From contig NZ_JARBAX010000001.1 of assembly GCF_028807635.1 (NCBI RefSeq), forward strand, positions 4,203,501 through 4,267,500: a DNA stretch of 64,000 bases, in the 5' to 3' direction. A program made the position numbers and the translations under genes. This stretch comes from Streptomyces spiramyceticus. GTDB taxonomy: Bacteria; Actinomycetota; Actinomycetes; Streptomycetales; Streptomycetaceae. Numbering within the stretch: the stretch's first letter is position 1; each line of letters begins with the position of its first letter. Below the pieces are notes generated by a model. That model was not told the origin of the DNA. It saw only the letters and a list, made by a program, of their open reading frames with translations, and did no database searches. Of the stretch, positions 1-64,000 are shown one piece after another.

Positions 1-413
1 GCAAGCCAGTCAGGTACAGGCTCCTTGGACGGCTGAGCGCGCGATGTTACGTCCCCGGCCAGCCGCCCGAGCCGCTCGATCACATGGGTGAGGCGAGTGA
101 ATTCGGGCCGACTGCTTCCAGCCTCTCTGACCCTGGCGGTGGCTTCCGCGTATACCTCTGCATCGGCGCGGGCTCCTACTGCCCACACCTCGCAGATCTC
201 CACCGACTTGTCCTCGGTAATCCGGTAGACCACGCGCCACGTGTTCCGGCCTACAACAAGTTTCCTGTAGCCGGTGAGTTCCCCTCCAAGCGGGTAACCC
301 GCAGCGGGCTCCTCTTCCAGGAGGAGAACCTTCTTGAGAACCTTCGGGACCGCCTCTGGGCCGATCCGCCTCAAGTCATCGATCGCGGCGTCGGTGAAAG
401 TGATCTCTGCCAT
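1..413 (-). CDS. RelE/ParE-family toxin, C-terminus cut by the window edge
   Basis: The frame starts at the ATG read from 413 and stays open to the window edge, so only the end is missing. The start reads MAEITFTDAAIDDLRRIG, and a central stretch (YRKLVVGRNTWRVVYRI) has the basic beta-strand pattern of RelE/ParE toxins. These are ribosome-dependent mRNA interferases or gyrase poisons; which one cannot be told here. It lies 3 nt after the antitoxin stop, so the two are probably translationally coupled. At about 137 visible residues it is longer than a minimal RelE (about 90), with an extra C-terminal helical region. Confidence 0.8.
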   Translation of the reverse strand, partial: MAEITFTDAAIDDLRRIGPEAVPKVLKKVLLLEEEPAAGYPLGGELTGYRKLVVGRNTWRVVYRITEDKSVEICEVWAVGARADAEVYAEATARVREAGSSRPEFTRLTHVIERLGRLAGDVTSRAQPSKEPVPDWL

Positions 414-416
414 CGA

Positions 417-725
417 TCACTCGTCGTCAGGCAGCGCTGTCAGAGACTCGCGTGTGTGTCCGAAGGCATTGAGGACATCATCGAGCGGAGTCCGACGCCC
501 GGTGTCGGTCACGCTGCGTGCGAGTACCAGGGCCAGATCGCGAAGATCGGCAGCGGCTTCCTCGAGCTCGTCAAGTCGGCTGATGCTGACAACGGCGGCC
601 ACGCGTTCCTTGTGGCGCGTGACGACAATGCCAGAACCCTGTTCTGCGTCGGCTACGAGTCCCGGGACGCCGCGCCGTGTCGCCTCGGTGACGCTCAATT
701 CGTGGGCATCGTGCAGCACAGTCAT
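417..725 (-). CDS. Phd/YefM-family antitoxin
   Basis: The 102-residue protein begins MTVLHDAHELSVTEATRRG and contains GIVVTRHKERVAAVVS, the strand-helix pattern of Phd/YefM antitoxins (N-terminal DNA-binding fold, C-terminal toxin-wrapping segment rich in acidic residues, ending LPDDE). It precedes the RelE/ParE-like toxin by 3 nt, the usual antitoxin-first order. Family members neutralise the toxin and repress their own promoter, which fits the TGTACA palindrome just upstream. Only 3 acidic residues close the C-terminus, so the toxin-binding helix is probably residues 60-95. Confidence 0.85.
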   Translation of the reverse strand: MTVLHDAHELSVTEATRRGVPGLVADAEQGSGIVVTRHKERVAAVVSISRLDELEEAAADLRDLALVLARSVTDTGRRTPLDDVLNAFGHTRESLTALPDDE

Positions 726-733
726 AAGAGAAA

Positions 734-753
734 CTGTACAGAAAACTATATAG
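734..753. promoter_or_regulatory. Twin palindromes upstream of the antitoxin, likely autoregulatory operator
   Basis: Two perfect 8-bp palindromes, CTGTACAG (734-741) and CTATATAG (746-753), lie 9 and 21 bp upstream of the antitoxin ATG in an AT-rich patch. The first holds the TGTACA core described for YefM operators in E. coli. The second overlaps a plausible -10 box on the minus strand. Binding by the antitoxin is inferred. Confidence 0.55.
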
Positions 754-828
754 ATTCGCCAGGGGGCTTACGTCAGCCGTCAGTCGGGGTGATCCCTGTC
801 GGGCACGAGCTGCCGTCCGACGAGGTGC

Positions 829-1491
829 TCAGCCCTCCGCCTTCGCCACCCCGATCGGGCAGCTCACGCCCGTCCCCCCGATCCCGCAGTACCCCGCCGG
901 GTTCTTGTCCAGGTACTGCTGGTGGTACGGCTCCGCAGGCCAGAACGGGCGGCCCTCCGCCGGGAGGATTTCCGTCGTGATCGTGCCGTGGCCCGAGCCC
1001 GTCAGGACCTTCTGGTACGCCTCGCGGGACGCCTCGGCTGCTGCTGCCTGGGCGGGGGTGTGGGTGTAGATCGCCGAGCGGTACTGCGTGCCTACGTCGT
1101 TGCCCTGGCGGAAGCCCTGGGTGGGGTTGTGGTTCTCCCAGAAGATCTTCAGCAGCTGCTCGTACGAGACGACCGACGGGTCGAAGACGACGCGCACCGC
1201 CTCCGTGTGGCCCGTCAGGCCCGAGCAGGCTTCCTCGTACGCCGGATTCTCGGTGTAGCCGCCCTGGTAGCCGACGAGCGTCGTCCAGACGCCCTCCGCC
1301 TGCCAGAACTTCCGCTCGGCACCCCAGAAACAGCCCATGCCGAAGTCGGCGATCTCCAGACCGTCGGGGTACGGGCCCACCAGCGGGTTGCCGAGGACGG
1401 TGTGGCGGGAGGGGACCTGGAACTCGGGGGTCGAGCGGCCTTTCAGGGCCTGTTCCGGGGTGGGGAGCTGGGGGGTGCGGCCGAAGAACAT
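829..1491 (-). CDS. msrA: Peptide-methionine (S)-S-oxide reductase MsrA
   Basis: A 220-residue enzyme that reduces methionine-S-sulfoxide in oxidised proteins, using thioredoxin. The family signature GCFWGAE is at residues 53-59 with catalytic Cys54. Downstream motifs [18 protein letters not shown] and [20 protein letters not shown] are typical. The C-terminal stretch has one further Cys pair ([15 protein letters not shown]) that can act as resolving cysteines. The ATG at 1491 fits the usual N-terminal extension of actinobacterial MsrA ([16 protein letters not shown]). It appears monocistronic, 70 bp beyond the neighbouring minus-strand gene. Confidence 0.96.
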
Positions 1492-1561
1492 GCGGTCTCC
1501 TCCTGGGTGGTCTGTGCCTCCCCCTCAACGCCGGGGGAGGGCCGGGGATTCCTGCGCGGCT

Positions 1562-2668
1562 TCATCGCGGCAGCGTCGCCGGGCTCCCGCCGTTCGCCTC
1601 GTAACCCGCCACCGCCAGCGCCCGGTACACCGCGTACTCCGCCGCCGGGTCCGGGCTGTGCGTCCAAGGGAGGGCGCCGACGTGGCCGTCCACGTGCCGC
1701 AGCTGGTCCATCGCCTCCGACCACCGTTCGCACCGTACGAGGAAGAGGACCAGCAGGTGCCGTACGTGCGCCAGCATCGGGTCGTCGGCGCGGGCCGCGT
1801 GCACCGCGAAGAGTGCGCCTTCCACCGCCCGCGTCACCACTGCGCTCTGGTAGAAGCCCCGCACGAGATTGACCTCGGGCAGGTGCTCGTACACCGCGAA
1901 CAGGGGCAGCGCCGCCAGCAGCGACCCCTGCGGCGCACGCGCCGCGGCGGCTGTCGCGAAGGTGTCGGCGGCGTCGCGGGAGCCGTGCCAGTTCTCGCTG
2001 CGGTAGCTCAGTGCCGCCAGGTGCGCGCCCATGTGGGCGGGTGCGCGGTCGATGACCTTGGCCCACAGCTGGTCGAACTCCGGCTCGGAGTAGTGCAGTC
2101 CGCGCGCCACGGCCAGCTCGACGATGTACGGGACCGGGTCGCCGGGGGCGAGCAGCGCCGCCTCGGCGCACACCGTACGGGCCTCCTCCAGGATGATCCG
2201 GAAGTCGTCCGTGCCGGGTGTCGACGTACGCCACGCCTGCTGCACCAGGAACTCCGCGTGCACCTGCGCCCCGCCCGCGTCCTTCGGCGCCTCCGCACGC
2301 CACGACCGCAGCCAGCGCCCGCCCTCGCCGGGCTTCTGCGCCAGCTCCAGCGAGGCGGCCCCGGCGAAGGCCTGCACGCGTTGCCAGCGCAGCTCGCCCT
2401 CCTTGCCGGTCCCGGCCAGCAATTGCGCGGCGGCCCGCCAGTCCTGCGTCTGCTGCACGACTTCCAGTACGTCCTCCAGGTCCTGGTCCGGGCCCGGCAT
2501 CCGGATGTCGAGGTGCTCCTGGCGTACGAAGCCGTAGTCGGCCGGGTCGGCGGCGTCGGGGGCGCCGGGCGAGACCAGCCGGATGCCGCCGGCACGCCTG
2601 CGCAGCACGAAAGGACCGATGATTGCCACCAGCATGCAGACAGCGATCAGGAACCAGAGAATCTCCAT
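1562..2668 (-). CDS. Membrane-anchored protein of unknown function with helical repeats
   Basis: A 368-residue protein starting MEILWFLIAVCMLVAIIGPF: one N-terminal membrane segment followed by basic residues, so the bulk is probably cytoplasmic. The rest is Ala/Leu-rich helix pairs resembling tetratricopeptide or DUF4034-like repeats, with no catalytic motif that I recognise. I chose the ATG at 2668 because the hydrophobic anchor follows directly; an in-frame ATG 126 nt upstream would add residues that run into the promoter of the divergent metB. It is transcribed towards msrA. Confidence 0.75.
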   Translation of the reverse strand: MEILWFLIAVCMLVAIIGPFVLRRRAGGIRLVSPGAPDAADPADYGFVRQEHLDIRMPGPDQDLEDVLEVVQQTQDWRAAAQLLAGTGKEGELRWQRVQAFAGAASLELAQKPGEGGRWLRSWRAEAPKDAGGAQVHAEFLVQQAWRTSTPGTDDFRIILEEARTVCAEAALLAPGDPVPYIVELAVARGLHYSEPEFDQLWAKVIDRAPAHMGAHLAALSYRSENWHGSRDAADTFATAAAARAPQGSLLAALPLFAVYEHLPEVNLVRGFYQSAVVTRAVEGALFAVHAARADDPMLAHVRHLLVLFLVRCERWSEAMDQLRHVDGHVGALPWTHSPDPAAEYAVYRALAVAGYEANGGSPATLPR

Positions 2669-2729
2669 GCATTCATTGTCCCGGACGCCGACGGGAGCCC
2701 GGCGCGCGGACGAACTACGCTCGGGTCTC

Positions 2730-3875
2730 ATGACCGACGACCACAGCTTCGAGACGATCGCGATCCACGCGGGCAACACCGCCGACCCCCTCACGGGCGC
2801 GGTCGTACCGCCGATCTATCAGGTGTCCACGTACAAGCAGGACGGCGTGGGCGGACTGCGCGGCGGCTACGAGTACAGCCGCAGCGCCAACCCCACACGC
2901 ACCGCCCTGGAGCAGAACCTGGCGGCCCTGGAAGGCGGAAGCCTCGGCCTCGCCTTCGCGTCGGGCCTCGCGGCGGAGGACTGCCTCCTGCGGACCCTGC
3001 TGACCCCCGGCGACCATGTGGTCATCCCGAACGACGCGTACGGCGGCACCTTCCGGCTCTTCGCCAAGGTCGTCTCGCGCTGGGGCGTCGACTTCTCGGT
3101 GGCGGACACCTCCGACCCGGCCGCGGTACGTGCCGTCGTCACCCCGAAGACGAAGGCGATCTGGGTCGAGACGCCCTCCAACCCCCTTCTCGGCATCACC
3201 GACATCGCGGCGCTCGCGGCCATAGCGCGCACGGCCGGGGCCCGCCTCGTCGTCGACAACACCTTCGCGAGCCCTTACCTCCAGCAGCCGCTCGCGCTCG
3301 GCGCGGACGTCGTCGTGCACTCGACGACGAAGTACATGGGCGGGCACTCGGACGTCGTCGGCGGCGCGCTGATCGTCAACGACCCCGCGCTGGGGCAGGA
3401 GTTGGCGTACCACCAGAACGCGATGGGTGCGGTCGCCGGGCCCTTCGACGCGTGGCTCGTGCTGCGCGGCATCAAGACGCTGGCCGTACGGATGGACCGC
3501 CACAGCGAGAACGCCGCCCGCGTCGCGGAGATGCTGACCCGGCACCCCAAGGTCACCCAGGTTCTCTACCCGGGCCTGCCCGAACACCCGGGCCACGAGG
3601 TCGCCGCCAAGCAGATGAAGGCGTTCGGCGGCATGGTGTCGTTCCGCGTCCAGGGCGGCGAGGCGGCGGCGGTCGAGGTCTGCAACCGCGCGAAGCTCTT
3701 CACGCTGGGCGAGTCGCTCGGCGGCGTCGAGTCCCTGATCGAGCACCCGGGCCGCATGACGCACGCGTCGGCGGCGGGCTCGCCGCTGGAGGTGCCGTCG
3801 GACCTGGTGCGCGTCTCGGTGGGCATCGAGTCGTGCGACGACCTGCTGGCGGACCTGAAGCAGATGCTGAGCTGA
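2730..3875 (+). CDS. metB: Cystathionine gamma-synthase
   Basis: A 381-residue PLP enzyme of the Cys/Met metabolism family, start MTDDHSFETIAIHAGN. The PLP lysine lies in HSTTKYMGGHSDVVGG, and the PPIYQVSTYKQ and YEYSRSANPTR signatures are present. It condenses O-activated homoserine with cysteine to cystathionine; many actinobacterial homologues also have gamma-lyase activity, and the two cannot be separated by sequence alone. The divergent start 62 bp from the neighbouring membrane protein leaves little room for a shared promoter. The end, SCDDLLADLKQML, is the usual family terminus. Confidence 0.94.
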   Translation: MTDDHSFETIAIHAGNTADPLTGAVVPPIYQVSTYKQDGVGGLRGGYEYSRSANPTRTALEQNLAALEGGSLGLAFASGLAAEDCLLRTLLTPGDHVVIPNDAYGGTFRLFAKVVSRWGVDFSVADTSDPAAVRAVVTPKTKAIWVETPSNPLLGITDIAALAAIARTAGARLVVDNTFASPYLQQPLALGADVVVHSTTKYMGGHSDVVGGALIVNDPALGQELAYHQNAMGAVAGPFDAWLVLRGIKTLAVRMDRHSENAARVAEMLTRHPKVTQVLYPGLPEHPGHEVAAKQMKAFGGMVSFRVQGGEAAAVEVCNRAKLFTLGESLGGVESLIEHPGRMTHASAAGSPLEVPSDLVRVSVGIESCDDLLADLKQMLS

Positions 3876-3951
3876 TTCCCTACGCGCCCGATGCGCGTGT
3901 TCCCGGGATGTGCAGGTGCCCGGTCGGGAGGACTCCCGGCCGGGGCCGGGG

Positions 3952-4143
3952 TCATATGCCGGGCTTCTCGTCCTCCAGGGAGTCCCGGACCATCTGGCGC
4001 AGTTCCGGGCTGTCCTCGTGCTGGTGGACGGAAATCGCGTGCTCGGTGGCCGCCCGTACGACTTCCTCTTCCTCACCGGCGATTCTGAGGGTGCAGTTCA
4101 TGACGCTGGGGGCCTTGCGGCAGTCGGCGACTTTCCTGGTCAT
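3952..4143 (-). CDS. DUF1059-family small protein
   Basis: A 63-residue protein, MTRKVADCRKAPSVMNCTLRIAG. It matches the DUF1059 pattern: short, two cysteines (DCRKAPS, MNCTL), then a conserved helix with E(V/A)VRAATEHAISVHQH and a charged end. Function of the family is unknown. The ATG at 4143 is preceded by GAGGTCACC, an acceptable ribosome site. It lies alone between metB (convergent) and a sigma-factor-like pair. Confidence 0.82.
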   Translation of the reverse strand: MTRKVADCRKAPSVMNCTLRIAGEEEEVVRAATEHAISVHQHEDSPELRQMVRDSLEDEKPGI

Positions 4144-4215
4144 GGTGACCTCCTCGGCTCGCTGTACACGGCTCCGTCTCAGGATAGATCCGGGCGAACC
4201 GGTCTGTACCGGTCC

Positions 4216-4467
4216 CTACCACCCCTCCAGCGGCGGCGCGACGTCCGACGGAGGCACCACCCACGGCTGCTCGACCGACGCCCACACCAGGAACGCCACC
4301 ACCGCCACCACGAGCAGCAGCCACATCACCTGCCGCGCCACCGCCCGCCGCCGCAGCATCCGCGCCCCGCGCTCGGCCGCGCGCACGGCCAGATCCGCCG
4401 GGACCGGCGGGTGCGTGCCTTCCAGCATCCGCCGGACCTCGTCCTGCTTACGGTCGGGCAGGCTCAC
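4216..4467 (-). CDS. Small single-span membrane protein, partner of the sigma-factor-like gene
   Basis: An 83-residue protein starting at a GTG that overlaps the upstream stop codon (GTGA, 4464-4467), so it is translationally coupled to the sigma-like gene. It has a cytoplasmic N-terminal part (LPDRKQDEVRRMLEG), an Arg-rich stretch, one membrane helix (QVMWLLLVVAVVAFLVWA), and a short extracytoplasmic tail. The size and topology suit a minimal membrane anti-sigma factor, but no zinc-binding HxxxCxxC motif is present, so the role is inferred from position only. Confidence 0.72.
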   Translation of the reverse strand: MSLPDRKQDEVRRMLEGTHPPVPADLAVRAAERGARMLRRRAVARQVMWLLLVVAVVAFLVWASVEQPWVVPPSDVAPPLEGW

Positions 4468-4964
4468 GGCGTCACAGCCTTCGGAAACGGCGCCGCCTGC
4501 GCGGGCGGCTTGCTGCGCATCGTGGCGATCGCCCGGGAGCAGATCGCCCGGACCCGCTCCGCCGGCAGCCCGATCTGCGCGGCGGCCTGCTCCTCGGCCA
4601 CGCCTTCGTACAGGCGCAGGACCAGGATCAGCCGCTCCTGCGGAGTCAGCCGCTCCAGCACACCGCCACCGGCGACGTGCCACCGGCGGACAAATACGCG
4701 GTGGTAGCGCCACGCGCCGCGGGCGAACCGGGTCGCGAGTTCCTGACGGGTGCGGTCGTACGGGTCCTCGCCGCGCAGCCGGTCCCAGTCCGCGTACGTA
4801 CGCGAAAGGGCCGCCGTCAGCAGCCGCTGCGCACGCGCGTTGTCCGACGGCGGCTCGGCCGTCAGCAGCGTGGCGGCATGGAGCAGCCGTCCTGCCGCGC
4901 CCGCGACGAACGCCTCGAACTCCCGGGCCCTGCGGCGTTGCTGAACCGCCTGCCGCTCTCGCAC
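4464..4964 (-). CDS. SigE-like / RNA polymerase sigma-70 region 4 protein
   Basis: A 166-residue protein with Arg-rich N-terminus (MRERQAVQQRRRAREFEAF). The C-terminal half holds a sigma region 4-type helix-turn-helix: LTPQERLILVLRLYEGVAEE followed by AAAQIGLPAERVRAICSRAI. Region 2 is poorly conserved, so it may be a sigma-like regulator rather than a fully active ECF sigma factor. It is co-transcribed with the overlapping membrane gene at 4216-4467. The start at 4964 is the first ATG of the frame. Confidence 0.75.
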   Translation of the reverse strand: MRERQAVQQRRRAREFEAFVAGAAGRLLHAATLLTAEPPSDNARAQRLLTAALSRTYADWDRLRGEDPYDRTRQELATRFARGAWRYHRVFVRRWHVAGGGVLERLTPQERLILVLRLYEGVAEEQAAAQIGLPAERVRAICSRAIATMRSKPPAQAAPFPKAVTP

Positions 4965-4996
4965 GCCCTCATATCAGGCCAGGAACAGGGCCCGGG

Positions 4997-5569
4997 TCAA
5001 GAGGTCGGCGGCACCTCGGACGAGGCATCGGCGGAGGCGTCGGAGGCGTCGGCGTCGGCGTCAGCGCCCGCCTCCGGCCCGGCGTCGCCGCCCGCCGCGC
5101 TCTGGCGTGCCGAGAGCGCGGAATTGAACCGGGTGAGCAGCGTGCAGAAGGAATCGCGCTCCTCCGGGCTCCACCCCTCCGTGACCTGCGCCATCAGCTC
5201 GCGCCGCGACGACCGCACCTCGTCGAGCCGCGCCTGGCCGCGCGGTGACAGCTGGAGCACGACCGCGCGGCCGTCCTCCGGGTGCGACGTGCGCTTGACC
5301 AGGCCCGTGTCGACGAGCGGTGCGACCTGCCTGGTCACTGTGGAGGAGTCGATCCCCATGCCCGCGGCGAGTGCCTTGACGCCCATCGGGCCTTCCTGGT
5401 CGAGCCGGTTGAGCAGCAGGTAGGCCGCGCGGTCCATGGAGTTGCGGACCTGGCCCACGCCGCCGAGCCTGGTCTGCTCGGCGCGGCGGGCGAAGACGGC
5501 CACCTGGTGCTGGAGGGCATCGAGGAGGCCGGTGTCCGGATCAGTCGTCATGTCCTGGGAAGTGGGCAT
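4997..5569 (-). CDS. MarR-family transcriptional regulator with Asp/Ala-rich tail
   Basis: A 190-residue regulator, start MPTSQDMTTDPDTGLLDAL. Residues about 45-135 form the MarR winged helix: GVKALAAGMGIDSSTVTRQV is the recognition helix and VKRTSHPEDGRAVVLQLS the wing with the conserved DxR. The C-terminus is unusual, an acidic low-complexity run of Ala/Asp (GADADADASDASADASSE) encoded by a short repeat. I chose the ATG at 5569 because upstream in-frame residues look non-coding. It diverges from ilvA with 146 bp between. Confidence 0.88.
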   Translation of the reverse strand: MPTSQDMTTDPDTGLLDALQHQVAVFARRAEQTRLGGVGQVRNSMDRAAYLLLNRLDQEGPMGVKALAAGMGIDSSTVTRQVAPLVDTGLVKRTSHPEDGRAVVLQLSPRGQARLDEVRSSRRELMAQVTEGWSPEERDSFCTLLTRFNSALSARQSAAGGDAGPEAGADADADASDASADASSEVPPTS

Positions 5570-5715
5570 GGCTGGGGGCTCTCTTCGTGCGGTGGTCGGT
5601 TTGGTGGGGGACAGAGTACGCGGATGGCAGCGGGCGCGTACCGGCGCTGCGCAAACCCGTGTCAAGGCCTGGACCCGGGCGGCCGGAAGAGCGGTGAGCT
5701 GGGAGACTTGCGGTC

Positions 5716-6945
5716 ATGAGCTTCCGTACGCCCGACCCCTTGCGCACCGTCATTCTCGACGACATCAGGGGTGCGCAGAAGATGCTCTCGGGTGTGGCCA
5801 GGACCACCGCGATGGAAGGCAGCCGCTACCTGTCGCAGCTGGTGGGATCCCCTGTCCACTTCAAGTGCGAGAACCTCCAGCGGACCGGTTCCTTCAAGCT
5901 GCGCGGCGCGTACGTAAGGATCGCCGGGCTGTCCCCCGAGCAGCGCGCGGCGGGCGTCGTCGCCGCCAGCGCGGGCAACCACGCGCAGGGCGTCGCACTG
6001 GCGTCCACGCTTCTCGGCGTACGGTCCACGGTCTTCATGCCGGTCGGGGCGCCCCTGCCGAAGGTCGCAGCGACGCGGGAGTACGGCGCCGAGGTGCGGA
6101 TGCACGGACAGGTGGTCGACGAGACACTGGCCGCCGCCCAGCGGTACGCCGACGACACGGGCGCCGTCTTCATCCACCCCTTCGATCACCCCGACATCAT
6201 CGCGGGGCAGGGCACGGTGGGCCTGGAGATCCTGGAGCAGTGCCCGGAGGTAGGGACGATCCTCGTGGGTGTCGGCGGCGGCGGCCTCGCCGCGGGCATC
6301 GCGGTCGCCATCAAGTCGCTGCGTCCCGATGTGAGGGTCGTCGGCGTACAGGCGGAAGGCGCGGCCAGTTATCCGCCGTCCCTGGCCGCCGGCCGGCCGG
6401 TGACTATCGAGACGGCGCAGACGATGGCGGACGGCATCAAGGTCGGGCGCCCGGGCGACGTACCCTTCGCGATCATCAATCAGCTGCTCGACGGCGTCGT
6501 CACGGTGTCGGAGGACGACCTGTCGAGTGCGCTGCTGCTCTGCCTGGAGCGGGCGAAGCTGGTCGTCGAACCGGCCGGCGCGAGCCCGGTCGCGGCGCTG
6601 CTGAGCAGGCCGGACGCCTTCGAGGGGCCGGTGGTCGCGGTGCTGTCGGGCGGCAATGTCGACCCGGTGCTGATGCAGCGGATCCTGCGCCACGGCATGG
6701 CGGCGGCGGGCCGTTACCTGTCGCTGCGGCTGCGCCTCGCGGACCGGCCGGGCGCGCTGGCCGCACTCCTCGCGGCGTTGTCGGTGGTCGACGCCAACGT
6801 GCTCGATGTGGGTCACGTACGGACCGATCCGCGGCTGGGACTTACGGAAGTCGAGGTGGAGTTGCACCTGGAGACGAAGGGCCCCGAGCACTGCTCGGAG
6901 GTCAGGGCGGCGCTGCGGGAAGCGGGCTACACGGTGATGACCTGA
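5716..6945 (+). CDS. ilvA: Threonine ammonia-lyase (threonine dehydratase)
   Basis: A 409-residue fold-type II PLP enzyme that makes 2-oxobutanoate from threonine, the first committed step to isoleucine. The PLP lysine is in RTGSFKLRGA, the phosphate-binding glycine loop in VGVGGGGLAAG, and the substrate loop in SAGNHAQG. The end carries a single ACT-like domain (about 330-409, SLRLRLADRPGALAALLAAL), as in the short form of the enzyme, so either biosynthetic or catabolic use is possible. It ends 90 bp before a strong bidirectional terminator. Confidence 0.94.
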   Translation: MSFRTPDPLRTVILDDIRGAQKMLSGVARTTAMEGSRYLSQLVGSPVHFKCENLQRTGSFKLRGAYVRIAGLSPEQRAAGVVAASAGNHAQGVALASTLLGVRSTVFMPVGAPLPKVAATREYGAEVRMHGQVVDETLAAAQRYADDTGAVFIHPFDHPDIIAGQGTVGLEILEQCPEVGTILVGVGGGGLAAGIAVAIKSLRPDVRVVGVQAEGAASYPPSLAAGRPVTIETAQTMADGIKVGRPGDVPFAIINQLLDGVVTVSEDDLSSALLLCLERAKLVVEPAGASPVAALLSRPDAFEGPVVAVLSGGNVDPVLMQRILRHGMAAAGRYLSLRLRLADRPGALAALLAALSVVDANVLDVGHVRTDPRLGLTEVEVELHLETKGPEHCSEVRAALREAGYTVMT

Positions 6946-7035
6946 GGGGTTCCTGCCCCTGGGGGCCATGGGGCTGTGGGGGGATCCGGCGGTCGGCTGC
7001 GTTTTGAGGGGCCGAGCCGTCCCTGCACAGACGAA

Positions 7036-7062
7036 GCCCCCGGCCGGAAACCGGCCGGGGGC
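7036..7062. terminator. Bidirectional terminator between ilvA and greA
   Basis: A perfect 12-bp GC stem (arms 7036-7047 and 7051-7062) with an AAA loop lies between the convergent ilvA and greA genes, 90 bp after one stop and 28 bp after the other. Confidence 0.85.
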
Positions 7063-7090
7063 ATTCGCGCCGTATGTCTGACTGACCGGC

Positions 7091-7588
7091 TCAGGCCCGG
7101 TACGGCACGGCGTCGAGGATCCTCACCGAAGCCTTCTTGCCGTTCGGCATCTCGTACTGCGCGTCCTCGCCGACCTTCTTGCCGTTCACGCCGGTGCCCA
7201 GCGGGGACTGCGGCGAGTACGTCTCGACATCCGAGCTCGCGTACTCGCGGGAGGCGAGCAGGAACGTCATCGTGTCGTCCTCGTCGCCGTCGAAGGCGAT
7301 CTTGACGACCATGCCGGGGGCCACGACGCCGCTGGCCGTGGGCGCCTCGCCGACCTTCGCGTTCTCCAGGAGCTGGGTCAGTTGCCGTACACGGAGCTCT
7401 TGCTTGCCCTGCTCCTCCTTGGCCGCGTGGTACCCGCCGTTCTCGCGCAGGTCACCTTCCTCGCGGGCGGCCGCGATCTTGCCGGCAATCTCCGTGCGTG
7501 CGGGACCCGACAGGTACTCCAGCTCGGCCTTGAGCTGGTCGTACGCCTCCTGGGTCAGCCAGGTGACGCTCTCGCTGGTCTGGGTCAC
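7091..7588 (-). CDS. greA: Transcription elongation factor GreA
   Basis: A 165-residue factor that stimulates RNA cleavage by backtracked RNA polymerase. The N-terminal coiled coil includes LTQEAYDQLKAELEYL and AREEGDLRENGGYHAAKEEQG, with the acidic tip residues (EEGD/ENGGY) that act in the secondary channel. The C-terminal FKBP-like domain includes SPLGTGVNGKKVGE. The GTG start at 7588 is chosen because GAGGAG lies 6-7 nt upstream; the longer in-frame ATG 30 nt upstream lacks such a site. Confidence 0.95.
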   Translation of the reverse strand: MTQTSESVTWLTQEAYDQLKAELEYLSGPARTEIAGKIAAAREEGDLRENGGYHAAKEEQGKQELRVRQLTQLLENAKVGEAPTASGVVAPGMVVKIAFDGDEDDTMTFLLASREYASSDVETYSPQSPLGTGVNGKKVGEDAQYEMPNGKKASVRILDAVPYRA

Positions 7589-7730
7589 AGGTGCTCCTCG
7601 TCGGTACTGGGAATACAAAGCATCGCCCTACCCAGAAGCATGTGCCTCCACGGGCGGGCGAAACCACGAGCCTAACAATTCAGGCGGCGAAGGGGGAGGA
7701 GGAAAACCCTCCGATACACATCATCGCAGG

Positions 7731-8150
7731 TCAGCCCGTAGAACCGCTGTCGACCGTGCAGCCTGTCAGCTCCGTGCTGGTCGCCCTGGCCGTCGTACGC
7801 ACGGTGTAGATCTCGTCGAGCCGGGCGGTGGCCTTCTCGTCGATACGGACGTCCCTGCGGCCCACCTCGGCGCCGCTCTCCGCCATCGAGCGCAGCGTGC
7901 ACGTGCCGGTCGCGTCCGCGTCCTTGCGCACTTCGAGGTGCACCTTGACCTCGGTGTCCGAGACGGTGTCGAACTTGATGACCTCGGCGCTGATCTTCTG
8001 GCCTGTGACGTAGTCGTAGCCGAACCAGCCGATCATCCCCAGGAACAGCACGCCGAGCACGGCGCCCGCGATCTTGATCTTGCGGTCCGCGCGTTCGTCC
8101 GCCGAGCGGCCGTAGCGCCCCTCGGGGGTGGACTGGCGTACCGCGGTCAT
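7731..8150 (-). CDS. DUF4307 membrane protein
   Basis: A 139-residue protein with a cytoplasmic Arg-rich start (PEGRYGRSADERADRKIK), one membrane helix (IAGAVLGVLFLGMIGWFGY) and an extracytoplasmic beta-rich domain with two Cys (GTCTLRS, LTGCTV) that could form a disulfide. This is the DUF4307 architecture, found beside mca in actinobacteria. The ATG at 8150 follows GGAGGAAAG. It diverges from mca with 96 bp between. Confidence 0.88.
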   Translation of the reverse strand: MTAVRQSTPEGRYGRSADERADRKIKIAGAVLGVLFLGMIGWFGYDYVTGQKISAEVIKFDTVSDTEVKVHLEVRKDADATGTCTLRSMAESGAEVGRRDVRIDEKATARLDEIYTVRTTARATSTELTGCTVDSGSTG

Positions 8151-8246
8151 GATCTTTCCTCCTGGGGCAGGGCTTCGGAATTTTCCCGCCCCCGATTCGG
8201 TCACTATAGAAGCCGCTTATTGCGCCGAATCACTGAGGATCGAGTC

Positions 8247-9128
8247 TTGACTGAGCAGCTGCGTCTGATGGCCGTTCACGCCCACCCCGACGACGAGTCG
8301 AGCAAGGGTGCGGCGACCATGGCCAAGTATGTGTCCGAGGGGGTGGACGTGCTGGTCGTGACCTGCACGGGAGGCGAGCGTGGCTCCATCCTCAATCCGA
8401 AGCTTCAGGGCGACAAGTACATCGAGGAGCACATCCACGAGGTACGTAAAAAAGAGATGGACGAGGCCCGCGAGATCCTGGGCGTCCGGCAGGAATGGCT
8501 CGGCTTCGTCGACTCCGGCCTCCCGGAGGGCGACCCGTTGCCGCCGCTGCCGGACGGCTGCTTCGCGCTGGAGGACGTCGATGTGGCGGCGGGCCGTCTG
8601 GTGAAGTCCATCCGTACGTTCCGTCCGCAGGTCATCACGACGTACGACGAGAACGGCGGCTACCCGCACCCCGACCACATCATGACCCACAAGATCACGA
8701 TGGTGGCTTTCGACGGGGCGGCGGACACCGAGAAGTTCCCGGAGGCGGAGTTCGGGGCGGCGTGGCAGCCGGAGAAGCTCTACTACAACCAGGGCTTCAA
8801 CCGGCCGCGCACCGTCGCGCTCCACGAGGCGCTCCTGGAGCGTGGCATGGAGTCGCCGTACGGGGAGTGGCTGGAGCGCTGGAAGGAGTTCCAGCGCGCC
8901 GAGCGCACGCTGACCACGTACGTACCGTGCGCGGACTTCTTCGAGATCCGCGACAAGGCGCTCATCGCGCACGCCACGCAGATCGACCCCGACGGCGGCT
9001 GGTTCCGCGTCCCGATGGACATCCAGCGGGACGTCTGGCCGACGGAGGAGTACGAGCTCGCGAAGTCGCTCGTCGATACGTCCCTCCCCGAGAGCGACCT
9101 GTTTGCGGGCATCCGCGACAATGCCTGA
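8247..9128 (+). CDS. mca: Mycothiol S-conjugate amidase Mca
   Basis: A 293-residue zinc amidase of the LmbE/PIG-L family that cleaves mycothiol S-conjugates in detoxification. The HPDDE zinc motif is at residues 13-17, the family loop GYPHPDH follows, and the length matches Mca rather than MshB. A TTG start at 8247 with GAGGATCGAG just upstream places the protein as TEQLRLMAVHAHPDDES, as in the family. The stop overlaps the start of the next gene, indicating coupling. Confidence 0.93.
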   Translation: MTEQLRLMAVHAHPDDESSKGAATMAKYVSEGVDVLVVTCTGGERGSILNPKLQGDKYIEEHIHEVRKKEMDEAREILGVRQEWLGFVDSGLPEGDPLPPLPDGCFALEDVDVAAGRLVKSIRTFRPQVITTYDENGGYPHPDHIMTHKITMVAFDGAADTEKFPEAEFGAAWQPEKLYYNQGFNRPRTVALHEALLERGMESPYGEWLERWKEFQRAERTLTTYVPCADFFEIRDKALIAHATQIDPDGGWFRVPMDIQRDVWPTEEYELAKSLVDTSLPESDLFAGIRDNA

Positions 9129-9399
9129 TGTGAACGTAACCCTGGCAATGACGCAGATCGTCCCGCTCGCCGCGGACAAGTTCGACAAGAACAAGGTGAC
9201 CCCGGGGGTTCTCGGGTTTCTTGTGTTCGCGGCGTTGGCCGTCGGCGTGTGGATGCTGATGAAGTCGATGAATCGGCATATGGGGAAGGTCGACTTCGAG
9301 GAGACGCCGGTGGGGGAGGCGGGTGCGGAGACGGCTTCGGCTTCCGCGTCCGCTCCGCCTTCGGGGGAGCGGGCTCCGAAGCGGGCGGACAACCCGTAG
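9121..9399 (+). CDS. Small membrane protein downstream of mca
   Basis: A 92-residue protein with one membrane helix ([23 protein letters not shown]) and a cytoplasmic tail rich in Ala/Ser/Glu. Its ATG at 9121 lies inside the last codons of mca (8-nt overlap); a GTG at 9130 and an ATG at 9148 are other possible starts. It is a conserved partner of mca in Streptomyces, as I recall, with no known activity. The position and overlap suggest a membrane link for mycothiol-conjugate handling, which is inference. Confidence 0.8.
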
Positions 9400-9565
9400 G
9401 CGCGGGGTCGGTGGTGCGGTGCCTGCGGCGCTGTTCCCCACCCCGCCCTTTCCCGGCTGTGACATTTGCGGCTCCGCCGCGTGAGGGGGCAAGCCCCCAG
9501 ACCCCGGGCACTTTCAGCCCCTGGGGGTCCCCCTGGACGAAGTCCTTGGGGGAGTTCGAGGAGCG

Positions 9566-9678
9566 GGGGTCTGGGGCGGAGCCCCAGTTCGGGAGGGGGC
9601 GGGTAGGGGAAAGCGCCGCAGGCCACCCGCACCGCACCCGGCACCCGCACCGCACCCGGCACCCGCACCGCACCCGGC
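9566..9678. repeat. Dispersed palindromic repeat with 18-bp tandem tail
   Basis: The 344-bp gap between 9399 and 9744 contains no credible gene. It holds a copy of a GC-rich repeat (9566-9623, with core GGGCGGAGCCCC) that recurs at 11858-11919, 36921-36963 (inverted) and 37003-37063. Immediately after it, an 18-bp unit is repeated exactly three times (9625-9678). Confidence 0.85.
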
Positions 9679-9743
9679 ACCGCACCCCCACCCGCGGCCC
9701 GTCACCCGCACCCCTCACGGACGGTTCGTGCAGGATGGGATGT

Positions 9744-11774
9744 ATGCCGAACCGACTGGCTCATGAGACGTCCCCCTACCTCCTCCAGCACGCCGACAAC
9801 CCCGTCGACTGGTGGCCCTGGTCGGCCGGCGCGTTCGAGGAGGCGCGAAAGCGCGGCGTGCCCGTGCTGCTCAGCGTCGGGTACAGCAGTTGCCATTGGT
9901 GTCATGTCATGGCCCACGAGTCCTTCGAGGACGCCCCGACCGCCGCGTACCTCAACGAGCACTTCGTGAACGTAAAGGTCGACCGCGAGGAGCGGCCCGA
10001 CGTCGATGCCGTCTACATGGAAGCCGTGCAGGCCGCCACCGGGCAGGGCGGCTGGCCCATGACCGTGTTCATGACCGCCGACGCCGAGCCCTTCTACTTC
10101 GGTACGTACTTCCCGCCCGAGCCCCGGCACGGCCAGCCGTCCTTCCTCCAGGTCCTGGAAGGCGTCTCGGCCGCCTGGACGGACCGGCGCGCGGAGGTCG
10201 CGGAGGTCGCCGGAAAGATCGTGCGCGACCTCGCCGAACGCTCCCTCGCCTACGGCGCACCCGACCTGCCCGGCGAGGAAGAGCTCGCGCAAGCGCTGCT
10301 CGGGCTGACCCGCGAATACGACGCCGCGAACGCCGGATTCGGCGGGGCGCCGAAGTTCCCGCCGTCCATGGTGCTGGAGTTCCTGCTGCGCCATTACGCG
10401 CGTACGGGCTCCGAAGGTGCGTTGCAAATGGCGGCGGACACCTGCGAGGCGATGGCACGTGGCGGAATTTACGATCAGCTCGCCGGCGGATTCGCGCGCT
10501 ATTCGGTCGACCGCGAATGGGTCGTACCGCACTTCGAGAAGATGCTGTACGACAACGCCCTGCTGTGCCGCGTGTACGCCCACCTGTGGCGGGCCACCGG
10601 CTCCGATCTGGCGCGGCGGGTGGCGCTGGAGACCGCCGACTTCATCGTGAGCGAACTCCGTACGCAGGAAGGCGGATTCGCGTCTGCGCTGGATGCGGAC
10701 AGCGACGACGGCACGGGCAGGCACGTCGAGGGCGCGTACTACGTATGGACGCCGGAGCAGCTCCGCGAGGTGCTGGGCGAGCAGGACGCGGAATTCGCCG
10801 CGCGGCACTTCAACGTGACGCTGGAGGGGACCTTCGAGGAAGGGGCGTCCGTGCTTCAGCTGCCGCTGGCGGAGGGTGTGGAAGACGCCGCGCGGCTGGC
10901 GGACATCCGGGCCAGGCTGCTCGCGGCGCGCGCCCTGCGGGCCCGCCCCGGGCGCGACGACAAGATCGTGGCCGCCTGGAACGGCCTCGCGATCGCCGCG
11001 CTGGCCGAGACGGGCGCGTACTTCGAACGGCCGGACCTTGTGGAGCGGGCGACCGAAGCGGCGGATCTGCTGGTGCGGGTGCACATGGACGAGGGCGCGC
11101 GGCTTTCCCGTACGTCCAAGGACGGGCGGGCCGGCGCCAATGCGGGAGTCCTGGAGGACTACGCGGACGTGGCGGAGGGCTTCCTCGCGCTCACGTCGGT
11201 GACGGGCGAGGGGGTGTGGCTGGAGTTCGCCGGCTTCCTGCTGGACATCGTCATCGACCAGTTCGTGGGCGAGGGCGGGACGCTGTACGACACGGCCCAC
11301 GACGCCGAGAAGCTCATCCGGCGGCCTCAGGACCCCACGGACAACGCGGTGCCGTCGGGGTGGACGGCGGCCGCCGGTGCGCTCCTGTCGTACGCCGCGC
11401 ACACCGGCTCCGAGGCTCACCGCAGCGCGGCGGAGCGGGCGCTGGGCGTGGTGAAGGCGCTGGGCCCGCGTGCGCCCCGGTTCATCGGATGGGGCCTGGC
11501 GGTCGCGGAGGCGGTACTGGACGGGCCGCGCGAGGTGGCGGTCGTGGGACCGGCGGACGACGCGGCGACGCGGGAACTGCACCGGGTGGCGCTGCTGAGC
11601 GGTGCGCCGGGGGCGGTTGTCGCGGTGGGTGAGGTGGGCAGCGATGAGTTTCCGCTGCTGGTGGACCGGCCGACGGGGGCGTATGTGTGCCGGCACTTTG
11701 TATGCGATGCGCCGACGGACGACCCGGGGGTGCTCGCGGAGCGGCTGGGCGGTGCGAGCGGCGCGGTGCGCTAG
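9744..11774 (+). CDS. DUF255 thioredoxin-fold / N-acylglucosamine 2-epimerase-like protein (YyaL family)
   Basis: A 676-residue two-domain protein. Residues 1-170 form the DUF255 thioredoxin-like domain with Cys50-His-Trp-Cys53 ([14 protein letters not shown]) and [10 protein letters not shown]. The rest is an (alpha/alpha)6 barrel of the glycosyl-hydrolase/epimerase type with [17 protein letters not shown] and [11 protein letters not shown]. The substrate is unknown. The ATG at 9744 is preferred over one three codons upstream because the family begins [17 protein letters not shown]. It is followed by a perfect inverted repeat. Confidence 0.9.
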
Positions 11775-11801
11775 CGCGCGGCTTTCCGCCCTTCGGACGT
11801 A

Positions 11802-11857
11802 GTCCTCAAGCGCCCGGACGGGCTGAATTCTTTCAGCCCGTCCGGGCGCTTGAGGAC
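11802..11857. terminator. Perfect 25-bp inverted repeat, likely terminator
   Basis: Arms 11802-11826 and 11833-11857 are perfect reverse complements with a 6-nt loop (ATTCTT). It lies 27 bp after the DUF255 stop and joins directly to a dispersed repeat copy. A single related arm occurs near 36963-36990. Confidence 0.75.
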
Positions 11858-11880
11858 CGGGGTCTGGGGCGGAGCCCCAG

Positions 11881-13053
11881 TTACGGGAAGGGGTGGGTAG
11901 GGGAAAGCGCCGCAGGCACCTGGTCCGCGCGGGCCTGTGCACGTCGCCGGTACAGCCACCGATCGACCACCAGGAACCGCCCCGCGAACACCACCACCAT
12001 GCTGATCGCCGTCGCCGGCACAGGCGCAATCCCCGCCCAGCCGATGATCAGCGCCGCCAGCGGAAGCCGAGCCACAAGGTCCGCGTTGCCGACCGCTGCG
12101 AACGTGAGCAGGCGCACCGATCTGCGGTGGTGGCTGCGCTGCACGCGGTACAGCAGCGAGTCCACCAGGACGAAGTTCCAGAGCAGCCCCGCCTGGTTGG
12201 CGATGATCTCGGCGGGGGCGAAGTGCAGGCCGCCCGGCCCGTTGAGCAGCCACAACAGCGCCAGGTTCGGCACGAACCCGGACAGCCCGATCAGCCCGAA
12301 CGCCGCGACCCGCGCCCGCGGATCCGACGTGCGCAGCGTCACCAGATGGCGCAGGAAGCGCATCCCTTCCTTCACCGTCGACTTCGACTCACCCGCGTGC
12401 CGCTGCCCGAAGGTGTACGGGACTTCGGCGATCGCGCGCGGCCGGCACCGTACAGCCAGCTCCAGCAGGATTTTGTAGCCCAGCGGCTGAAGACCCTCGC
12501 GGGTCGTTGCCCGGTCCACCGCCTCCCGGCGGATCGCGAAGAAGCCGCTCATGGGATCCGTCAGGCCCCGCAGCGCCCGCGGAAAGAGCGCCTTCGTAAG
12601 AGCCGTCGACGCCCCCGAAACCAGCACCCGGTAGCCGCCCGCGAGCCCGGACCGGCTGCCGCCCGCCGCGTACCGGCTGGCGACGACCAGTTCCGCACCG
12701 GTCGCGCGCCCGCGGGCGATCAACTCCGGTACCAGCTCCGGCGGATGCTGCAGATCGGCGTCGATGACGACGATCCAGGGTGCCGTCGCGCGGGCGATGC
12801 CTTCGACGACCGCACCCCCGAGGCCGCCGACAGGCACCGCCCTGTGGTGCAGAACGACGGGCAGCGGGCTCGACCCCGCCGCCTCCTCGATGACCTCGCA
12901 GGTGTGGTCCGTCGAGTCGTCGGCGAAGATCACCTCGGCGGTGACACCCGCCGAGGTGACGGCCGTGCCGATTCTGCGCAGCAACTCCCGGATGTTGTCG
13001 GCCTCGTTGAAGGTCGGCACGACTATGGACACATCGGCCGACTCCGGCGTCAC
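11881..13053 (-). CDS. Polyprenol-phosphate glycosyltransferase fused to a GtrA-type membrane domain
   Basis: A 390-residue protein. Residues 1-235 are a GT2 dolichyl-phosphate mannose synthase-like domain with SIVVPTFNEADNI, VIDADLQHPPELVP (DxD metal motif) and ATTREGLQPLGYKILLE. Residues 250-370 form a four-helix GtrA-like domain (FGLIGLSGFVPNLALLWLLN). Such fusions transfer a sugar to a lipid carrier and move it across the membrane. The GTG at 13053 overlaps the stop of the upstream glycosyltransferase remnant and has GGAGG upstream. Its last residues and stop lie inside a dispersed repeat. Confidence 0.88.
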   Translation of the reverse strand: MTPESADVSIVVPTFNEADNIRELLRRIGTAVTSAGVTAEVIFADDSTDHTCEVIEEAAGSSPLPVVLHHRAVPVGGLGGAVVEGIARATAPWIVVIDADLQHPPELVPELIARGRATGAELVVASRYAAGGSRSGLAGGYRVLVSGASTALTKALFPRALRGLTDPMSGFFAIRREAVDRATTREGLQPLGYKILLELAVRCRPRAIAEVPYTFGQRHAGESKSTVKEGMRFLRHLVTLRTSDPRARVAAFGLIGLSGFVPNLALLWLLNGPGGLHFAPAEIIANQAGLLWNFVLVDSLLYRVQRSHHRRSVRLLTFAAVGNADLVARLPLAALIIGWAGIAPVPATAISMVVVFAGRFLVVDRWLYRRRAQARADQVPAALSPTHPFP

Positions 13054-13423
13054 CGAACCTCCTGCTGTTGCCGCTGCTGTGGGGCCGTGCTCAGGTGCGC
13101 GCCGATGTGGGACGTCAGCTCCCAGTCCCTGCGCCCGGTGTACTCCCGCCAGACCGCACGCAGCGCAGCCGCCGCGAGCACGACCGCGTACAGCGGCCCT
13201 CCGACGGTCAGCTTCACGTACTGCCACGGGCCGATCCGGAAACCGTACTCGCGCCCGAAGTCGTGCAGCGCGACCGCTTCGAAGACCGTCATGGCGGCCA
13301 TCGGAACCATCGGCAGCCAGGCGATCATCGCGATGGGCAGTGGTACGCCGCCGACCCAGGCCAGCAGCAGACCGGCCGGAATCATGACACCAGATGCAGC
13401 CGGCTGCGGAACCAGAAGAAGTA
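13050..13423 (-). pseudogene. C-terminal part of a GT2 membrane glycosyltransferase, interrupted
   Basis: Read on the minus strand, 13423-13394 encodes YFFWFRSRLH, a motif of processive GT2 enzymes, and from 13385 a second frame encodes MIPAGLLLAWVGGVPLP and the rest of the membrane-embedded C-terminus to a stop at 13050. Between the two pieces the catalytic core (normally over 100 residues) is gone and the frame shifts. The next gene begins in a GTGA overlap with this stop, so the two were once one operon. The missing upstream part lies at 15624-15950. Confidence 0.8.
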
Positions 13424-13541
13424 CCTCTGCTCTTTGCGGCGCCCTTCGGGGTGCGTGACCTTTGTGGGTGCGGGCGCGTTGAGTACGTGAGTCCGACGAT
13501 CGGACAACGGATCGTTGGGAGACCGGGCAGGGGGTGCGGGG

Positions 13542-15623
13542 GTGCGGCGGAAGATTCAGCTGAGCGAGGGGGAGACGGAGCGGGTGGCTTGCGCGTCGGC
13601 GTCCGCGTTCCGTGCCCTGGACACGGTCACCGGTGAGGTCCTGGACTCCGGTGCGCTGGCCGGGCGCGCGGGCTGGCTTACCGATCTGATCGAGACCATG
13701 TGCGAGGTGGTGACCGGCGCCCACTTCAACCGCCCCGACCTGGCTCAACTCGCCTCCGGGCAGGCGCCATCAGGGGAGAAGCTGCCGTCCAATGCGTGGA
13801 TGGCGTTACGCACCCTGGGCTGGACCGCGAGTGCGCCGCAGGGCGTATACGTCCCCGACCGGGTGCGCCGGATCGCGGAGGAGCAGGCCGGACGGGCGCT
13901 GCGCTCGGCGTGGTGGCGTGCCGAGATCACCGATGCGCTGCTGGTGACCTGGCCCACCGGCCCTGACCCGCTGAAGCGCTCCGATACCGAGTGGGCGGCG
14001 CTGCGGGCGGCGCTGCCGGACGGAGGTGCGGTGGCGGCCTCGGTGGTGCGTGCACGCACCCGGCAGATCGGGGCCTTCCATGCCGCCCAGGGTCGGCTGC
14101 CCGCTGAACTGTGTGAGCTGGAGGATCCGCCCGGTGGCGGGTATCAAGTGGTGCTGGCCGCCGCCGACAAGCAGCTGGCTACCTTGGCCCGGTGTGAGGA
14201 GGATCCTGCCCGCTTTGCGGTGTTGACGGTGCGGTTGCCGGTGCGGCCCGACCCGCGTACTCGCACCGACTGGCACCCGGTGCTGATCCGGTTCCGGCTG
14301 CCGCCGACCATCGCGCACACCGCGGCACTCCATATGCCCACCCTGCGGCTGCGCAGCGGCAGGCTGCGGCTGGATGTCGCCCACACCACCGCCGTCCCCA
14401 AGACCCGCCGCAACGGCCACGTACGGGCGGTGGCCTTCGACTACGGGCTGAACACCCTGCTCACCGGCGGGGTTCTGGCACTGTCCGGCGGGGTGCAGCC
14501 GACTGTTCTCACCGATGGCCGACCGGTGTTCTTCCGCACCAGCGGGGTGCTGGCGAAGGCCGACCGGCTGCGTGTGCTGGCCGAGCGGTTGTGGGCCAAG
14601 GCCGCTCGCCTCCAGTCCCTGATCGACGGCCGGACCGCACGAGGGTGGCGCGCCGACCCACTCATCGTGGCGAAGCTGGCGGTACTGCGGGCCGAGTACG
14701 CGGCGGTCGGCCGACGCCGCAAACGCCTGAACGAGCAGCTTGCCCAGGCCGCCGCGCGTTTCATGGTCACCCAGGCGCGGGCGGCTGATACGTCGGTGAT
14801 CTATCTGGAGGATCTGCGGGACATGGAGGTGCGCGGCAAGGGCCGTACCCTCAACACCCGCCTCTCGCAGTCCGTGCGTGGGCAGATCGTGGCCCGTACC
14901 CGCCACCAGGCCATGAAGTACGGGATCGCGGTGGTGATTGTCCCGGCCCGGGGCACCTCGAAATACTGCCCCAGGTGCCTCACCGCCTTCCGGCACCGCA
15001 CCGCCCCGGACCGTACGACCCCGGGCTGGAAGTGGGCGAGCTGCCCCAATACGGCCTGCGCTTACAGCGTCGACCGTGATGTGGCGGCCTGGCAGCGCAT
15101 CGGAGCCCGCGGTCTGCAACATCAGCATCTGACCGTCCTGGACCGGGCGAGTGGCACGTATGTGATCCGCCGCACCGTTCAGGAGTTGGACCTCCCGGTC
15201 CAACACACCCCTCGCCCCGGACCCGCCACCATGTCTGTGCCACAGCAGCCTGCTGTTGTGGACCGGACGAAGGCGGGGCCGACGAGAAACCGCCCTGTGC
15301 CCAGGCAGCGACGCAGGGTCCCCGCCCCACCCGCAACACCCGCAGCGCATACTGCGGGCCCGGGTGGAAAGCGTCCGGCGGGGCGGCCGCCCCAGTCCCC
15401 AACCCACCGCACCCAGCGGCGGCGCAGGGGGCAGGCACCGCACACGATGAGCACCCCCACCCGGCAGTCACACCAGCCGTGCGGGGCGAGACTCGGCGCA
15501 GGCTTCCACCTGCACACCCACGCCACCCCCGTCACACCACGCGGGCGGCCAGGGCCGAGACCTCTTTTCCTTCAAGGCCGGGCCGAAGACCCAGCCCGCC
15601 CAGGAAAGCCTAAGCTCATCTGA
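13542..15623 (+). CDS. Large TnpB-like RuvC nuclease with zinc ribbon
   Basis: A 693-residue protein from GTG 13542 (a TTG 27 nt upstream is possible). The RuvC triad reads AFDYGLN (Asp300), IYLEDLRD (Glu423) and VDRDVAAW (Asp511/513). A zinc ribbon lies between (CPRC 476-479 and C501-x4-C506). Family members are RNA-guided DNA nucleases. It is larger than typical TnpB (about 400 residues), with an extra N-terminal region of about 290 residues and a Pro/Arg/Thr low-complexity tail from about 560. A TTA codon at 13806-13808 would make translation depend on bldA. Confidence 0.85.
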   Translation: MRRKIQLSEGETERVACASASAFRALDTVTGEVLDSGALAGRAGWLTDLIETMCEVVTGAHFNRPDLAQLASGQAPSGEKLPSNAWMALRTLGWTASAPQGVYVPDRVRRIAEEQAGRALRSAWWRAEITDALLVTWPTGPDPLKRSDTEWAALRAALPDGGAVAASVVRARTRQIGAFHAAQGRLPAELCELEDPPGGGYQVVLAAADKQLATLARCEEDPARFAVLTVRLPVRPDPRTRTDWHPVLIRFRLPPTIAHTAALHMPTLRLRSGRLRLDVAHTTAVPKTRRNGHVRAVAFDYGLNTLLTGGVLALSGGVQPTVLTDGRPVFFRTSGVLAKADRLRVLAERLWAKAARLQSLIDGRTARGWRADPLIVAKLAVLRAEYAAVGRRRKRLNEQLAQAAARFMVTQARAADTSVIYLEDLRDMEVRGKGRTLNTRLSQSVRGQIVARTRHQAMKYGIAVVIVPARGTSKYCPRCLTAFRHRTAPDRTTPGWKWASCPNTACAYSVDRDVAAWQRIGARGLQHQHLTVLDRASGTYVIRRTVQELDLPVQHTPRPGPATMSVPQQPAVVDRTKAGPTRNRPVPRQRRRVPAPPATPAAHTAGPGGKRPAGRPPQSPTHRTQRRRRGQAPHTMSTPTRQSHQPCGARLGAGFHLHTHATPVTPRGRPGPRPLFLQGRAEDPARPGKPKLI
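15400..15623 (+). ncRNA. Predicted omegaRNA (guide RNA) region at the element's right end
   Basis: In TnpB elements the guide RNA comes from the 3' end of the element and overlaps the nuclease gene's end, with the guide reaching into flanking DNA. The last 220 bp here encode only low-complexity residues, as expected if RNA structure rather than protein is selected. The guide would begin at 15624. No structure was computed, so limits are approximate. Confidence 0.3.
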
Positions 15624-15950
15624 GACGCTGTACCAGCTGGTGTCGAAGTTGACGAGCTGCACGCCGCCCCACACCACGTCCGCGTTGTCACGCCAGAAGT
15701 CGAAGTCGACGTGGCTGAGAAGTTCGTGGTGGACGATGTCCTCCGCGTCGAAGACGCCGATGATGTCGCCCCGGGCGTACGGCAGCGCGGTGTTGAGGGC
15801 GCGGGGCTTGTTCTTGACCTCGTGGGTGTCCACGACGGCCTGGGTCAAATGCGGGTGTTCGGCGGCCAGTTGGTGTGCGATGGCGCGGTGCCGGGGGCGT
15901 CGTGGTCGAGGATCAGCACGACCTCGCAGCCGGGATGGTGGTCGGTCCGC
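15624..15950 (-). pseudogene. Central fragment of the interrupted GT2 glycosyltransferase
   Basis: The minus strand encodes, in one frame, HPGCEVVLILDHDAPGTA and, one base out of register, RAIAHQLAAEHPHLTQAVVD followed by NKPRALNTALPYARGDIIG, VFDAEDIVHHELL and GGVQLVNFDTSWYSV. These are the nucleotide-sugar binding and DxD regions of a membrane GT2 enzyme. The 1-nt frameshift lies near 15885-15890. The N-terminus is missing, with a TetR fragment directly upstream. The remainder of the enzyme lies beyond the inserted TnpB element at 13050-13423. Confidence 0.78.
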
Positions 15951-16131
15951 TCAGAGTGTGAAGTCGCCCTTGAGGGTGTCCAGCGCGCGGTCGACCAGCG
16001 CGATCAGGTCGTCCTGCCGGCTGCCCTCGGCTATCATCCGGGCGCGTACGGCGGGCACTTCGACCAGCCTCGTGCGCAGCAGCATCTCGTCGGGCTCGGC
16101 GTCGAGGGCGTGCTGCAGGGCCTGCCGGCCA
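15951..16131 (-). pseudogene. C-terminal fragment of a TetR-family regulator
   Basis: About 60 codons on the minus strand end at TGA 15951-15953 and read LDAEPDEMLLRTRLVEVPAV, RARMIAEGSRQDDLI and LVDRALDTLKGDFTL, a typical TetR ligand-domain terminus. The DNA-binding half is absent, and the fragment abuts the stop codon of the hemolysin III gene at 16132. It is probably debris from deletions that also removed the N-terminus of the glycosyltransferase. Confidence 0.72.
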
Positions 16132-16794
16132 TCAGGCCTGGTAGGCGACGAGCGAGATGCCGACGTAATGCGCGACGAAGGCGGCCAGCGTCAGGGAGTG
16201 GAACACCTCGTGGAATCCGAACCAGCGCGGCGACGGGTTGGGGCGCTTGAGGCCGTAGATCACGCCGCCGGCGCTGTAGAGCAGGCCGCCGACGATGACC
16301 AGGACGAGTACGGCGATTCCGCCTGCTCGCATGAAGTCGGGAAGGAAGAAGACGGCCGCCCAGCCCATCGCGATGTAACAAGGGGTGTAGAGCCAGCGCG
16401 GGGCGCCGACCCAGAAGACCCGGAAGGCTATGCCCGCGAGTGCCGCCCCCCAGACCGCCCACAGGAGCGTGCGGCCGGTGGAGTCGGGGAGCAGGAGCAT
16501 CGTGAGGGGCGTGTAGGTGCCCGCGATGATGAGAAAGATATTGGCGTGGTCGAGTCTGCGCAGGATGGCTTCGCCGCGCGGACCCCAGGTCCCGCGGTGG
16601 TAGATCGCGCTGATGCCGAAGAGCAGACAGGCCGTCAGGATGTAGATCGCGCAGGCCACGCGGGCGCGGGTGGAGTCCGCAAGGGCGATGAGCACCAGCC
16701 CGGCGACGACCACGGCGGGGAACATGCCGGCGTGCAGCCAGCCGCGCAGCTTCGGCTTGACCAGGCTGGAGAGGTCGGTCTCGGCGGTCGTCAT
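16132..16794 (-). CDS. Hemolysin III / PAQR-family membrane protein
   Basis: A 220-residue seven-helix protein. Hallmarks of the HlyIII/PAQR superfamily are visible: SAIYHRGTWGPRG near the start of helix 2-3, LDHANIFLIIAGTYTPL, and the His-rich end (GFHEVFHSLTLAAFVAHY), which provide the metal-binding Ser/His/Asp set. The ATG at 16794 gives MTTAETDLSSLVKPKLRGW, the usual start. A TetR-type palindrome lies 15 bp upstream, and a TetR fragment lies immediately downstream. Confidence 0.9.
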   Translation of the reverse strand: MTTAETDLSSLVKPKLRGWLHAGMFPAVVVAGLVLIALADSTRARVACAIYILTACLLFGISAIYHRGTWGPRGEAILRRLDHANIFLIIAGTYTPLTMLLLPDSTGRTLLWAVWGAALAGIAFRVFWVGAPRWLYTPCYIAMGWAAVFFLPDFMRAGGIAVLVLVIVGGLLYSAGGVIYGLKRPNPSPRWFGFHEVFHSLTLAAFVAHYVGISLVAYQA

Positions 16795-16808
16795 GGCGGC
16801 AATCCTAG

Positions 16809-16822
16809 CTACGCCACCGTAG
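16809..16822. promoter_or_regulatory. TetR-type operator upstream of hemolysin III
   Basis: CTACG (16809-16813) and CGTAG (16818-16822), separated by CCAC, form a short inverted repeat 15 bp before the hlyIII start. The sequence TAACCTACGGTGGCGTAG read on the minus strand resembles TetR operators in Streptomyces, and the position suits repression. The regulator is possibly the one whose fragment remains at 15951-16131. Confidence 0.5.
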
Positions 16823-17016
16823 GTTACGCGTCGGTACCCCCGTATTGAGTGGTGATGCTCACGTGAGAGGTCCTCTGGACATATGGGCGCGCGGCACGGA
16901 TCATCAGATGAGTGCGGTCGGCACCGGATGAGCGCCAAAGAATCAACGCCGTAAAGCGTCCGGGTCGAGGCCCCCAAGGGGCATACATCTAAAAAACCCC
17001 TCATTTAGGAGCAACC

Positions 17017-18840
17017 GTGGCGCGCGACAACGCGGCTCCCACCACCCTTCCGACGAACCACCAGGAGCTGATCTCCTGGGTCGACGAGATCGCAGCCCTC
17101 ACCGAGCCCGCCCAGGTCGTCTGGTGCGACGGCTCGGAGGCCGAGTACCAGCGCCTCGCCGAGGAGCTCGTGGCCAGGGGCACGTTCAAGAAGCTGGACC
17201 CGGTCAAGCGCCCGAACTCGTACTACGCCGCCTCCGACCCGAGCGACGTCGCCCGCGTCGAGGACCGCACCTTCATCTGCTCCGAGAAGGAAGAGGACGC
17301 GGGCCCGACGAACCACTGGAAGGCCCCCGCAGAGATGCGCGAGATCTTCTCGGGCGAGAAGGGTGTCTTCCGCGGCTCGATGCGCGGCCGCACGATGTAC
17401 GTCGTCCCGTTCTGCATGGGCCCCGTCGGCTCGCCGCTCTCCGCCATCGGCGTCGAGATCACGGACTCCGCGTACGTCGCCGTCTCGATGCGCACCATGA
17501 CCCGTATGGGCCAGGCCGTCCTCGACGAGCTCGGCACCGACGGCTTCTTCGTCAAGGCCGTCCACACCCTCGGCGCCCCGCTCGCCGAGGGCGAGGCCGA
17601 CGTGCCGTGGCCGTGCAACTCCACGAAGTACATCTCGCACTTCCCCGAGGACCGCGAGATCTGGTCGTACGGCTCGGGCTACGGCGGCAACGCCCTGCTC
17701 GGCAAGAAGTGCTACGCCCTGCGCATCGCGTCCGTCATGGCGCGCGACGAGGGCTGGCTGGCCGAGCACATGCTGATCCTCAAGCTGACGCCGCCGAGGG
17801 GCGAGTCGAAGTACGTTGCCGCGGCCTTCCCGTCCGCCTGCGGCAAGACCAACCTCGCCATGCTGGAGCCCACGATCTCCGGCTGGACCGTCGAGACCAT
17901 CGGTGACGACATCGCCTGGATGCGGTTCGGCGAGGACGGCCGGCTGTACGCGATCAACCCCGAGGCCGGCTTCTTCGGCGTCGCGCCCGGCACCGGCGAG
18001 CACACCAACGCCAACGCCATGAAGACCATGTGGGGCAACTCGGTCTTCACGAACGTCGCGCTCACCGACGACAACGACGTGTGGTGGGAGGGCATGACCG
18101 AGGAGGCGCCCGCGCACCTCACGGACTGGAAGGGCAACGACTGGACCCCCGAGTCCGGCACCCCCGCCGCCCACCCCAACGCCCGCTTCACCGTCCCGGC
18201 GGGCCAGTGCCCGATCATCGCGCCCGAGTGGGAGGACCCCAAGGGCGTACCGATCTCGGCGATCCTCTTCGGCGGCCGCCGCGCCACGGCCGTGCCGCTG
18301 GTGACTGAGTCCTTCAACTGGCAGCACGGTGTCTTCCTCGGCGCGAACGTCGCGTCCGAGAAGACCGCCGCCGCCGAGGGCAAGGTGGGCGAGCTGCGCC
18401 GCGACCCGTTCGCCATGCTGCCGTTCTGCGGCTACAACATGGGCGACTACATGGGCCACTGGGTCAAGGTCGGTGCGGACAAGGACCAGTCCAAGCTCCC
18501 GAAGATCTACTACGTCAACTGGTTCCGCAAGAACGACGCGGGCAAGTTCGTGTGGCCCGGCTTCGGCGAGAACAGCCGCGTGCTCAAGTGGATCGTGGAG
18601 CGCCTGGAGGGCAAGGCCGAGGGCGTCGAGACGCCGATCGGCATTCTGCCGGCGAAGGGCGCGCTGGACACGGAGGGCCTGGACCTGCCGGAGTCCGACC
18701 TGGACTTCCTGCTCTCCGTCGACAAGGAGGTCTGGCGCGAAGAGGCCGCGCTGATCCCCGAGCACCTCAACACCTTCGGTGACCACGCCCCGAAGGAGCT
18801 GTGGGACGAGTACCGCGCACTGGTCGAGCGCCTGGGCTGA
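17017..18840 (+). CDS. pckG: Phosphoenolpyruvate carboxykinase (GTP)
   Basis: A 607-residue enzyme that converts oxaloacetate and GTP to phosphoenolpyruvate, for gluconeogenesis. The length and motifs match the GTP-dependent class: the kinase loop [12 protein letters not shown] (about 270-281), the substrate-binding [14 protein letters not shown], the metal/PEP site [10 protein letters not shown], and the [12 protein letters not shown] nucleotide segment. The GTG start at 17017 follows AGGAGC by 5 nt. A strong terminator follows the stop. Confidence 0.97.
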
Positions 18841-18922
18841 TCCCCGGCTCACCAAGAGCCCCGCGGCCGGGCCTTCCTGACATCCGCCCTGACCTGTGGG
18901 GTCACGGGCCCGCCGCGGCAGA

Positions 18923-18956
18923 GCCCCCCGAAGCCCCCTCACGGTTTCGGGGGGGC
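18923..18956 (+). terminator. Terminator after pckG
   Basis: The arms at 18923-18932 (GCCCCCCGAA) and 18946-18956 (TTCGGGGGGGC) form a GC-rich hairpin about 83 bp after the pckG stop. The loop is about 13 nt. Confidence 0.7.
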
Positions 18957-19110
18957 GCCTCTTTGCGCCTAAACCGTTGCCTCCCCCAGACTCCGTCCGG
19001 GGGTACCCCCACTCGCGGATGTGGCTGCTCGCCGTGTGGGGTTGCTCAATTGATGGTTGCGATTTGTGGCACCCGGTTCGTGGGCCTCTGCGGCCTACGA
19101 ACCGGGGCCG

Positions 19111-19500
19111 TCAGTGGGCGCCGACCAGATCGAGGTCGGCGAGCGCAGCCGCGTGCGCATCCATGCGCTCGGCGGCGAGAATCGCGGCCGCGGTGTCCGC
19201 GCGCGACGCCGCCACGACGAGCGCGCGGCCCGCCAGCTCGTGTGCGCGGCGGTGGAGCGCGGCCGGGGCCGCGTGGGTGAGACCGGCGTGCCTGGCCGGC
19301 GGGGCTCCGCGCAGCCTGGCCACCTCGGTGGCAATGCGCTCGGCCGCGGCGTCGAGGCCGAGCTCGTCGGTGACGGCGAGGAGCGCCGCGAGATGCCCGG
19401 CGAGCTGGATGTCCAGCTCTTCCTCACGGCTGCGGTGCGGGAAGTCGGCCTGGTCGACGGCCATGCGGTGGACCGACTTGCTGCGGATCGGCTCGTACAT
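19111..19500 (-). CDS. Ala/Arg-rich helical protein of unknown function
   Basis: A 129-residue, almost entirely helical protein, start MYEPIRSKSVHRMAVDQADF. Ala, Arg, His and Leu dominate; no cofactor or catalytic motif is recognised. The family seems restricted to actinobacteria as far as I can tell. Its promoter region carries a perfect TTAGA-N5-TCTAA palindrome (19539-19553), so it is probably under repressor control. It could be a four-helix bundle, but this is only a reading of helix periodicity. Confidence 0.6.
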   Translation of the reverse strand: MYEPIRSKSVHRMAVDQADFPHRSREEELDIQLAGHLAALLAVTDELGLDAAAERIATEVARLRGAPPARHAGLTHAAPAALHRRAHELAGRALVVAASRADTAAAILAAERMDAHAAALADLDLVGAH

Positions 19501-19538
19501 GGGAAGGCCTCCTGCCAGGGTCAGGACACCAGCCTACA

Positions 19539-19553
19539 TTAGATTCTGTCTAA
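19539..19553. promoter_or_regulatory. Palindromic operator candidate upstream of the 19111 gene
   Basis: TTAGA and TCTAA arms with a 5-nt spacer form a perfect inverted repeat 39 bp before the start of the 19111-19500 gene. On the minus strand it lies between a CTCAAC -35 candidate and a TAGGCT -10 box spaced 18 nt apart, a position that suits a repressor. Confidence 0.4.
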
Positions 19554-19586
19554 AGTTGAGCCGAGTCGGGGCGAGTCTGTGATCGC

Positions 19587-20798
19587 CTACGGCTGCCCGT
19601 ACCCGTCCAGGAAGCGCCCGATCCGAGTCACCGCATCCGCCAGATCCTTCGCCGCCGGCAGCGTCACGATCCGGAAGTGATCGGGCTCCGGCCAGTTGAA
19701 ACCGCTGCCGTGCACGACCATGATCTTCTCCGCCCTCAGCAGGTCGAGGACCATCTCCCGGTCGTCCTTGATCTTGTAGACCTTCGGGTCGAGACGCGGG
19801 AAGAGGTACAGCGCACCCTTCGGCTTCACGCACGTGACGCCCGGAATCTGGGTCAGCAGCTCGTACGCCGTGTTCCGCTGCTCCAGGATCCGCCCGCCCG
19901 GCAGCACCAGGTCCTCGATCGACTGCCGCCCGCCGAGCGCCGTCGCCACCGCGTGCTGCGCCGGCATATTGGCGCACAGCCGCATATTGGCGAGGATCGT
20001 CAGCCCCTCGATGTACGAGGAGGCGTGCGCCTTCGGGCCGCAGACGGCCAGCCAGCCGGACCGGTATCCCGCGATGCGGTAATTCTTCGAAAGCCCGTTG
20101 AAGGTGAGCGTCAGCAGGTCGGGCGCGACGGCGGCGGTCGGCGTGTGCGTCGCGCCGTCGTACAGAATCCGGTCGTAGATCTCGTCGGAGCAGACGACCA
20201 GCTTGTGCCGCCGGGCGATCTCTGTCAGACCGCGCAGCATCTCGTCGTCGTACACCGCGCCCGTCGGATTGTTCGGGTTGATGATGACGAGGGCCTTGGT
20301 GCGGTCCGTGATCTTGCGCTCGATGTCGGCGAGGTCCGGCATCCAGTCGGCCTGCTCGTCGCACCGGTAGTGCACGGCGGTGCCGCCCGCCAGCGAGACC
20401 GACGCGGTCCACAGCGGATAGTCCGGCGCCGGTACGAGCACCTCGTCGCCGTCGTCGAGCAGCGCCTGCATCGACATCTGGATCAGCTCGGAGACGCCGT
20501 TGCCGAGGTAGATGTCCTCGACGTCCAGGTCGATGCCCTTGGTCTGGTAATGCTGCATGACCGCGCGCCGCGCCGCCAGGAGCCCCTTCGCGTCGCCGTA
20601 CCCGTGCGCGCCCGCGAGATTGCGGAGGATGTCCTCCAGAATCTCGGGCGGGCACTCGAAGCCGAAGGCCGCCGGGTTGCCGGTGTTGAGCTTGAGGATG
20701 CGGTGACCCGCCGCTTCGAGCCGCATCGCCTCCTGGAGCACGGGGCCGCGGATTTCGTAACAGACGTTTGCGAGCTTCGTCGACTGGATCACCTGCAT
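19587..20798 (-). CDS. Pyridoxal-phosphate aminotransferase (alanine/aspartate aminotransferase-like)
   Basis: A 403-residue class I aminotransferase. The PLP lysine lies in FNGLSKNYRIAGYRSGW and the cofactor-binding motif is NPNNPTGAVYDDEML. The start MQVIQSTKLANVCYEIRGP and end match the AlaA-like subgroup. The likely substrate is glutamate/pyruvate or glutamate/oxaloacetate, not decided here. The ATG at 20798 is chosen because the upstream in-frame stretch is the neighbouring phnA-like gene in a shifted frame. It lies downstream of that gene on the same strand. Confidence 0.9.
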   Translation of the reverse strand: MQVIQSTKLANVCYEIRGPVLQEAMRLEAAGHRILKLNTGNPAAFGFECPPEILEDILRNLAGAHGYGDAKGLLAARRAVMQHYQTKGIDLDVEDIYLGNGVSELIQMSMQALLDDGDEVLVPAPDYPLWTASVSLAGGTAVHYRCDEQADWMPDLADIERKITDRTKALVIINPNNPTGAVYDDEMLRGLTEIARRHKLVVCSDEIYDRILYDGATHTPTAAVAPDLLTLTFNGLSKNYRIAGYRSGWLAVCGPKAHASSYIEGLTILANMRLCANMPAQHAVATALGGRQSIEDLVLPGGRILEQRNTAYELLTQIPGVTCVKPKGALYLFPRLDPKVYKIKDDREMVLDLLRAEKIMVVHGSGFNWPEPDHFRIVTLPAAKDLADAVTRIGRFLDGYGQP

Positions 20799-20880
20799 GA
20801 CGGCAACCTTACGGGCGCGTAACGGGACGCGCTCCGTGTTTTTGGCCACGTGGGTGTCAGGCCGGGTGTCGGTCCTTGTC

Positions 20881-21098
20881 TCAAGCCTTCTCCAGAAATG
20901 CGGTCTTGAGGACGAGGCCCTTGACCTTCTTCGTGTTGCATTCGATCTCGTCGGGCTTACCGGTAAGGCGGATGTTTTTACCAACGTTCCGCGTTTCAGG
21001 GTCTCCGAAGTGCCTTTTACCTTCAAATCCTTGATCAGGTTTACGGAATCACCGCCCGTCAGAAGGGTGCCGTTGCTGTCTTTCGTCTCACTGCTCAT
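20881..21098 (-). pseudogene. PhnA-like small protein with a frameshift
   Basis: The minus strand from ATG 21098 encodes SETKDSNGTLLTGGDSVNLI, then KDLKVKGTSETLKRGTLVK, the C-terminal PhnA domain. The frame is then lost. A second frame continues the same family, reading IRLTGKPDEIECNTKKVKG and LVLKTAFLEKA, to a TGA at 20881-20883. The shift is at an A5 run (20975-20979); an A6 run would restore a normal 71-residue protein. It is either a real inactivation or a sequence error. Confidence 0.75.
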
Positions 21099-21196
21099 GG
21101 CGTGAAAGGTTATTCATCGGCCCGAGCGGTGGTCGATATGCCCCATTATCGGCCCCAGCTACTCCCGGCGCCCCGAAGTCCTTACAATCCGCGCCC

Positions 21197-21358
21197 ATGA
21201 GCCACCAGGACAACGCGGTCTTCGTCGACGCGTCGGGGCGCCGCAACCGCCTCATGAAATACGTGGCCGTGCTGATCGGCGTCGTCCGCACCGGTGGCAC
21301 CCCCGGACGTGGCACCCCCGCCGCCCCCGACGCCCCCGGCAAGGGCCACGACAGGTGA
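21197..21358 (+). pseudogene. Truncated hypothetical gene (53 codons)
   Basis: The frame from ATG 21197 reads MSHQDNAVFVDASGRRNRLM then KYVAVLIGVVRTGGTPGRG and a Pro/Ala-rich run to TGA 21356-21358. The start resembles the N-terminus of larger membrane proteins next to polysaccharide deacetylase genes in Streptomyces (a recollection, not searched). The missing middle suggests an internal deletion. The next frame opens inside the stop (GTGA), as in an intact operon. Confidence 0.5.
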
Positions 21359-21459
21359 CCCGGCACGCCTGCGGGCGCCGGTACGCGCTGCTGGCGGCGG
21401 CGGTGACGGCAATGGTGGTGCTGTACAGCCGCTCGACGCGAGTCGACGCAACGCTGTGA
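21355..21459 (+). pseudogene. N-terminal remnant of a bifunctional deacetylase/glycosyltransferase-type gene
   Basis: From GTG 21355 the frame reads VTRHACGRRYALLAAAVTAM then VVLYSRSTRVDATL and ends at TGA 21457-21459. A basic stretch plus one membrane helix is the start of large exported enzymes of this type; the rest is absent. It overlaps the start of the S1-motif gene, so a large deletion joined here is likely. Confidence 0.45.
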
Positions 21460-21812
21460 TCAGCGACGCGCAGTGGCGCCGGATCCGTGGTGAGTTGCGC
21501 TTCGGCCAGGTCTTCACCGGCACCGTCGTCAAAGTGCCCAAGCCCGGGGTGATCGGCATCTTCGTGGACATCGGGCTTGACGTGGGCGGCTTCGTCGATG
21601 TCGTTCACCTGCCGAGGACAAGGGCCGAGGAGCGGTGGCCCGTTGAAGGAACGGTCACTCGGTTCGAGGTGTGGTGGGCAGCGGACGAGCCGCAACAGAT
21701 ACGCCTGAGGCCGCTGGATCCCGCCTACCGGTGCGACGACTTCGCCGACTACGTGGAGCGTTGGCGACCAGGGTGGCCCGAGCAGATCGGGCAGATCGTC
21801 GAACCGCAATAG
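21456..21812 (+). CDS. S1-domain RNA-binding-like small protein
   Basis: A 118-residue protein from a GTG (21456) that overlaps the previous stop. Residues 10-55 (GQVFTGTVVKVPKPGVIGIF, VDIGLDVGGFVDV) have the S1 OB-fold pattern, including the GxVxxx-GxFVD motif. The rest is rich in Trp and Arg. Function is unknown; it may bind RNA or have lost that role. The downstream 127 bp leads to the protease gene. Confidence 0.6.
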   Translation: MISDAQWRRIRGELRFGQVFTGTVVKVPKPGVIGIFVDIGLDVGGFVDVVHLPRTRAEERWPVEGTVTRFEVWWAADEPQQIRLRPLDPAYRCDDFADYVERWRPGWPEQIGQIVEPQ

Positions 21813-21939
21813 CCCGAATCGGCTGCGCTCCAGGGGTCTTGTCCGCCGCACCGAATCCCCCAACAATGCCCATGACAAACCGAGCGCAACTCCGGTTGCG
21901 CAACTTCGGTCACAGAGGCAACAAAGAGGGGACCCCCAC

Positions 21940-22776
21940 ATGAAGAAGCCTCTCGTCGGCGCGCTCTTCGCCCTCCTTCTCCTCGGAGCAGGGGCGGCGC
22001 CCGCAGCCGCGGAGACTCTCGTCAAGCCCCAACCGGCCGCCAAGGCGGTCGACTTCGCCGGAACGGTGGCGCTCAGCAACTGTTCCGGCTCTGTTGTGCG
22101 TACGCCCGATTCCCAGCCGGACGACCCCGCGCTCGTCCTGTCCAACGGCCACTGCCTGGAGACCGGCTTCCCCGGCCCGGGCGAGGTCATCGTCGACCAG
22201 CCCTCCTCCCGTACCTTCAGCCTGCTCAACTCCTCCGGCAGTAAGGTCGCGACGCTCCGCGCAAGCAAGATCGCGTACGCGACGATGACCGACACAGACG
22301 CCTCGCTGTACGAACTCACCACCACGTACGCCCAGATACAGAACAGCTACGGCATCAAGGCGCTGGAGCTGAACGCCGCCCGCCCGGCGCAGGGCACGGC
22401 CATCAAGGTCGTCTCCGGCTACTGGAAGCGGATCTACAGCTGCAGCATCGACGGCTTCGCGTACCGCCTCAAGGAAGGCGCGTGGACCTGGAAGGACTCG
22501 GTCCGCTACACCTCCGCCTGCAAGACCATCGGCGGCACCTCGGGCTCGCCCGTGATCGACACCGCCACGGGCAAGGTCGTCGCCGTGAACAACACGGGCA
22601 ACGAGGACGGCGCCCGCTGCACGGACAACAACCCGTGCGAGGTCGACGAGAGCGGAAACGTCACCGTGCGCAAGGGCATCAATTACGCCCAGCAGACGTA
22701 CGGCTTCGTGGCGTGCATCGGCACCGGGAACAAGATCGACCTGACCCGCCCCGGCTGCGTACTTCCCAAGCCGTAG
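21940..22776 (+). CDS. Secreted trypsin-like serine protease
   Basis: A 278-residue protein. A Sec signal peptide (MKKPLVGALFALLLLGAGAA, cleaved after about residue 24) leads into a chymotrypsin-fold peptidase with His71 (SNGHC), Asp120 (TDTDASLYEL) and Ser201 (GGTSGSP). Extra Cys pairs suggest disulfides. The S1 subfamily is the one secreted by Streptomyces, often with zymogen-like short propeptides, which is not evident here. A terminator follows the stop. Confidence 0.9.
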   Translation: MKKPLVGALFALLLLGAGAAPAAAETLVKPQPAAKAVDFAGTVALSNCSGSVVRTPDSQPDDPALVLSNGHCLETGFPGPGEVIVDQPSSRTFSLLNSSGSKVATLRASKIAYATMTDTDASLYELTTTYAQIQNSYGIKALELNAARPAQGTAIKVVSGYWKRIYSCSIDGFAYRLKEGAWTWKDSVRYTSACKTIGGTSGSPVIDTATGKVVAVNNTGNEDGARCTDNNPCEVDESGNVTVRKGINYAQQTYGFVACIGTGNKIDLTRPGCVLPKP

Positions 22777-22786
22777 GCGTGTGACG

Positions 22787-22814
22787 CGGCGCCGCCGGGG
22801 TACCGGCGGCGCCG
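22787..22814 (+). terminator. Terminator after the secreted protease
   Basis: Perfect 12-bp arms (22787-22798 and 22803-22814) with a GGTA loop start 11 bp after the stop codon. Confidence 0.85.
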
Positions 22815-22944
22815 TGACGGGCCGGTCCGGTATCGGCCAACTTCGAGGCATTGCTCCCGCACACACCCGGGTGAGGCCGTCGGCAGGTTAGGTTCGCCGC
22901 AGCGTGACGGTCACTCCATTCCATGTGCATGAGAAGGGTGTGTC

Positions 22945-24156
22945 ATGAGCGAACTGCCTGTTCAGACTTGGGGTTTGTGGGATCGCGAAGGTGCTGCGAC
23001 CGTGCCGGCCGCTCCCGCCCCCGACGCCGAATGGATCTTCCCGGCCGAGCGCACCAGACTGGGCGGCTTCGCGCGGGTGTACTACGCGAAGGACCGTACG
23101 CGGCTGGAGAAGCCGGTGATCATCTCGGACGGGTTCAACTCCGGCCGGTCCGACATGGACGAGTTCTGGGACGGACTGAACAACAAGAACTACCCGTTCG
23201 CGACCGAGCTCTCCCACCGCGGCTACGACCTGATCCTCCTCGGCTACGAAGAGCGCTCCGCGCCGCTCCTCGACAACGCCAAGGTCGCGCGGGCCTGCAT
23301 CCTCAAGGCCATCGCCGAGCGCTCCGGCACCGCGACGCTGACGGTCGGCGGCTTCAGCATGGGCGGACTCATCACCCGCTACGCGCTCGCCAGAATGGAG
23401 TTCGACCGGGTCGACCACGAGACGTCGCTGTACTTCAGCTACGACACCCCGCACCGCGGCGCGTGGATCCCCGTCTCCCTCCAGGCGCTCGCCCACTTCA
23501 TGACCGGCATCCCGAAGCTGAGCAGGCAGATCAACAGCCCCGCCTCGCGGGAACTGCTGTGGCGGCACATGTCGACCGTGGACGGCACGCCGGCCGAGGA
23601 CCGGATGCGCCGTGAATTCCGCCTCGCGCTGCGCGAGGCGGGGGAGTGGCCGATGATGCCGCACAAGATCGCGGTGGCCAACGGCGACGGCCGTGGCCGC
23701 GGTAACGGCGTACCGCCCGGCGCGAAGGCGCTGGAGTGCACGGAGGGCTACTTCACGCCCACCACCCTGCGGAGCCAGACCCCCGACGACTCGGTCGTCG
23801 TCGCCTACCTCAAGGGCCTGCTCCAGGAGAAGGAGGTGGGCGGCGCAGGCCTCCCGGCGCTGGACGGGGCGGCCGGCGGCATGCTGGAGTCGTTCGGCAT
23901 CGCCGCGCACAACCTGACGAAACCGCTGCTGGGCATGAAGGCGGTCGCGTACCACCCCTCGATCTGCTTCGTACCGACGATCAGCGCGGTCTCGATCCGG
24001 GACATCGGCCCGGAGACGCTGCAGGAGGCCGTCAGCGCGCTCTCGCAGGACGAGAGCGACCTCGACGAGTTCATGTGCTCGTCAACGAACACCATGCACT
24101 CGCAGATGACGCCGGAACTGGGCAGCTGGATCCTGGACCGGCTGCCGGAGAAGTAA
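22945..24156 (+). CDS. Alpha/beta hydrolase, cytoplasmic
   Basis: A 403-residue hydrolase, start MSELPVQTWGLWDREG. The nucleophile elbow is GGFSMGGLI (Ser), and the family block VIISDGFNSGRSDMDEFW precedes it. No signal peptide is present, so it acts inside the cell. The shape suggests a lipase/esterase-like or DUF676-type fold; substrate unknown. An ATG at 22945 follows GAAGGGTGTGTC, a moderate site. A perfect hairpin ends the unit. The neighbour on the opposite strand is a carboxylesterase. Confidence 0.82.
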   Translation: MSELPVQTWGLWDREGAATVPAAPAPDAEWIFPAERTRLGGFARVYYAKDRTRLEKPVIISDGFNSGRSDMDEFWDGLNNKNYPFATELSHRGYDLILLGYEERSAPLLDNAKVARACILKAIAERSGTATLTVGGFSMGGLITRYALARMEFDRVDHETSLYFSYDTPHRGAWIPVSLQALAHFMTGIPKLSRQINSPASRELLWRHMSTVDGTPAEDRMRREFRLALREAGEWPMMPHKIAVANGDGRGRGNGVPPGAKALECTEGYFTPTTLRSQTPDDSVVVAYLKGLLQEKEVGGAGLPALDGAAGGMLESFGIAAHNLTKPLLGMKAVAYHPSICFVPTISAVSIRDIGPETLQEAVSALSQDESDLDEFMCSSTNTMHSQMTPELGSWILDRLPEK

Positions 24157-24182
24157 CCGGCAACCCCGACTGGACGCTGGCA

Positions 24183-24222
24183 CATCGGGCGGCGGGAACA
24201 GGCATGTGGCCGCCGCCCGATG
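24183..24222. terminator. Bidirectional terminator between two convergent hydrolase genes
   Basis: Perfect 13-bp arms at 24183-24195 and 24210-24222, loop 14 nt, lie between the ends of the hydrolase (stop 24156) and the carboxylesterase (stop 24235). Confidence 0.8.
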
Positions 24223-24234
24223 CCCCGACTGACG

Positions 24235-25746
24235 TCAAGGACGCATCACCGGGAACTCGGCAGGGCTCCACAGCGCACGTACGCCGACCCGCTCGTCGTA
24301 CGCCAGACCGTCGTCGGTGTTCCAGATCTTGACGGGGGTGGTGGCGTCCTCGACCGGCGCCCAGCCCGGGTCGCCGGTGGCGGCGAAGTCGGCCCACGCC
24401 CGGACCATCGACCGTGACAGCCGGTGGTCCGCGGGGTTGGGCGGGCCGCCGATGAGGAATGCGAGGCGCTCGTCGTCGATGTTCCCGAAGGCGAAGGGAA
24501 TGTCCGCGCAGTGCCAGGCGCGTACCGCCGCCGCCCCCTCTGTCCCCGTACGCCGACGGGCGAAGTGCGACATGAACGCGCGGCCACCAGCCTTGGCGTG
24601 TTGCTCGGCGAGCCGGCTGCTGTACTCGCCGAAGAGAAGGTCGCCGAAGACCGCGAGGTAGACGTTGAGCACCGGGGCGTCGGGCATGAGGTCGTGGTAG
24701 CCGGTGACCAGGCCGTCAGGCAGCCCGAAGTCCTTTGCGAACTGTGCGAGTTGCTCATCCGTCGTCACCTTGGCGCTGCTGCCGACGGCGTCGAGCAGCC
24801 AGTACTCCTCGGTGGTGTGGCACACCAGCAGATCCACGCCGACGGCGGCACCGGCGGCCACGCCCGCGAGCGGGTCATGAGGGAGGACATCGCCGTCGAC
24901 CACCGGGGCGTAGATCACGGGGTCGTAGTGGCGGTTACCGGAACTGGGGTCCTTGCGGTACCTGTCGACCACCTGGTCCGAGGCGCGGACCAGCGCCTGC
25001 GGGGTCGCAGCAGCCAACCCCTCGGCGGTGGCGGGGCAGCCCGCCGCTGCGGCGACTTCGCGGGTGGTCGCGTCGGCGAGTCCGGGCGAGTAGCAGGGCC
25101 TGGCGACGCTGTGGGCGATGGCGCGGTGGAACAGACCGCGGGCGCGTTCCATCACCATCAGGCAGGCGACGGAAGCGGCCCCCGAGGACTGCCCGGCCAC
25201 CGTGACGTTGCCGGGGTCGCCGCCGAAGGCAGCGATGTTGTCGCGGACCCAGCGCAGGGCGGCGACCTGGTCCAGCAGCCCCCGGTTGTCCGGGAAGGAG
25301 GTTCCACCGCCAGGTATACGGCCGAACCCCTCGAACCCCAGCCGGTAGTTGAGCGTGACGACGACGAGCCCGGCGCGGGCGAGCGCGGTGCCGTCGAAGT
25401 CGGGCTGGGCGGAGGATCCGAAGGTGTAGGCACCGCCGTGTATCCAGACGAGAACGGGCAGGCGCCGCCCATCGGCATCCGGCGTCCAGACATTGACGCT
25501 GAGGATGTCCTCGTGACTGGGCGACCAGGTCGGCGAGCCCGGCAGCTCGGCCGACTGCGGGGCGATCGGACCGTACCGGCCGCAGTCCCGGACACCGCTC
25601 CACGCCGCTGCGGGGCGTGGCTCGCGGAACCGATTGGCGCCGAACGGCGGGGCGGCGTAAGGAATTCCGAGGACGGCGACGACGCCCGGCACAGCGCGAT
25701 GCCCGAGTACCCAACCCGCCTGCGTACAGAAGATGTCGTCGCTCAC
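24235..25746 (-). CDS. Type B carboxylesterase
   Basis: A 503-residue esterase. The nucleophile motif is VAGQSSGAASVA (Ser), and the oxyanion hole is WIHGGAYTFGSS. The Glu in VCHTTEEYWLLD and the His of the AVRAWHCADIPFAF block complete a type B catalytic triad. Such enzymes cleave esters of short acyl and aromatic substrates. There is no signal peptide, so it is cytoplasmic. The ATG at 25746 gives MSDDIFCTQAGWVLGHRAVP. Confidence 0.9.
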   Translation of the reverse strand: MSDDIFCTQAGWVLGHRAVPGVVAVLGIPYAAPPFGANRFREPRPAAAWSGVRDCGRYGPIAPQSAELPGSPTWSPSHEDILSVNVWTPDADGRRLPVLVWIHGGAYTFGSSAQPDFDGTALARAGLVVVTLNYRLGFEGFGRIPGGGTSFPDNRGLLDQVAALRWVRDNIAAFGGDPGNVTVAGQSSGAASVACLMVMERARGLFHRAIAHSVARPCYSPGLADATTREVAAAAGCPATAEGLAAATPQALVRASDQVVDRYRKDPSSGNRHYDPVIYAPVVDGDVLPHDPLAGVAAGAAVGVDLLVCHTTEEYWLLDAVGSSAKVTTDEQLAQFAKDFGLPDGLVTGYHDLMPDAPVLNVYLAVFGDLLFGEYSSRLAEQHAKAGGRAFMSHFARRRTGTEGAAAVRAWHCADIPFAFGNIDDERLAFLIGGPPNPADHRLSRSMVRAWADFAATGDPGWAPVEDATTPVKIWNTDDGLAYDERVGVRALWSPAEFPVMRP

Positions 25747-25874
25747 AACCGTCCCTCCGACCAGGGCCGCCCTGCTTGACCGGCCGCGAACATTCCACCG
25801 CGGGCCACCTGCCCGGGTCCAACACCAAGATCACGCCGATTGACGCACCTCGAATGTCAATCCCTTACTCGCCT

Positions 25875-26534
25875 CTACTCGTACCGGTACTTGAGGGAGT
25901 CCGCCTCCGACTGCAGGACGTCGTCGATGGTCAGACCGGGCATCCGCAACTGGCTGAGAGTCACCTCGGCCGAGCTGGGCTGCGCATCGGCGGGCAGCCA
26001 CTCCTCGGGCTTCCACGCGGAACTGCGCAGCAGCGCCTTGGGGCAGTGCGGGTACACCTCTTCGATGCCCACCACCAGCGCGCTGACCGGCGGCTTGCCC
26101 ACGGCGGTCAGCTGAGAGAGCAGCTCCGGCCGGGCGGACACACAGGCGCGACCATTGACGCGCAGGGTGCTGGTGCGGCCGGGTATGACGAACAGCAGCC
26201 CGACCCGGCCGGTCTCCAGCACGTTCTGCCAGGTGTCCAGCCGCTTGTTGCCGGTGGCGTCCGGTATCGCCAGCGTCCGCTCATCAAGCACGGACACAAA
26301 CCCGGCGGGCCCGCCGCGCGGAGTGTTGTCGCAGTTCCCCTCGGCATCGGCGCTGGAGATGAACACCAGCGAGGCGCACGCGATGAGCTGCCGCGTCTTG
26401 TCGGTGAGGCGGTCCATCTGCTTGCGTACGGCGGCTTCACCGGGCAATTGGTACAGCTCGCGCAGTTCGGCGGCGTCGCGCACGGCATCGGCGCGCAGGT
26501 CCTCGAACAGGCTGCTGAGGTGGCTGTTTGACAT
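25875..26534 (-). CDS. PPOX-type flavoprotein (pyridoxamine 5'-phosphate oxidase-like)
   Basis: A 219-residue FMN-dependent protein of the PPOX split beta-barrel superfamily (MSMEG_1061-like). The signature includes RGGPAGFVSVLDERTLAIPD, NKRLDTWQNVLETGRVGLLF and STLRVNGRACVSARPELL. It probably reduces F420- or FMN-dependent substrates; which is unknown. The ATG at 26534 is chosen because the longer in-frame extension upstream looks non-coding. It diverges from nothing near; the gap to the next gene is 77 bp. Confidence 0.85.
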   Translation of the reverse strand: MSNSHLSSLFEDLRADAVRDAAELRELYQLPGEAAVRKQMDRLTDKTRQLIACASLVFISSADAEGNCDNTPRGGPAGFVSVLDERTLAIPDATGNKRLDTWQNVLETGRVGLLFVIPGRTSTLRVNGRACVSARPELLSQLTAVGKPPVSALVVGIEEVYPHCPKALLRSSAWKPEEWLPADAQPSSAEVTLSQLRMPGLTIDDVLQSEADSLKYRYE

Positions 26535-26611
26535 GAACGCAAACCTAGAACATGTACGCGTCCGGCAACTGACGCCCGCCCGGACGGTCGGCCCTGGGCG
26601 AGGGGCGACGG

Positions 26612-27466
26612 TCAAAGACACGCCCTGAGCGCCGCCACTCTCCGACGTACATCCTCCGCATGGCCGCCGGACTCGCAGCCGGACTCGCCCCCTCCGCCGT
26701 CTCCCCGGCACCTCTTGCACAGCCCGTCCGGCAACAGCTCAGGCAGCCCGGGTGCGCCGCACTCCGCGCACTCCACCAGGACCTGCCGCCGCGAAGGCCC
26801 CGGCACAGCGGGCCGTACGGGCATACTCGGCGGCATCTTGTCCCGCAGTCGGCGTCGGACGAAGGCCCCGGGAGAGTGAACCTGATCCGGCAGCCCGGCG
26901 CAGAGCGACCGCAGCAGCTGGTCCGGGGTGATTCCCCGCGCAAGCCACTGCGCGGCGAGCTCTTCGAGCGCGAGGCACTCCGCGGCGGACAGCGTCAGCC
27001 GCACATCGCAGCCGCCCAATTGGGCAAGCGCGCCGTACGCATCGGAACGCACGGCCGGCGCCGCCGCCTCCTCCGGCGGTACGTCGCCGCTGAGGAACCG
27101 CAGCCACCAGTCGCGGTCGCGCGCGGTGCGGCTGAAGTAGGTGTGGAACACCCACTGGGTCAGCCCTTCGCCGAGCGGCACGCGCAGCCGCCGCAGGTGC
27201 CCGGCGCGGGTGAGAGCAACGAGCGCGGAAGCAACCGCCTGCTGTCCGTACCGGGGCAGGTGCTTGGCCAGCGTTTTCACGTCCATCGCGGCGCCCTCGG
27301 GCAACCGGTCCAGGTAGGCGGCGATGGCCGCCTCTCGGGCGGGCAGATGATCGAACTCACCCTTGCGTCGCACCGCTTGCCCGGGGACGTTGCGTTTGCC
27401 GTACCCCGGCTTGGCCAGGGGGTGTGCGGACGCGGGCAGGGCAGCGTTAAAGTCTTCAGAAGCCAC
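26612..27466 (-). CDS. Winged-helix DNA-binding protein with C-terminal zinc ribbon
   Basis: A 284-residue protein. Residues 40-105 look like a MarR-type winged helix (KTLAKHLPRYGQQAVASALV, then GHLRRLRVPLGEG). Residues 240-262 hold a zinc ribbon (CAECGAPGLP...LCKRC). It may be a regulator with an added metal site. I do not recognise a named family. A strong + strand hairpin lies just upstream of the start at 27496-27529, so transcription entering from that side is unlikely. Confidence 0.65.
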   Translation of the reverse strand: MASEDFNAALPASAHPLAKPGYGKRNVPGQAVRRKGEFDHLPAREAAIAAYLDRLPEGAAMDVKTLAKHLPRYGQQAVASALVALTRAGHLRRLRVPLGEGLTQWVFHTYFSRTARDRDWWLRFLSGDVPPEEAAAPAVRSDAYGALAQLGGCDVRLTLSAAECLALEELAAQWLARGITPDQLLRSLCAGLPDQVHSPGAFVRRRLRDKMPPSMPVRPAVPGPSRRQVLVECAECGAPGLPELLPDGLCKRCRGDGGGGESGCESGGHAEDVRRRVAALRACL

Positions 27467-27495
27467 GAGATCGCTCCACGGATCTTGTAGGTCAG

Positions 27496-27529
27496 ACCCC
27501 GGTCAGGTGCGCTAACACCTGGTCGGGGT
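27496..27529 (+). terminator. Hairpin with T-rich tail, plus-strand terminator candidate
   Basis: Arms 27496-27509 and 27516-27529 pair perfectly if two G-U wobbles are allowed on the plus-strand RNA, and TGTTTGTTG follows. No plus-strand gene precedes it, so it may end an antisense transcript. The 226-bp gap between the 26612 gene and trmO otherwise holds only an imperfect second inverted repeat near 27540-27560. Confidence 0.45.
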
Positions 27530-27692
27530 TGTTTGTTGTCGCGAACGCTAAGCGCTCGCAACACCCCGTGGCAAGCCGATCACGAAAAGTCACCTTCGGT
27601 GCCACGGGGGCCAATTGGGAGGGTGGGTGGGTTGAGCCGACCACCCATTCCGTTAAGAAGGCGCTCGGATCCCGAGCCCCGAATCCCGGATC

Positions 27693-28172
27693 TCACCGGG
27701 GCGGCGGCGCCCAGTAATCCCCCAGCATCTCGCCGGGCCACGCGGGCTGCCGCTGATCACCGCGCGGTCCGAACTCGGCGAAGTACGGGGCGAGGTCGTA
27801 GACCGGGGTCCCGTCGATGGCGTCCAGGTCGGTCACGTGCAGATCCAGTCCGTCGGCCTTGAGCAGCCGGGGGAAGCTCACGGCCAGCTGATTCGGCCGG
27901 CGGTGGTTGCGGTGTACGAAGGTGCCGGTCGCCGGCCAGGCCGGGTTGTTGCGCGGGCTGCGGGCGTGAAGGGCGACGTCGTCGGGCGAGGCCTTGTGGA
28001 AATGCCAGGTCACCACCAGATGCGAGAACTCCTCGATCCCCTGCACCGACTCGACCGGGAAGCCGGGGTTGAGACGGATGATCGACGTGGTCCCGCCCCA
28101 GTGGTCGTCGGTGGGTTCAACGCGCCCTCCGACCACCGTGCCAATGGGCTTGATCTCCAGCGACTGAGTCAC
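27693..28172 (-). CDS. trmO: tRNA (N6-threonylcarbamoyladenosine-N6)-methyltransferase TrmO-like
   Basis: A 159-residue protein of the UPF0066/TrmO family, an S-adenosylmethionine-dependent enzyme that methylates t6A at tRNA position 37. The family shows IGTVVGGRVEPTDDHWGG at the start, ARSPRNNPAWPATGTFVHRN and the block NQLAVSFPRLLKADG. Later DLDAIDGTPVYDLAPYF is also conserved. It is a single-domain short form, shorter than the E. coli enzyme, which may make activity narrower. Confidence 0.85.
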   Translation of the reverse strand: MTQSLEIKPIGTVVGGRVEPTDDHWGGTTSIIRLNPGFPVESVQGIEEFSHLVVTWHFHKASPDDVALHARSPRNNPAWPATGTFVHRNHRRPNQLAVSFPRLLKADGLDLHVTDLDAIDGTPVYDLAPYFAEFGPRGDQRQPAWPGEMLGDYWAPPPR

Positions 28173-28202
28173 GCGCCCTCCTCATTCTTCGACGTTGCGC
28201 GG

Positions 28203-29591
28203 TTAATCTACTTGGCTGAGATAGCCGGTCGCGCGGGCGCTCAGCCGGGCCGCAGCGGGCACTCCTCGGTTCCGGTACGGGGAAAGCAGTCGGCGGATAT
28301 CGATGACCGCTTGCCGGGCGCGACCCGAATAGACGCCGTCCTCCATCGCATCAAGCGCTCGGCTCCATGTCGCGCATGCCTCCTCAACCCTTCCCCCGGC
28401 CACCTGAACCGCCCCGAGATAGCCAAGCGTCACCAAGTGGGTCCGGCGGAAGGTGGTGGCCTTGCGGGTCCGTACGCTGCGATTGAACTCACGGACAGCG
28501 CCTTCGCGGTCTCCGCATTCCCGCAAAGTGCAGGCCGTCTCGTGAGCCAGCGAAGCCTCCGCGAAGAAGAACGTGCGGTTTGGTTCCTGTATCCCCGGCC
28601 CCGCTGACGACAGATCGTCCTCGGCGTTCAGCAGGGCCTTCGCAGCAGCCCGTTTCTTGCCAATGGCGGCGAGGCTTCGGGCGTACACGACGCCCAGCAG
28701 CGCTCTCTCCCGGGGCGTGGCTGCTGCGTAGCGCTGCCCTTCCATGGAGGCAGACGCGAGGTCCAGGCCCTGCTGATGGAAGCCGAGATCGATGGCTTGG
28801 TGAGCCATCGCGCGCAGGATGTGACCGCTCAATGGCGGGTCGTCGGCCTGCGCCGCGAGCTTTACCGCCAGGGTGAAGTACTTCTGGGCCAACGCGTGGT
28901 CACCATTGTCGAACGCCATCCAGCCCGACAGGTAGGAAAGTTCACCCGCTGCCGAATACATCTCCCGTCGTACGTGCTCGCTCGCGAAATGGCCGTGCAG
29001 GAAGCTGGTGACATCCGTACGCAGATATTCGACGAGAGCTCGCCGACCGTGGCCCCCGCCGCGCTGCTGATCGACCCGCGAAAAGGCTGCCGTCATGTCC
29101 TGGACGATTGCCACGTCTCCGCGCCCTACCCGTCGTGAGTCGACAGGGCTGAGGGGCTGGCTGGAGGCCATCTCCACCCACCAGTCTTCTCGCGGCAGCG
29201 CCAGTGCAGTGATCGAGTACACCGCGCCTGTCAGAAGGCTTCGCCGGTCCGCGTTCAAATCGGATCTCCCGAGGTCGGGCAGCACGATCAATGGGTCGAT
29301 ATGCCAGTCCAGTGCGCTCTGAGTGGGAGGGGTGGGATCTGAGAACCCGAGTTCCTCCGGGGTGATTGGACGCTTCAGGCGGCGGGACAGTGCCTGGCAC
29401 AAGACTATGGGTGCCTGACCCGAAGGCATGGTCCCGCCCACCCACATGGTGATGTGCCCGCGTCCAATATGGGTGAAGTCGTCCAACTTGCTCTCTTGGG
29501 CAACGCGAATGAATGCAGCCGCTGCCTGGGCCCGTGACCAGCCCGCTTCCGCCAGCAGTGCTGCGAGATGCTCATTTCGTGTACGCGCCAT
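28203..29591 (-). CDS. XRE-family regulator with a TPR-type C-terminal domain
   Basis: A 462-residue protein. The first 90 residues are a helix-turn-helix (RNEHLAALLAEAGWSRAQAA, FIRVAQESKLDDFTHIG, then GHITMWVGG) and the rest is TPR-like helical repeats. Such Streptomyces regulators act on development or antibiotic genes. The ATG at 29591 is the first Met of the frame with a plausible context. It diverges from an ATPase-fold gene across a 283-bp gap, so the two probably share a regulatory space. Confidence 0.82.
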   Translation of the reverse strand: MARTRNEHLAALLAEAGWSRAQAAAAFIRVAQESKLDDFTHIGRGHITMWVGGTMPSGQAPIVLCQALSRRLKRPITPEELGFSDPTPPTQSALDWHIDPLIVLPDLGRSDLNADRRSLLTGAVYSITALALPREDWWVEMASSQPLSPVDSRRVGRGDVAIVQDMTAAFSRVDQQRGGGHGRRALVEYLRTDVTSFLHGHFASEHVRREMYSAAGELSYLSGWMAFDNGDHALAQKYFTLAVKLAAQADDPPLSGHILRAMAHQAIDLGFHQQGLDLASASMEGQRYAAATPRERALLGVVYARSLAAIGKKRAAAKALLNAEDDLSSAGPGIQEPNRTFFFAEASLAHETACTLRECGDREGAVREFNRSVRTRKATTFRRTHLVTLGYLGAVQVAGGRVEEACATWSRALDAMEDGVYSGRARQAVIDIRRLLSPYRNRGVPAAARLSARATGYLSQVD

Positions 29592-29874
29592 GATGCGCCC
29601 TCGTATGTCCGATGGCCTGTTGCCACCTTGCCGAATCTCAGGGCTTGAGCCTGTCAGGCTGCTGCCCGCGCAGAACGACGAAAGTAGCCGCAATACCCCT
29701 GCAAGGGTGGGCAATTGGCTAGACCGTACCCATGCGTGTGGAGGCGTAGCGGGGAAACGAGCCTTTACCACTTTGACCAGCCTGAGGTCTCTCATGGGAT
29801 ACCCAGTCGGGCTGCACCACGGTTGCCTGTTTGTGTCCGCCCAACCTCTCGGACGCAGGAAGGAAGCCGAGCAC

Positions 29875-30366
29875 ATGAGACGCCCCCACAAGGGAGTGAC
29901 AACAGTCGAGCCGAGATCACGCCCACTTGTCGAGTCGGCTACGCAAGGGATGGCCATAGGGCTGAAGCGCGAGGTGTCCGAAGTCGCGAGAGTCAGAGAC
30001 GAGTTGTCGCGTTGCTTGGTGGCTTGGCGCATCCCCAGAGCCATCGACGACACGCTTCTGGTCGCGAACGAACTTGTCGCCAACGCTCTGGTGCATACCG
30101 CCGGAGACGACATCGGGCTGACCGCGACATACGGCGATGGACTGCTCCTCGTCGAGGTGCGGGATGCCAGTGATGAGCCGCCCAGTCCCGTCGCAGATGC
30201 GGGACTGGACGTATGCGGACGGGGGCTGGCGATGGTTCATGCGCTCAGCTCCGACTGGGGTTGGACGCGTCGCGCTGAGGGCGGCAAGAGCACCTGGGCG
30301 CTGCTGGCGGTGCGCCGTGCCGAGTCGCCGAAGCGCCGAGTAGAGACGAGGGAAGGGTGTCCCTGA
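29875..30366 (+). CDS. HATPase_c-domain protein (anti-sigma kinase-like)
   Basis: A 163-residue protein with the GHKL fold of RsbW-type serine kinases. The N-box region reads LVANELVANALVHTAGD, followed by VRDASDEPPSP and GRGLAMVHALSSDWGW. The ATG at 29875 has AGGAAG upstream; an ATG at 29794 with GAGG is an alternative that adds 27 residues. It probably phosphorylates or sequesters an unknown partner. Its stop overlaps the next small gene (TGATG). Confidence 0.8.
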   Translation: MRRPHKGVTTVEPRSRPLVESATQGMAIGLKREVSEVARVRDELSRCLVAWRIPRAIDDTLLVANELVANALVHTAGDDIGLTATYGDGLLLVEVRDASDEPPSPVADAGLDVCGRGLAMVHALSSDWGWTRRAEGGKSTWALLAVRRAESPKRRVETREGCP

Positions 30367-30455
30367 TGCAACACACACTGAGTGAGTGCGACCACGAGTG
30401 GGTGCAGTGGAGCGGGCAGCAGCGTTGTCGTAAGTGCGGCGCGACTCAGGGGTAG
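30366..30455 (+). CDS. 29-residue zinc-ribbon micropeptide
   Basis: ATG 30366 lies in the stop of the ATPase-like gene (TGATG). The peptide reads MQHTLSECDHEWVQWSGQQR then CRKCGATQG, with four metal-ligand candidates: Cys8, His10 and the CxxC pair at 21 and 24. The tight coupling and its codon use suggest it is expressed. A phosphotransferase-like gene starts 7 bp downstream. No known family. Confidence 0.55.
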   Translation: MQHTLSECDHEWVQWSGQQRCRKCGATQG

Positions 30456-30462
30456 GGGACAT

Positions 30463-31251
30463 ATGGGACCGCATGTCGAGTGGGAAGAACTTCCTGACGA
30501 CGTTCGGCAGGCCGTTGAGCTGCGGACGGGCCGTGTGGTCGCGGCAGAGGTGGTCGAGGAAGGGCTCAACTGCTCGACCGCGCTCGTTCTGGACACTGAA
30601 CGGGCCGGGGCCGTCTTCCTCAAGGGTGTACTTCTGACGGACAGCGCGGGGGTCGGCGCGCTGACGGTCGAAGCCCGGGTCAACACCGCTGTCGCGGGTG
30701 TCGGCCCCCGCCTTCTATGGGCGGGAATCCAGGCGGGTGGCTGGTACTGCCTCGTCTTCGACTACGTCGACGGCTGCCATGCGGACCTGAGCCCCGGATC
30801 GCCCGATCTGGATTCCGTGGCGCTTCTGTTGCGCAGGATGCAGCTGCTCAGGGCTCCGGCGTTGCCCTTTCCGCAGCTCGCAGCCAGATTCCGGGCGTAC
30901 TTGTGTCCGGGGGAGGCTGGTCTGTTGCGTGGGGACCATCTGCTTCATACGGATGCCAACCCGCACAACATCCTGATCAGCGACGACGGCTCGGCCTCCC
31001 TGGTGGACTGGGCCATGCCCGCTCTCGGGCCCGCCTGGGTGGATGCGGCGTACACCGCCGTACGACTCATGGAGAGCGGGATCGCTCCCGTGCGTGCCAG
31101 GGCCTGGCTGTACGGCTTCGAAAGCTGGAAACAGGCGGATGTGAAGTCCGTACGGACATTCATCGGTGTGACGTGCAGGCACTGGGACGCCGTGGTCGGG
31201 CCGGACAAGGCGCGGCCGAGCAATCAGCGCTTTCTTCAACTCATCGAGTGA
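30463..31251 (+). CDS. Aminoglycoside-phosphotransferase-like kinase
   Basis: A 262-residue protein with the APH/choline-kinase fold. The Brenner motif is LHTDANPHNILISDDG, followed by SLVDWAMPALGPAWVD with the metal-binding Asp. The N-lobe is less conserved. It may phosphorylate a small molecule rather than an antibiotic; the cluster context (regulator, ATPase-fold protein, zinc peptide) suggests a self-contained signalling unit. The ATG at 30463 has GGGGAC upstream. No transcription terminator was noticed in the 128 bp after it. Confidence 0.75.
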   Translation: MGPHVEWEELPDDVRQAVELRTGRVVAAEVVEEGLNCSTALVLDTERAGAVFLKGVLLTDSAGVGALTVEARVNTAVAGVGPRLLWAGIQAGGWYCLVFDYVDGCHADLSPGSPDLDSVALLLRRMQLLRAPALPFPQLAARFRAYLCPGEAGLLRGDHLLHTDANPHNILISDDGSASLVDWAMPALGPAWVDAAYTAVRLMESGIAPVRARAWLYGFESWKQADVKSVRTFIGVTCRHWDAVVGPDKARPSNQRFLQLIE

Positions 31252-31379
31252 GGGCCTGCCGTGGGCTGCGCGTTCGGTCGTCTGTTCCCAATTTTCCCTG
31301 CGCGGAGGTCTCTTGATCTTGTACGTTGATCGCACAAACCACTGACCATGGTTGTTTTGTCTTCAGGGGGAAATGAGTC

Positions 31380-31838
31380 ATGCGCAAATTCATCGTTGCC
31401 GCCGCGGCATCGTCCGCACTTGTCCTTGCCTTCGGGGCGGCGGCTCCTGCGGGCGCTGCCGAGCAGGCGGCTCCGCCCGAGCCGGGGGTGTTCGTCACCA
31501 ATGGCGACCACGTTCACATCTCCAGCACGGCGCCCGCCACCGCGTCCGCGCACGGATGGTGGAAGAAGATCAGCGGGCCCGGCACCAAGGCGAAGGTGAC
31601 CATCGAGCTGCAGGCGCTGGACTACCGGGACAACAAGTGGAAGACGGTCGCGACCGGCTCCAAGACCGTGAAGTCCGGCGGTGGCAGCGTCAACCGGGCC
31701 AATGCCCGCAAGACGTGTACGAACCGGGTCATGCAGGTAAAGTGGCGCAGCCGTATCGACGTCGACCTCATTGGTGTCGCCGACTCGCCGGAGAAGGCCA
31801 TCACGGCGACCAAGACACTCTGGTGCGGGGCCTTCTAG
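31380..31838 (+). CDS. Secreted small protein
   Basis: A 152-residue protein with a Sec signal peptide (MRKFIVAAAASSALVLAFGA, cleaved at about AAPAGAA). The mature part has two Cys (RKTCTNR and TLWCGAF) that may form one disulfide and is beta-rich with Lys/Thr stretches. No family is recognised. The start is preceded by CAGGGGGAAATGAGTC, a good site. It is followed 9 bp later by a gene of unknown function, probably in the same transcript. Confidence 0.75.
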   Translation: MRKFIVAAAASSALVLAFGAAAPAGAAEQAAPPEPGVFVTNGDHVHISSTAPATASAHGWWKKISGPGTKAKVTIELQALDYRDNKWKTVATGSKTVKSGGGSVNRANARKTCTNRVMQVKWRSRIDVDLIGVADSPEKAITATKTLWCGAF

Positions 31839-31847
31839 GAGACTGCA

Positions 31848-32642
31848 TTGTTGGGACCGGGCTCGGAATCGACCATGATCCTCGGTGTTCACGGAGTCCT
31901 CGGCCTGAAGCCCTGGATTCGTCGGGCGTACGAGGACGAGGGGCTCGAAGAGGACACCTTCAGCCTCGTGGTCAAGCGGACCATGGCCTACGGGTGGAGT
32001 TCGTTCCACGCCGGAGGCCCGGAAACCGGGCGCTGGGGCCACAACGACGCAGGCGGCGACTGGAGCCAGGACGGACGCGTTCGGCAGCTGGCCTGGCTCC
32101 AGGTCGACGTCCCGGGCGATCCGCGTGGGCAGCGTCTGCCGGTCCTTCCGGCTGCCACGGTTCTCGGTGACGTACTCCATCGCGTGGGCCAGTTCCAGCT
32201 CACGGGACTGCACACGCTGGCACCGATGGACCTGGCTGTCGACAGCCGCGCGGACCTTGCCAACGCGGCTGACTGGTTTTCCCTGGCGGAACAGGGCGGG
32301 GAGTCCGGTGAGTTCACCCTGTCCGTCCTCGGTACGGAGGGAGCGGACCTGCCCGGGCGCATGGCCGGCATTCTCGCCTCAGCCCTGGACCGTACGTACG
32401 GATGCATGACCATCGAGGCTTCACCGGCCGACGACGGCACCGCACGGGCCGGGCTGTCCCTGCCGCTGGCCGGGGAGTTGCAGACGGAAGGCCTGCGGCA
32501 CGGTCCGGCCTTCCGGTGCGGTGTGCGGGAGTGGTCGCTGGACGTCGCCGCCTGGGCGACCGAGGTGTTCATCGATGCGGTGAGGGAGACGGGACCTACG
32601 GGGCCGGTGCTCCTCACGGTGTCCAGGCCTGCGGCCGCCTGA
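31848..32642 (+). CDS. Protein of unknown function, cytoplasmic
   Basis: A 264-residue protein from TTG 31848 (a second TTG follows directly). The AGGAGA site lies 5-10 nt upstream. It has several Gly/Asp-rich stretches (AGGPETGRWGHNDAGGDWSQ) and no signal peptide or known motif. The close spacing to the secreted protein gene suggests a shared transcript. It is probably unrelated to the AraC gene on the other strand, which ends 14 bp away. Confidence 0.65.
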   Translation: MLGPGSESTMILGVHGVLGLKPWIRRAYEDEGLEEDTFSLVVKRTMAYGWSSFHAGGPETGRWGHNDAGGDWSQDGRVRQLAWLQVDVPGDPRGQRLPVLPAATVLGDVLHRVGQFQLTGLHTLAPMDLAVDSRADLANAADWFSLAEQGGESGEFTLSVLGTEGADLPGRMAGILASALDRTYGCMTIEASPADDGTARAGLSLPLAGELQTEGLRHGPAFRCGVREWSLDVAAWATEVFIDAVRETGPTGPVLLTVSRPAAA

Positions 32643-32655
32643 GCGTCAGCCTCTG

Positions 32656-33624
32656 TCAGGCAGCAGCCCGCGCCTCCCGGCGGTATACGCCGGGAGCCGT
32701 GCCGTATTCGCGTTTGAAGGCTTTCGCGAAGGCGAACTCGGAGCCGTATCCCGTGCGGGAGGCGACGGTCGTCAGCGGTGCGTCGGATTCGCGCAGCAGT
32801 CTGGCGGCCGTTGTCATGCGCCAGCGGGTCAGATACGCCATGGGCGGTTCGCCGACGAGGGTCGTGAATCGTCGGGCGAAAGCCGCGCGGGAGAGGCCTC
32901 CCCGGTCGGCCAGCGCCTCGACGGTCCACGTCGCCGATGGGGCCTCGTGGATGGCCGCCAGGGCCGGGGCGACCGCCGAGTCGCCGAGCGCGGCGGCCCA
33001 GCCGGCGGCGGCTGCCGGTGGCTGGGCCTCCAGCCAGGCCCGCAGGATGTAGAGCAGGAGCGAGTCGATGAGGGTCGGCACAATGCCGTCCGATCCGATC
33101 CGCGGGTTCTCCAGCTCCGCGCCGAGCAACTGGACCGCCGCGCTCAGCTCGGGATGGCGTCCGTTCCGCGTCGGCAGGTGGATCACCTCGGGCAGCTGGC
33201 GGACCAGGGGGTGCGGACGCCCCTGGTCCAGGTGGTAGTTGCCGCACAGCAGGCTCGTACGGGCGCCGTCGCCGCCCATCGAGACGGTGGCGATCGGCGA
33301 ACCCGGACGGAAATGCTCCGGCCTCTCCTCCTCGGCGGGTGTGGCGGGATCGTCGGCGAGGATGTGGCCGCGGCCGTCGCGCAGGAAGATCACGTCGCCG
33401 GGGCTCAGCGCGATCGGCTTCAGCGGCTCCAGTGGCTCCAGTCGTCGCGCCGGTGCTTCCTCGTCCTCCAGCGGGATCAGCCAGCACGAGCCGTGCAGCA
33501 CCACATGGAAACCCGCCCCCGCGACGGACGGCAGCCGCAACCCCCACGGCGCGCGGCCTTCCGTACGGACGGACGTCGGACGCCCGGTGCGCATCGACGC
33601 CAGAGCTTCGGTCAGGATGTCCAA
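32656..33624 (-). CDS. AraC-family transcriptional regulator with cupin domain
   Basis: A 322-residue regulator. The N-terminal half is a cupin-like sensor (GDVIFLRDGRGHI); the C-terminus has two helix-turn-helix motifs, ALADRGGLSRAAFARRF and VASRTGYGSEFAFAKAFKRE. The ATG at 33642 opens the frame, but the sequence ATGAGGAGGGGGAGGACG reads as a ribosome site for a TTG at 33624, so I take the TTG. It likely regulates the oxidoreductase gene at 33660. Confidence 0.85.
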   Translation of the reverse strand: MDILTEALASMRTGRPTSVRTEGRAPWGLRLPSVAGAGFHVVLHGSCWLIPLEDEEAPARRLEPLEPLKPIALSPGDVIFLRDGRGHILADDPATPAEEERPEHFRPGSPIATVSMGGDGARTSLLCGNYHLDQGRPHPLVRQLPEVIHLPTRNGRHPELSAAVQLLGAELENPRIGSDGIVPTLIDSLLLYILRAWLEAQPPAAAAGWAAALGDSAVAPALAAIHEAPSATWTVEALADRGGLSRAAFARRFTTLVGEPPMAYLTRWRMTTAARLLRESDAPLTTVASRTGYGSEFAFAKAFKREYGTAPGVYRREARAAA

Positions 33625-33659
33625 CGTCCTCCCCCTCCTCATGGCCGCCCGAGACTGCC

Positions 33660-34586
33660 TCAGACGACGGTCAGTACGATCTTGCCCTGCGCACGCCCAG
33701 ATCCGACCACCTCATGCGCCTTGCCGGCCTCGGCCAGCGGGAACGTCTCGCCGACGTACGGGCGGATCCGCCCCGCGTCGACGAGCTCGGCGATCGCCTC
33801 CAACGACGCGTAGTCCGGCTCCACCGAGATCCCCGCGAAGCGGTACCCGGCCGCCTCGACCTTGGCGGCGAGCTCCCGGTCCCCGTGCTCCATGATGCTG
33901 ACGAGCATGCCGCCGGGCTTCAGCACGTTCAGGGAACGCTCGCCCTGGGAGTTGGAGTCGAAGACCACGTCGACGTTCGTCACCGCCTCGGTGAAGTCGG
34001 TGGTCCGGTAGTCGATAACCTCGTCGGCTCCGAGACCCCGTACGAAGTCGTGCTTGGCAGCACTCGCCAGCGCGATCACATGAGCACCGCGCGCCTTCGC
34101 TATCTGCACCGCGAGGTGACCGACGCCGCCCGCCGCCCGGTGGATCAGCACCCGGTCGCCGGCGGACACGTTCGCCGCGTTCACCAGGCCCTGCCAGGCA
34201 GTGAGCGCGGCGAGGGGGAGCGCGGCGGCGTGCACATGGTCGAGGGATGCGGGCTTACGGGCCAGCTGGCGCGACGGTGCTGCGACGTAGTCGGCGTAAC
34301 CGGTCGCGGCCCGGGGGAAGAACGGCATCCCGTACACCTCGTCGCCCACCTTGAACCGGGCCCCGGGGCCGGCTTCCTCGACTACGCCGGAGATGTCCCA
34401 GCCGACGCCGAAGACCGGCTCGCCGAGGAGGGGGAAGGCGCCGGACCTGACGGCCACGTCGACCGGGTTCACGGCGCTCGCGTGGACCCGTACGAGGACC
34501 TCTGCGGCGAGCGGCTCGGGTCGCTCGGTCTCGACGATTTCGAGTACTTCGGGACCGCCGAAGGACTTCTGGACAACAGCGCGCAT
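33660..34586 (-). CDS. NADP-dependent quinone oxidoreductase (MDR family)
   Basis: A 308-residue zinc-free medium-chain dehydrogenase. The Rossmann motif is VLIHRAAGGVGHLAVQIAKARG, the substrate block GVGWDISGVVEEAGPGARFKVGDEV. No zinc-ligand Cys set is present, so it is a quinone or enone reductase rather than an alcohol dehydrogenase. The ATG at 34586 (MRAVVQKSFGGPEVL) is preceded by GGGAGAC. It lies in line with the AraC-type gene on the same strand, 35 bp apart, so they may be one operon. Confidence 0.9.
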   Translation of the reverse strand: MRAVVQKSFGGPEVLEIVETERPEPLAAEVLVRVHASAVNPVDVAVRSGAFPLLGEPVFGVGWDISGVVEEAGPGARFKVGDEVYGMPFFPRAATGYADYVAAPSRQLARKPASLDHVHAAALPLAALTAWQGLVNAANVSAGDRVLIHRAAGGVGHLAVQIAKARGAHVIALASAAKHDFVRGLGADEVIDYRTTDFTEAVTNVDVVFDSNSQGERSLNVLKPGGMLVSIMEHGDRELAAKVEAAGYRFAGISVEPDYASLEAIAELVDAGRIRPYVGETFPLAEAGKAHEVVGSGRAQGKIVLTVV

Positions 34587-34701
34587 GGGGAGTCTCCCTG
34601 GGACGTTCGGGTTGATGTCCTCAACCGTAGGGAGATCCAACGAGCCGCAGAATGGCCTGCCGTCTCGGAAACATGTCCCAGCGTCTTGCGCCAGGGCTGG
34701 G

Positions 34702-35067
34702 TCAGGCGCCGTTCGTCTGGGGGTAGTTCGTCGCGATGTACGACCAGCGCGCCATCCCCAGCACGACGAACACCGCCGGCGGCGCCAGCCACCAGCCGCT
34801 CAGGGCGCGGCGCATCACCGGGAGGGCTGCGATCAGCAGGGTCGTGACGCCGATGAGGATCACGCAGAAGGAGCCGACCTCCATCGCCGTCAGGCTGCTC
34901 TCGTCCCATGCGCCCTGCGGCGGATGCAGCGCCCAGAACGCGATGTAGGCGTTCAGCGCGTTCGCGAGGACCATCGCCGCTACCGCGGTCCCCCGGAGGA
35001 GGCCATTCAATTCAGGCGCCCCATGTCTCCCCCGTGGGCTGTGCCGTGCCGTGCCGTGCCGTGTCAT
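34702..35067 (-). CDS. Small three-span membrane protein
   Basis: The frame codes for 121 residues from ATG 35067, but the first 20 residues come from a GTGCC repeat, so a TTG at 35010 (102 residues) is likelier. Three hydrophobic helices are visible: GTAVAAMVLANALNAYIAFW, GSFCVILIGVTTLLIAALP and PAVFVVLGMARWSYIA. Function unknown. It is alone between the oxidoreductase unit and the D-aminoacylase gene. Confidence 0.6.
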   Translation of the reverse strand: MTRHGTARHSPRGRHGAPELNGLLRGTAVAAMVLANALNAYIAFWALHPPQGAWDESSLTAMEVGSFCVILIGVTTLLIAALPVMRRALSGWWLAPPAVFVVLGMARWSYIATNYPQTNGA

Positions 35068-35087
35068 GCAGTGCAGTGCCGTGCCGT
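35041..35087. repeat. GTGCC pentamer repeat
   Basis: GTGCC is repeated exactly four times from 35041 to 35060, then in degenerate form to 35087. It overlaps the possible start of the 34702 gene, so repeat change could alter its N-terminus or expression. Confidence 0.7.
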
Positions 35088-35174
35088 TTGGTCTCGTGCA
35101 ATACAGATTTTGATGCCTGGTTAACGTACAACATCCGTAAGGGGGTTACGGGGCTCGGCCTGTTACGCCGCCGC

Positions 35175-36815
35175 TTACGCCACCCCCTTGGTGCGGCGGA
35201 TCGCGCGGCCCGCCAGGACGTCCGTACGGCGGCCGTCCTCGACCACGAACTTGCCGTCGATCAGGACGTACGGGATGCCGACCGGCAGCGTGCGCGGCGA
35301 CTCGAAGGTGGAGCCCGCCGCGACCGTGGCCGGGTCGAAGAGAACCAGGTCGGCCCGGTAGCCCTCACGGATCAGGCCCCGGTCGGGGAGGCGCAGGCGT
35401 GCCGCCGGGCGGGAGGTGAGGTGGGCGACCGTCTCTTCGAGGGAGAGGATGTTCAGGTCGCGGGCGTAGTGGCCCAGGTAGTGGGGGAAGGTGCCGTACG
35501 CGCGCGGGTGCGGCTTGCAGCCCTGGAGGATGCCGTCGCTGCCGCCCGTGTGCACGCGGTGGCGCATGATCTGCCGCACGTTCTCCTCGTGGCCTACGTG
35601 CTGGAGGATCGTCGAGCCGAGGCTGTCGTCGATGAGCAGGCGGCGGGCCGTGGCCCAGGGGGCTTCGCCGCGCAGGGCGGCGGACTCCGCGATGGTTGTG
35701 CCGACGCAGCTCGCCAGGCTGGGGTCGCTGACGCCCGAGATCTCGATGGTGTCCCACTCGATGGGTACGCCGTGGCAGCCGTCCGCGCCGATCTCCTCCA
35801 TGTGGTGGCGGATTCTCTCGGCGGTCGCGTCGTCCCGGAGGCGGGCGAGGATCGCCTCGGGGCCGCCCTCGCTCGCCCAGCTCGGCAGCATCGCGACGAG
35901 CGTCGTGCAGCCGGGCGTGTAGGGGTACGTGTCGAGGCTGATGTCCGCGCCGTCGACGAGGGCCTTGTCGAGCAGGGCCAGGAGGTCCGGGGCCTTGCCC
36001 TTGTTCACGCCGAAGTTCATGGTGGCGTGGGCGAGGTGGAGGGAGCAGCCGGCGTTCCGGCTGAGGGTCACCATCTCCTCGTACGCCGCGAGGGCGCCGA
36101 CGCCGTAGGAGCGGTGGTGGGGGCAGTAGTAGCCGCCGTACCGCGCCACCACCCGGCACAGCTCCGTGAGTTCGGCGTCGTCGGCGTACATGCCGGGGGT
36201 GTAGGTCAGGCCGGACGACATGCCGACGGCGCCCTGCTCCATGCCCTCGGCGACGAGCTGTTTCATGCGGGTCAGCTCGGCGGGGGTCGCGGGGCGGTCG
36301 TCCCAGCCCGCCGCGTACATACGGACGGTGCCCTGCGGGACGAGGTACGCGGCGTTGACGGCGATGCCCCGGTCCAGGCGGTCCAGGTACTCGCCGACCG
36401 TCCGCCAGTCGAAGTCGATGTCCGAACCTCCCCCACTCTCGGCTTCGGTCGAGCGGGAGGGGCCCCCTCCGTTCCAGCCGGTGATCGCGCGGCGGACCTC
36501 GGTGAGCGTGCGGTCGTCGACGGGTGCGTAGGAGAGACCGTCCTGGCCCAGGACTTCGAGGGTCACGCCCTGCGCGGCCTTGGCGCTGTGGTCCGGGTCG
36601 CGGAGGAGGGCGAGGTCGCTGTGGGCGTGCATGTCGATGAAGCCGGGGGAGAGGGCCAGGCCGGTCGCTTGCAGCGTGCGGGGGGCGGTGAGGCGGGGGC
36701 CGCCGCCCTCGCGCTGTATTTCGGCGATGCGGCCGTCGCTGATGCCGATGTCTGCGCGGTAGGAGGGGGTGCCGGTGCCGTCGATGACGCGGGCGTCGCG
36801 GATTACCAGGTCCAT
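35175..36815 (-). CDS. N-acyl-D-amino-acid deacylase (D-aminoacylase)
   Basis: A 546-residue amidohydrolase. The metal motif HAHSD is near residues 64-68 (FIDMHAHSDLALL), later SLHLAHATMN and VHTGGSDGILQG provide His/Asp ligands, with Cys and Asp as in D-aminoacylases. It frees D-amino acids from N-acyl derivatives. The ATG at 36815 gives MDLVIRDARVIDGTG. It is 362 bp from the D-serine dehydratase-like gene on the same strand, with a repeat-filled gap, so co-transcription is not assured. Confidence 0.9.
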   Translation of the reverse strand: MDLVIRDARVIDGTGTPSYRADIGISDGRIAEIQREGGGPRLTAPRTLQATGLALSPGFIDMHAHSDLALLRDPDHSAKAAQGVTLEVLGQDGLSYAPVDDRTLTEVRRAITGWNGGGPSRSTEAESGGGSDIDFDWRTVGEYLDRLDRGIAVNAAYLVPQGTVRMYAAGWDDRPATPAELTRMKQLVAEGMEQGAVGMSSGLTYTPGMYADDAELTELCRVVARYGGYYCPHHRSYGVGALAAYEEMVTLSRNAGCSLHLAHATMNFGVNKGKAPDLLALLDKALVDGADISLDTYPYTPGCTTLVAMLPSWASEGGPEAILARLRDDATAERIRHHMEEIGADGCHGVPIEWDTIEISGVSDPSLASCVGTTIAESAALRGEAPWATARRLLIDDSLGSTILQHVGHEENVRQIMRHRVHTGGSDGILQGCKPHPRAYGTFPHYLGHYARDLNILSLEETVAHLTSRPAARLRLPDRGLIREGYRADLVLFDPATVAAGSTFESPRTLPVGIPYVLIDGKFVVEDGRRTDVLAGRAIRRTKGVA

Positions 36816-36917
36816 TGGTGTTGCCTCTCGCTTCTGGGGCCCCAGTCCCCCTTGCATACGGGGGCTGCGCCGCCCCGGGCTCTGTGGTGGGGGGGCGTGT
36901 CCGGCGAAGCTTTTTGT

Positions 36918-37146
36918 TTCCCCACCCCGCCCCTTCCCGAACTGGGGCTCCGCCCCAGACCCCGCGTCCTCAATCGCCGGACGGGCTGAAATGAGGGCAT
37001 CCGGGGGTCTGGGGGCCTGCCCCCAGTTTCGGGAAGGGGCGGGTAGGGGAATGCGCCGCAGGCAACCCGCACCGCACCCGCTCTGCAACCGCACCGCACC
37101 CGCTCTGCAACCGCACCGCGCCCGCTCTGCAACCGCACCGCACCCG
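36918..37146. repeat. Inverted pair of dispersed repeats with 22-bp tandem tail
   Basis: This 362-bp gap (36816-37177) contains no gene. One repeat copy lies inverted at 36921-36963 and another direct at 37003-37063, forming a large potential hairpin. A 22-bp unit then follows three times (37081-37102, 37103-37124, 37125-37146) with one mismatch in the second. It is the same layout as at 9566-9678. Confidence 0.85.
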
Positions 37147-37177
37147 CACCGCGCCCGAACCGCCCGCCACCCCCCGC

Positions 37178-38461
37178 CTAAAAGAACGTCCGGACGTAAT
37201 CCGTGACCGTTCCGTCCGCCTCCACCAGCGGAATCAGCTGCCACTTGTCGAACGACGTGCACGGGTGCGAGAGACCCATGCCCACCCAGTCACCCACCTC
37301 CAGCTCCGCACCCGGCCCCGTCCGCACCCACCCGTGCTGGTCCGACAGCCCGGTGATCGTGATGCCGGTCGCCGGGCGGATCTCGCCGGTGCGTGCGTCC
37401 CGTACGACCTGCGCCTCCGGCAGGTCCAAGTCGTACGCCGCGTCCCGCTTCCCCGCGTTGACGAACGCCTGCTCCGGCGTCGGACGCGAGACGACCTGCG
37501 CCCAGAGGCGGAACGCGGGCTGGAGGGTGCCGTCGTCCGGGATGCGGTTGAAGGGGGTGATGCGGCGGTAGTGGCCGTCGTCGTGCGAGACGTACGCGCC
37601 CGAGCGCAGCAACTTCAGTACCGGAAGTGAGAGTTCGGGGACGGTCGCGAAGACGTCCGCCACCGCGTCGAACCACGCACTCCCGCCCGCGCTGATCACA
37701 ATCTCGTCGAGCCCGGCCGGGAAGCGGCCCGCCTTGTCGAACTCCACCGCGATCCCGACGAGTTGCCGCATCCACGCCCGGACCTTGTCGGCGTCCGCCT
37801 GCGGCACCTCGCCCTCGTACCCGGCGACCCCCACCAGCCGCAGCGTCGCCGTGGCCGCCACCGCGTCCGCGACCGCCGCGCAGTCGGCAGCCGTACGGGC
37901 GCCGGTACGGGCCCCCTCGCCCGCGCCGAGTTCGACCACGACGTCCACGGGTCGCGAGGCGGAGGCTGCCCGCAGCGCTTCGTCCATCAGCTCGACGCCG
38001 CGCACCGAGTCGACGTAACAGACGAAGCGGAAATCGGGATCGGCGTCCAGTTCCCCGGCCAGCCAGCGCAGCGCCACCGCGTCGACGACTTCGTTCGCGA
38101 GGAAGATCCGCTGGATGCCGTACGCACGGTAGACCCGCATCTGGTGCGGAACGGCGGCGGTGATTCCCCACGCGCCGCGCGCGAGCTGGCTCTCGAAGAG
38201 CTGCGGCGACATGGACGTCTTGCCGTGCGGGGCGAACGCGAGGCCGTGCTGCTCGGCGTACATCTCCAGGAGCGCGAGGTTGTGCTCGACGGACTCGGCG
38301 GAAAGGGCGAGCACGGGGGTGGTGAACCCGCCCGTGAAGAGGTTGCGCCGCTCGGCCGCCAGCTCGCCGACCGTCAGCCCTTCCGCGTCCGGCGGGAGCG
38401 CCTTGAAGCGGTGGTCGACGCGCTCGTCGGCGAGTTGTACGACCGGGTTGCCTACGGCCAT
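37178..38461 (-). CDS. D-serine dehydratase-like PLP enzyme (amino acid deaminase)
   Basis: A 427-residue fold-type III PLP protein (alanine racemase-type barrel plus a C-terminal zinc-binding part). The PLP-lysine motif is FAPHGKTSMSPQLFE, and the phosphate-binding site includes ISAGGSAWFD. The C-terminal GLSDQHGWV and GLSHPCTSFDKW are family features with His/Cys zinc ligands. It probably converts D-serine or D-threonine to keto acid and ammonia. It diverges from the sugar kinase/IclR/RidA operon with 113 bp between. Confidence 0.9.
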   Translation of the reverse strand: MAVGNPVVQLADERVDHRFKALPPDAEGLTVGELAAERRNLFTGGFTTPVLALSAESVEHNLALLEMYAEQHGLAFAPHGKTSMSPQLFESQLARGAWGITAAVPHQMRVYRAYGIQRIFLANEVVDAVALRWLAGELDADPDFRFVCYVDSVRGVELMDEALRAASASRPVDVVVELGAGEGARTGARTAADCAAVADAVAATATLRLVGVAGYEGEVPQADADKVRAWMRQLVGIAVEFDKAGRFPAGLDEIVISAGGSAWFDAVADVFATVPELSLPVLKLLRSGAYVSHDDGHYRRITPFNRIPDDGTLQPAFRLWAQVVSRPTPEQAFVNAGKRDAAYDLDLPEAQVVRDARTGEIRPATGITITGLSDQHGWVRTGPGAELEVGDWVGMGLSHPCTSFDKWQLIPLVEADGTVTDYVRTFF

Positions 38462-38574
38462 GAGGGAGCCTCCTCGGTAAGTGTCGTTGCGGTATCTGCA
38501 ACGACCATTGCGCGTTTCGCTTGGCGCTGTCTAACATCCGAGCCCAAGCAGGGTCAATGGTGAGGAGTTTGATT

Positions 38575-39660
38575 GTGGTGGACGAGGTTGACGTGGTGGA
38601 CGTTGACGTCGTCGACGCGGACATGGACGTGGACGCGGACATGGACGCGGTCTGCCTCGGCGAGTCCATGGTGACCTTCCTGCCGTCCCGTCCCGGCCGC
38701 CTCGCCGACGTACCCTCCTTCGAGCGCGGCATCGGCGGCGCCGAGTCGAACGTCGCCTGCGCCCTCGCCGCCGCCGGCCACCGCGCCCGGTGGGTCAGCC
38801 GGGTCGGCGCCGACGGTTTCGGCGACCACCTCGTGGAGACCGTCGCCGCGTACGGAGTCGACACCTCCGCCGTCCAGCGCGACCCGCACCGCCCCACCGG
38901 CATCTACTTCCGTACGGCCACTGACCGCGACGCCGACGGCTTCGAGGTCGTCTACTACCGCACCGGTTCCGCGGCCTCCGCGATGTCCCCGCACAACATG
39001 CCGCTCGACCAGCTCACCTCGGGCCGCGTACTCCACCTCTCGGGCATTACGGCCGCCCTCTCCGTCGACTGCCTCTCTCTCGTACGCAGCCTGGTCGCCA
39101 CCCGCCGCTCCGGCCGCCCCCTCATCTCGTTCGACGTCAACTACCGCGCGAACCTCTGGCCCGAGAACGCCGACGCCCACCTCCTCCTCGACCTCGCCCG
39201 CGCCGCCGACCTCGTCTTCGTCGGCGAGGACGAAGCGCAGACCGCCTGGGGCCTGCGCGGCTCCGCCGAGATCCGCGCAGCCCTGCCCGAGCCGGACGTC
39301 CTGGTCGTCAAGCAGGGCGCGACCGGCGCCACGGTCTACGGCGGGAACAGCGGTACCGATGATCACGCCCCCACCACCGTCCCCGGCCTCCGCGTGGACG
39401 TCGTCGCCCCCGTCGGCGCCGGCGACGCCTTCGCCGCCGGGTTCCTCTCCGCGACCCTGCGCGGCCTGCCCGTACGCGACCGGATCCGGCACGGGCACCT
39501 CATGGCCGCCGCCACCCTCACCGTCCCCGGCGACCTCAGTACGCCCCCTGCCCGCGCACACGCCGACCGTCTCGCCGCCCTCGACGAGACCGCCTGGGGG
39601 ACACTTCGTCTCGGCCCCGGCTGGACGGGCGCCGCCGACCAGGAGGTACGTACGCCATGA
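38575..39660 (+). CDS. PfkB-family sugar kinase (2-keto-3-deoxygluconate kinase-like)
   Basis: A 361-residue ribokinase-fold enzyme. Two PfkB signatures are visible: GGAESNVACALAAAGH near the start and VVAPVGAGDAFAAGF with the catalytic Asp. GTG at 38575 is taken because AGGAG lies 7 nt upstream. The first 20 residues are an unusual Val/Asp repeat (VDVVDVDVVDADMDVDADMD), and the usual start MDAVCLGES is 23 codons in. The stop overlaps the next ATG (ATGA). Confidence 0.85.
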   Translation: MVDEVDVVDVDVVDADMDVDADMDAVCLGESMVTFLPSRPGRLADVPSFERGIGGAESNVACALAAAGHRARWVSRVGADGFGDHLVETVAAYGVDTSAVQRDPHRPTGIYFRTATDRDADGFEVVYYRTGSAASAMSPHNMPLDQLTSGRVLHLSGITAALSVDCLSLVRSLVATRRSGRPLISFDVNYRANLWPENADAHLLLDLARAADLVFVGEDEAQTAWGLRGSAEIRAALPEPDVLVVKQGATGATVYGGNSGTDDHAPTTVPGLRVDVVAPVGAGDAFAAGFLSATLRGLPVRDRIRHGHLMAAATLTVPGDLSTPPARAHADRLAALDETAWGTLRLGPGWTGAADQEVRTP

Positions 39661-40406
39661 GCCAGACCGTCGATCGCGCGCTGAGCATCCTGCCGCTGCT
39701 CGCGCAGGGGCCCGCAGACCTCGGCCAGGTGGCCGAGCGGCTGGGCGTGCACAAGTCGACCGCCCTCCGGCTGCTCCGCACGCTGCACGAGCACGGGCTC
39801 GTCTACCGGCAGCAGGACCAGCGCTACCGCCTCGGCGCCCGCCTCTTCGCGCTCGCGCAGGAGGCCGTCGAGAACCTCGACGTACGCGAGATCGCGCACC
39901 CCCACCTCGCCGCGCTCAACGAGCAGTGCGGGCACACCGTTCACCTCGCCGTGTACGAGGACGCCGAGGTCCTCTACATCGACAAGGTCGAGAGCCGCTA
40001 CCCCGTCCGGATGTACTCGCGCATCGGCAAGCCCGTCGCGATCACCGTCGCCGCGGTCGCCAAACTGCTCCTCGCCGACCTCCCCGAAGCCGAGCGCCGC
40101 ACCATCGCCGAAAAGCTCGACTACCCCACCTACACGTCCCGTTCGACCCCGAACGCCGGCGCCTTCCTCAAGGAACTGGCCGTCGTGGGCGAACAGGGCT
40201 GGGCCACCGACCTCGGCGGCCACGAGGAGTCCATCAACTGCGTCGCGGCCCCCATCCGCGGTGCGGACGGCCGGGTCGTCGCCGCCATGTCGGTGTCCGC
40301 ACCGAATGTCGTCGTCACCGCCGAGGAACTCCTCACCCTCCTCCCGCTGGTACGCCGCACCGCCGACGCGATCAGCCGTGACTACTCAGGCAAGGACCAC
40401 GCATGA
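39657..40406 (+). CDS. IclR-family transcriptional regulator
   Basis: A 249-residue regulator. The winged helix is GQVAERLGVHKSTALRLLRT, with wing YRQQDQRYRLGARLFAL. The C-terminal effector domain spans about 70-245 with the ESINCVAAPIRGADG block. Its ATG at 39657 is inside the kinase stop, and its own stop overlaps ridA, so the three are strongly coupled. It probably controls this operon and the divergent D-amino-acid genes. Confidence 0.9.
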   Translation: MSQTVDRALSILPLLAQGPADLGQVAERLGVHKSTALRLLRTLHEHGLVYRQQDQRYRLGARLFALAQEAVENLDVREIAHPHLAALNEQCGHTVHLAVYEDAEVLYIDKVESRYPVRMYSRIGKPVAITVAAVAKLLLADLPEAERRTIAEKLDYPTYTSRSTPNAGAFLKELAVVGEQGWATDLGGHEESINCVAAPIRGADGRVVAAMSVSAPNVVVTAEELLTLLPLVRRTADAISRDYSGKDHA

Positions 40407-40807
40407 CCGAGAAGATCGCGCTCACCCCCGCCACCCACACCGCCCCGCCGGCGAAGTTCTCGCACGGCGTCAAGAAGGGCAACATCCTCCAGGTCGCCGG
40501 CCAGGTCGGCTTCCTGCCCGCCGTCGAGGGCCGGCCGCCGACGCCCGCCGGTGTGACGCTGCGTGAGCAGACCCTCCAGACCTTTGCCAACGTCAAGGCG
40601 ATCCTGGAGGAGGGCGGCGCGACCTGGGACGACGTGATGATGATGCGCGTCTACCTCACCGACGTCGACCACTTCGCCGAGATGAACGCCCTGTACAACG
40701 AGTACTTCGCGGACTTGAAGGAGGTGCCGGCCGCGCGTACGACCGTATACGTCGGACTGCCCAAGGGGCTCCTGATCGAGATCGATTCCCTCGCCGTGCT
40801 TGGGTGA
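40403..40807 (+). CDS. RidA-family enamine/imine deaminase
   Basis: A 134-residue protein of the YjgF/YER057c/UK114 family. The signature includes GNILQVAGQVGFLPAV, QTLQTFANVKAILEEGGATW and the end block PAARTTVYVGLPKGLLIEID with the conserved Arg that binds carboxylates. RidA hydrolyses reactive enamines made by PLP dehydratases; the neighbouring D-serine dehydratase-like enzyme would make such a product. The start overlaps the IclR stop. Confidence 0.9.
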   Translation: MTEKIALTPATHTAPPAKFSHGVKKGNILQVAGQVGFLPAVEGRPPTPAGVTLREQTLQTFANVKAILEEGGATWDDVMMMRVYLTDVDHFAEMNALYNEYFADLKEVPAARTTVYVGLPKGLLIEIDSLAVLG

Positions 40808-40863
40808 ATGTGCGGAGACCGAACGCGTGACTTTTCCTGACGAGCTCTCCGCTATGTACGAAG

Positions 40864-40893
40864 GTGCCCCGGGATCCGTGGAACCCGGGGCAC
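40864..40893 (+). terminator. Hairpin after the ridA operon
   Basis: Perfect 10-bp arms at 40864-40873 and 40884-40893 (GTGCCCCGGG) lie 57 bp after the ridA stop and 15 bp before the next ATG. It may end the upstream operon or lie in the leader of the next gene. Confidence 0.6.
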
Positions 40894-40907
40894 TCATACT
40901 TGGACGC

Positions 40908-41417
40908 ATGGACGAACAGACCGGATATCAGGTTGGCGCGGCACTGGGCCCGGGCTCGTATCCGCCGCCTCCGCAAGGCTTCGGCCCGCCGCCCCCGGCC
41001 TACGCCCCCGCGCCGCAGGCGCAGCAGCCGTACGCCCCTTCGCCGTACGCGGCCCCTTCGCCGTACGCGCCGCAGATGCCTGGCGCACCGGCGCCTGCCC
41101 CAGCCCCTGCCCCTGCCCCAGCCCCTGCCCCCGGCCCGGAATTCCTCGCGGCGGACCGCAGGAACGCGGTCGTTGTGGACGCCGAAGGCGTTTCCTTCGA
41201 ATGGAACGGCGCCACCGCCGACTTCCCCTGGCGAGACATTCAGACCGTTCACTTCAAGCAGGGTCCGCAGGGCCTGGTCCTCATGGTGGCCGTCGTGCTT
41301 CCCGACGGCCGGTTCTACGAGGGCGCGGTGCTGGCCCGGAACCAGGCCAAGCTCCACGAGTGGTTCGCGGAGCTCGCCCCGGTACTCGGCTTCTATCTGG
41401 CGGGTCGCGGAGGCTAG
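40908..41417 (+). CDS. Pro-rich N-terminus, small globular C-terminal domain of unknown function
   Basis: A 169-residue protein. Residues 15-75 are Pro/Ala/Tyr-rich, including an (AP) run of about 8 repeats. Residues 80-169 form a PH-like beta domain (ADRRNAVVVDAEGVSFEWNG, FPWRDIQTVHF). It is a Streptomyces family without assigned function. A strong hairpin precedes the start. The stop codon TAG overlaps the left arm of the 41414-41583 inverted repeat. Confidence 0.7.
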   Translation: MDEQTGYQVGAALGPGSYPPPPQGFGPPPPAYAPAPQAQQPYAPSPYAAPSPYAPQMPGAPAPAPAPAPAPAPAPGPEFLAADRRNAVVVDAEGVSFEWNGATADFPWRDIQTVHFKQGPQGLVLMVAVVLPDGRFYEGAVLARNQAKLHEWFAELAPVLGFYLAGRGG

Positions 41418-41583
41418 GGGGTGTCCGGTCGATCTCCGTGGGAGAAGGAGCGGGGCTTGGCACGCACATCTGCGGCGTTGTCGTCGGTCGGCGACGCTCC
41501 GCGTCGCCTCCCTCCTCCGCCTTGCAGCTGCACGCACCAAGCCCCGCTCCTTCTCCCACGGAGATCGACCGGACACCCCCTAG
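41414..41583. mobile_element. MITE-like inverted repeat (47-bp perfect arms)
   Basis: The arms at 41414-41460 and 41537-41583 are exact reverse complements (47 bp), with 76 bp between, and both ends lie in CTAG. CTAG fits the YTAR target known for IS5-type elements. No transposase gene is inside. The element overlaps the end of one gene and lies 4 bp from the next stop. A transposase in trans is inferred. Confidence 0.7.
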
Positions 41584-41587
41584 TTGC

Positions 41588-42925
41588 TCAGCTTCCGCTG
41601 CAGTACTGCTGCTCCTTGCCGATCGACCGGTACATGCAGTCCCCGTTCTCGATCAACTGGAGCACAGCGTCACGGTTGCGGCTGGTCTCGCGCTCGATCA
41701 CCTCGTCGGGCGGGTAGAAGCCGCCACCGCCGAAGCCGCTCGGGAACATCTCGAAGGTGTAGCCGAAGATCTTCTGGTTGCCCCACAGCCAGTCGTCGAT
41801 CGACCCGTCCGTGATGTAGAGGTCGCTGGACTGCTCGGGCTTGTAGCCGTTGCTCGCGGCCATCTTCTGGCCGACTGCGGCGAAGGCGTTGCGGTCGTCC
41901 TGCGTCATGCCGGGCGCGGTGTCGGCATTGGTGTAGCCGAACGGCCAGAGCACCAGCTCGCTGTACGTGTGGAAGTCGATGCCCGCTTTGATCTGCTGCT
42001 TTCCGCCGACCACCCGGGAGCGGACGAAGTCGGCGACGACCTTGACCTCGGGGGCGGACTCGGCGGCCCGGCCGCGGTAGGTCTCGGAGCTGAACGAGCC
42101 CGAAGAGCCGCCGCAGCAGCCCCACTTGTAGTTCCAGTTGCGGTTCATGTCCGTACCGACGTACGACGAACCGGAGTTGGGCTGCCGGTTTTTGCGCCAG
42201 CTGCGGTACGACCCTGAGGCGATGTCGTACTCGCCGCCGTCCGGGTTGAGGTCCGGCACGATCCAGATCTCGCGGCCGTTGACGGCGTTGGTGATGCGGG
42301 AGTCGGAGCCGTAGCCCGCGCCCAGTTCGCGCAGCAGGTACAGCGCCATCTCGACGGTGAGGTGCTCGCGCGCGTGCTGGTGGTGGGTGAAGAGGATCTC
42401 GGGCTCGTTCTCGTCGCTCGCCACGTTGTCGCTGATCTTGATGGCGACGATGTCCCGGCCCTGGTACGACTTGCCGATGACGCGCTTGCTCATGATGTTC
42501 GGGTACTGCTGGAGACGCTGGTTGATCTCCGTGTTCATCTCGGCGTAGTTGTGATAGCGCGAGTCGGCGGGCGGGAAGTCGAACGGCTCGACGGCCAGCC
42601 CATTGGTCCGCGCGGGCGGCCCCGGCAGCGCCTTCGGCGCGTATCCGAGCGCCTTCAGCCGCTTGAGCTGCGCGGCGTTGGCGCTGACGACGACCGAGTG
42701 GTCGTCGGCCTCGTCGACCGAGACGCCGGTGGCGGCGACGGCGGTCCGGTCGGCGGCGGTGGCCGGGCCGTGGATCTCGTACTGCCTGGTCACTTCCTCT
42801 GCGGTGGCGGCCGGGGCGGGTTCCGCCCCTGCCGTGGTCGCGCTCGCGGTGAGTGGCGCGGCCACGGCGAGTGCCACGAGGGCGGCCAGGGTCGCCGGCC
42901 CTCTTCCGCGTATGCGAAGTCGCAT
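41588..42925 (-). CDS. Secreted zinc carboxypeptidase (M14 family)
   Basis: A 445-residue exported metallopeptidase. A signal peptide ([20 protein letters not shown]) is followed by a propeptide with inhibitor-like fold and a mature M14 domain. Zinc ligands are His and Glu in [11 protein letters not shown] and His in [18 protein letters not shown]; the catalytic Glu is in YTFEMFPSG. The ATG at 42925 follows AGGAGAC. It is divergent from the Nramp-like gene. The carboxypeptidase A/B-like substrate set is unknown. Confidence 0.9.
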
Positions 42926-43130
42926 GCTGTCTCCTGGGTGGGGAGTGTGGGGGGTGTGCTCAGTGCGACGCATGTCGTGCGGGTGCTGCGCACATGGTGG
43001 GCGCATGGCATGACCCGGTCAAGAGTGAGGATCGGCCACAAGGCGTCGTACCTCTTGCGCGAACAACCCGGCCCGGCTTTGGTGACCTTGACCTGGATCA
43101 CCATCGGGGACGAGCGGGAGGACGCCGGAG

Positions 43131-44441
43131 ATGACAGGCAGCACGACAGCGAGCGGCACAGGAGAGGCCATCTCCCAGCCGCGCAAGTCCAGTTGGAAGT
43201 ACATCGGCCCCGGCATCGTCGTCGCCGCGACCGGCGTCGGAGCCGGTGACCTGGTCGCGACGCTGATCGCGGGCAGCAAGTTCGGGTACACGCTGATGTG
43301 GGCCGCGGTCATCGGCTGCATCGTCAAGATCTCCCTCGCCGAGGCGGCGGGCCGCTGGCACCTCGCCACCGGCCGCACGCTCTTCGAGGGCTGGCGCAGC
43401 CTAGGCCAGTGGACCACGGTCTATTTCGCGGTCTACGTCGTCATCTGGGGCTTCGTGTACGGCGCGACGGCCATGTCGTCGTCCGCGCTGCCGATAGTCG
43501 CGCTCTTCCCGGACGGCCCGAGCCTCAAAACCTGGGCGATCATTACGGGCCTGATCGGCCTGGTCTTCGTCTGGTTCAACCAGTACGCCGTCTTCGAGAA
43601 AGTCATGACGGTCCTCGTCGGCGTGATGTTCGTAGTCGTCGTGTACGTCGCCGTACGCGTCGGCCCCGACATTGGCGCGACGTTCGCGGGCCTGGCGCCC
43701 GTACTCCCGGACGGCTCGCTCCTCTACACCCTCGGTCTGATCGGCGGCGTCGGCGGCACGATCACCATGGCGGCGTACGGCTACTGGGTGAACGCGAAGG
43801 GATGGACCAACTCCGGCTGGATGAAGGTGATGCGGCTCGACAACCGCGTCGCGTACATCACCACCGGCATCTTCGTGGTCGCCATGCTGATCGTCGGCGC
43901 GGAACTGCTGCACTCCTCCCAACTCGCCCTGACCAAGGGCGACAGGGGCCTCATCGACCTCGGCAAGATCCTGGAGGACCGGTACGGCGCGGCGACCGCG
44001 AAGCTCTTCCTCGTCGGCTTCTTCGCCACCTCGTTCTCGTCGCTGATCGGTGTATGGCACGGCGTGAGCCTGATGTTCGCCGACTTCGTCGAGCGGCTCC
44101 AGCGCGACCGCAAGGGCGCACCGGTCGACGAGGGCACGGTGGAGGAGGTCGCGGCCGGGGTGAAGGAGCGCTCGATGCCCTTCCGCGCGTATCTGCTGTG
44201 GCTGACGTTCCCGCCGATGGCGCTGCTGTGGCTGGACCAGCCGTTCGGGCTGGTGGTGGTGTACGGCGTGCTCGGCGCGTTCTTCATGCCGTTCCTGGCG
44301 CTGACGCTGGTGTGGCTGCTCAACTCCTCGCGTACACCGGCGGAGTGGCGGAACGGCATCCTGAGCAACGTGATGCTGACGGCGGCGGGGCTGCTGTTCA
44401 TCGTGCTGTGCGTGCAGCAGGTGCGGGAACTGCCCTGGTAG
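43131..44441 (+). CDS. Nramp-related transporter lacking canonical metal motifs
   Basis: A 436-residue membrane protein with about 11 helices and the LeuT fold of Nramp. Helix 1 reads GPGIVVAATGVGAGDLVATL where Nramp has DPGN, and helix 6 reads GGTITMAAYGYW where Nramp has MPH. The metal-binding residues of Mn/Fe Nramp are thus absent, so the substrate probably differs (magnesium or other, unresolved). It diverges from the carboxypeptidase gene. Confidence 0.85.
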   Translation: MTGSTTASGTGEAISQPRKSSWKYIGPGIVVAATGVGAGDLVATLIAGSKFGYTLMWAAVIGCIVKISLAEAAGRWHLATGRTLFEGWRSLGQWTTVYFAVYVVIWGFVYGATAMSSSALPIVALFPDGPSLKTWAIITGLIGLVFVWFNQYAVFEKVMTVLVGVMFVVVVYVAVRVGPDIGATFAGLAPVLPDGSLLYTLGLIGGVGGTITMAAYGYWVNAKGWTNSGWMKVMRLDNRVAYITTGIFVVAMLIVGAELLHSSQLALTKGDRGLIDLGKILEDRYGAATAKLFLVGFFATSFSSLIGVWHGVSLMFADFVERLQRDRKGAPVDEGTVEEVAAGVKERSMPFRAYLLWLTFPPMALLWLDQPFGLVVVYGVLGAFFMPFLALTLVWLLNSSRTPAEWRNGILSNVMLTAAGLLFIVLCVQQVRELPW

Positions 44442-44448
44442 TTGGTGG

Positions 44449-44862
44449 TTACGGGGCCGTCGCCGCGCGCAGCTCACACCAGACGGTCTTGCTGCCGGCC
44501 CTCTGCTGGACGCCCCAGCGGAGGGCCACGGCGGCCAGTAGCGCCATGCCGCGCCCGGACTCGGCGTCCTCGGCGGCGTGCAGGTGTACGGGCAGAGCGC
44601 GCGGGTCGGGATCGGTGACCTCGACGCGGGTACGGTCGCCGGTTCCGCTCACGCGGAGGGTTACGGGGGTGCCTTCGCCGACGTGCGTGATGACGTTGGC
44701 GAGGAGCTCACTGACGCAGAGCTGAACGTCGGGACAGGGTGCGCCGAGGTGCTCGCGCACGGCGCGGCGGAGTTCGGGGACGGCCTTGGGGGCGGCGAGG
44801 AGTTCGAGGTGGAGGTGGGGGGCCGTGGGTGTGGTGGGGGTGGTGGGGGTGGTCGGGATCAC
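44449..44862 (-). CDS. ATP-binding HATPase_c protein (WhiJ-cluster type)
   Basis: A 137-residue protein with an N-terminal Pro/Thr repeat (TPTTPTTPT) and an RsbW-like kinase domain (VQLCVSELLANVITHVGEG; GMALLAAVALRWGVQQ). A GTG at 44862 with GGAAGGCG upstream is chosen; an ATG at 44973 is possible. It diverges from the XRE/DUF397 pair, so the three form a WhiJ/BldB-type set. Confidence 0.8.
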   Translation of the reverse strand: MIPTTPTTPTTPTAPHLHLELLAAPKAVPELRRAVREHLGAPCPDVQLCVSELLANVITHVGEGTPVTLRVSGTGDRTRVEVTDPDPRALPVHLHAAEDAESGRGMALLAAVALRWGVQQRAGSKTVWCELRAATAP

Positions 44863-44975
44863 GGGCGTACGCCTTCCAGTGCGCTGTGTGACGAATTGCT
44901 CACACAGTGGCGTGATCCGCTCTACCGTTGAAGGGCTTTGAGGTCCACACGGACAGGCGTGGAAGGTGATCAACT

Positions 44976-45827
44976 GTGGGACGACGCAAAGACCTTGATG
45001 CGTCCCTGAGTGTCCCGTCGTTCTACGGCGGTGAGTTGCGATGGCAGCGTGAGCACAAGGGGCTCACGCTTGCCGAGGTGGTCGAGGGCAGTTTCTACAG
45101 CCCCACGCTGCTGAGCGAGATCGAACGCGGCAACCGGCGGATGCCCCAGGATCTGGCACGGCACGTCGACCAATTGCTGAAGACCGACGGGTTCTTCGAA
45201 CGGCGGTGCACGGATGTACACAAGGCTCGTATGAGCAAGCACGCCGAGTACTTCGCCCATGTCGTGGATCTGGAAGCACGCGCGAAGGAGATCGAGGAGT
45301 GGAACCCCACCCTGATCCCCGGGCCACTCCAACTAGAGCCGTATATCAGAGCAGTTGTCCATGCCGCCTACCCTCACGAGGCCGAGGAGTCGGTCAAGGT
45401 CAAGGTCGAAGCACGGCGAGAGCGGGCATGGGTCTTCGAAGACGCGAAGGGGCCCGAGTGCTGGCTCGTGCTGCACGAGTCAATCCTTCGGCAACCGATC
45501 ATCGGGGAGGGCGATATGGCCGAGCAGCTCGCCCATATCGTCGCCGTCGCCCAACACCGTCGTTTCATTCCACAGATCCTTCCGTGGAATGCCGGAGCGC
45601 ACCCCTTCATGATGGGAACGACCTGGCTCATGACCTTCACTGATGCCCCACCGCTCATGTACACGGAGGGCATGTACAGCGGGCAGATCATCGATGAGCC
45701 GGAGCTCGTAGGGCAGTACACAAGCGCATACGGTCGACTCAGAGCTGCGGCATTGCCGCCCGAGGAATCGCTGAAGATGATCGAAAAGGCAGCGGAGGAT
45801 TACGGAAATGGCAAGTGCAGGACCTGA
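44976..45827 (+). CDS. XRE-family regulator with DUF5753-type C-terminus (WhiJ-like)
   Basis: A 283-residue protein, GTG start. The helix-turn-helix lies at residues about 18-68 (LRWQREHKGLTLAEVVEGSF, YSPTLLSEIERGNRR), and the C-terminal half is the effector domain typical of WhiJ-like regulators (LHESILRQPIIGEGDMAEQL; GTTWLMTFTDAPPLMYTEGM). Such proteins pair with DUF397 proteins to control development and antibiotic production. Its end overlaps the DUF397 gene by 20 nt. Confidence 0.9.
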   Translation: MGRRKDLDASLSVPSFYGGELRWQREHKGLTLAEVVEGSFYSPTLLSEIERGNRRMPQDLARHVDQLLKTDGFFERRCTDVHKARMSKHAEYFAHVVDLEARAKEIEEWNPTLIPGPLQLEPYIRAVVHAAYPHEAEESVKVKVEARRERAWVFEDAKGPECWLVLHESILRQPIIGEGDMAEQLAHIVAVAQHRRFIPQILPWNAGAHPFMMGTTWLMTFTDAPPLMYTEGMYSGQIIDEPELVGQYTSAYGRLRAAALPPEESLKMIEKAAEDYGNGKCRT

Positions 45828-46026
45828 CTTGGGCAACGACGTCTGGCGCAAGAGCAGCTACAGCAACGGCTCCGGCGGGCTCTGCCTCGAGGTCGCCGAC
45901 GGCCTCACCGGCATCGTCCCCGTACGCGACAGCAAAACCGCACCGCACGGACCCGCCATCGTCGTCCCGGCGAACGCTTGGGCGCGCTTCGTTGCGGCGG
46001 TCCGGCACGGCGACCTCACCACCTGA
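45808..46026 (+). CDS. DUF397-family (BldB-type) small protein
   Basis: A 72-residue protein starting at ATG 45808 inside the XRE gene end. The family consensus is VWRKSSYSNGSGGLCLEVAD, with PVRDSKTAPHGPAIVVPANAW. DUF397 proteins act with adjacent XRE regulators, as antitoxin-like or co-regulator units. The 20-nt overlap shows strict co-expression. Confidence 0.92.
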   Translation: MASAGPDLGNDVWRKSSYSNGSGGLCLEVADGLTGIVPVRDSKTAPHGPAIVVPANAWARFVAAVRHGDLTT

Positions 46027-46067
46027 CGCCACGGCGGTTCGGGCCAGGGGCGTTGATTGTCTCTGCC

Positions 46068-46511
46068 ATGGGGCCGCCCTTTTCGGGAGTTTGGCGGTTC
46101 CGGGCCGGCTGTAAAGGGCGCTCCCTGCGGTCGCGTCGCTGCGCGATGACCCTACGGGCCACCCTTGACACCCACCCCTCCACCGCTAGTTCTTCACGGG
46201 GGGCGGCCCCCGGGGCGGGGCCCACGGGGAAGCTGTGTTCGTTGCTCGGCTTTCGCTGCCGGGCGGCGGCCCGGCGGGTGGAGTGCACCAGTTGAATGGG
46301 GTGACCCGGCTCGGCTCGGCGTCCACCCCGGCCGGTGATCGGCTGAGACTCATGCCCCGTATCTGGGCTGGGTGGGTGGTGCGCAACCCTCCGGCGTAAG
46401 CAGAGGGTTCCATGGGACTCAGGAGGCTGTGGGGACTCCCAAAAGAGTCTTGTGTGCAGAACAGGACACTCCAAGCCCCGGCGCCAGCCCGACCAGTGTC
46501 CTCTTCCGCAC
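46068..46511. repeat. Left arm of a 444-bp inverted repeat
   Basis: The first 253 bp (46068-46320) are identical to the reverse complement of 47116-47368; the remaining part matches with scattered changes. The arm contains open frames but no recognisable protein. Outside it, about 20 bp on each side still match weakly. The middle between the arms is about 413 bp. Confidence 0.85.
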
Positions 46512-46648
46512 GGGGATGTCGAACCGGGCCTTCATAGAAGCCCTACCGCTCGGCGGGGTCCTCGGCACCGTCACTGTCGCTCCACCGTTGCAGCACGGTG
46601 TTGAAGGCGGTCAGTCTGCAGACGAGCGCGCCGGTCGGCATGGTGAAG

Positions 46649-46880
46649 GTGCTGTTCGGCCGCATCCTCGCCCCGCTCGCCCAGTCCCCGGACCGGGGTG
46701 CGCTGCCCCAGCTGTATGCGGCAACCGACCCGTGTGGAGGGCGGCCAGTTCATCGGCTCGGACGGCCTGGCGGAGCGCGGCGGACCGACGCGCGTACAGC
46801 TGTCCCCTGCGGCGGCCCACGCCGAGACCGGCCGCCGCCTATGAGAGTTGCCGGAACAATCGACCGACGTGCGGTTCGTG
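46649..46880 (+). pseudogene. C-terminal fragment of a short-chain dehydrogenase
   Basis: From 46649 the plus strand encodes VLFGRILAPLAQSPDRGALP and QLYAATDP, then after a one-base shift near 46735 a second frame encodes GGQFIGSDGLAERGGPTRVQ and LSPAAAHAETGRRL, followed by TGA where Trp (WEL) is expected. These are SDR C-terminal features. The gene is broken by a frameshift and a stop, lies inside the inverted-repeat structure, and lacks its Rossmann half. Confidence 0.6.
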
Positions 46881-46924
46881 CTTCCGCCCCCTGCCCATTG
46901 ATGCCGCGCCAGCTGGCGTCTTGT

Positions 46925-47368
46925 GTGCGGAAGAGGACACCGTCAGGTCTGGCGCCGGGGCTTGGGGTGTCCGGTTCCACACACATGACGCTTTCGGCAG
47001 TCCCCACAGCCTCCTGAGTCCCATGGAGCCCTCTGCTTACGCCGAAGCGGGTGCGCACCACCCACCCAGTCCAGATACGGGGCATGAGTCTCAGCCGACC
47101 ACCGGCCCGCCGCCCGCCGAGCCGAGCCGGGTCACCCCATTCAACTGGTGCACTCCACCCGCCGGGCCGCCGCCCGGCAGCGAAAGCCGAGCAACGAACA
47201 CAGCTTCCCCGTGGGCCCCGCCCCGGGGGCCGCCCCCCGTGAAGAACTAGCGGTGGAGGGGTGGGTGTCAAGGGTGGCCCGTAGGGTCATCGCGCAGCGA
47301 CGCGACCGCAGGGAGCGCCCTTTACAGCCGGCCCGGAACCGCCAAACTCCCGAAAAGGGCGGCCCCAT
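46925..47368. repeat. Right arm of the 444-bp inverted repeat
   Basis: Reverse complement of the left arm at 46068-46511, with equal overall length and exact match over the outer 253 bp (47116-47368). Two compensating 1-nt indels lie in the inner part. Together with the left arm it spans 1.3 kb and contains no complete gene. Confidence 0.85.
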
Positions 47369-47410
47369 ACCAGAAGCAACCAACGCCCCCGCCCAGGACA
47401 GCAGCCCCAC

Positions 47411-47452
47411 ACTTTCCGACGCGGAAAGTTAAGACTTGACGAAATGGAAAGT
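47411..47452. promoter_or_regulatory. Operator cluster upstream of the membrane protein/regulator operon
   Basis: ACTTTCC (47411-47417) and GGAAAGT (47423-47429) form a perfect inverted repeat with a 5-nt spacer. GGAAAGT recurs at 47446-47452, and a related GGAAACT overlaps the start codon at 47472. TTGACG and TTGACT are both present nearby. The winged-helix protein encoded at 47912 is the likely binder. Confidence 0.45.
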
Positions 47453-47471
47453 AAAAGCTTGACTTGCCGGT

Positions 47472-47915
47472 ATGGAAACTGACGCTTCGCTCTCCAGCCA
47501 CCGCCCCACGCCCGCTGAGGCGGCCGCCGCCCTCAACCGGGTGGAACACGCACGGTCGTCTGTGGCGCAAACGCCGATACCGCTGCGCATCGGCGTTCTG
47601 CTCGTGGCGATTGTCGTGGCCGTTCCCCTCACGCGACTGCTGCCCGGTGTGTGGCCGTCTGTCGTCTGCGTGCTGTTGGCTGCGGCGGGCGGCGCCATCG
47701 GCGCTTGGCAGGTGCGCGTGCTCGGGTTCCGCGGGCGGATGACGTCGCGCGACATCGCGCTCATGGTGGGGCTGGTGGCCGTGTGCATTGCTGGGTTCGC
47801 CACGGCCGCTTTCCTCGGCAGTGCCGTGTGGTTCGCCGTCGCCGCCGTAAACGGCGTACTGATGGCTGCTCGGGTACTTCTCGTCGGCCGTCGCGTGGCC
47901 GGAGGCGAGCGGTGA
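47472..47915 (+). CDS. Four-helix membrane protein
   Basis: A 147-residue protein with a short cytoplasmic start (METDASLSSHRPTPAEAAAA) and four membrane helices (IGVLLVAIVVAVPLTRLLPG, VVCVLLAAAGGAIGAW, IALMVGLVAVCIAGFATAA, VWFAVAAVNGVLMAARVLLV). Function unknown. The ATG lacks a clear ribosome site, so the mRNA may be leaderless. Its stop overlaps the next gene (GTGA). Confidence 0.75.
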   Translation: METDASLSSHRPTPAEAAAALNRVEHARSSVAQTPIPLRIGVLLVAIVVAVPLTRLLPGVWPSVVCVLLAAAGGAIGAWQVRVLGFRGRMTSRDIALMVGLVAVCIAGFATAAFLGSAVWFAVAAVNGVLMAARVLLVGRRVAGGER

Positions 47916-48247
47916 CCAGGGCGGACGCCTCCGGTCGCGCCTCCGACGACGCGTCGGACGGCTTCGACGTCATCATCCACGCACCCAAAAGGCTGATGAT
48001 CTGCGCGCTGCTCGATGCGGTCGCCGAGGCCGAGTTCGCTGTCGTCCAGGAGCGAGTCGCAGTGAGCGCCTCCGTGCTGAGCAAGCATGTGGCGGTGCTC
48101 ATGGAGGCCGGCTACGTCGCCCAGCGCAAGACCGTCCGCGACACCCGTCCGCGGGTTCAGCTGCGGCTTACGTCCGACGGACGACGCGCCTACCGAGCTC
48201 ATGTAGCTGCTTTGAGGGCCATCGTCGATGCAGCCCCTGACGACTGA
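47912..48247 (+). CDS. Winged-helix transcriptional regulator (MarR/ArsR-like)
   Basis: A 111-residue protein from a GTG overlapping the membrane protein stop. Residues about 25-100 form a winged helix: KRLMICALLDAVAEAEFAVV, ERVAVSASVLSKHVAVLMEA (recognition helix) and GYVAQRKTVRDTRPRVQLRL (wing). It has no metal-ligand Cys, so an organic effector or none is likely. The membrane protein may be its target or partner; autoregulation through 47411-47452 is inferred. Confidence 0.8.
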   Translation: MTRADASGRASDDASDGFDVIIHAPKRLMICALLDAVAEAEFAVVQERVAVSASVLSKHVAVLMEAGYVAQRKTVRDTRPRVQLRLTSDGRRAYRAHVAALRAIVDAAPDD

Positions 48248-48278
48248 GCCGACCTGATCCCTGATTCCTGCTCCCGGA

Positions 48279-49439
48279 TCAGAGTTCAGGTTGCTGCTGG
48301 GTCGCGCAGTGGATGCCGCCGCCGCCCTCCGCGACCGTGTCGATCCGCACCTGGACGACTTCCCTGCCCGGGTGGAGTTCGCCGATGATCGACGCGGCGT
48401 TCCGGTCGGCCTTGCGGTCGCCGAAGCGCGGGATGATCACGGCGTCGTTCACCGCGTAGAAGTTGGCGTACGAGCCGAGGAAGTCCGGCCCGCGGCGGCC
48501 GAGTTCGGACGGGTCGGGCTCGGGCAGATCGACCAGCTCCAGCTGTTGGCCCCGCGCGTCGGTCGCCGTTTCCAGCACGCCACGGGCCTGGTCGTAGGCG
48601 CGGGTCCATACGTCCGGCCCGGCACCCTCGGGTGGGCGGCTCAGCAGCACTGCGCCGTCTTCCGCGAATCGCGCCAAGGCATCGACGTGGTAGTCGGTGA
48701 TGTCCTTGCCCCGTACGCCCTTGAGCCAGATCACGGTGGTCACACCCAGCAGGTCTTTCAACACGGCTTCGATCTCGTCGCGCGACCTGCCGGGGTTCCG
48801 GTTTCCGTTCACCAGTGAGCTTTCGGTGACCAGGAGCGTGCCGTGGCCGTCGACCTCCAGCGAGCCGCCCTCGGCGATCAGCGGCGCGTCGATACGGGGC
48901 ACGCCTTCGCGGGTCAGGACGGTGCGGGCGACCTTCGCGTCTCGTCCGTGCTCCTGCTTTCCGCCCCAGCCGTTGAAGTGGAAGTCGATGCCGTGCAGGA
49001 GCTGGCCCTTCCCCTTCGGTCCGGTCGCGACAAAGGTCGGCCCGGTGTCGCGCATCCACAGATCGTCGACCGGCACTGGAATCACCTCGACGCCCGATCC
49101 GCACGCCCGCCGCGCCGCTTTCGCCTCCTCCGGAGCGGCCAGCAGCACCACCGGCTCGAAATCGGCGATCGAGCGGGCGATCCGGGCGATGTCGCCCTGG
49201 ACGTCCTCCGCCCATTCCTTCCACACCGAATCCAGCGGCGGCCAGGCCATGTACGTGCGCTCATGCCGCTGTGTCTCGGCAGGCATGCGCCGACCAGCCG
49301 CCTGCTTCTCCTCAGTCACCTTCTCCTCGCCCGTCTTCTTCTGTCCCGACGGCGCGCAGGCGTTGAGCCCTGCGGCGCCGGCGAGTACGGCCGCTGCCCC
49401 GGACCTCAGCAGCGTTCGGCGGTTCGGTTGTCCCCTCAC
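48279..49439 (-). CDS. Exported agmatine deiminase-family lipoprotein
   Basis: A 386-residue protein, GTG start. The N-terminus has a twin-arginine signal (NRRTLLRSGAAAVLAG) and a lipobox (LNAC) at about residues 25-28. The rest is a PAD-type deiminase (PFAM AgmD-like) with VDDLWMRDTGPTF, GWGGKQEHGRDAKVA, IAEGGSLEVDGHG and the catalytic Cys378 in GGGGIHCATQQ. It hydrolyses agmatine or another guanidine compound, here probably outside the membrane. A TetR-type palindrome lies upstream. Confidence 0.85.
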   Translation of the reverse strand: MRGQPNRRTLLRSGAAAVLAGAAGLNACAPSGQKKTGEEKVTEEKQAAGRRMPAETQRHERTYMAWPPLDSVWKEWAEDVQGDIARIARSIADFEPVVLLAAPEEAKAARRACGSGVEVIPVPVDDLWMRDTGPTFVATGPKGKGQLLHGIDFHFNGWGGKQEHGRDAKVARTVLTREGVPRIDAPLIAEGGSLEVDGHGTLLVTESSLVNGNRNPGRSRDEIEAVLKDLLGVTTVIWLKGVRGKDITDYHVDALARFAEDGAVLLSRPPEGAGPDVWTRAYDQARGVLETATDARGQQLELVDLPEPDPSELGRRGPDFLGSYANFYAVNDAVIIPRFGDRKADRNAASIIGELHPGREVVQVRIDTVAEGGGGIHCATQQQPEL

Positions 49440-49477
49440 GCGTGCCCCTCAGCATCGTGATTGATCGCAAACACATC

Positions 49478-49497
49478 CTGTCTGAAAATTCAGTCAG
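49478..49497. promoter_or_regulatory. TetR-type palindrome upstream of the deiminase gene
   Basis: CTGTCTGAAAATTCAGTCAG is a 20-bp palindrome with one mismatched pair, 39 bp before the GTG at 49439. It resembles operators of TetR/AcrR-type repressors; no repressor gene is adjacent. Confidence 0.5.
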
Positions 49498-49513
49498 GAT
49501 CGAGGCTAGCACC

Positions 49514-49559
49514 AGAACGCAGCAGCGCCGCCGGGGGAGCGGCGGCGCGGCAGCGTTCT
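49514..49559 (-). terminator. Terminator after the chitinase gene
   Basis: A two-part stem (AGAACGC with GCGTTCT outside, GCGCCGCC with GGCGGCGC inside) at 49514-49559 lies about 33 bp after the chitinase stop codon. Confidence 0.7.
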
Positions 49560-49591
49560 GAAGACTGTTACGGAATGCCTATGGAATGCCG

Positions 49592-50608
49592 TTACGGCAG
49601 GTTGTGTACGTGCGGTCCCACCGCGTCCGACCAGGCGTTTCCGGCCGTCGCGTCCCAGTTGGTCGACCACGTCATCGCGCCGCGCAGCCCGGGGTAGGTC
49701 TTGGTGGGCTTGAACGTGCCGCAGCCGGTGCCTCGGGTGAGGCAGTCCAGCGCGTTCTTCACCACGGAAGGGTCGACGTAACCGCTGCCGGCAGCCCGCG
49801 TGGATGCCGGTACGCCGATGCCGACCTGGGACGGATCCAGGCCGCCCTCCAGCTGGATGCAGGCGAGCGCGGTGAGGAAGTCCACCGAGCCCTGGGAGTA
49901 GACCTTGCCGTCGCAGCCCAGCATCGAACCGCTGTTGTAGTACTGCATGTTGACGACGGTGAGAATGTCCTTCACCGCCAGCGCCGTCTTGAAGTACTCG
50001 TTCGACGTCGACTGCATGTCGATGGTCTGCGGCGCCATGGTCAGGACCAGCCCGGAGCCCGCCTTGGCCGACAGCTGACGCAGTGCCTTCGTCAAGTAGG
50101 CGGAGTTGACGCCGTGCTCCAGGTCGATGTCGACGCCGTCGAAGCCGTATTCCTGCATCAGGGCGTGGGCGCTGTTCGCGAAGGCCGTCGCGGAGGCGTC
50201 ACTGTTGATGGTGACGTTGCCCTTTTCGCCGCCGATGGAGAGGATCACCGACTTCCCGGCGTCCTTCTTGGACTTGATGTCCGCCTTGAAATCGGCGGCG
50301 GAGCTGTAGCCGACCGCAGGATCGAGGTTGAAGGTGATCTCGCCGGGTGTGGCGGTCGAGTCGGCGAAGGACACGGCGATGATGTCGTACTGCGCCTGTA
50401 CGTCGCGGAGTTTCTGGACGGTGGCGCCGTTGTTGAAGTTCTGCCAGTAACCGGTCAGCGCGTGCTTGGGCACGGCTGCGGGCTCCGCGTGGGGAGCTCC
50501 GGTGGCAATACCGGTGCCGGCCAGCGCGGCTGTCACGACGACAGCCATCACCGACCCAATTCCGAACCGACTCCGACGCCGACGCAGGGTGTTTTCTCTG
50601 CGGTCCAC
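49592..50608 (-). CDS. Secreted GH18 chitinase
   Basis: A 338-residue protein, GTG start with GGAGG upstream. A signal peptide (SVMAVVVTAALAGTGIATGA) is followed by a glycoside hydrolase 18 barrel. The catalytic motif DGVDIDLE is at residues 157-164 (acid Glu164), and SIGGEKG and MQYYNSG are further family features. No carbohydrate-binding module is seen, so it is a single-domain enzyme. The upstream region carries two palindromes that resemble DasR sites. Confidence 0.93.
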   Translation of the reverse strand: MDRRENTLRRRRSRFGIGSVMAVVVTAALAGTGIATGAPHAEPAAVPKHALTGYWQNFNNGATVQKLRDVQAQYDIIAVSFADSTATPGEITFNLDPAVGYSSAADFKADIKSKKDAGKSVILSIGGEKGNVTINSDASATAFANSAHALMQEYGFDGVDIDLEHGVNSAYLTKALRQLSAKAGSGLVLTMAPQTIDMQSTSNEYFKTALAVKDILTVVNMQYYNSGSMLGCDGKVYSQGSVDFLTALACIQLEGGLDPSQVGIGVPASTRAAGSGYVDPSVVKNALDCLTRGTGCGTFKPTKTYPGLRGAMTWSTNWDATAGNAWSDAVGPHVHNLP

Positions 50609-50664
50609 TTGATGCCTCCGGTGGGGGTGGGGGGAGGAGGTTTCACTGGGACGGTGGCCACCGC

Positions 50665-50691
50665 TGGTCGACCAAACTGGTTCAGACCAAT
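50665..50691. promoter_or_regulatory. DasR-like operator (dre) and second palindrome upstream of the chitinase
   Basis: ACTGGTTCAGACCAAT (50676-50691) matches the dre pattern ACTGGTCTAGACCACT of the N-acetylglucosamine regulator DasR at most positions. TGGTCGACCA (50665-50674), a perfect palindrome, lies just beside it on the chitinase side. Both are 57-83 bp before the chitinase start. Confidence 0.6.
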
Positions 50692-50872
50692 TGAGTTGTC
50701 AAGACCTCTGGCAGCAACGGGCGGTGAGCTGCCGCCACTTCACCTGTTCGGCCCCGTCGACTTCGTCAACTTCGACAGGCGGGCGTGCCCCCAGAAGAAA
50801 AAGGAAAAGTGTTCACCACCAGGTAGGTCGTGGATAAAGTGCTGGTGCAGCACGACGGAGAGTGTCGATCTG

Positions 50873-50897
50873 CGTACGCCGGGCTGATCGGCGTACG
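50873..50897 (+). other. 5'-leader hairpin before the 50918 gene
   Basis: CGTACGCCG (50873-50881) and CGGCGTACG (50889-50897) form a perfect 9-bp stem with a 7-nt loop, ending 10 nt before the GGGGAA ribosome site. It may affect transcription or translation of the first gene of the pilus region. Confidence 0.4.
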
Positions 50898-50917
50898 GAG
50901 TGAACGGGGAAACCTAC

Positions 50918-51787
50918 GTGCCGACCGCGATAGCAGTCACCAGCGCCGACCTGGTGCTGCCGCCCACCGACCAGCAGACGCCGACGGCCGCCCTGCTCCA
51001 GGCCCCGGACGCTCAGCCGCTCGAAGCCGCGCTGCTCGACATGAACGTCATGCTGGAACGGCACGGCTACGTCGTCGCCCTCTACCCCGCGTCGATCCCG
51101 ACCGCGCACGAACGGCGCCTGCACACCATCCGCTCGGTCCTGGAGACCGACCGGCTGGCACTGCTGAAGCTGGATCTGCCGCCGCTGGGTGTGGCCGTAC
51201 TGGTGCGCCAGCTGCGGCAGTTGTCGATCTGCGACTTCAGTGCGGGTGTTGTCGCCTCGGCGGCGCGGCTGCTGTCGCACTACATCTACGCGGGCGGGCT
51301 GCTCAACTCGGTGACAAAGCTCGACCGGGTGCCGGTCAGCCTCAAGTCGCACGCGAAGTCGTGGGTGCCGGGAACGCAGTTCGGCGTACTGGCGAATCCG
51401 AATCCGCAGCTGATCAAGATCGGCAACGAGGGGAACGGCCTCAACGGCCCCGGCTTCGCCACACAACTTCTCGTAGGCAAAGGGACTTTGGTGTCCGACT
51501 GGGTCACTGGGACACTCGCTCCCGCGTGGCAGGTCCAAGGCGTACGGGAGACCGGGCTGCCCGCCGACTCCCCCCGCTGGTGGGGCACGTCGAAGATGAT
51601 CGAGTTCGCCGCCTTCCTGCCGGACATCTCCGTCCTCTACCAACTGGTCGCGTCGGTGCGGCGCGAGCAGTGCCACTGGTGCGGGATCGAACTCATAGGG
51701 GACCGCTGCGGTTTCTGCTCGGCCCCTCTCCCGCCGCCCGAGAACCGAACGCACGCGGTTGGTGTCTTGAACCAGGGGTCGCCCTAG
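50918..51787 (+). CDS. Cytoplasmic zinc-ribbon protein upstream of the Tad cluster
   Basis: A 289-residue protein, GTG 50918 preceded by GGGGAA (an earlier GTG at 50900 is possible). The N-terminal region is a helical/OB-like domain of unknown role. The C-terminus holds a zinc ribbon (CHWCGIELIGDRCGFCSA). It lies 90 bp before the cpaB-like gene on the same strand, so it may be an accessory of the pilus locus, but no similarity is recognised. Confidence 0.65.
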   Translation: MPTAIAVTSADLVLPPTDQQTPTAALLQAPDAQPLEAALLDMNVMLERHGYVVALYPASIPTAHERRLHTIRSVLETDRLALLKLDLPPLGVAVLVRQLRQLSICDFSAGVVASAARLLSHYIYAGGLLNSVTKLDRVPVSLKSHAKSWVPGTQFGVLANPNPQLIKIGNEGNGLNGPGFATQLLVGKGTLVSDWVTGTLAPAWQVQGVRETGLPADSPRWWGTSKMIEFAAFLPDISVLYQLVASVRREQCHWCGIELIGDRCGFCSAPLPPPENRTHAVGVLNQGSP

Positions 51788-51877
51788 CACCGCGCAGGGC
51801 ACCATCAACTCATGCACGCGCACCACCCCGCTCACTGTCCGTTGATCCGACGTTCCTGATCGAGGTAGCCCGCCCCC

Positions 51878-52585
51878 ATGAATTCACGTCAGCGCCGCGG
51901 CATCATCCTGCTGCTCCTCTCGGTTCTCTGCGCCCTCGGCGCGTTCGCCGGCGTGCTCTCGGTGATCAGCGATGTGAACTCCAAGGTGGGGCCGGAGGTC
52001 GCGGCGTACCGCCTCAAGACCGATGTGGCACCGTACAAACAGCTCGACGCCGGGCAGTTCGAGAAGATCGAAATGCCCAAGCGGTGGCTTTCGGCCAATG
52101 CCGTGACCGATATTTCCGAGGTACGGGGAAAGATCGCCGTCACGCAGCTCCAGAAGGGCTCGCTGCTCCAGAGCGACATGATCGTGAAGAAGCCCGAACT
52201 GGGCTCGGGCGAGCAGGAGATCGCGATCATGATCGATGCGGCAACCGGCGTGGCCGGAAAGATCAACCCGGGGTCGAGCGTGAACATCTACGCGACCTTC
52301 GAGGGTGACAACAAGGGTTCGCCGAACAAGTCCACAGTCATCGTCTCCGGTGCCCGCGTCCTCGACGTCGGCAAGATCACGGCGCTGGAGCCGGGCAGGA
52401 ACGAACGTAGCCGGAAGGCAACGGACGCGGTGCCGATCACCTTCGCTCTCAACACCCTCGACGCCCAGCGCGTGGCGTACGCGGAGTCATTCGCCGAGCA
52501 TGTGCGGCTCGCCCTCGTGGCCGACGGCAGCGACACCACCATTTCGCCGCGCGACCGTGAGTACACCCTCGACGGGGACAAGTGA
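51878..52585 (+). CDS. CpaB/RcpC-type SAF-domain pilus assembly protein
   Basis: A 235-residue protein with one N-terminal membrane helix (GIILLLLSVLCALGAFAGVL) and a SAF/CpaB-like beta domain with TQLQKGSLLQSDMIVKKPEL and AIMIDAATGVAGKINPGSS. Such proteins help stabilise the pilus channel in Tad systems. Start ATG 51878. It is followed 10 nt later by the TadZ-TadE fusion gene. Confidence 0.88.
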   Translation: MNSRQRRGIILLLLSVLCALGAFAGVLSVISDVNSKVGPEVAAYRLKTDVAPYKQLDAGQFEKIEMPKRWLSANAVTDISEVRGKIAVTQLQKGSLLQSDMIVKKPELGSGEQEIAIMIDAATGVAGKINPGSSVNIYATFEGDNKGSPNKSTVIVSGARVLDVGKITALEPGRNERSRKATDAVPITFALNTLDAQRVAYAESFAEHVRLALVADGSDTTISPRDREYTLDGDK

Positions 52586-52595
52586 GGACCGGCGT

Positions 52596-54215
52596 ATGAC
52601 GACTCGTATCCTCCCGGCGGTCGGCGACCCGGACGCCGCCCGCGCCATCACCACCCTCCTCAGCCAGCTCCCGGACGCGGAGCCGGCCGCGCCCGTCACC
52701 GACTCGACGTCGCTGCTCGACACTCTCGCCCGGCTCGCCGGCGAAGCGCTCGACGAGCTGCCCGAGGTGGTCCTGGTCCACGAGCGGATTGGTCCGGTAC
52801 CCGCGCTGGAGCTGATCAGGGAGGTGTCTCTTCGCTTCCCGGCAGTCGGTGTCGTGCTGATCACCACCGACGCGGGGCCGGGTCTCTACACGGCCGCCAT
52901 GGACTCGGGTGCACGCGGCCTTGTCGGGTTCCCGCTCGGTTACGAGGAGTTGGCGGCCCGTGTGCAGGGTGCCGCCTCCTGGTCCACGGGCGTACGCCGC
53001 CACCTCGGCACCGGCACGGACGTCTTCACCGGCCCGGGCGGCACAGTGGTCACAGTCACGGGCGCGAAGGGCGGCACAGGAGCCACGGTCGCCGCCGTGC
53101 AACTGGCCCTGGCGGCCAAGGCGTCGGGACGGACCGTCGCTCTTGTCGACCTGGACCTTCAGTCCGGTGACGTGGCGTCGTATCTCGATGTGCAGTTCCG
53201 GCGCTCCATCGTCGACCTGGCGGGAATCTCCGACATCTCGCCGCGCGTCCTCCAGGACGCGGTCTTCACCCACCCCACGGGCCTCGGCCTGCTGCTCGCA
53301 CCGAACGAGGGCGAGCGCGGCGAGGAGGTCACCGACCGGGTGGCTCGGCAGGTGGTGAGCGCGCTGCGCAACCGCTACGAGGTCGTGATCGTCGACTGCG
53401 GAACCCAGATGAACAGCGCGAACGCGGCGGCCGTCGAGATGGCCGACCAGGCGGTGCTCGTCGTCACGCCGGACGTGGTGGCGGTACGGGCGGCCAAACG
53501 CATGGTGCGGATGTGGGACCGCCTCCAGATCCGCAAGGCGGAGGAGACGATCACCGTCGTCAACCGCCACACCCGCAACACGGAGATCCAGCCGCCGCTG
53601 GTGGAACGGATCACGGGCACGAAGGTCGCGAGCGTTGCGGTTCCGTCCAACTTCAAGGAACTCCAGTCGGCCACGGACGCCGGCCGCATGCAGGACCTGG
53701 ACAGCCGGAGCACGGTCAAGCAAGCACTCTGGGCACTCGCAGGGGAGCTGGGACTGGTGAAAACGGCGGAGGGAGCGGGAGGCAAGAGCGGCGGAAGGCT
53801 CAAGAGCGACCGCGGTGCGATCGGATTCCGCGGCAAGGGCAAGGACCGCGGGGCGGCCACGGTGGAGCTCGCCGGCATGGCCCCGCTGATCATCTTCGTG
53901 ATGGTCGCGATGTGGCAGGCCGTGCTGTTCGGCTACACGTTCTCGCTGACGGGCAACGCGGCCGACGAGGGCGCGCGGGCGGCGACGGCAGCGGCGACGA
54001 GCGGTAACGACGAACAAGGGGCGTGCGAGGCCGCGGCACGCGACCACCTGCCCTCCTCATGGCAGGGCGAAGCGCACATCAGCTGCGTGCCGGAGGGCAA
54101 CCTGTGGCAGGCCAGCGTCCGCCTCAGCACCCCCATCCTCTTCCCCGGGGCCGGCAGCTTCCCGTGGACCGTCTCCGGCAGCGCGGGCGCTGCCCTGGAG
54201 GGAGGACCGGAATGA
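52596..54215 (+). CDS. TadZ/CpaE ATPase fused to a TadE-type pseudopilin domain
   Basis: A 539-residue protein. Residues 1-130 resemble an inactive receiver domain, 140-390 the MinD-like ATPase with TVTGAKGGTGATVAAVQLAL (deviant Walker A) and VVIVDCGTQMNSANA. From about residue 419 a TadE-type segment starts, KDRGAATVELAGMAPLI, with a membrane helix and a Cys-bearing extracytoplasmic tail. A GTG at 53757 with GGGGAG upstream may serve as a separate internal start. The stop overlaps the next gene (ATGA). Confidence 0.85.
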   Translation: MTTRILPAVGDPDAARAITTLLSQLPDAEPAAPVTDSTSLLDTLARLAGEALDELPEVVLVHERIGPVPALELIREVSLRFPAVGVVLITTDAGPGLYTAAMDSGARGLVGFPLGYEELAARVQGAASWSTGVRRHLGTGTDVFTGPGGTVVTVTGAKGGTGATVAAVQLALAAKASGRTVALVDLDLQSGDVASYLDVQFRRSIVDLAGISDISPRVLQDAVFTHPTGLGLLLAPNEGERGEEVTDRVARQVVSALRNRYEVVIVDCGTQMNSANAAAVEMADQAVLVVTPDVVAVRAAKRMVRMWDRLQIRKAEETITVVNRHTRNTEIQPPLVERITGTKVASVAVPSNFKELQSATDAGRMQDLDSRSTVKQALWALAGELGLVKTAEGAGGKSGGRLKSDRGAIGFRGKGKDRGAATVELAGMAPLIIFVMVAMWQAVLFGYTFSLTGNAADEGARAATAAATSGNDEQGACEAAARDHLPSSWQGEAHISCVPEGNLWQASVRLSTPILFPGAGSFPWTVSGSAGAALEGGPE

Positions 54216-54589
54216 GAATTCTGAAGCGTCGGACCATGGGCCGGGACCGCGACAGGGGCGCAGCCATCCTGGAGTTCGCGGGGTTCCTGCCCATCCTGCT
54301 GCTCGTCGCCATGGCCGGTATCCAGCTCGGCATCATCGGTTACGCCGCCTCCCAGGCGGGCACCGCCGCGCGGGCGGCCGCCCGTACGGAGTCGCAGGAG
54401 GACTTGCGGGGCCAGGGCCGGGCGACCGGTCTTGCGGCGATGAGCGACTGGCTGGCCGACGGGACCGTGATCGACGTCGGCGGCACCGACACCGTCACCG
54501 CGACCGCCAGCGTGTCGATCCCCTCGGTCGTGCCCGGCATCAAGGACTTCGGCAAGGCGGTCAAGGAGGTGACGATGCCGGCCGACTAG
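54212..54589 (+). CDS. TadE-family pseudopilin
   Basis: A 125-residue protein from an ATG overlapping the previous stop. The segment DRDRGAAILEFAGFLPILLL is a pseudopilin-type leader and helix, with the predicted processing site after Gly and Glu at position +5. The periplasmic-equivalent part is beta-rich. TadE proteins form a minor-pilin complex with TadF/TadG. No prepilin peptidase gene lies in this window. Confidence 0.85.
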   Translation: MRILKRRTMGRDRDRGAAILEFAGFLPILLLVAMAGIQLGIIGYAASQAGTAARAAARTESQEDLRGQGRATGLAAMSDWLADGTVIDVGGTDTVTATASVSIPSVVPGIKDFGKAVKEVTMPAD

Positions 54590-54648
54590 GGCGGGCTCCC
54601 TGGTCGGCCCCACGCACAACAGATCAACCCGAGCGAGGAGTTACGTAC

Positions 54649-55986
54649 ATGAGTCTGCGGGCACGCATCACCGCCCCCGACGAGCACGTGGGCGGACGGG
54701 AGGACGGCCACCTGGTCGCCACCTACCGGACCAAGCTGCTCGAGGAGATCGACCTCGCGGAGATGTCCTCGCTCGCGGCGGGGGAGCGGCGGGCCCGGCT
54801 GGAGCGCGTACTTGCCCACATCATCAGCCGAGAGGGCCCGGTCCTCTCCACTGCCGAGCGCTCCCAGCTCATCCGCCGTGTAGTCGACGAAGCGCTCGGA
54901 CTCGGCGTACTCGAACCGCTCCTCGAAGACGCCTCCATCACCGAAATCATGGTGAACGGCCCCGACTCGATCTTCGTCGAGCGAGCCGGCCGGGTCGAGC
55001 AGCTCCCGATGCGATTCGCGTCCAACGAGCAGCTCATGCAGACCATCGAGCGCATCGTCTCGACCGTCAACCGCCGCGTCGACGAGTCGAATCCGATGGT
55101 CGACGCCCGTCTGCCGTCCGGCGAGCGCGTCAACGTCATCATCCCGCCGTTGTCCCTGACCGGCCCCACGCTCACGATCCGCCGGTTCCCGCGTGCTTAC
55201 CGGCTCCAGGAACTGATCAGCCTCGGGACGCTCGACGAGCAGATGCTGATGCTGCTGTCGGCGCTTGTGCGGGCCCGCTTCAACGTCATCGTCTCCGGCG
55301 GTACCGGCTCCGGCAAGACCACGCTCCTGAACGCCCTGTCCGGCCTCATCCCGGACCACGAGCGCATCATCACCGTCGAGGACGCCGCTGAACTCCAGCT
55401 CCAGCAGGCCCACGTGATCCGGCTGGAGACCCGGCCGCCCAATGTCGAGGGCAAGGGCCAGATCACCATCCGGGATCTCGTACGCAACTCCCTGCGTATG
55501 CGCCCCGACCGCATCATCGTCGGCGAGGTCCGCGGCGGCGAGACGCTTGACATGCTCCAGGCAATGTCGACCGGCCACGACGGCTCCCTCGCCACTGTCC
55601 ACTCCAACAGCGCCGAGGACGCGCTGATGCGCCTGCAGACCCTCGGCTCCATGTCGGAGGTCGAGATCCCCTTCGAGGCGCTCAAGGACCAGATCAACAG
55701 TGCCATCGACGTCATCGTCCAGCTGTCCCGGATGGCCGACGGCTCCCGCAAGATCAGCGAGATCGCGATTCTGGTGTCCCACGGCCGCGAACAGTTCCAG
55801 ATCGCCACCGTCTCGCGCTTCCTCGCCCAGCCGATGAGCGCGGACCGCATCGTCCACGGCCGGTTCGAACACCTCGCACTGCCCCGCCGCATCGCGGACC
55901 GGCTCCACCTCGCGAACGAGTCGATACCGCCCGCCTTCGGCGTGACGGAAGACCGCGACCCCTTCTACACCCGAGAGGCCCTGTAG
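54649..55986 (+). CDS. tadA: TadA/CpaF secretion ATPase
   Basis: A 445-residue hexameric ATPase of the type II/IV secretion family that powers Flp pilus assembly. Walker A is [16 protein letters not shown], the Asp box and Walker B are VEDAAELQL and [15 protein letters not shown], and [17 protein letters not shown] is the His box. ATG 54649 follows GAGGAG. It is 59 bp after tadE and 8 bp before tadB. Confidence 0.96.
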
Positions 55987-55994
55987 GTACGCCA

Positions 55995-56930
55995 ATGAAC
56001 AGTCCCGCAATGCTGGCGATCGGCAGCACGCTGCTCTGCGGCGTCCTGGGCGTCGCCGGACTCCACACCTACGTCTCGGGCAAGGCCCAGCGCGCCGCTC
56101 TCGTCGAACGCCTGGCCGTCACGGGCTCGCACACGACGGGCCGCCAGCGGCGCTTCCGGGAAGTCGACCGTCGGCTGAGGAAGACGACGCTCGGCAGGAA
56201 GATCCACCTGCGGCTGTCCGCCACAGGCCTCGATCTGACCGCCGGTGAGTTCTTTGTCTATGTGCTGGTGGGGGTGGCCGCCCTCTGGCTGATCGCCTCC
56301 TCGGTGCTGGCGCCCTTCTTCGGCCCCGTCGCAGGTCTTGTCGCCGTCTGGGGAGGCAGTGCCTTCCTCAACTGGCAGCGCCAGAAGCGCATCGAGGCCT
56401 TCATCAACCAGCTTCCCGACCTGTCCCGGATCCTGGCCAATGCGACAGCGGCCGGACTCGCGCTCCGTACCGCACTGGGCATGGCGGCCGAGGAGCTGGA
56501 AGCTCCGGCGGGCGAGGAACTGGCGGGCGTCGCGAATCAGTTGGCCGTCGGCCGGTCCATCGATGACGCGCTCGGAGAGCTGGCCGAACGTCTGCCGTCA
56601 CGTGAACTGGTAGTCCTCGTCACGACCCTCGTGCTCTCGAACCGTGCAGGCGGCACGGTCGTCGGATCCCTCCGGAACCTCACCGAGACCCTGGAGGAGC
56701 GCAAGGAAACGCGGCGCGAGGTCCGCACCATGCTCTCCGAGGTCAACGCCACCGCGTACACGATCCCGCTTCTCGGCCTCGGCGCAATGATCATGCTCAA
56801 CTCCGTCACGCCGGGCTCCATGGCCCGAATGACCAGCAACCCGGTCGGGCAGATCATCGTGATCGTGGCCATAGGGCTCTACGCGCTCGGCTTCATAGTG
56901 ATGCGCCGCCTCGGCAAGATCGACGTCTGA
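55995..56930 (+). CDS. tadB: TadB inner-membrane pilus assembly protein
   Basis: A 311-residue membrane protein of the GspF/TadB family. Helices surround a T2SF domain: QLPDLSRILANATAAGLALR and LPSRELVVLVTTLVLSNRAG are typical. The N-terminal helix and three C-terminal helices give an odd topology typical for TadB. TadB and TadC form the membrane platform that the TadA ATPase drives. It starts 8 nt after tadA. Confidence 0.94.
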   Translation: MNSPAMLAIGSTLLCGVLGVAGLHTYVSGKAQRAALVERLAVTGSHTTGRQRRFREVDRRLRKTTLGRKIHLRLSATGLDLTAGEFFVYVLVGVAALWLIASSVLAPFFGPVAGLVAVWGGSAFLNWQRQKRIEAFINQLPDLSRILANATAAGLALRTALGMAAEELEAPAGEELAGVANQLAVGRSIDDALGELAERLPSRELVVLVTTLVLSNRAGGTVVGSLRNLTETLEERKETRREVRTMLSEVNATAYTIPLLGLGAMIMLNSVTPGSMARMTSNPVGQIIVIVAIGLYALGFIVMRRLGKIDV

Positions 56931-56985
56931 ACCGCGCGTACGACCCGAAACAGCCTGCAACGGCCTGAAACAGGAGGTACCCGGC

Positions 56986-57873
56986 ATGGGACTGCTTCTC
57001 GCACTGGTGGTCGGCCTGAGCGTCGCGGGCGTCTTCCAGGGCATCAAGATGTACCGCGCCGAAGCCAAGATCCCCGGGGACCTGGCCGTCGCACTGGAGA
57101 TCGGCGCATCGCGCGTCTCGGGAACGGAATCCGCGATCGACCGCCTCGGTATGCGCTTCGCCCCGGGCGTGCTCCGCATCATGGGGCCGAAGCTCGTCGA
57201 CAAGAAGCGACGCAAGATCGACATGGCGGGAAACCCCGGCGGCCTGACCGTCGATCGCTACGCCGCCCGCAGAGCTGTGTACGGGCTCTTCGGCGGACTC
57301 TCGGCCTTTGTTCTCCTGCTGAAAGATCTGCCGCTCTTCGGGGTCTTCTGCATCGCGTACGGGTGGTTCGCCGCAGACGTCACCATCTGGCAGGCCATCC
57401 GTGAACGCAAGGATGTCATCGAGCGGACCCTGCCCGACTTCCTCGACGTCCTCGCCGTCGTCGTCAGCGCGGGACTCGGCTTCCGACAGGCACTCGACCG
57501 CGTATCGGAGAAGTACGAAGGGCCCTGGGCCGACGAACTGCGCATCACCCTGCGGCAGATGGACATGGGCGTGAGCCGTCGCCAGGCATTCGACGAACTG
57601 CGCAGGCGCAATGAATCCGAACAGGTCTCCCAGTTCGTGACGGCTCTCCAGCAGGGTGAGGAACTCGGCGCACCGATCGCCGACACACTGATTCAGATCG
57701 CCAACGACATGCGGCGCACGGATGCGCAGAACTCCCGGCGCCGAGCGGCCAAAGCGATCCCGAAGACAACGGTCGTCACCCTCGCCTTCATGGTCCCGGC
57801 CACGCTGCTCCTCATCGTGACCAACATGTTCCTGGGGTCGGAAACCGACTTCGGCTCGGTCTTCGGCGGCTGA
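56986..57873 (+). CDS. tadC: TadC inner-membrane pilus assembly protein
   Basis: A 295-residue membrane protein, second GspF-like platform component. The T2SF block is TLPDFLDVLAVVVSAGLGFR and QFVTALQQGEELGAPIADTL. The N-terminal helix (LLLALVVGLSVAGVFQG) and C-terminal helix (TLAFMVPATLLLIVTNMFLG) flank it. An AGGAGG site precedes ATG 56986. It ends 5 nt before the histidine kinase gene. Confidence 0.94.
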   Translation: MGLLLALVVGLSVAGVFQGIKMYRAEAKIPGDLAVALEIGASRVSGTESAIDRLGMRFAPGVLRIMGPKLVDKKRRKIDMAGNPGGLTVDRYAARRAVYGLFGGLSAFVLLLKDLPLFGVFCIAYGWFAADVTIWQAIRERKDVIERTLPDFLDVLAVVVSAGLGFRQALDRVSEKYEGPWADELRITLRQMDMGVSRRQAFDELRRRNESEQVSQFVTALQQGEELGAPIADTLIQIANDMRRTDAQNSRRRAAKAIPKTTVVTLAFMVPATLLLIVTNMFLGSETDFGSVFGG

Positions 57874-57878
57874 CGGCG

Positions 57879-59231
57879 ATGGCGCTTCCGACGATCCGCC
57901 TCAGGGGCGGGATGCTCCAGGGCGGCATGGCCGCTCCGGAAATGCCTGCCGCATCCGCTCTTGCGGACGACGTACCCGCCCCCAGCATTCCGATCCAGAT
58001 CAACGCCCTCCAGGCGCTGTGCCGGCAGGTCTTCGGCTTCCGGCTCGCCATGATCGCGCTGGGTGCGCCCTTCGCGCTCGCCAGGGCCGGGGGACAGTTC
58101 GGCGGGTGGCTGGTCGGTGCGGCCGTGGTGTTCAGCTTCGTCGGCTCGTACGCGATGCTCAGGGACTGGGAGGTGTTCGGCCCCCTGCTCATCAAGTACC
58201 GCTCACTGATGGGTGTCGACCTGGTCTTCGGCTCTGTCCTGCTGCTGACGGCTTCGCCCGATTCCGCCCTCGGTTATGCGACGGTGTGCACACCGCTCCT
58301 CGCGGGCCTGCTGTACGGCTGGCGGGGCGCGGGCATCTTCGCCGCGATCCAGATCCTGCTGCTGGCTGCGGCCTACTCGGCATGGGCGGAACGCATGGCG
58401 AGCCCGGCCAGCACGCTCCTGATCAGCGGCTTCTGCGTGGCGGCAGGAATCATCGGCGTAACCCTGCGCAATCTGATGTTCCGCTTCGGCACAGCCACCC
58501 AGGCCCTCTCCGAAGCCAATGCCCGGCTCGCGGTCACCGACGCCGTGGAAGGCGAGCGTGCGCGCCTTGCCCGGGAGATGCACGATTCGGTCGCGAAGAC
58601 GCTGCATGGCGTCGCGATGGCCGCCGACAGCCTCGCCCAGTCCGCCGACCGCATGGACCCACTCACCGTCAAGCACCAGGCGGGCATGGTCGCGCGCTCG
58701 GCGCGGCGGGCAGCGGCCGAATCCCGGGAGATCCTCTCCGACCTGCGCAGACAGGCGAACTACGAGGGCGGGGGAGTGGCGGTCGCCGACGAACTGGCCG
58801 CTCGCCTGGCCGACTTGGGCCGACGGACCGGCATCAGCACGGCCTTCCACCCTCTTGGCGGCGGACCTGTACCGACGGTTCCGCACGCGGTCGCGCGCCA
58901 CCTCCTGACGATCGCCACGGAAGCCATGGAGAACAGCCACCGCCACGCCCACGCCTCGCGCGTCACGCTGGAACTCGGCCTGGTCGGCGGGGTTTTGCGT
59001 ATCAGCGTCCTCGACGACGGCCGTGGCCTGCCCGTCGGCATCAGCCTTGACGACCTCCGCAAGGCGGGTCACTTCGGACTGGTGGGGATGGTCGAGCGCG
59101 CTGCTGGAATCGGCGCCCGCATCTGCATCGGCCGCGGACGCAGCGCGGGCGGCACGGAGGTACGTCTCGAACTTCCGGTAGCGGCGTTCGCCCCGGCGGG
59201 CGTCGTCACCTCGTCACCGCTCCTCAACTGA
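57879..59231 (+). CDS. NarL-type sensor histidine kinase
   Basis: A 450-residue membrane kinase. About five helices (residues 50-200) form the sensor, followed by a HisKA_3 box (LAREMHDSVAKTLHGVAMAA, phospho-acceptor His) and HATPase with ATEAMENSHRHAHASRVTLE and LDDGRGLP. It is coupled to tadC and to the response regulator. It probably controls pilus or differentiation genes; the signal is unknown. The start ATG 57879 has no strong ribosome site, so translation may be coupled. Confidence 0.92.
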   Translation: MALPTIRLRGGMLQGGMAAPEMPAASALADDVPAPSIPIQINALQALCRQVFGFRLAMIALGAPFALARAGGQFGGWLVGAAVVFSFVGSYAMLRDWEVFGPLLIKYRSLMGVDLVFGSVLLLTASPDSALGYATVCTPLLAGLLYGWRGAGIFAAIQILLLAAAYSAWAERMASPASTLLISGFCVAAGIIGVTLRNLMFRFGTATQALSEANARLAVTDAVEGERARLAREMHDSVAKTLHGVAMAADSLAQSADRMDPLTVKHQAGMVARSARRAAAESREILSDLRRQANYEGGGVAVADELAARLADLGRRTGISTAFHPLGGGPVPTVPHAVARHLLTIATEAMENSHRHAHASRVTLELGLVGGVLRISVLDDGRGLPVGISLDDLRKAGHFGLVGMVERAAGIGARICIGRGRSAGGTEVRLELPVAAFAPAGVVTSSPLLN

Positions 59232-59296
59232 CCCACAACAACCCATCGACCGTCCACTGTCCACCGTCCCCCCCACTCCCGAGAGGAGGCCGCACC

Positions 59297-60412
59297 ATGC
59301 CGGACGAAAGCTCGTACAGCTCCGGGCCCAACCAGTCCGTGTCGTCCCCGTCGCACGTGTCCCAGCACACGTCGTCGCACACGATCGAACCCCGCTCGGA
59401 ACACACCCCCGCCGGGGTCCGCGTTCCCCCGCCGGCGGCGGCATTCCCCGATCCGTCCCCCAACGCTTCCCCCACCCCTTCCCTCACCCCCTCCCTCGAC
59501 CCCTTCGGTCCGCCGAGTGTCCTGCGTGTCGTCATCGCGGACGACAACCCGGTCGTACGAGCAGGCCTCACCGTCCTGCTCGGCGGCCGCGAGGACGTCG
59601 AGGTCGTCGCGGAGGCGGCCGACGGCCGCGAGGCGCTGGCCGCCGCACAGCAGACCCGGCCGGACGTTGTCCTGCTGGACATACGCATGCCCGGCGTCGA
59701 CGGCATCTCCGCTCTGCCGTACCTGGTCCAGGTGGCGCCGGTGATGATGCTGACGTACAGCCGCGAGAGCGAGATCGTGCGCGAGGCGCTGCGGCTGGGC
59801 GCGGGCGGCTACTTGGTGCACGGCGAGTTCACCGCCGATCAACTGGTGGGCGCCGTACGCGACATCAAGGAGGGCCGCGCCCACTTCACGACCTCGGCGC
59901 AGAATGCCTTGCTGGCCCATATGCGGGGCGGTGGCGCGGGGGCGGCGGGGGCAGGGCCGGAGCTGCCGGAGGGGCTCGGCACGGTGTACGCGACGGGCGT
60001 CCCGTACACCGGCGCGGGCACGAGCCGGATCCCTGGCCACTCGGCGGCCCACGATGCGACTGCACACGCTGCGCGGGAGGCCAACAGTGGGCCAGATGTC
60101 TCGGATTCGGCGCGACTCCCGGAAAACCCTTCGCAGATGCAATCGGGCATGGCACAGTATTCAACAGACCGGTCGCGGTCCCAGCGGTCGCACAACTTAC
60201 AGGATTTCGGGCTGAGTTCGAGGGAGGTGGAGGTCATGGATCTCATCGCATCAGGCATGAGCAACCAGCAGATCGCCGCCACCTGCTTCATCAGCGAGAA
60301 GACCGTCAAGAACCACATCAACCGCATCTTCGCGAAACTTCACAGCGCGAGCAGGAGCGAAGCGATCGCGCTGTGGCTGGGCTCGGCGAGGGGGACGACC
60401 GGTCATGGCTGA
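59297..60412 (+). CDS. LuxR-family response regulator with a long N-terminal extension
   Basis: A 371-residue protein. A disordered Ser/Pro-rich stretch (about 1-75) precedes the receiver (VIADDNPVVRAGLTVLLGG, VVLLDIRMPGVDGI with phospho-Asp). A second disordered part follows, then the C-terminal helix-turn-helix (LSSREVEVMDLIASGMSNQQ, ISEKTVKNHINRIFAKL). The preceding GAGGAGG supports ATG 59297. It lies next to its kinase and before the Flp pilin, an arrangement typical of Streptomyces tad loci. Confidence 0.92.
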   Translation: MPDESSYSSGPNQSVSSPSHVSQHTSSHTIEPRSEHTPAGVRVPPPAAAFPDPSPNASPTPSLTPSLDPFGPPSVLRVVIADDNPVVRAGLTVLLGGREDVEVVAEAADGREALAAAQQTRPDVVLLDIRMPGVDGISALPYLVQVAPVMMLTYSRESEIVREALRLGAGGYLVHGEFTADQLVGAVRDIKEGRAHFTTSAQNALLAHMRGGGAGAAGAGPELPEGLGTVYATGVPYTGAGTSRIPGHSAAHDATAHAAREANSGPDVSDSARLPENPSQMQSGMAQYSTDRSRSQRSHNLQDFGLSSREVEVMDLIASGMSNQQIAATCFISEKTVKNHINRIFAKLHSASRSEAIALWLGSARGTTGHG

Positions 60413-60558
60413 GGTCGAGACTGAGCTGCGAGTGGTCCGGGCCCAACGCGGGTTTTGGGCCCAGGGTTGGGCCCACGGACCCTCTGACGGGACGCCTGTC
60501 CCGACGTACGTTTCTCGTGTCGAAAGCGGAGAGACGTACGAACTCGGAGGGGTACCCC

Positions 60559-60795
60559 ATGTCGAAGGACATCACGCTCAAGACCGCCACGAAGGCCCAG
60601 CTCGCGTTCAGCAACTGGCGGAACACGGTTGTGGCCCGCATGCAGAAGCGTGCGGACGAGGGCGCGAGCGTCGTGGAGTACGCCGGCCTGGTCGTCGTGA
60701 TCGCGCTGATCGTGGTGGCGGTACGGGAGCTCGACCTGGACGACACGATCTCGGAGGCCATCAGCGACGCGGTGGACGACATCACCGACAACTGA
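60559..60795 (+). CDS. flp: Flp-type pilin
   Basis: A 78-residue prepilin. The processing site is ADEG|ASVVEYAGLVVV with Glu at +5 and Tyr at +6, the signature of Flp pilins, followed by a hydrophobic helix (IALIVVAV) and an acidic end (DDTISEAISDAVDDITDN). It is the major subunit candidate of the Tad pilus. A GGAGG site precedes ATG 60559. Its stop overlaps the next gene (TGATG). Confidence 0.93.
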   Translation: MSKDITLKTATKAQLAFSNWRNTVVARMQKRADEGASVVEYAGLVVVIALIVVAVRELDLDDTISEAISDAVDDITDN

Positions 60796-61412
60796 TGACG
60801 CGAAGTCTTCGGCAGGACCGAGGGCAGACCCTCCCCATGTACGTAGTGGTGGTGGGGGGTCTGCTCTTTCTTGCGTTCGCCTACTTCGCCTTTGCGCAAT
60901 CAGCAGCTGCCCGTAACAGCGGCCAGTCGGCTGCCGATGCTGCTGCGCTGGCGGCTGCTCAGGACGTACGGGACGAAATGACCGACGGATTCTTCGACTC
61001 GCTGAATGATCCGGCGGAGTGGCTGGAGTGGCTCATGGCCGACGGAGACTTCCTGGGCGCCGGATATGACGCTGCTGCGCAGCAGCTCGCTGACCAGAAC
61101 GACTCGGATCTCATTGGCGATGTCGGGCTGACAGAGGTCAATGGCAACCCTGCGTTCATCGCGGAGATCGAGACTCGGTTCACGGTGGGCGACTCGGTCA
61201 TTCCTGGCACGGAGGACATCCACGCCGTGGCCGATGCCAAGGCGGTGATCGAGCCCCGTTGTGAGATCACACCCGGTAGCGAGCCGTCAAAGCTGATCGA
61301 AATTGACTGCGACGGCAGCGGGCACTGGGAGATTGACCCCAAGGCTCCCATCGACGAGCTGGAAGACCTGCCCGAGGCGAAGGACCTGTTCTCTGTCCAT
61401 CTGGCCGAGTGA
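60795..61412 (+). CDS. TadG-like pilus assembly protein
   Basis: A 205-residue protein. The N-terminus is a pseudopilin-like leader with membrane helix (RQDRGQTLPMYVVVVGGLLF) and the rest an extracytoplasmic domain rich in Asp/Glu with two Cys (PRCEITP, IDCDGSG). TadG/TadE-type proteins act with the pilin. The start overlaps the Flp stop. It is followed by a lipoprotein gene 33 bp later. Confidence 0.85.
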   Translation: MTRSLRQDRGQTLPMYVVVVGGLLFLAFAYFAFAQSAAARNSGQSAADAAALAAAQDVRDEMTDGFFDSLNDPAEWLEWLMADGDFLGAGYDAAAQQLADQNDSDLIGDVGLTEVNGNPAFIAEIETRFTVGDSVIPGTEDIHAVADAKAVIEPRCEITPGSEPSKLIEIDCDGSGHWEIDPKAPIDELEDLPEAKDLFSVHLAE

Positions 61413-61445
61413 CGAGCGAACGACAAGAAGAAGGAACGGTTACTG

Positions 61446-62051
61446 ATGAGCATGCGGCACACCATGAAGGCCCGAAGGGCACTGACCGCGGTGGCGATCA
61501 CGACTGGCTTGGTCCTCACGGTGGCCGGTTGCGGTGGAGGCGAGGGCGACAAGCCCGATGCGGGCTCTTCTTCGACTTCGCCCGACAAGGGTAAGGGGGG
61601 CGAGGAGGAGCCGAAGGGCGGTGAATCTCAGCCTCCAGCAGCCGACACCATCCTGGCTGAAGTAACGGGTGGTGACGACAACACCACCCTCACCATTACT
61701 TCTGCCGTACGCGACCAAGGTGGCTTCCTTACTGTCAATGGAAAGCTGAAGAACGGAAAGGGCGGCAATTGGGTTCCGAACTCGTGGCGGGGAGACGAGA
61801 AGGAGCTTTCCAATAACGGCAGTTCGATGGCGGGCGCGTCGCTCGTGGACAGGGTGGGCAAGAAGAAGTACCTCATCCTTCGGGATACCGACGGACGTTG
61901 TCTGTGCACCCAATTCTCCGGGGCCTTCAAGGACAACGAGGAAAAGACTTGGTTCGCTCAGTTCCCCGCCCCGCCTGCCGGCACTACAAAGGTAGACTTC
62001 CAGATCGCTGACATGCCTGTGGCAGCCATCGAGATCTCCGATGGCGAGTGA
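61446..62051 (+). CDS. Lipoprotein of the Tad locus
   Basis: A 201-residue protein with a lipobox in TTGLVLTVAGCGGGEG. A Lys/Glu/Ser/Pro-rich linker follows, then a beta-rich domain (ILAEVTGGDDNTTLTITSAV) with a Cys pair (GRCLCTQ). No known activity; similar lipoproteins occur beside OmpA genes in actinobacteria. It overlaps the OmpA gene by 11 nt, so the two are co-translated. Confidence 0.85.
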   Translation: MSMRHTMKARRALTAVAITTGLVLTVAGCGGGEGDKPDAGSSSTSPDKGKGGEEEPKGGESQPPAADTILAEVTGGDDNTTLTITSAVRDQGGFLTVNGKLKNGKGGNWVPNSWRGDEKELSNNGSSMAGASLVDRVGKKKYLILRDTDGRCLCTQFSGAFKDNEEKTWFAQFPAPPAGTTKVDFQIADMPVAAIEISDGE

Positions 62052-62718
62052 CGCCATGTCCTTCACTTTCTCGCCGAGCCGTGTCGCCTGCCTCGCTTCG
62101 GCAACACTCACCGCAGCACTCCTGGTCACCGGCTTCAGTGCCACGAATGCCCACGCCGATCCCGACCCAAGCGCGCCCCCGGGCAGCACGACGTCGTCGC
62201 CACCGCCAACGGTCGATGGCAATTCACCTGGGCTCAAGCTGGGCGACGGTTCAACCCTCGCCCCTGCCCGCGTACTCGACATCAAGTCCGTAGTAGAAGA
62301 CCTGGGCGGCGAAGAACGTCGCGAAGACACCAACTCCGACGTCAAGTTCGCCCTCCAGGCCGAAGTCCTCTTCGGCAAGGACAGCGCGAAGCTGAACTCC
62401 GAGGCCGCCTCCCGTATCAAGGCCATCGCCGACGAGATCACCGCCCAGAAGGCAACCAAGATCCGTGTCTTCGGCTTCACCGACGACCTCGGCTCGTACG
62501 AACACGGCAAGGTGCTTTCCAAGAAGCGCGCGGACGCTGTCCAGCAGGAGCTGAACAAGTCTCTCGACTCCAACGTCACCTTCGAGATCCGCGGCTACAG
62601 CGAGGACTATCCGATCGCCGACAACGACTCGGAAGAAGGCCGCAAGAAGAACCGGCGAGTGGAGGTCTCGTTCCCGCGCGGCGACGCGCCCGACGCCAGC
62701 CCGAGCAGCCAGACGTAG
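62041..62718 (+). CDS. Exported OmpA-domain protein
   Basis: A 225-residue protein with a signal peptide (VACLASATLTAALLVTGFSA; cleaved at about NAHA), a Pro/Ser linker and a peptidoglycan-binding OmpA domain. Conserved blocks are EVLFGKDSAKLNSEAASRIK and VFGFTDDLGSYEHGKVLSKK with RADAV; the NRRVEVSF end is canonical. It may tether the pilus machinery to the cell wall. Start ATG 62041; an ATG at 62056 is also possible. It closes the locus. Confidence 0.9.
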   Translation: MASDAMSFTFSPSRVACLASATLTAALLVTGFSATNAHADPDPSAPPGSTTSSPPPTVDGNSPGLKLGDGSTLAPARVLDIKSVVEDLGGEERREDTNSDVKFALQAEVLFGKDSAKLNSEAASRIKAIADEITAQKATKIRVFGFTDDLGSYEHGKVLSKKRADAVQQELNKSLDSNVTFEIRGYSEDYPIADNDSEEGRKKNRRVEVSFPRGDAPDASPSSQT

Positions 62719-62805
62719 GGGCGATATCGGCGTGAGTGGGTGCTTGGGCCGCCGGGCCCGGCCGGCGTCAGGTCGGCCGAGAGCGCGGCGGCCTTCGTGT
62801 TGCCC

Positions 62806-63222
62806 TCAGACGCCGACGGCTCGTACTCGATCGCCGCAGAGCTTGTTGATGTCGTCCACGTCCGAGGTGACGACAATCCGTGGACCTGTGTACCCCAGCG
62901 CTGTGGCTGCCACGACGGAGTCGATGGCGTACTTGTGTCCGTGGAGGTTCGCGTTGCGGAGCAGGTCGATGGCCTGCCACGTGATCGCCTCCGTGACAGG
63001 CAGCACCTCCAGGCGGGATACGTGCCACCGGAGCCGGTCCATGCGGATCTTCGAATGCCAGGCTTCGATCAGAGTCAGATTGCTGACGGCGACCAAGGCG
63101 TCCTTGGACTGAGCGGCGCGAATGAGCCCGGTAACCCGCGGATCGCTGTCTATGAACTTGCTGAGCCCCTCGGAGTCGAGGAGAACAATGCCGTGACTCA
63201 GCTGGCCTGCTCCGCGTCCCAC
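62806..63222 (-). CDS. PIN-domain toxin (VapC-like)
   Basis: A 138-residue protein from GTG 63222 (with GGAGG upstream, overlapping the antitoxin by 25 nt). The N-terminal VLLDSEGLSKFID has the first conserved Asp, EAWHSKIRMDRL the acidic helix, and YAIDSVVAATAL plus VTSDVDDI the C-terminal Asp pair of the metal site. VapC-type proteins cleave RNA. The order antitoxin-toxin and the overlap suit a TA operon. Confidence 0.8.
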   Translation of the reverse strand: MGRGAGQLSHGIVLLDSEGLSKFIDSDPRVTGLIRAAQSKDALVAVSNLTLIEAWHSKIRMDRLRWHVSRLEVLPVTEAITWQAIDLLRNANLHGHKYAIDSVVAATALGYTGPRIVVTSDVDDINKLCGDRVRAVGV

Positions 63223-63527
63223 TCGGTGTCCCCCTCCGGCATAGGCTCCGCGTGTTCCTGTGCGGACAATGCTTCCGCTTCCCGGAACATTTCTGCGGCC
63301 CATTCCTGGACGTCCGGGGAGGGCGGGCCGATCTCCGCCTCCTTGGCCTGTAGCAGCTCTTCCAGCAGGTCGCGCTGTATCTGCCGTTCGACGGCCGCGC
63401 TGATGTAGGCCGAGAAGCCACGGGATCCGACGCGTGCCTTCACGGCCGCGATCCGGCCGGCCGGCATGGAAACGCTGACCTTCTGGGCGGGTCCCTCGTC
63501 CGGGCCGTACTGCACGGGAGTGTCCAT
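63198..63527 (-). CDS. Ribbon-helix-helix antitoxin
   Basis: A 109-residue protein. Residues 15-55 form an RHH motif (AQKVSVSMPAGRIAAVKARV; GFSAYISAAVERQI). The C-terminal half is acidic and probably wraps the toxin. The start MDTPVQYGPDEG at 63527 has CGCCTC-type spacing in front but no clear operator. The following PIN gene overlaps it, which is typical of vapBC-type pairs. Confidence 0.8.
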   Translation of the reverse strand: MDTPVQYGPDEGPAQKVSVSMPAGRIAAVKARVGSRGFSAYISAAVERQIQRDLLEELLQAKEAEIGPPSPDVQEWAAEMFREAEALSAQEHAEPMPEGDTEWDAEQAS

Positions 63528-63762
63528 GAGGCGAGAGTAGCAAAGTATGTGGCAAATGCACTGTCGGGTGCCGACGGGACTCGGGTGCCGACCCGGACCG
63601 GCCGGGCGCGATCAGAATAGAGCTCTTGGTCGTTGTTAGCTGATGCATGCGGCGAGGCGGGCGAGGGTGGGGCCGACGCCGGCGTCTGGAGGCTCTGCAT
63701 CCCGGGGCGCTGTGAGGCGCAGGCTGGGTTCTTGGTTGGCGCTGTCGGGTTAGCGTCTTGGC

Positions 63763-64000
63763 ATGACCACAGAGAGCGCCTCCGTGCTGGTCGACATGCG
63801 GAAGTACGACGGCAGCCTGAGCGCGCAGTGGACCGCTGACCGGCTCGGTGAGGACGAGTATGGCGTGTGGTTGGGCACGGCGCAGGGTGTCCCCATCGGT
63901 TCGGCCACGGGCGGCTGGACAAGCCGGTTCGCGTACGTGATGTTGGTCCCGCGTGGTCAATGGTGGACGGCCACGTTCTGTGCGGACCCAGGCCCCGAGA
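63763..64000 (+). CDS. DUF402-like protein, C-terminus cut by the window edge
   Basis: The frame opens at ATG 63763 and runs to the window edge (79 visible codons). MRKYDGSLSAQWTADRLGED and YGVWLGTAQGVPIGS, GWTSRFAYVMLVPRGQWWTA resemble the start of DUF402/FomD-type proteins. The family contains nucleotide phosphatases (Ntdp-type). With only the start visible the call is moderate. The 235 bp before it hold no clear gene. Confidence 0.6.
   Translation, partial: MTTESASVLVDMRKYDGSLSAQWTADRLGEDEYGVWLGTAQGVPIGSATGGWTSRFAYVMLVPRGQWWTATFCADPGPE

Follow-up and report, generated by a model that had tools for sequence, protein, structure and literature searches.

Cas12 nucleases have their forerunners in the TnpB proteins, which also find use as compact editors. 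An exceptionally long gene of this kind in Streptomyces spiramyceticus raises the question of whether it stands between the two groups or forms a branch of its own. The gene lies within the 64,000 nucleotides of DNA analysed here (the window), and the original prediction saw in it an oversized TnpB-like RuvC nuclease that might be either an intermediate toward Cas12 or a separate branch. The second reading is favoured here: the open reading frame (ORF) is very probably the tnpB of a non-autonomous, left-end-truncated transposon of the IS607 family and a member of a deep lineage of large TnpBs, a confidence that concerns the kind of gene and not the activity of this copy. This lineage is big and little studied; no paper on it was recognised from titles or the beginnings of abstracts, and the survey of Altae-Tran 2023 (PNAS) may contain it. 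The features of the locus are collected in Table 1.

Table 1. Features of the tnpB locus, with positions counted in the window
Feature	Positions	Strand	Basis and remarks
IS607-family element remnant	13425..15627	+	truncated on the left; intact right end reads GACG, then target-derived CT
Glycosyltransferase, 3′ part	13050..13424	-	comparison with relatives; ~346-bp internal deletion near 13391
Family-2 glycosyltransferase, 5′ part	15628..15848	-	Pfam Glycos_transf_2; alignment to L003/L004
tnpB-like ORF	13542..15623	+	693 aa, GTG start; TGA stop inside right-end motif
N-domain	13542..14438	+	residues 1-299; strands, helices 36-193, strands; AlphaFold2 model
RuvC and zinc-ribbon part	14439..15194	+	residues 300-551; Pfam PF07282; invariant in 77/77
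Catalytic codons	Asp300 14439-14441, Glu423 14808-14810, Asp513 15078-15080	+	
Tail codons 552-693	15195..15623	+	predicted disordered; little codon periodicity in clade 1; overlaps RNA region
Presumed guide-RNA scaffold	15446..15629	+	minimum extent, 5′ end undefined; covariation
Closing helix, 5′ arm GATGAGC	15446..15452	+	
Closing helix, 3′ arm GCTCATC	15614..15620	+	
3′ hairpin with compensatory changes	15580..15597 (approximate)	+	covariation helix 4
Predicted 20-nt guide from interrupted gene	15630..15649	+	variable sequence right after GACGCT in relatives

The ORF is present as described. It can be read from a TTG at 13515 (702 aa, 13515..15623, + strand), and the GTG at 13542, which gives 693 aa, matches the start of most aligned relatives. 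A protein search yielded 949 matches at E ≤ 1e-3 among 7994 candidates scored, and since the best 120 of them share 48-80% identity with the window protein, most over >90% of its 693 residues, this is not a chance frame. Hosts named among the matches listed are Streptomyces, Micromonospora and other actinobacteria, and annotations among them read 'zinc ribbon domain-containing protein' or 'transposase'. The catalytic residues and the zinc ribbon are indeed intact, Asp300, Glu423 and Asp513 as well as Cys476, Cys479, Cys501 and Cys506 being invariant in 77/77 aligned sequences (the window and 76 of 79 related loci, with L040, L067 and L101 left out for broken or cut frames). The zinc ribbon profile PF07282 (TNB zinc ribbon) scores 35.9 bits, above its cut-off of 26.3, and the curated NCBIfam model NF040570 (guided_TnpB) scores 43.1 bits, under its 100-bit cut-off; all 23 family members scanned match the latter at E ≤ 1e-3 (best E 1.2e-13). 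Judged by profile score the 693-aa ORF is thus outside the curated guided_TnpB subfamily, and by setting, residues and predicted fold it is a TnpB of an IS607 lineage.

The gene belongs to an IS607-family element that has interrupted a glycosyltransferase gene. The limits of the element are based on empty sites in L003-L007, on the right end kept in relatives and on alignment of the left end. In 5/5 relatives compared with the window the glycosyltransferase gene is uninterrupted; the left flank of the window ends after GAAGAAGTAC and resumes past the element at CTGTACCAG, ~18 bp of target being missing. Right ends can be read in the window and 78 loci (L101, the 80th, is cut off by its contig), and 75/79 carry the hexamer GACGCT followed by variable sequence, with the tnpB stop codon ≤16 nt from the end of the hexamer in 73/79. 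At the left ends that could be recognised, the letters to the left are AGG in 22/23 cases in clade 2 and in 10/16 in clade 1, the clade of the window, with GGG in four more of these 16. When the flanks of L028 are joined (...AGG+CT...), they align gap-free over the junction with uninterrupted DNA in 12/12 loci fetched (79-98% identity; 61 genomes searched). Because the empty sites of L028 and of the window fit AGG^CT, with ≤1 nt shared, the target is AGG^CT without duplication, and a reading of the junction in which CT belongs to the right end and the target is AG^N was dropped on the same evidence. The dinucleotide matched in IS607 recombination is typically GG; here the right end reads CGCT and the left flank AGG, so that the recombination core may be either GC or GG. 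For L039 a single empty-site match of 68% was found in 61 genomes, gap-free at the junction and uninformative on the motif because the target letters are not conserved.

Directly upstream of tnpB, homology to serine recombinases is near-full in 22/79 relatives, fragmentary in 17/79 and lacking in 40/79; the upstream tnpAs scanned (3/3) reach the cut-off of NF033518 (IS607 transposase), one of them barely (110.3 versus 110). No tnpA is present in the window element, as originally stated, which is true of this copy and does not extend to those relatives where an IS607 tnpA stands upstream. The window copy is a tnpA-less derivative and not an autonomous IS607. In alignment its left end is ~50 nt shorter on the outside than those of five relatives, a loss that, together with the missing target bases, we attribute by inference to one deletion. 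As the outer left end and tnpA are gone, the element is probably immobile by itself, while its TnpB and guide RNA could be active. It is the single copy of its family found in its own genome. Ten copies occur in Micromonospora CB01531 (L044, L045, L046, L048, L049, L050, L052, L060, L074 and L086) with at most fragments of tnpA, which suggests that they spread in trans or through a tnpA copy elsewhere, outside the fetched loci. As to the surroundings, the ~346-bp loss from the glycosyltransferase just left of the element is separate from the insertion, and the neighbours are ordinary: a family-2 glycosyltransferase that also has a GtrA domain (11881-13050, - strand) and a GTP-dependent PEP carboxykinase (17017-18840, + strand).

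The position of the protein among TnpBs was considered in a maximum likelihood tree of 30 rows (12 family members, 13 ordinary TnpBs from this and related genomes and 5 sequences from two further large families of Streptomyces type). The 12 members group together with 100/100 support; their branch measures 1.9 changes per column and lies apart from the ordinary TnpBs and from the two other large types. They join one of these types weakly (73/77), and the tree program warns of long branches meeting. A separate lineage of large IS607 TnpBs is therefore supported, as anticipated, by its own clade, its long branch and its guided_TnpB score below cut-off. Its reach beyond the close relatives was seen with tblastn, which gave 27 plasmid records; among the best 15 of these, Mycolicibacterium plasmids match at ~32% identity (from residue 25) and haloarchaeal plasmids at ~24% (from residue 79 or later). 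In Natribaculum luteum the large tnpB is overlapped by an upstream annotated IS607 transposase (NF033518, 199 bits), and in a second search an IS607 transposase annotation lies under the match in 4 of the best 15 of 19 records; no annotated tnpA appears in the Mycolicibacterium and Halorarius stretches examined. Phage records gave no match. Loci L175-L177 are such mycobacterial and haloarchaeal plasmid relatives, and L176 adjoins an IS607 tnpA. In an alignment of seven sequences the catalytic residues are kept, and so are several residues of the N-domain, among them R107, R110 and W244. The genome of the window also holds 670- and 662-aa large TnpB-like frames of a different family (L160, C1 4825500-4829500; L161, C2 886700-890700), which likewise end in a long C-terminal tail; L169 contains a similar frame. 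It holds 548- and 574-aa TnpB-like frames as well (L162 and L163), in which the usual CxxC zinc ribbon was not seen and the motif is DPAYTS..W; these possibly represent another derived family.

The size of the protein has two sources. The region before RuvC-I is genuinely enlarged (299 residues, where ~290 had been claimed) and is presumably WED/REC-like by its position; the enlargement claimed for this part is supported. The second source is a tail of ~140 residues. This tail, missed in the original prediction, overlies a structured-RNA region that ends at the right end of the transposon. Its pLDDT is mostly <50 in both models built (the window protein and a clade 2 protein), for which reason a folded domain was rejected. 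In clade 1, the RNA helices contain 27 cells changed on both sides compared with 7.2 in shuffles, 0/500 of which are as high; weaker measures blend with the shuffles, which ignore kinship (23/500 shuffles reach the value for double-change pairs and 135/500 that for further pair types). In clade 2, where the support is weaker, the RNAalifold structure has covariation in 1/27 pairs, the closing helix, which had been named before it was counted, shows few double changes, and the hairpin pairs in 60% of cells. Rfam gave nothing at gathering scores and, with the limit set at E ≤ 5, two hits to unrelated families at the level of chance; no match to RAGATH-18, a family of that library, was found at E ≤ 5 in 14900-15700. 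The structured RNA inside the ORF is presumed from these patterns to be a guide-RNA scaffold. The guide predicted to follow it, with a 20-nt length assumed from other TnpBs, matches in its own genome, when read with the preceding CT, only its own flank and one site with three mismatches.

The same stretch evidently serves as protein in at least part of the family. Across 58 sequences of clade 2, a sister clade, the residues matching window 646-666 (PRGAALGAGFHLHAHATPPRW) vary almost only synonymously, with a ratio of 8.05 for residues 648-659. In clade 2, translation of this segment and selection on it as protein are thus evident. The peptide is disordered in the clade 2 protein model. The idea of an untranslated chance frame was accordingly not accepted for that clade. 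At the codons matching window 646-666, inside the presumed guide-RNA gene, clade 2 carries a histidine-rich peptide, GAGFHLHAHATPPRW. No signal of amino-acid selection was found in residues 646-666 in clade 1, which keeps a recognisable PRGAALGAGFHLHAHATPPRW peptide and whose two subgroups differ mainly by replacements (657, 659 and 661), with one silent change (652). The frame of L034 stops after 619 residues, within the tail. That the peptide binds the RNA of its own protein is a guess. A wider proposal, to be taken as tentative, is that large IS607 TnpBs form a deep lineage, as yet without a name, common to actinobacteria and haloarchaea, that the actinobacterial scaffold lies wholly in frame and that the selected PRGAALGAGFHLHAHATPPRW peptide of at least one clade assists the protein in acting with its own RNA. 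If this is true, translation and guide-RNA production would either compete for one stretch of transcript or be coupled on it.

How the locus might work can be sketched on this basis. The tnpB transcript would fold at its 3′ part, starting at ~15446 or upstream of it and reaching to 15629, into the guide-RNA scaffold, and the ~20 nt that follow the right end, taken from the interrupted glycosyltransferase gene, would act as guide. The TnpB-RNA complex would then cut DNA bearing the target of the guide beside an AGG(CT) motif. Its natural target would be the empty site, so that cutting would favour retention of the transposon. RNA production, guide use, reading of AGG(CT) by the nuclease, cleavage and copy retention are all inferred. 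Within the IS607-tnpB explanation, and compatible with it, the window copy may be a decayed relic of the same kind that makes neither working RNA nor protein. The truncated left end, missing tnpA, single copy and a broken host gene that has lost another ~346 bp point that way, and catalytic and zinc residues that are kept, a frame open throughout and an intact right end and RNA helices point the other way, leaving decay a minority possibility that still deserves serious thought.

An early Cas12 effector (Cas12n/V-U4-like), or an intermediate toward one, is very improbable. Only the size and a Cas12f score that is somewhat higher speak for it: over residues 12-553 the predicted fold resembles those of TnpB and Cas12f, with structural scores of 16.9 for Cas12f versus 14.1 and less for TnpB. 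Cas12f is itself TnpB-like, and in this model-based comparison its score speaks for a likeness to small Cas12 and does not decide descent. The claimed likeness in size and domain order thus keeps some ground in the score, but total size overstates it, because the disordered tail that overlies the presumed guide-RNA region makes up ~140 of the 693 residues. Alignment with named Cas12 branches is confined to the RuvC/zinc stretch, and the PDB matches are short pieces. Moreover, no CRISPR array was found at 11-19 kb of the window, where one 20-nt repeat in two copies is the only repeat, nor any when the entire window and the 79 related loci were scanned for exact 20-mers, and the setting, with tnpA in relatives, conserved transposon ends and empty sites, is that of an IS607 transposon; the intermediate was rejected on these grounds. 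A domesticated, nuclease-dead RNA-guided repressor is scarcely credible: the lone tnpB without tnpA would suit one, but TldRs have lost the D-E-D triad, which is complete here in 77/77. Capture by CRISPR elsewhere in the large-TnpB family is possible, given that ~50 independent TnpB-to-CRISPR events are inferred in the available part of PMC12669027; none was seen in the 79 loci.

The separate IS607 lineage thus preferred widens the range of TnpB, being abundant, scored under a curated cut-off and provided with its own target motif and an enlarged recognition domain; the apparent location of the guide RNA within the gene also widens what a TnpB looks like, and the lineage offers a test of one nucleotide stretch serving both protein and guide RNA. 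Among known systems, ISDra2 TnpB has another transposase class and another TAM than the window element; it belongs to IS200/IS605 and is smaller than the window protein (8exa). Cas12f (AsCas12f, 8dzj; OsCas12f, 9nzq) gives the highest structural and profile scores against the window protein, but is a CRISPR effector, and no array was found around the window ORF. The haloarchaeal IS607 'zinc ribbon' proteins (e.g. Natribaculum luteum WP_246975932.1) share 22-24% identity, N-domain included, and keep the triad and cysteines, but have 551-594 aa and a C-terminal motif that is unrecognisable in the two aligned. ISXfa1 TnpB, as described in the accessible portion of PMC10711439, shares the IS607 setting and a fixed nucleotide right of the element, and differs by its TAM (GGG) and its ~150-nt reRNA; that fixed right-flanking nucleotide belongs to the scaffold, a precedent that, by analogy, could account for the near-invariant CT in the window family. 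A further known system is ISFba1 TnpB with its RAGATH-18 reRNA: according to the part of PMC11061315 at hand, it and the window element have in common the IS607 setting, the RuvC D-E-D residues, a G-rich motif starting with AGG (TAM AGGAG in ISFba1) and a similar scaffold length (187 nt versus at least ~184 nt predicted in the window). ISFba1 TnpB has 387 aa compared with a ~550-aa core plus tail in the window protein, and its reRNA lies outside the coding sequence, unlike the window RNA region, which is inside the ORF and has no Rfam match. More generally, the same part of PMC11061315 describes the RAGATH-18 IS607 TnpBs as proteins of 330-433 aa whose coding sequence does not include the RNA, and the window protein, with 693 aa and the RNA region within its ORF, stands apart from them on both counts.
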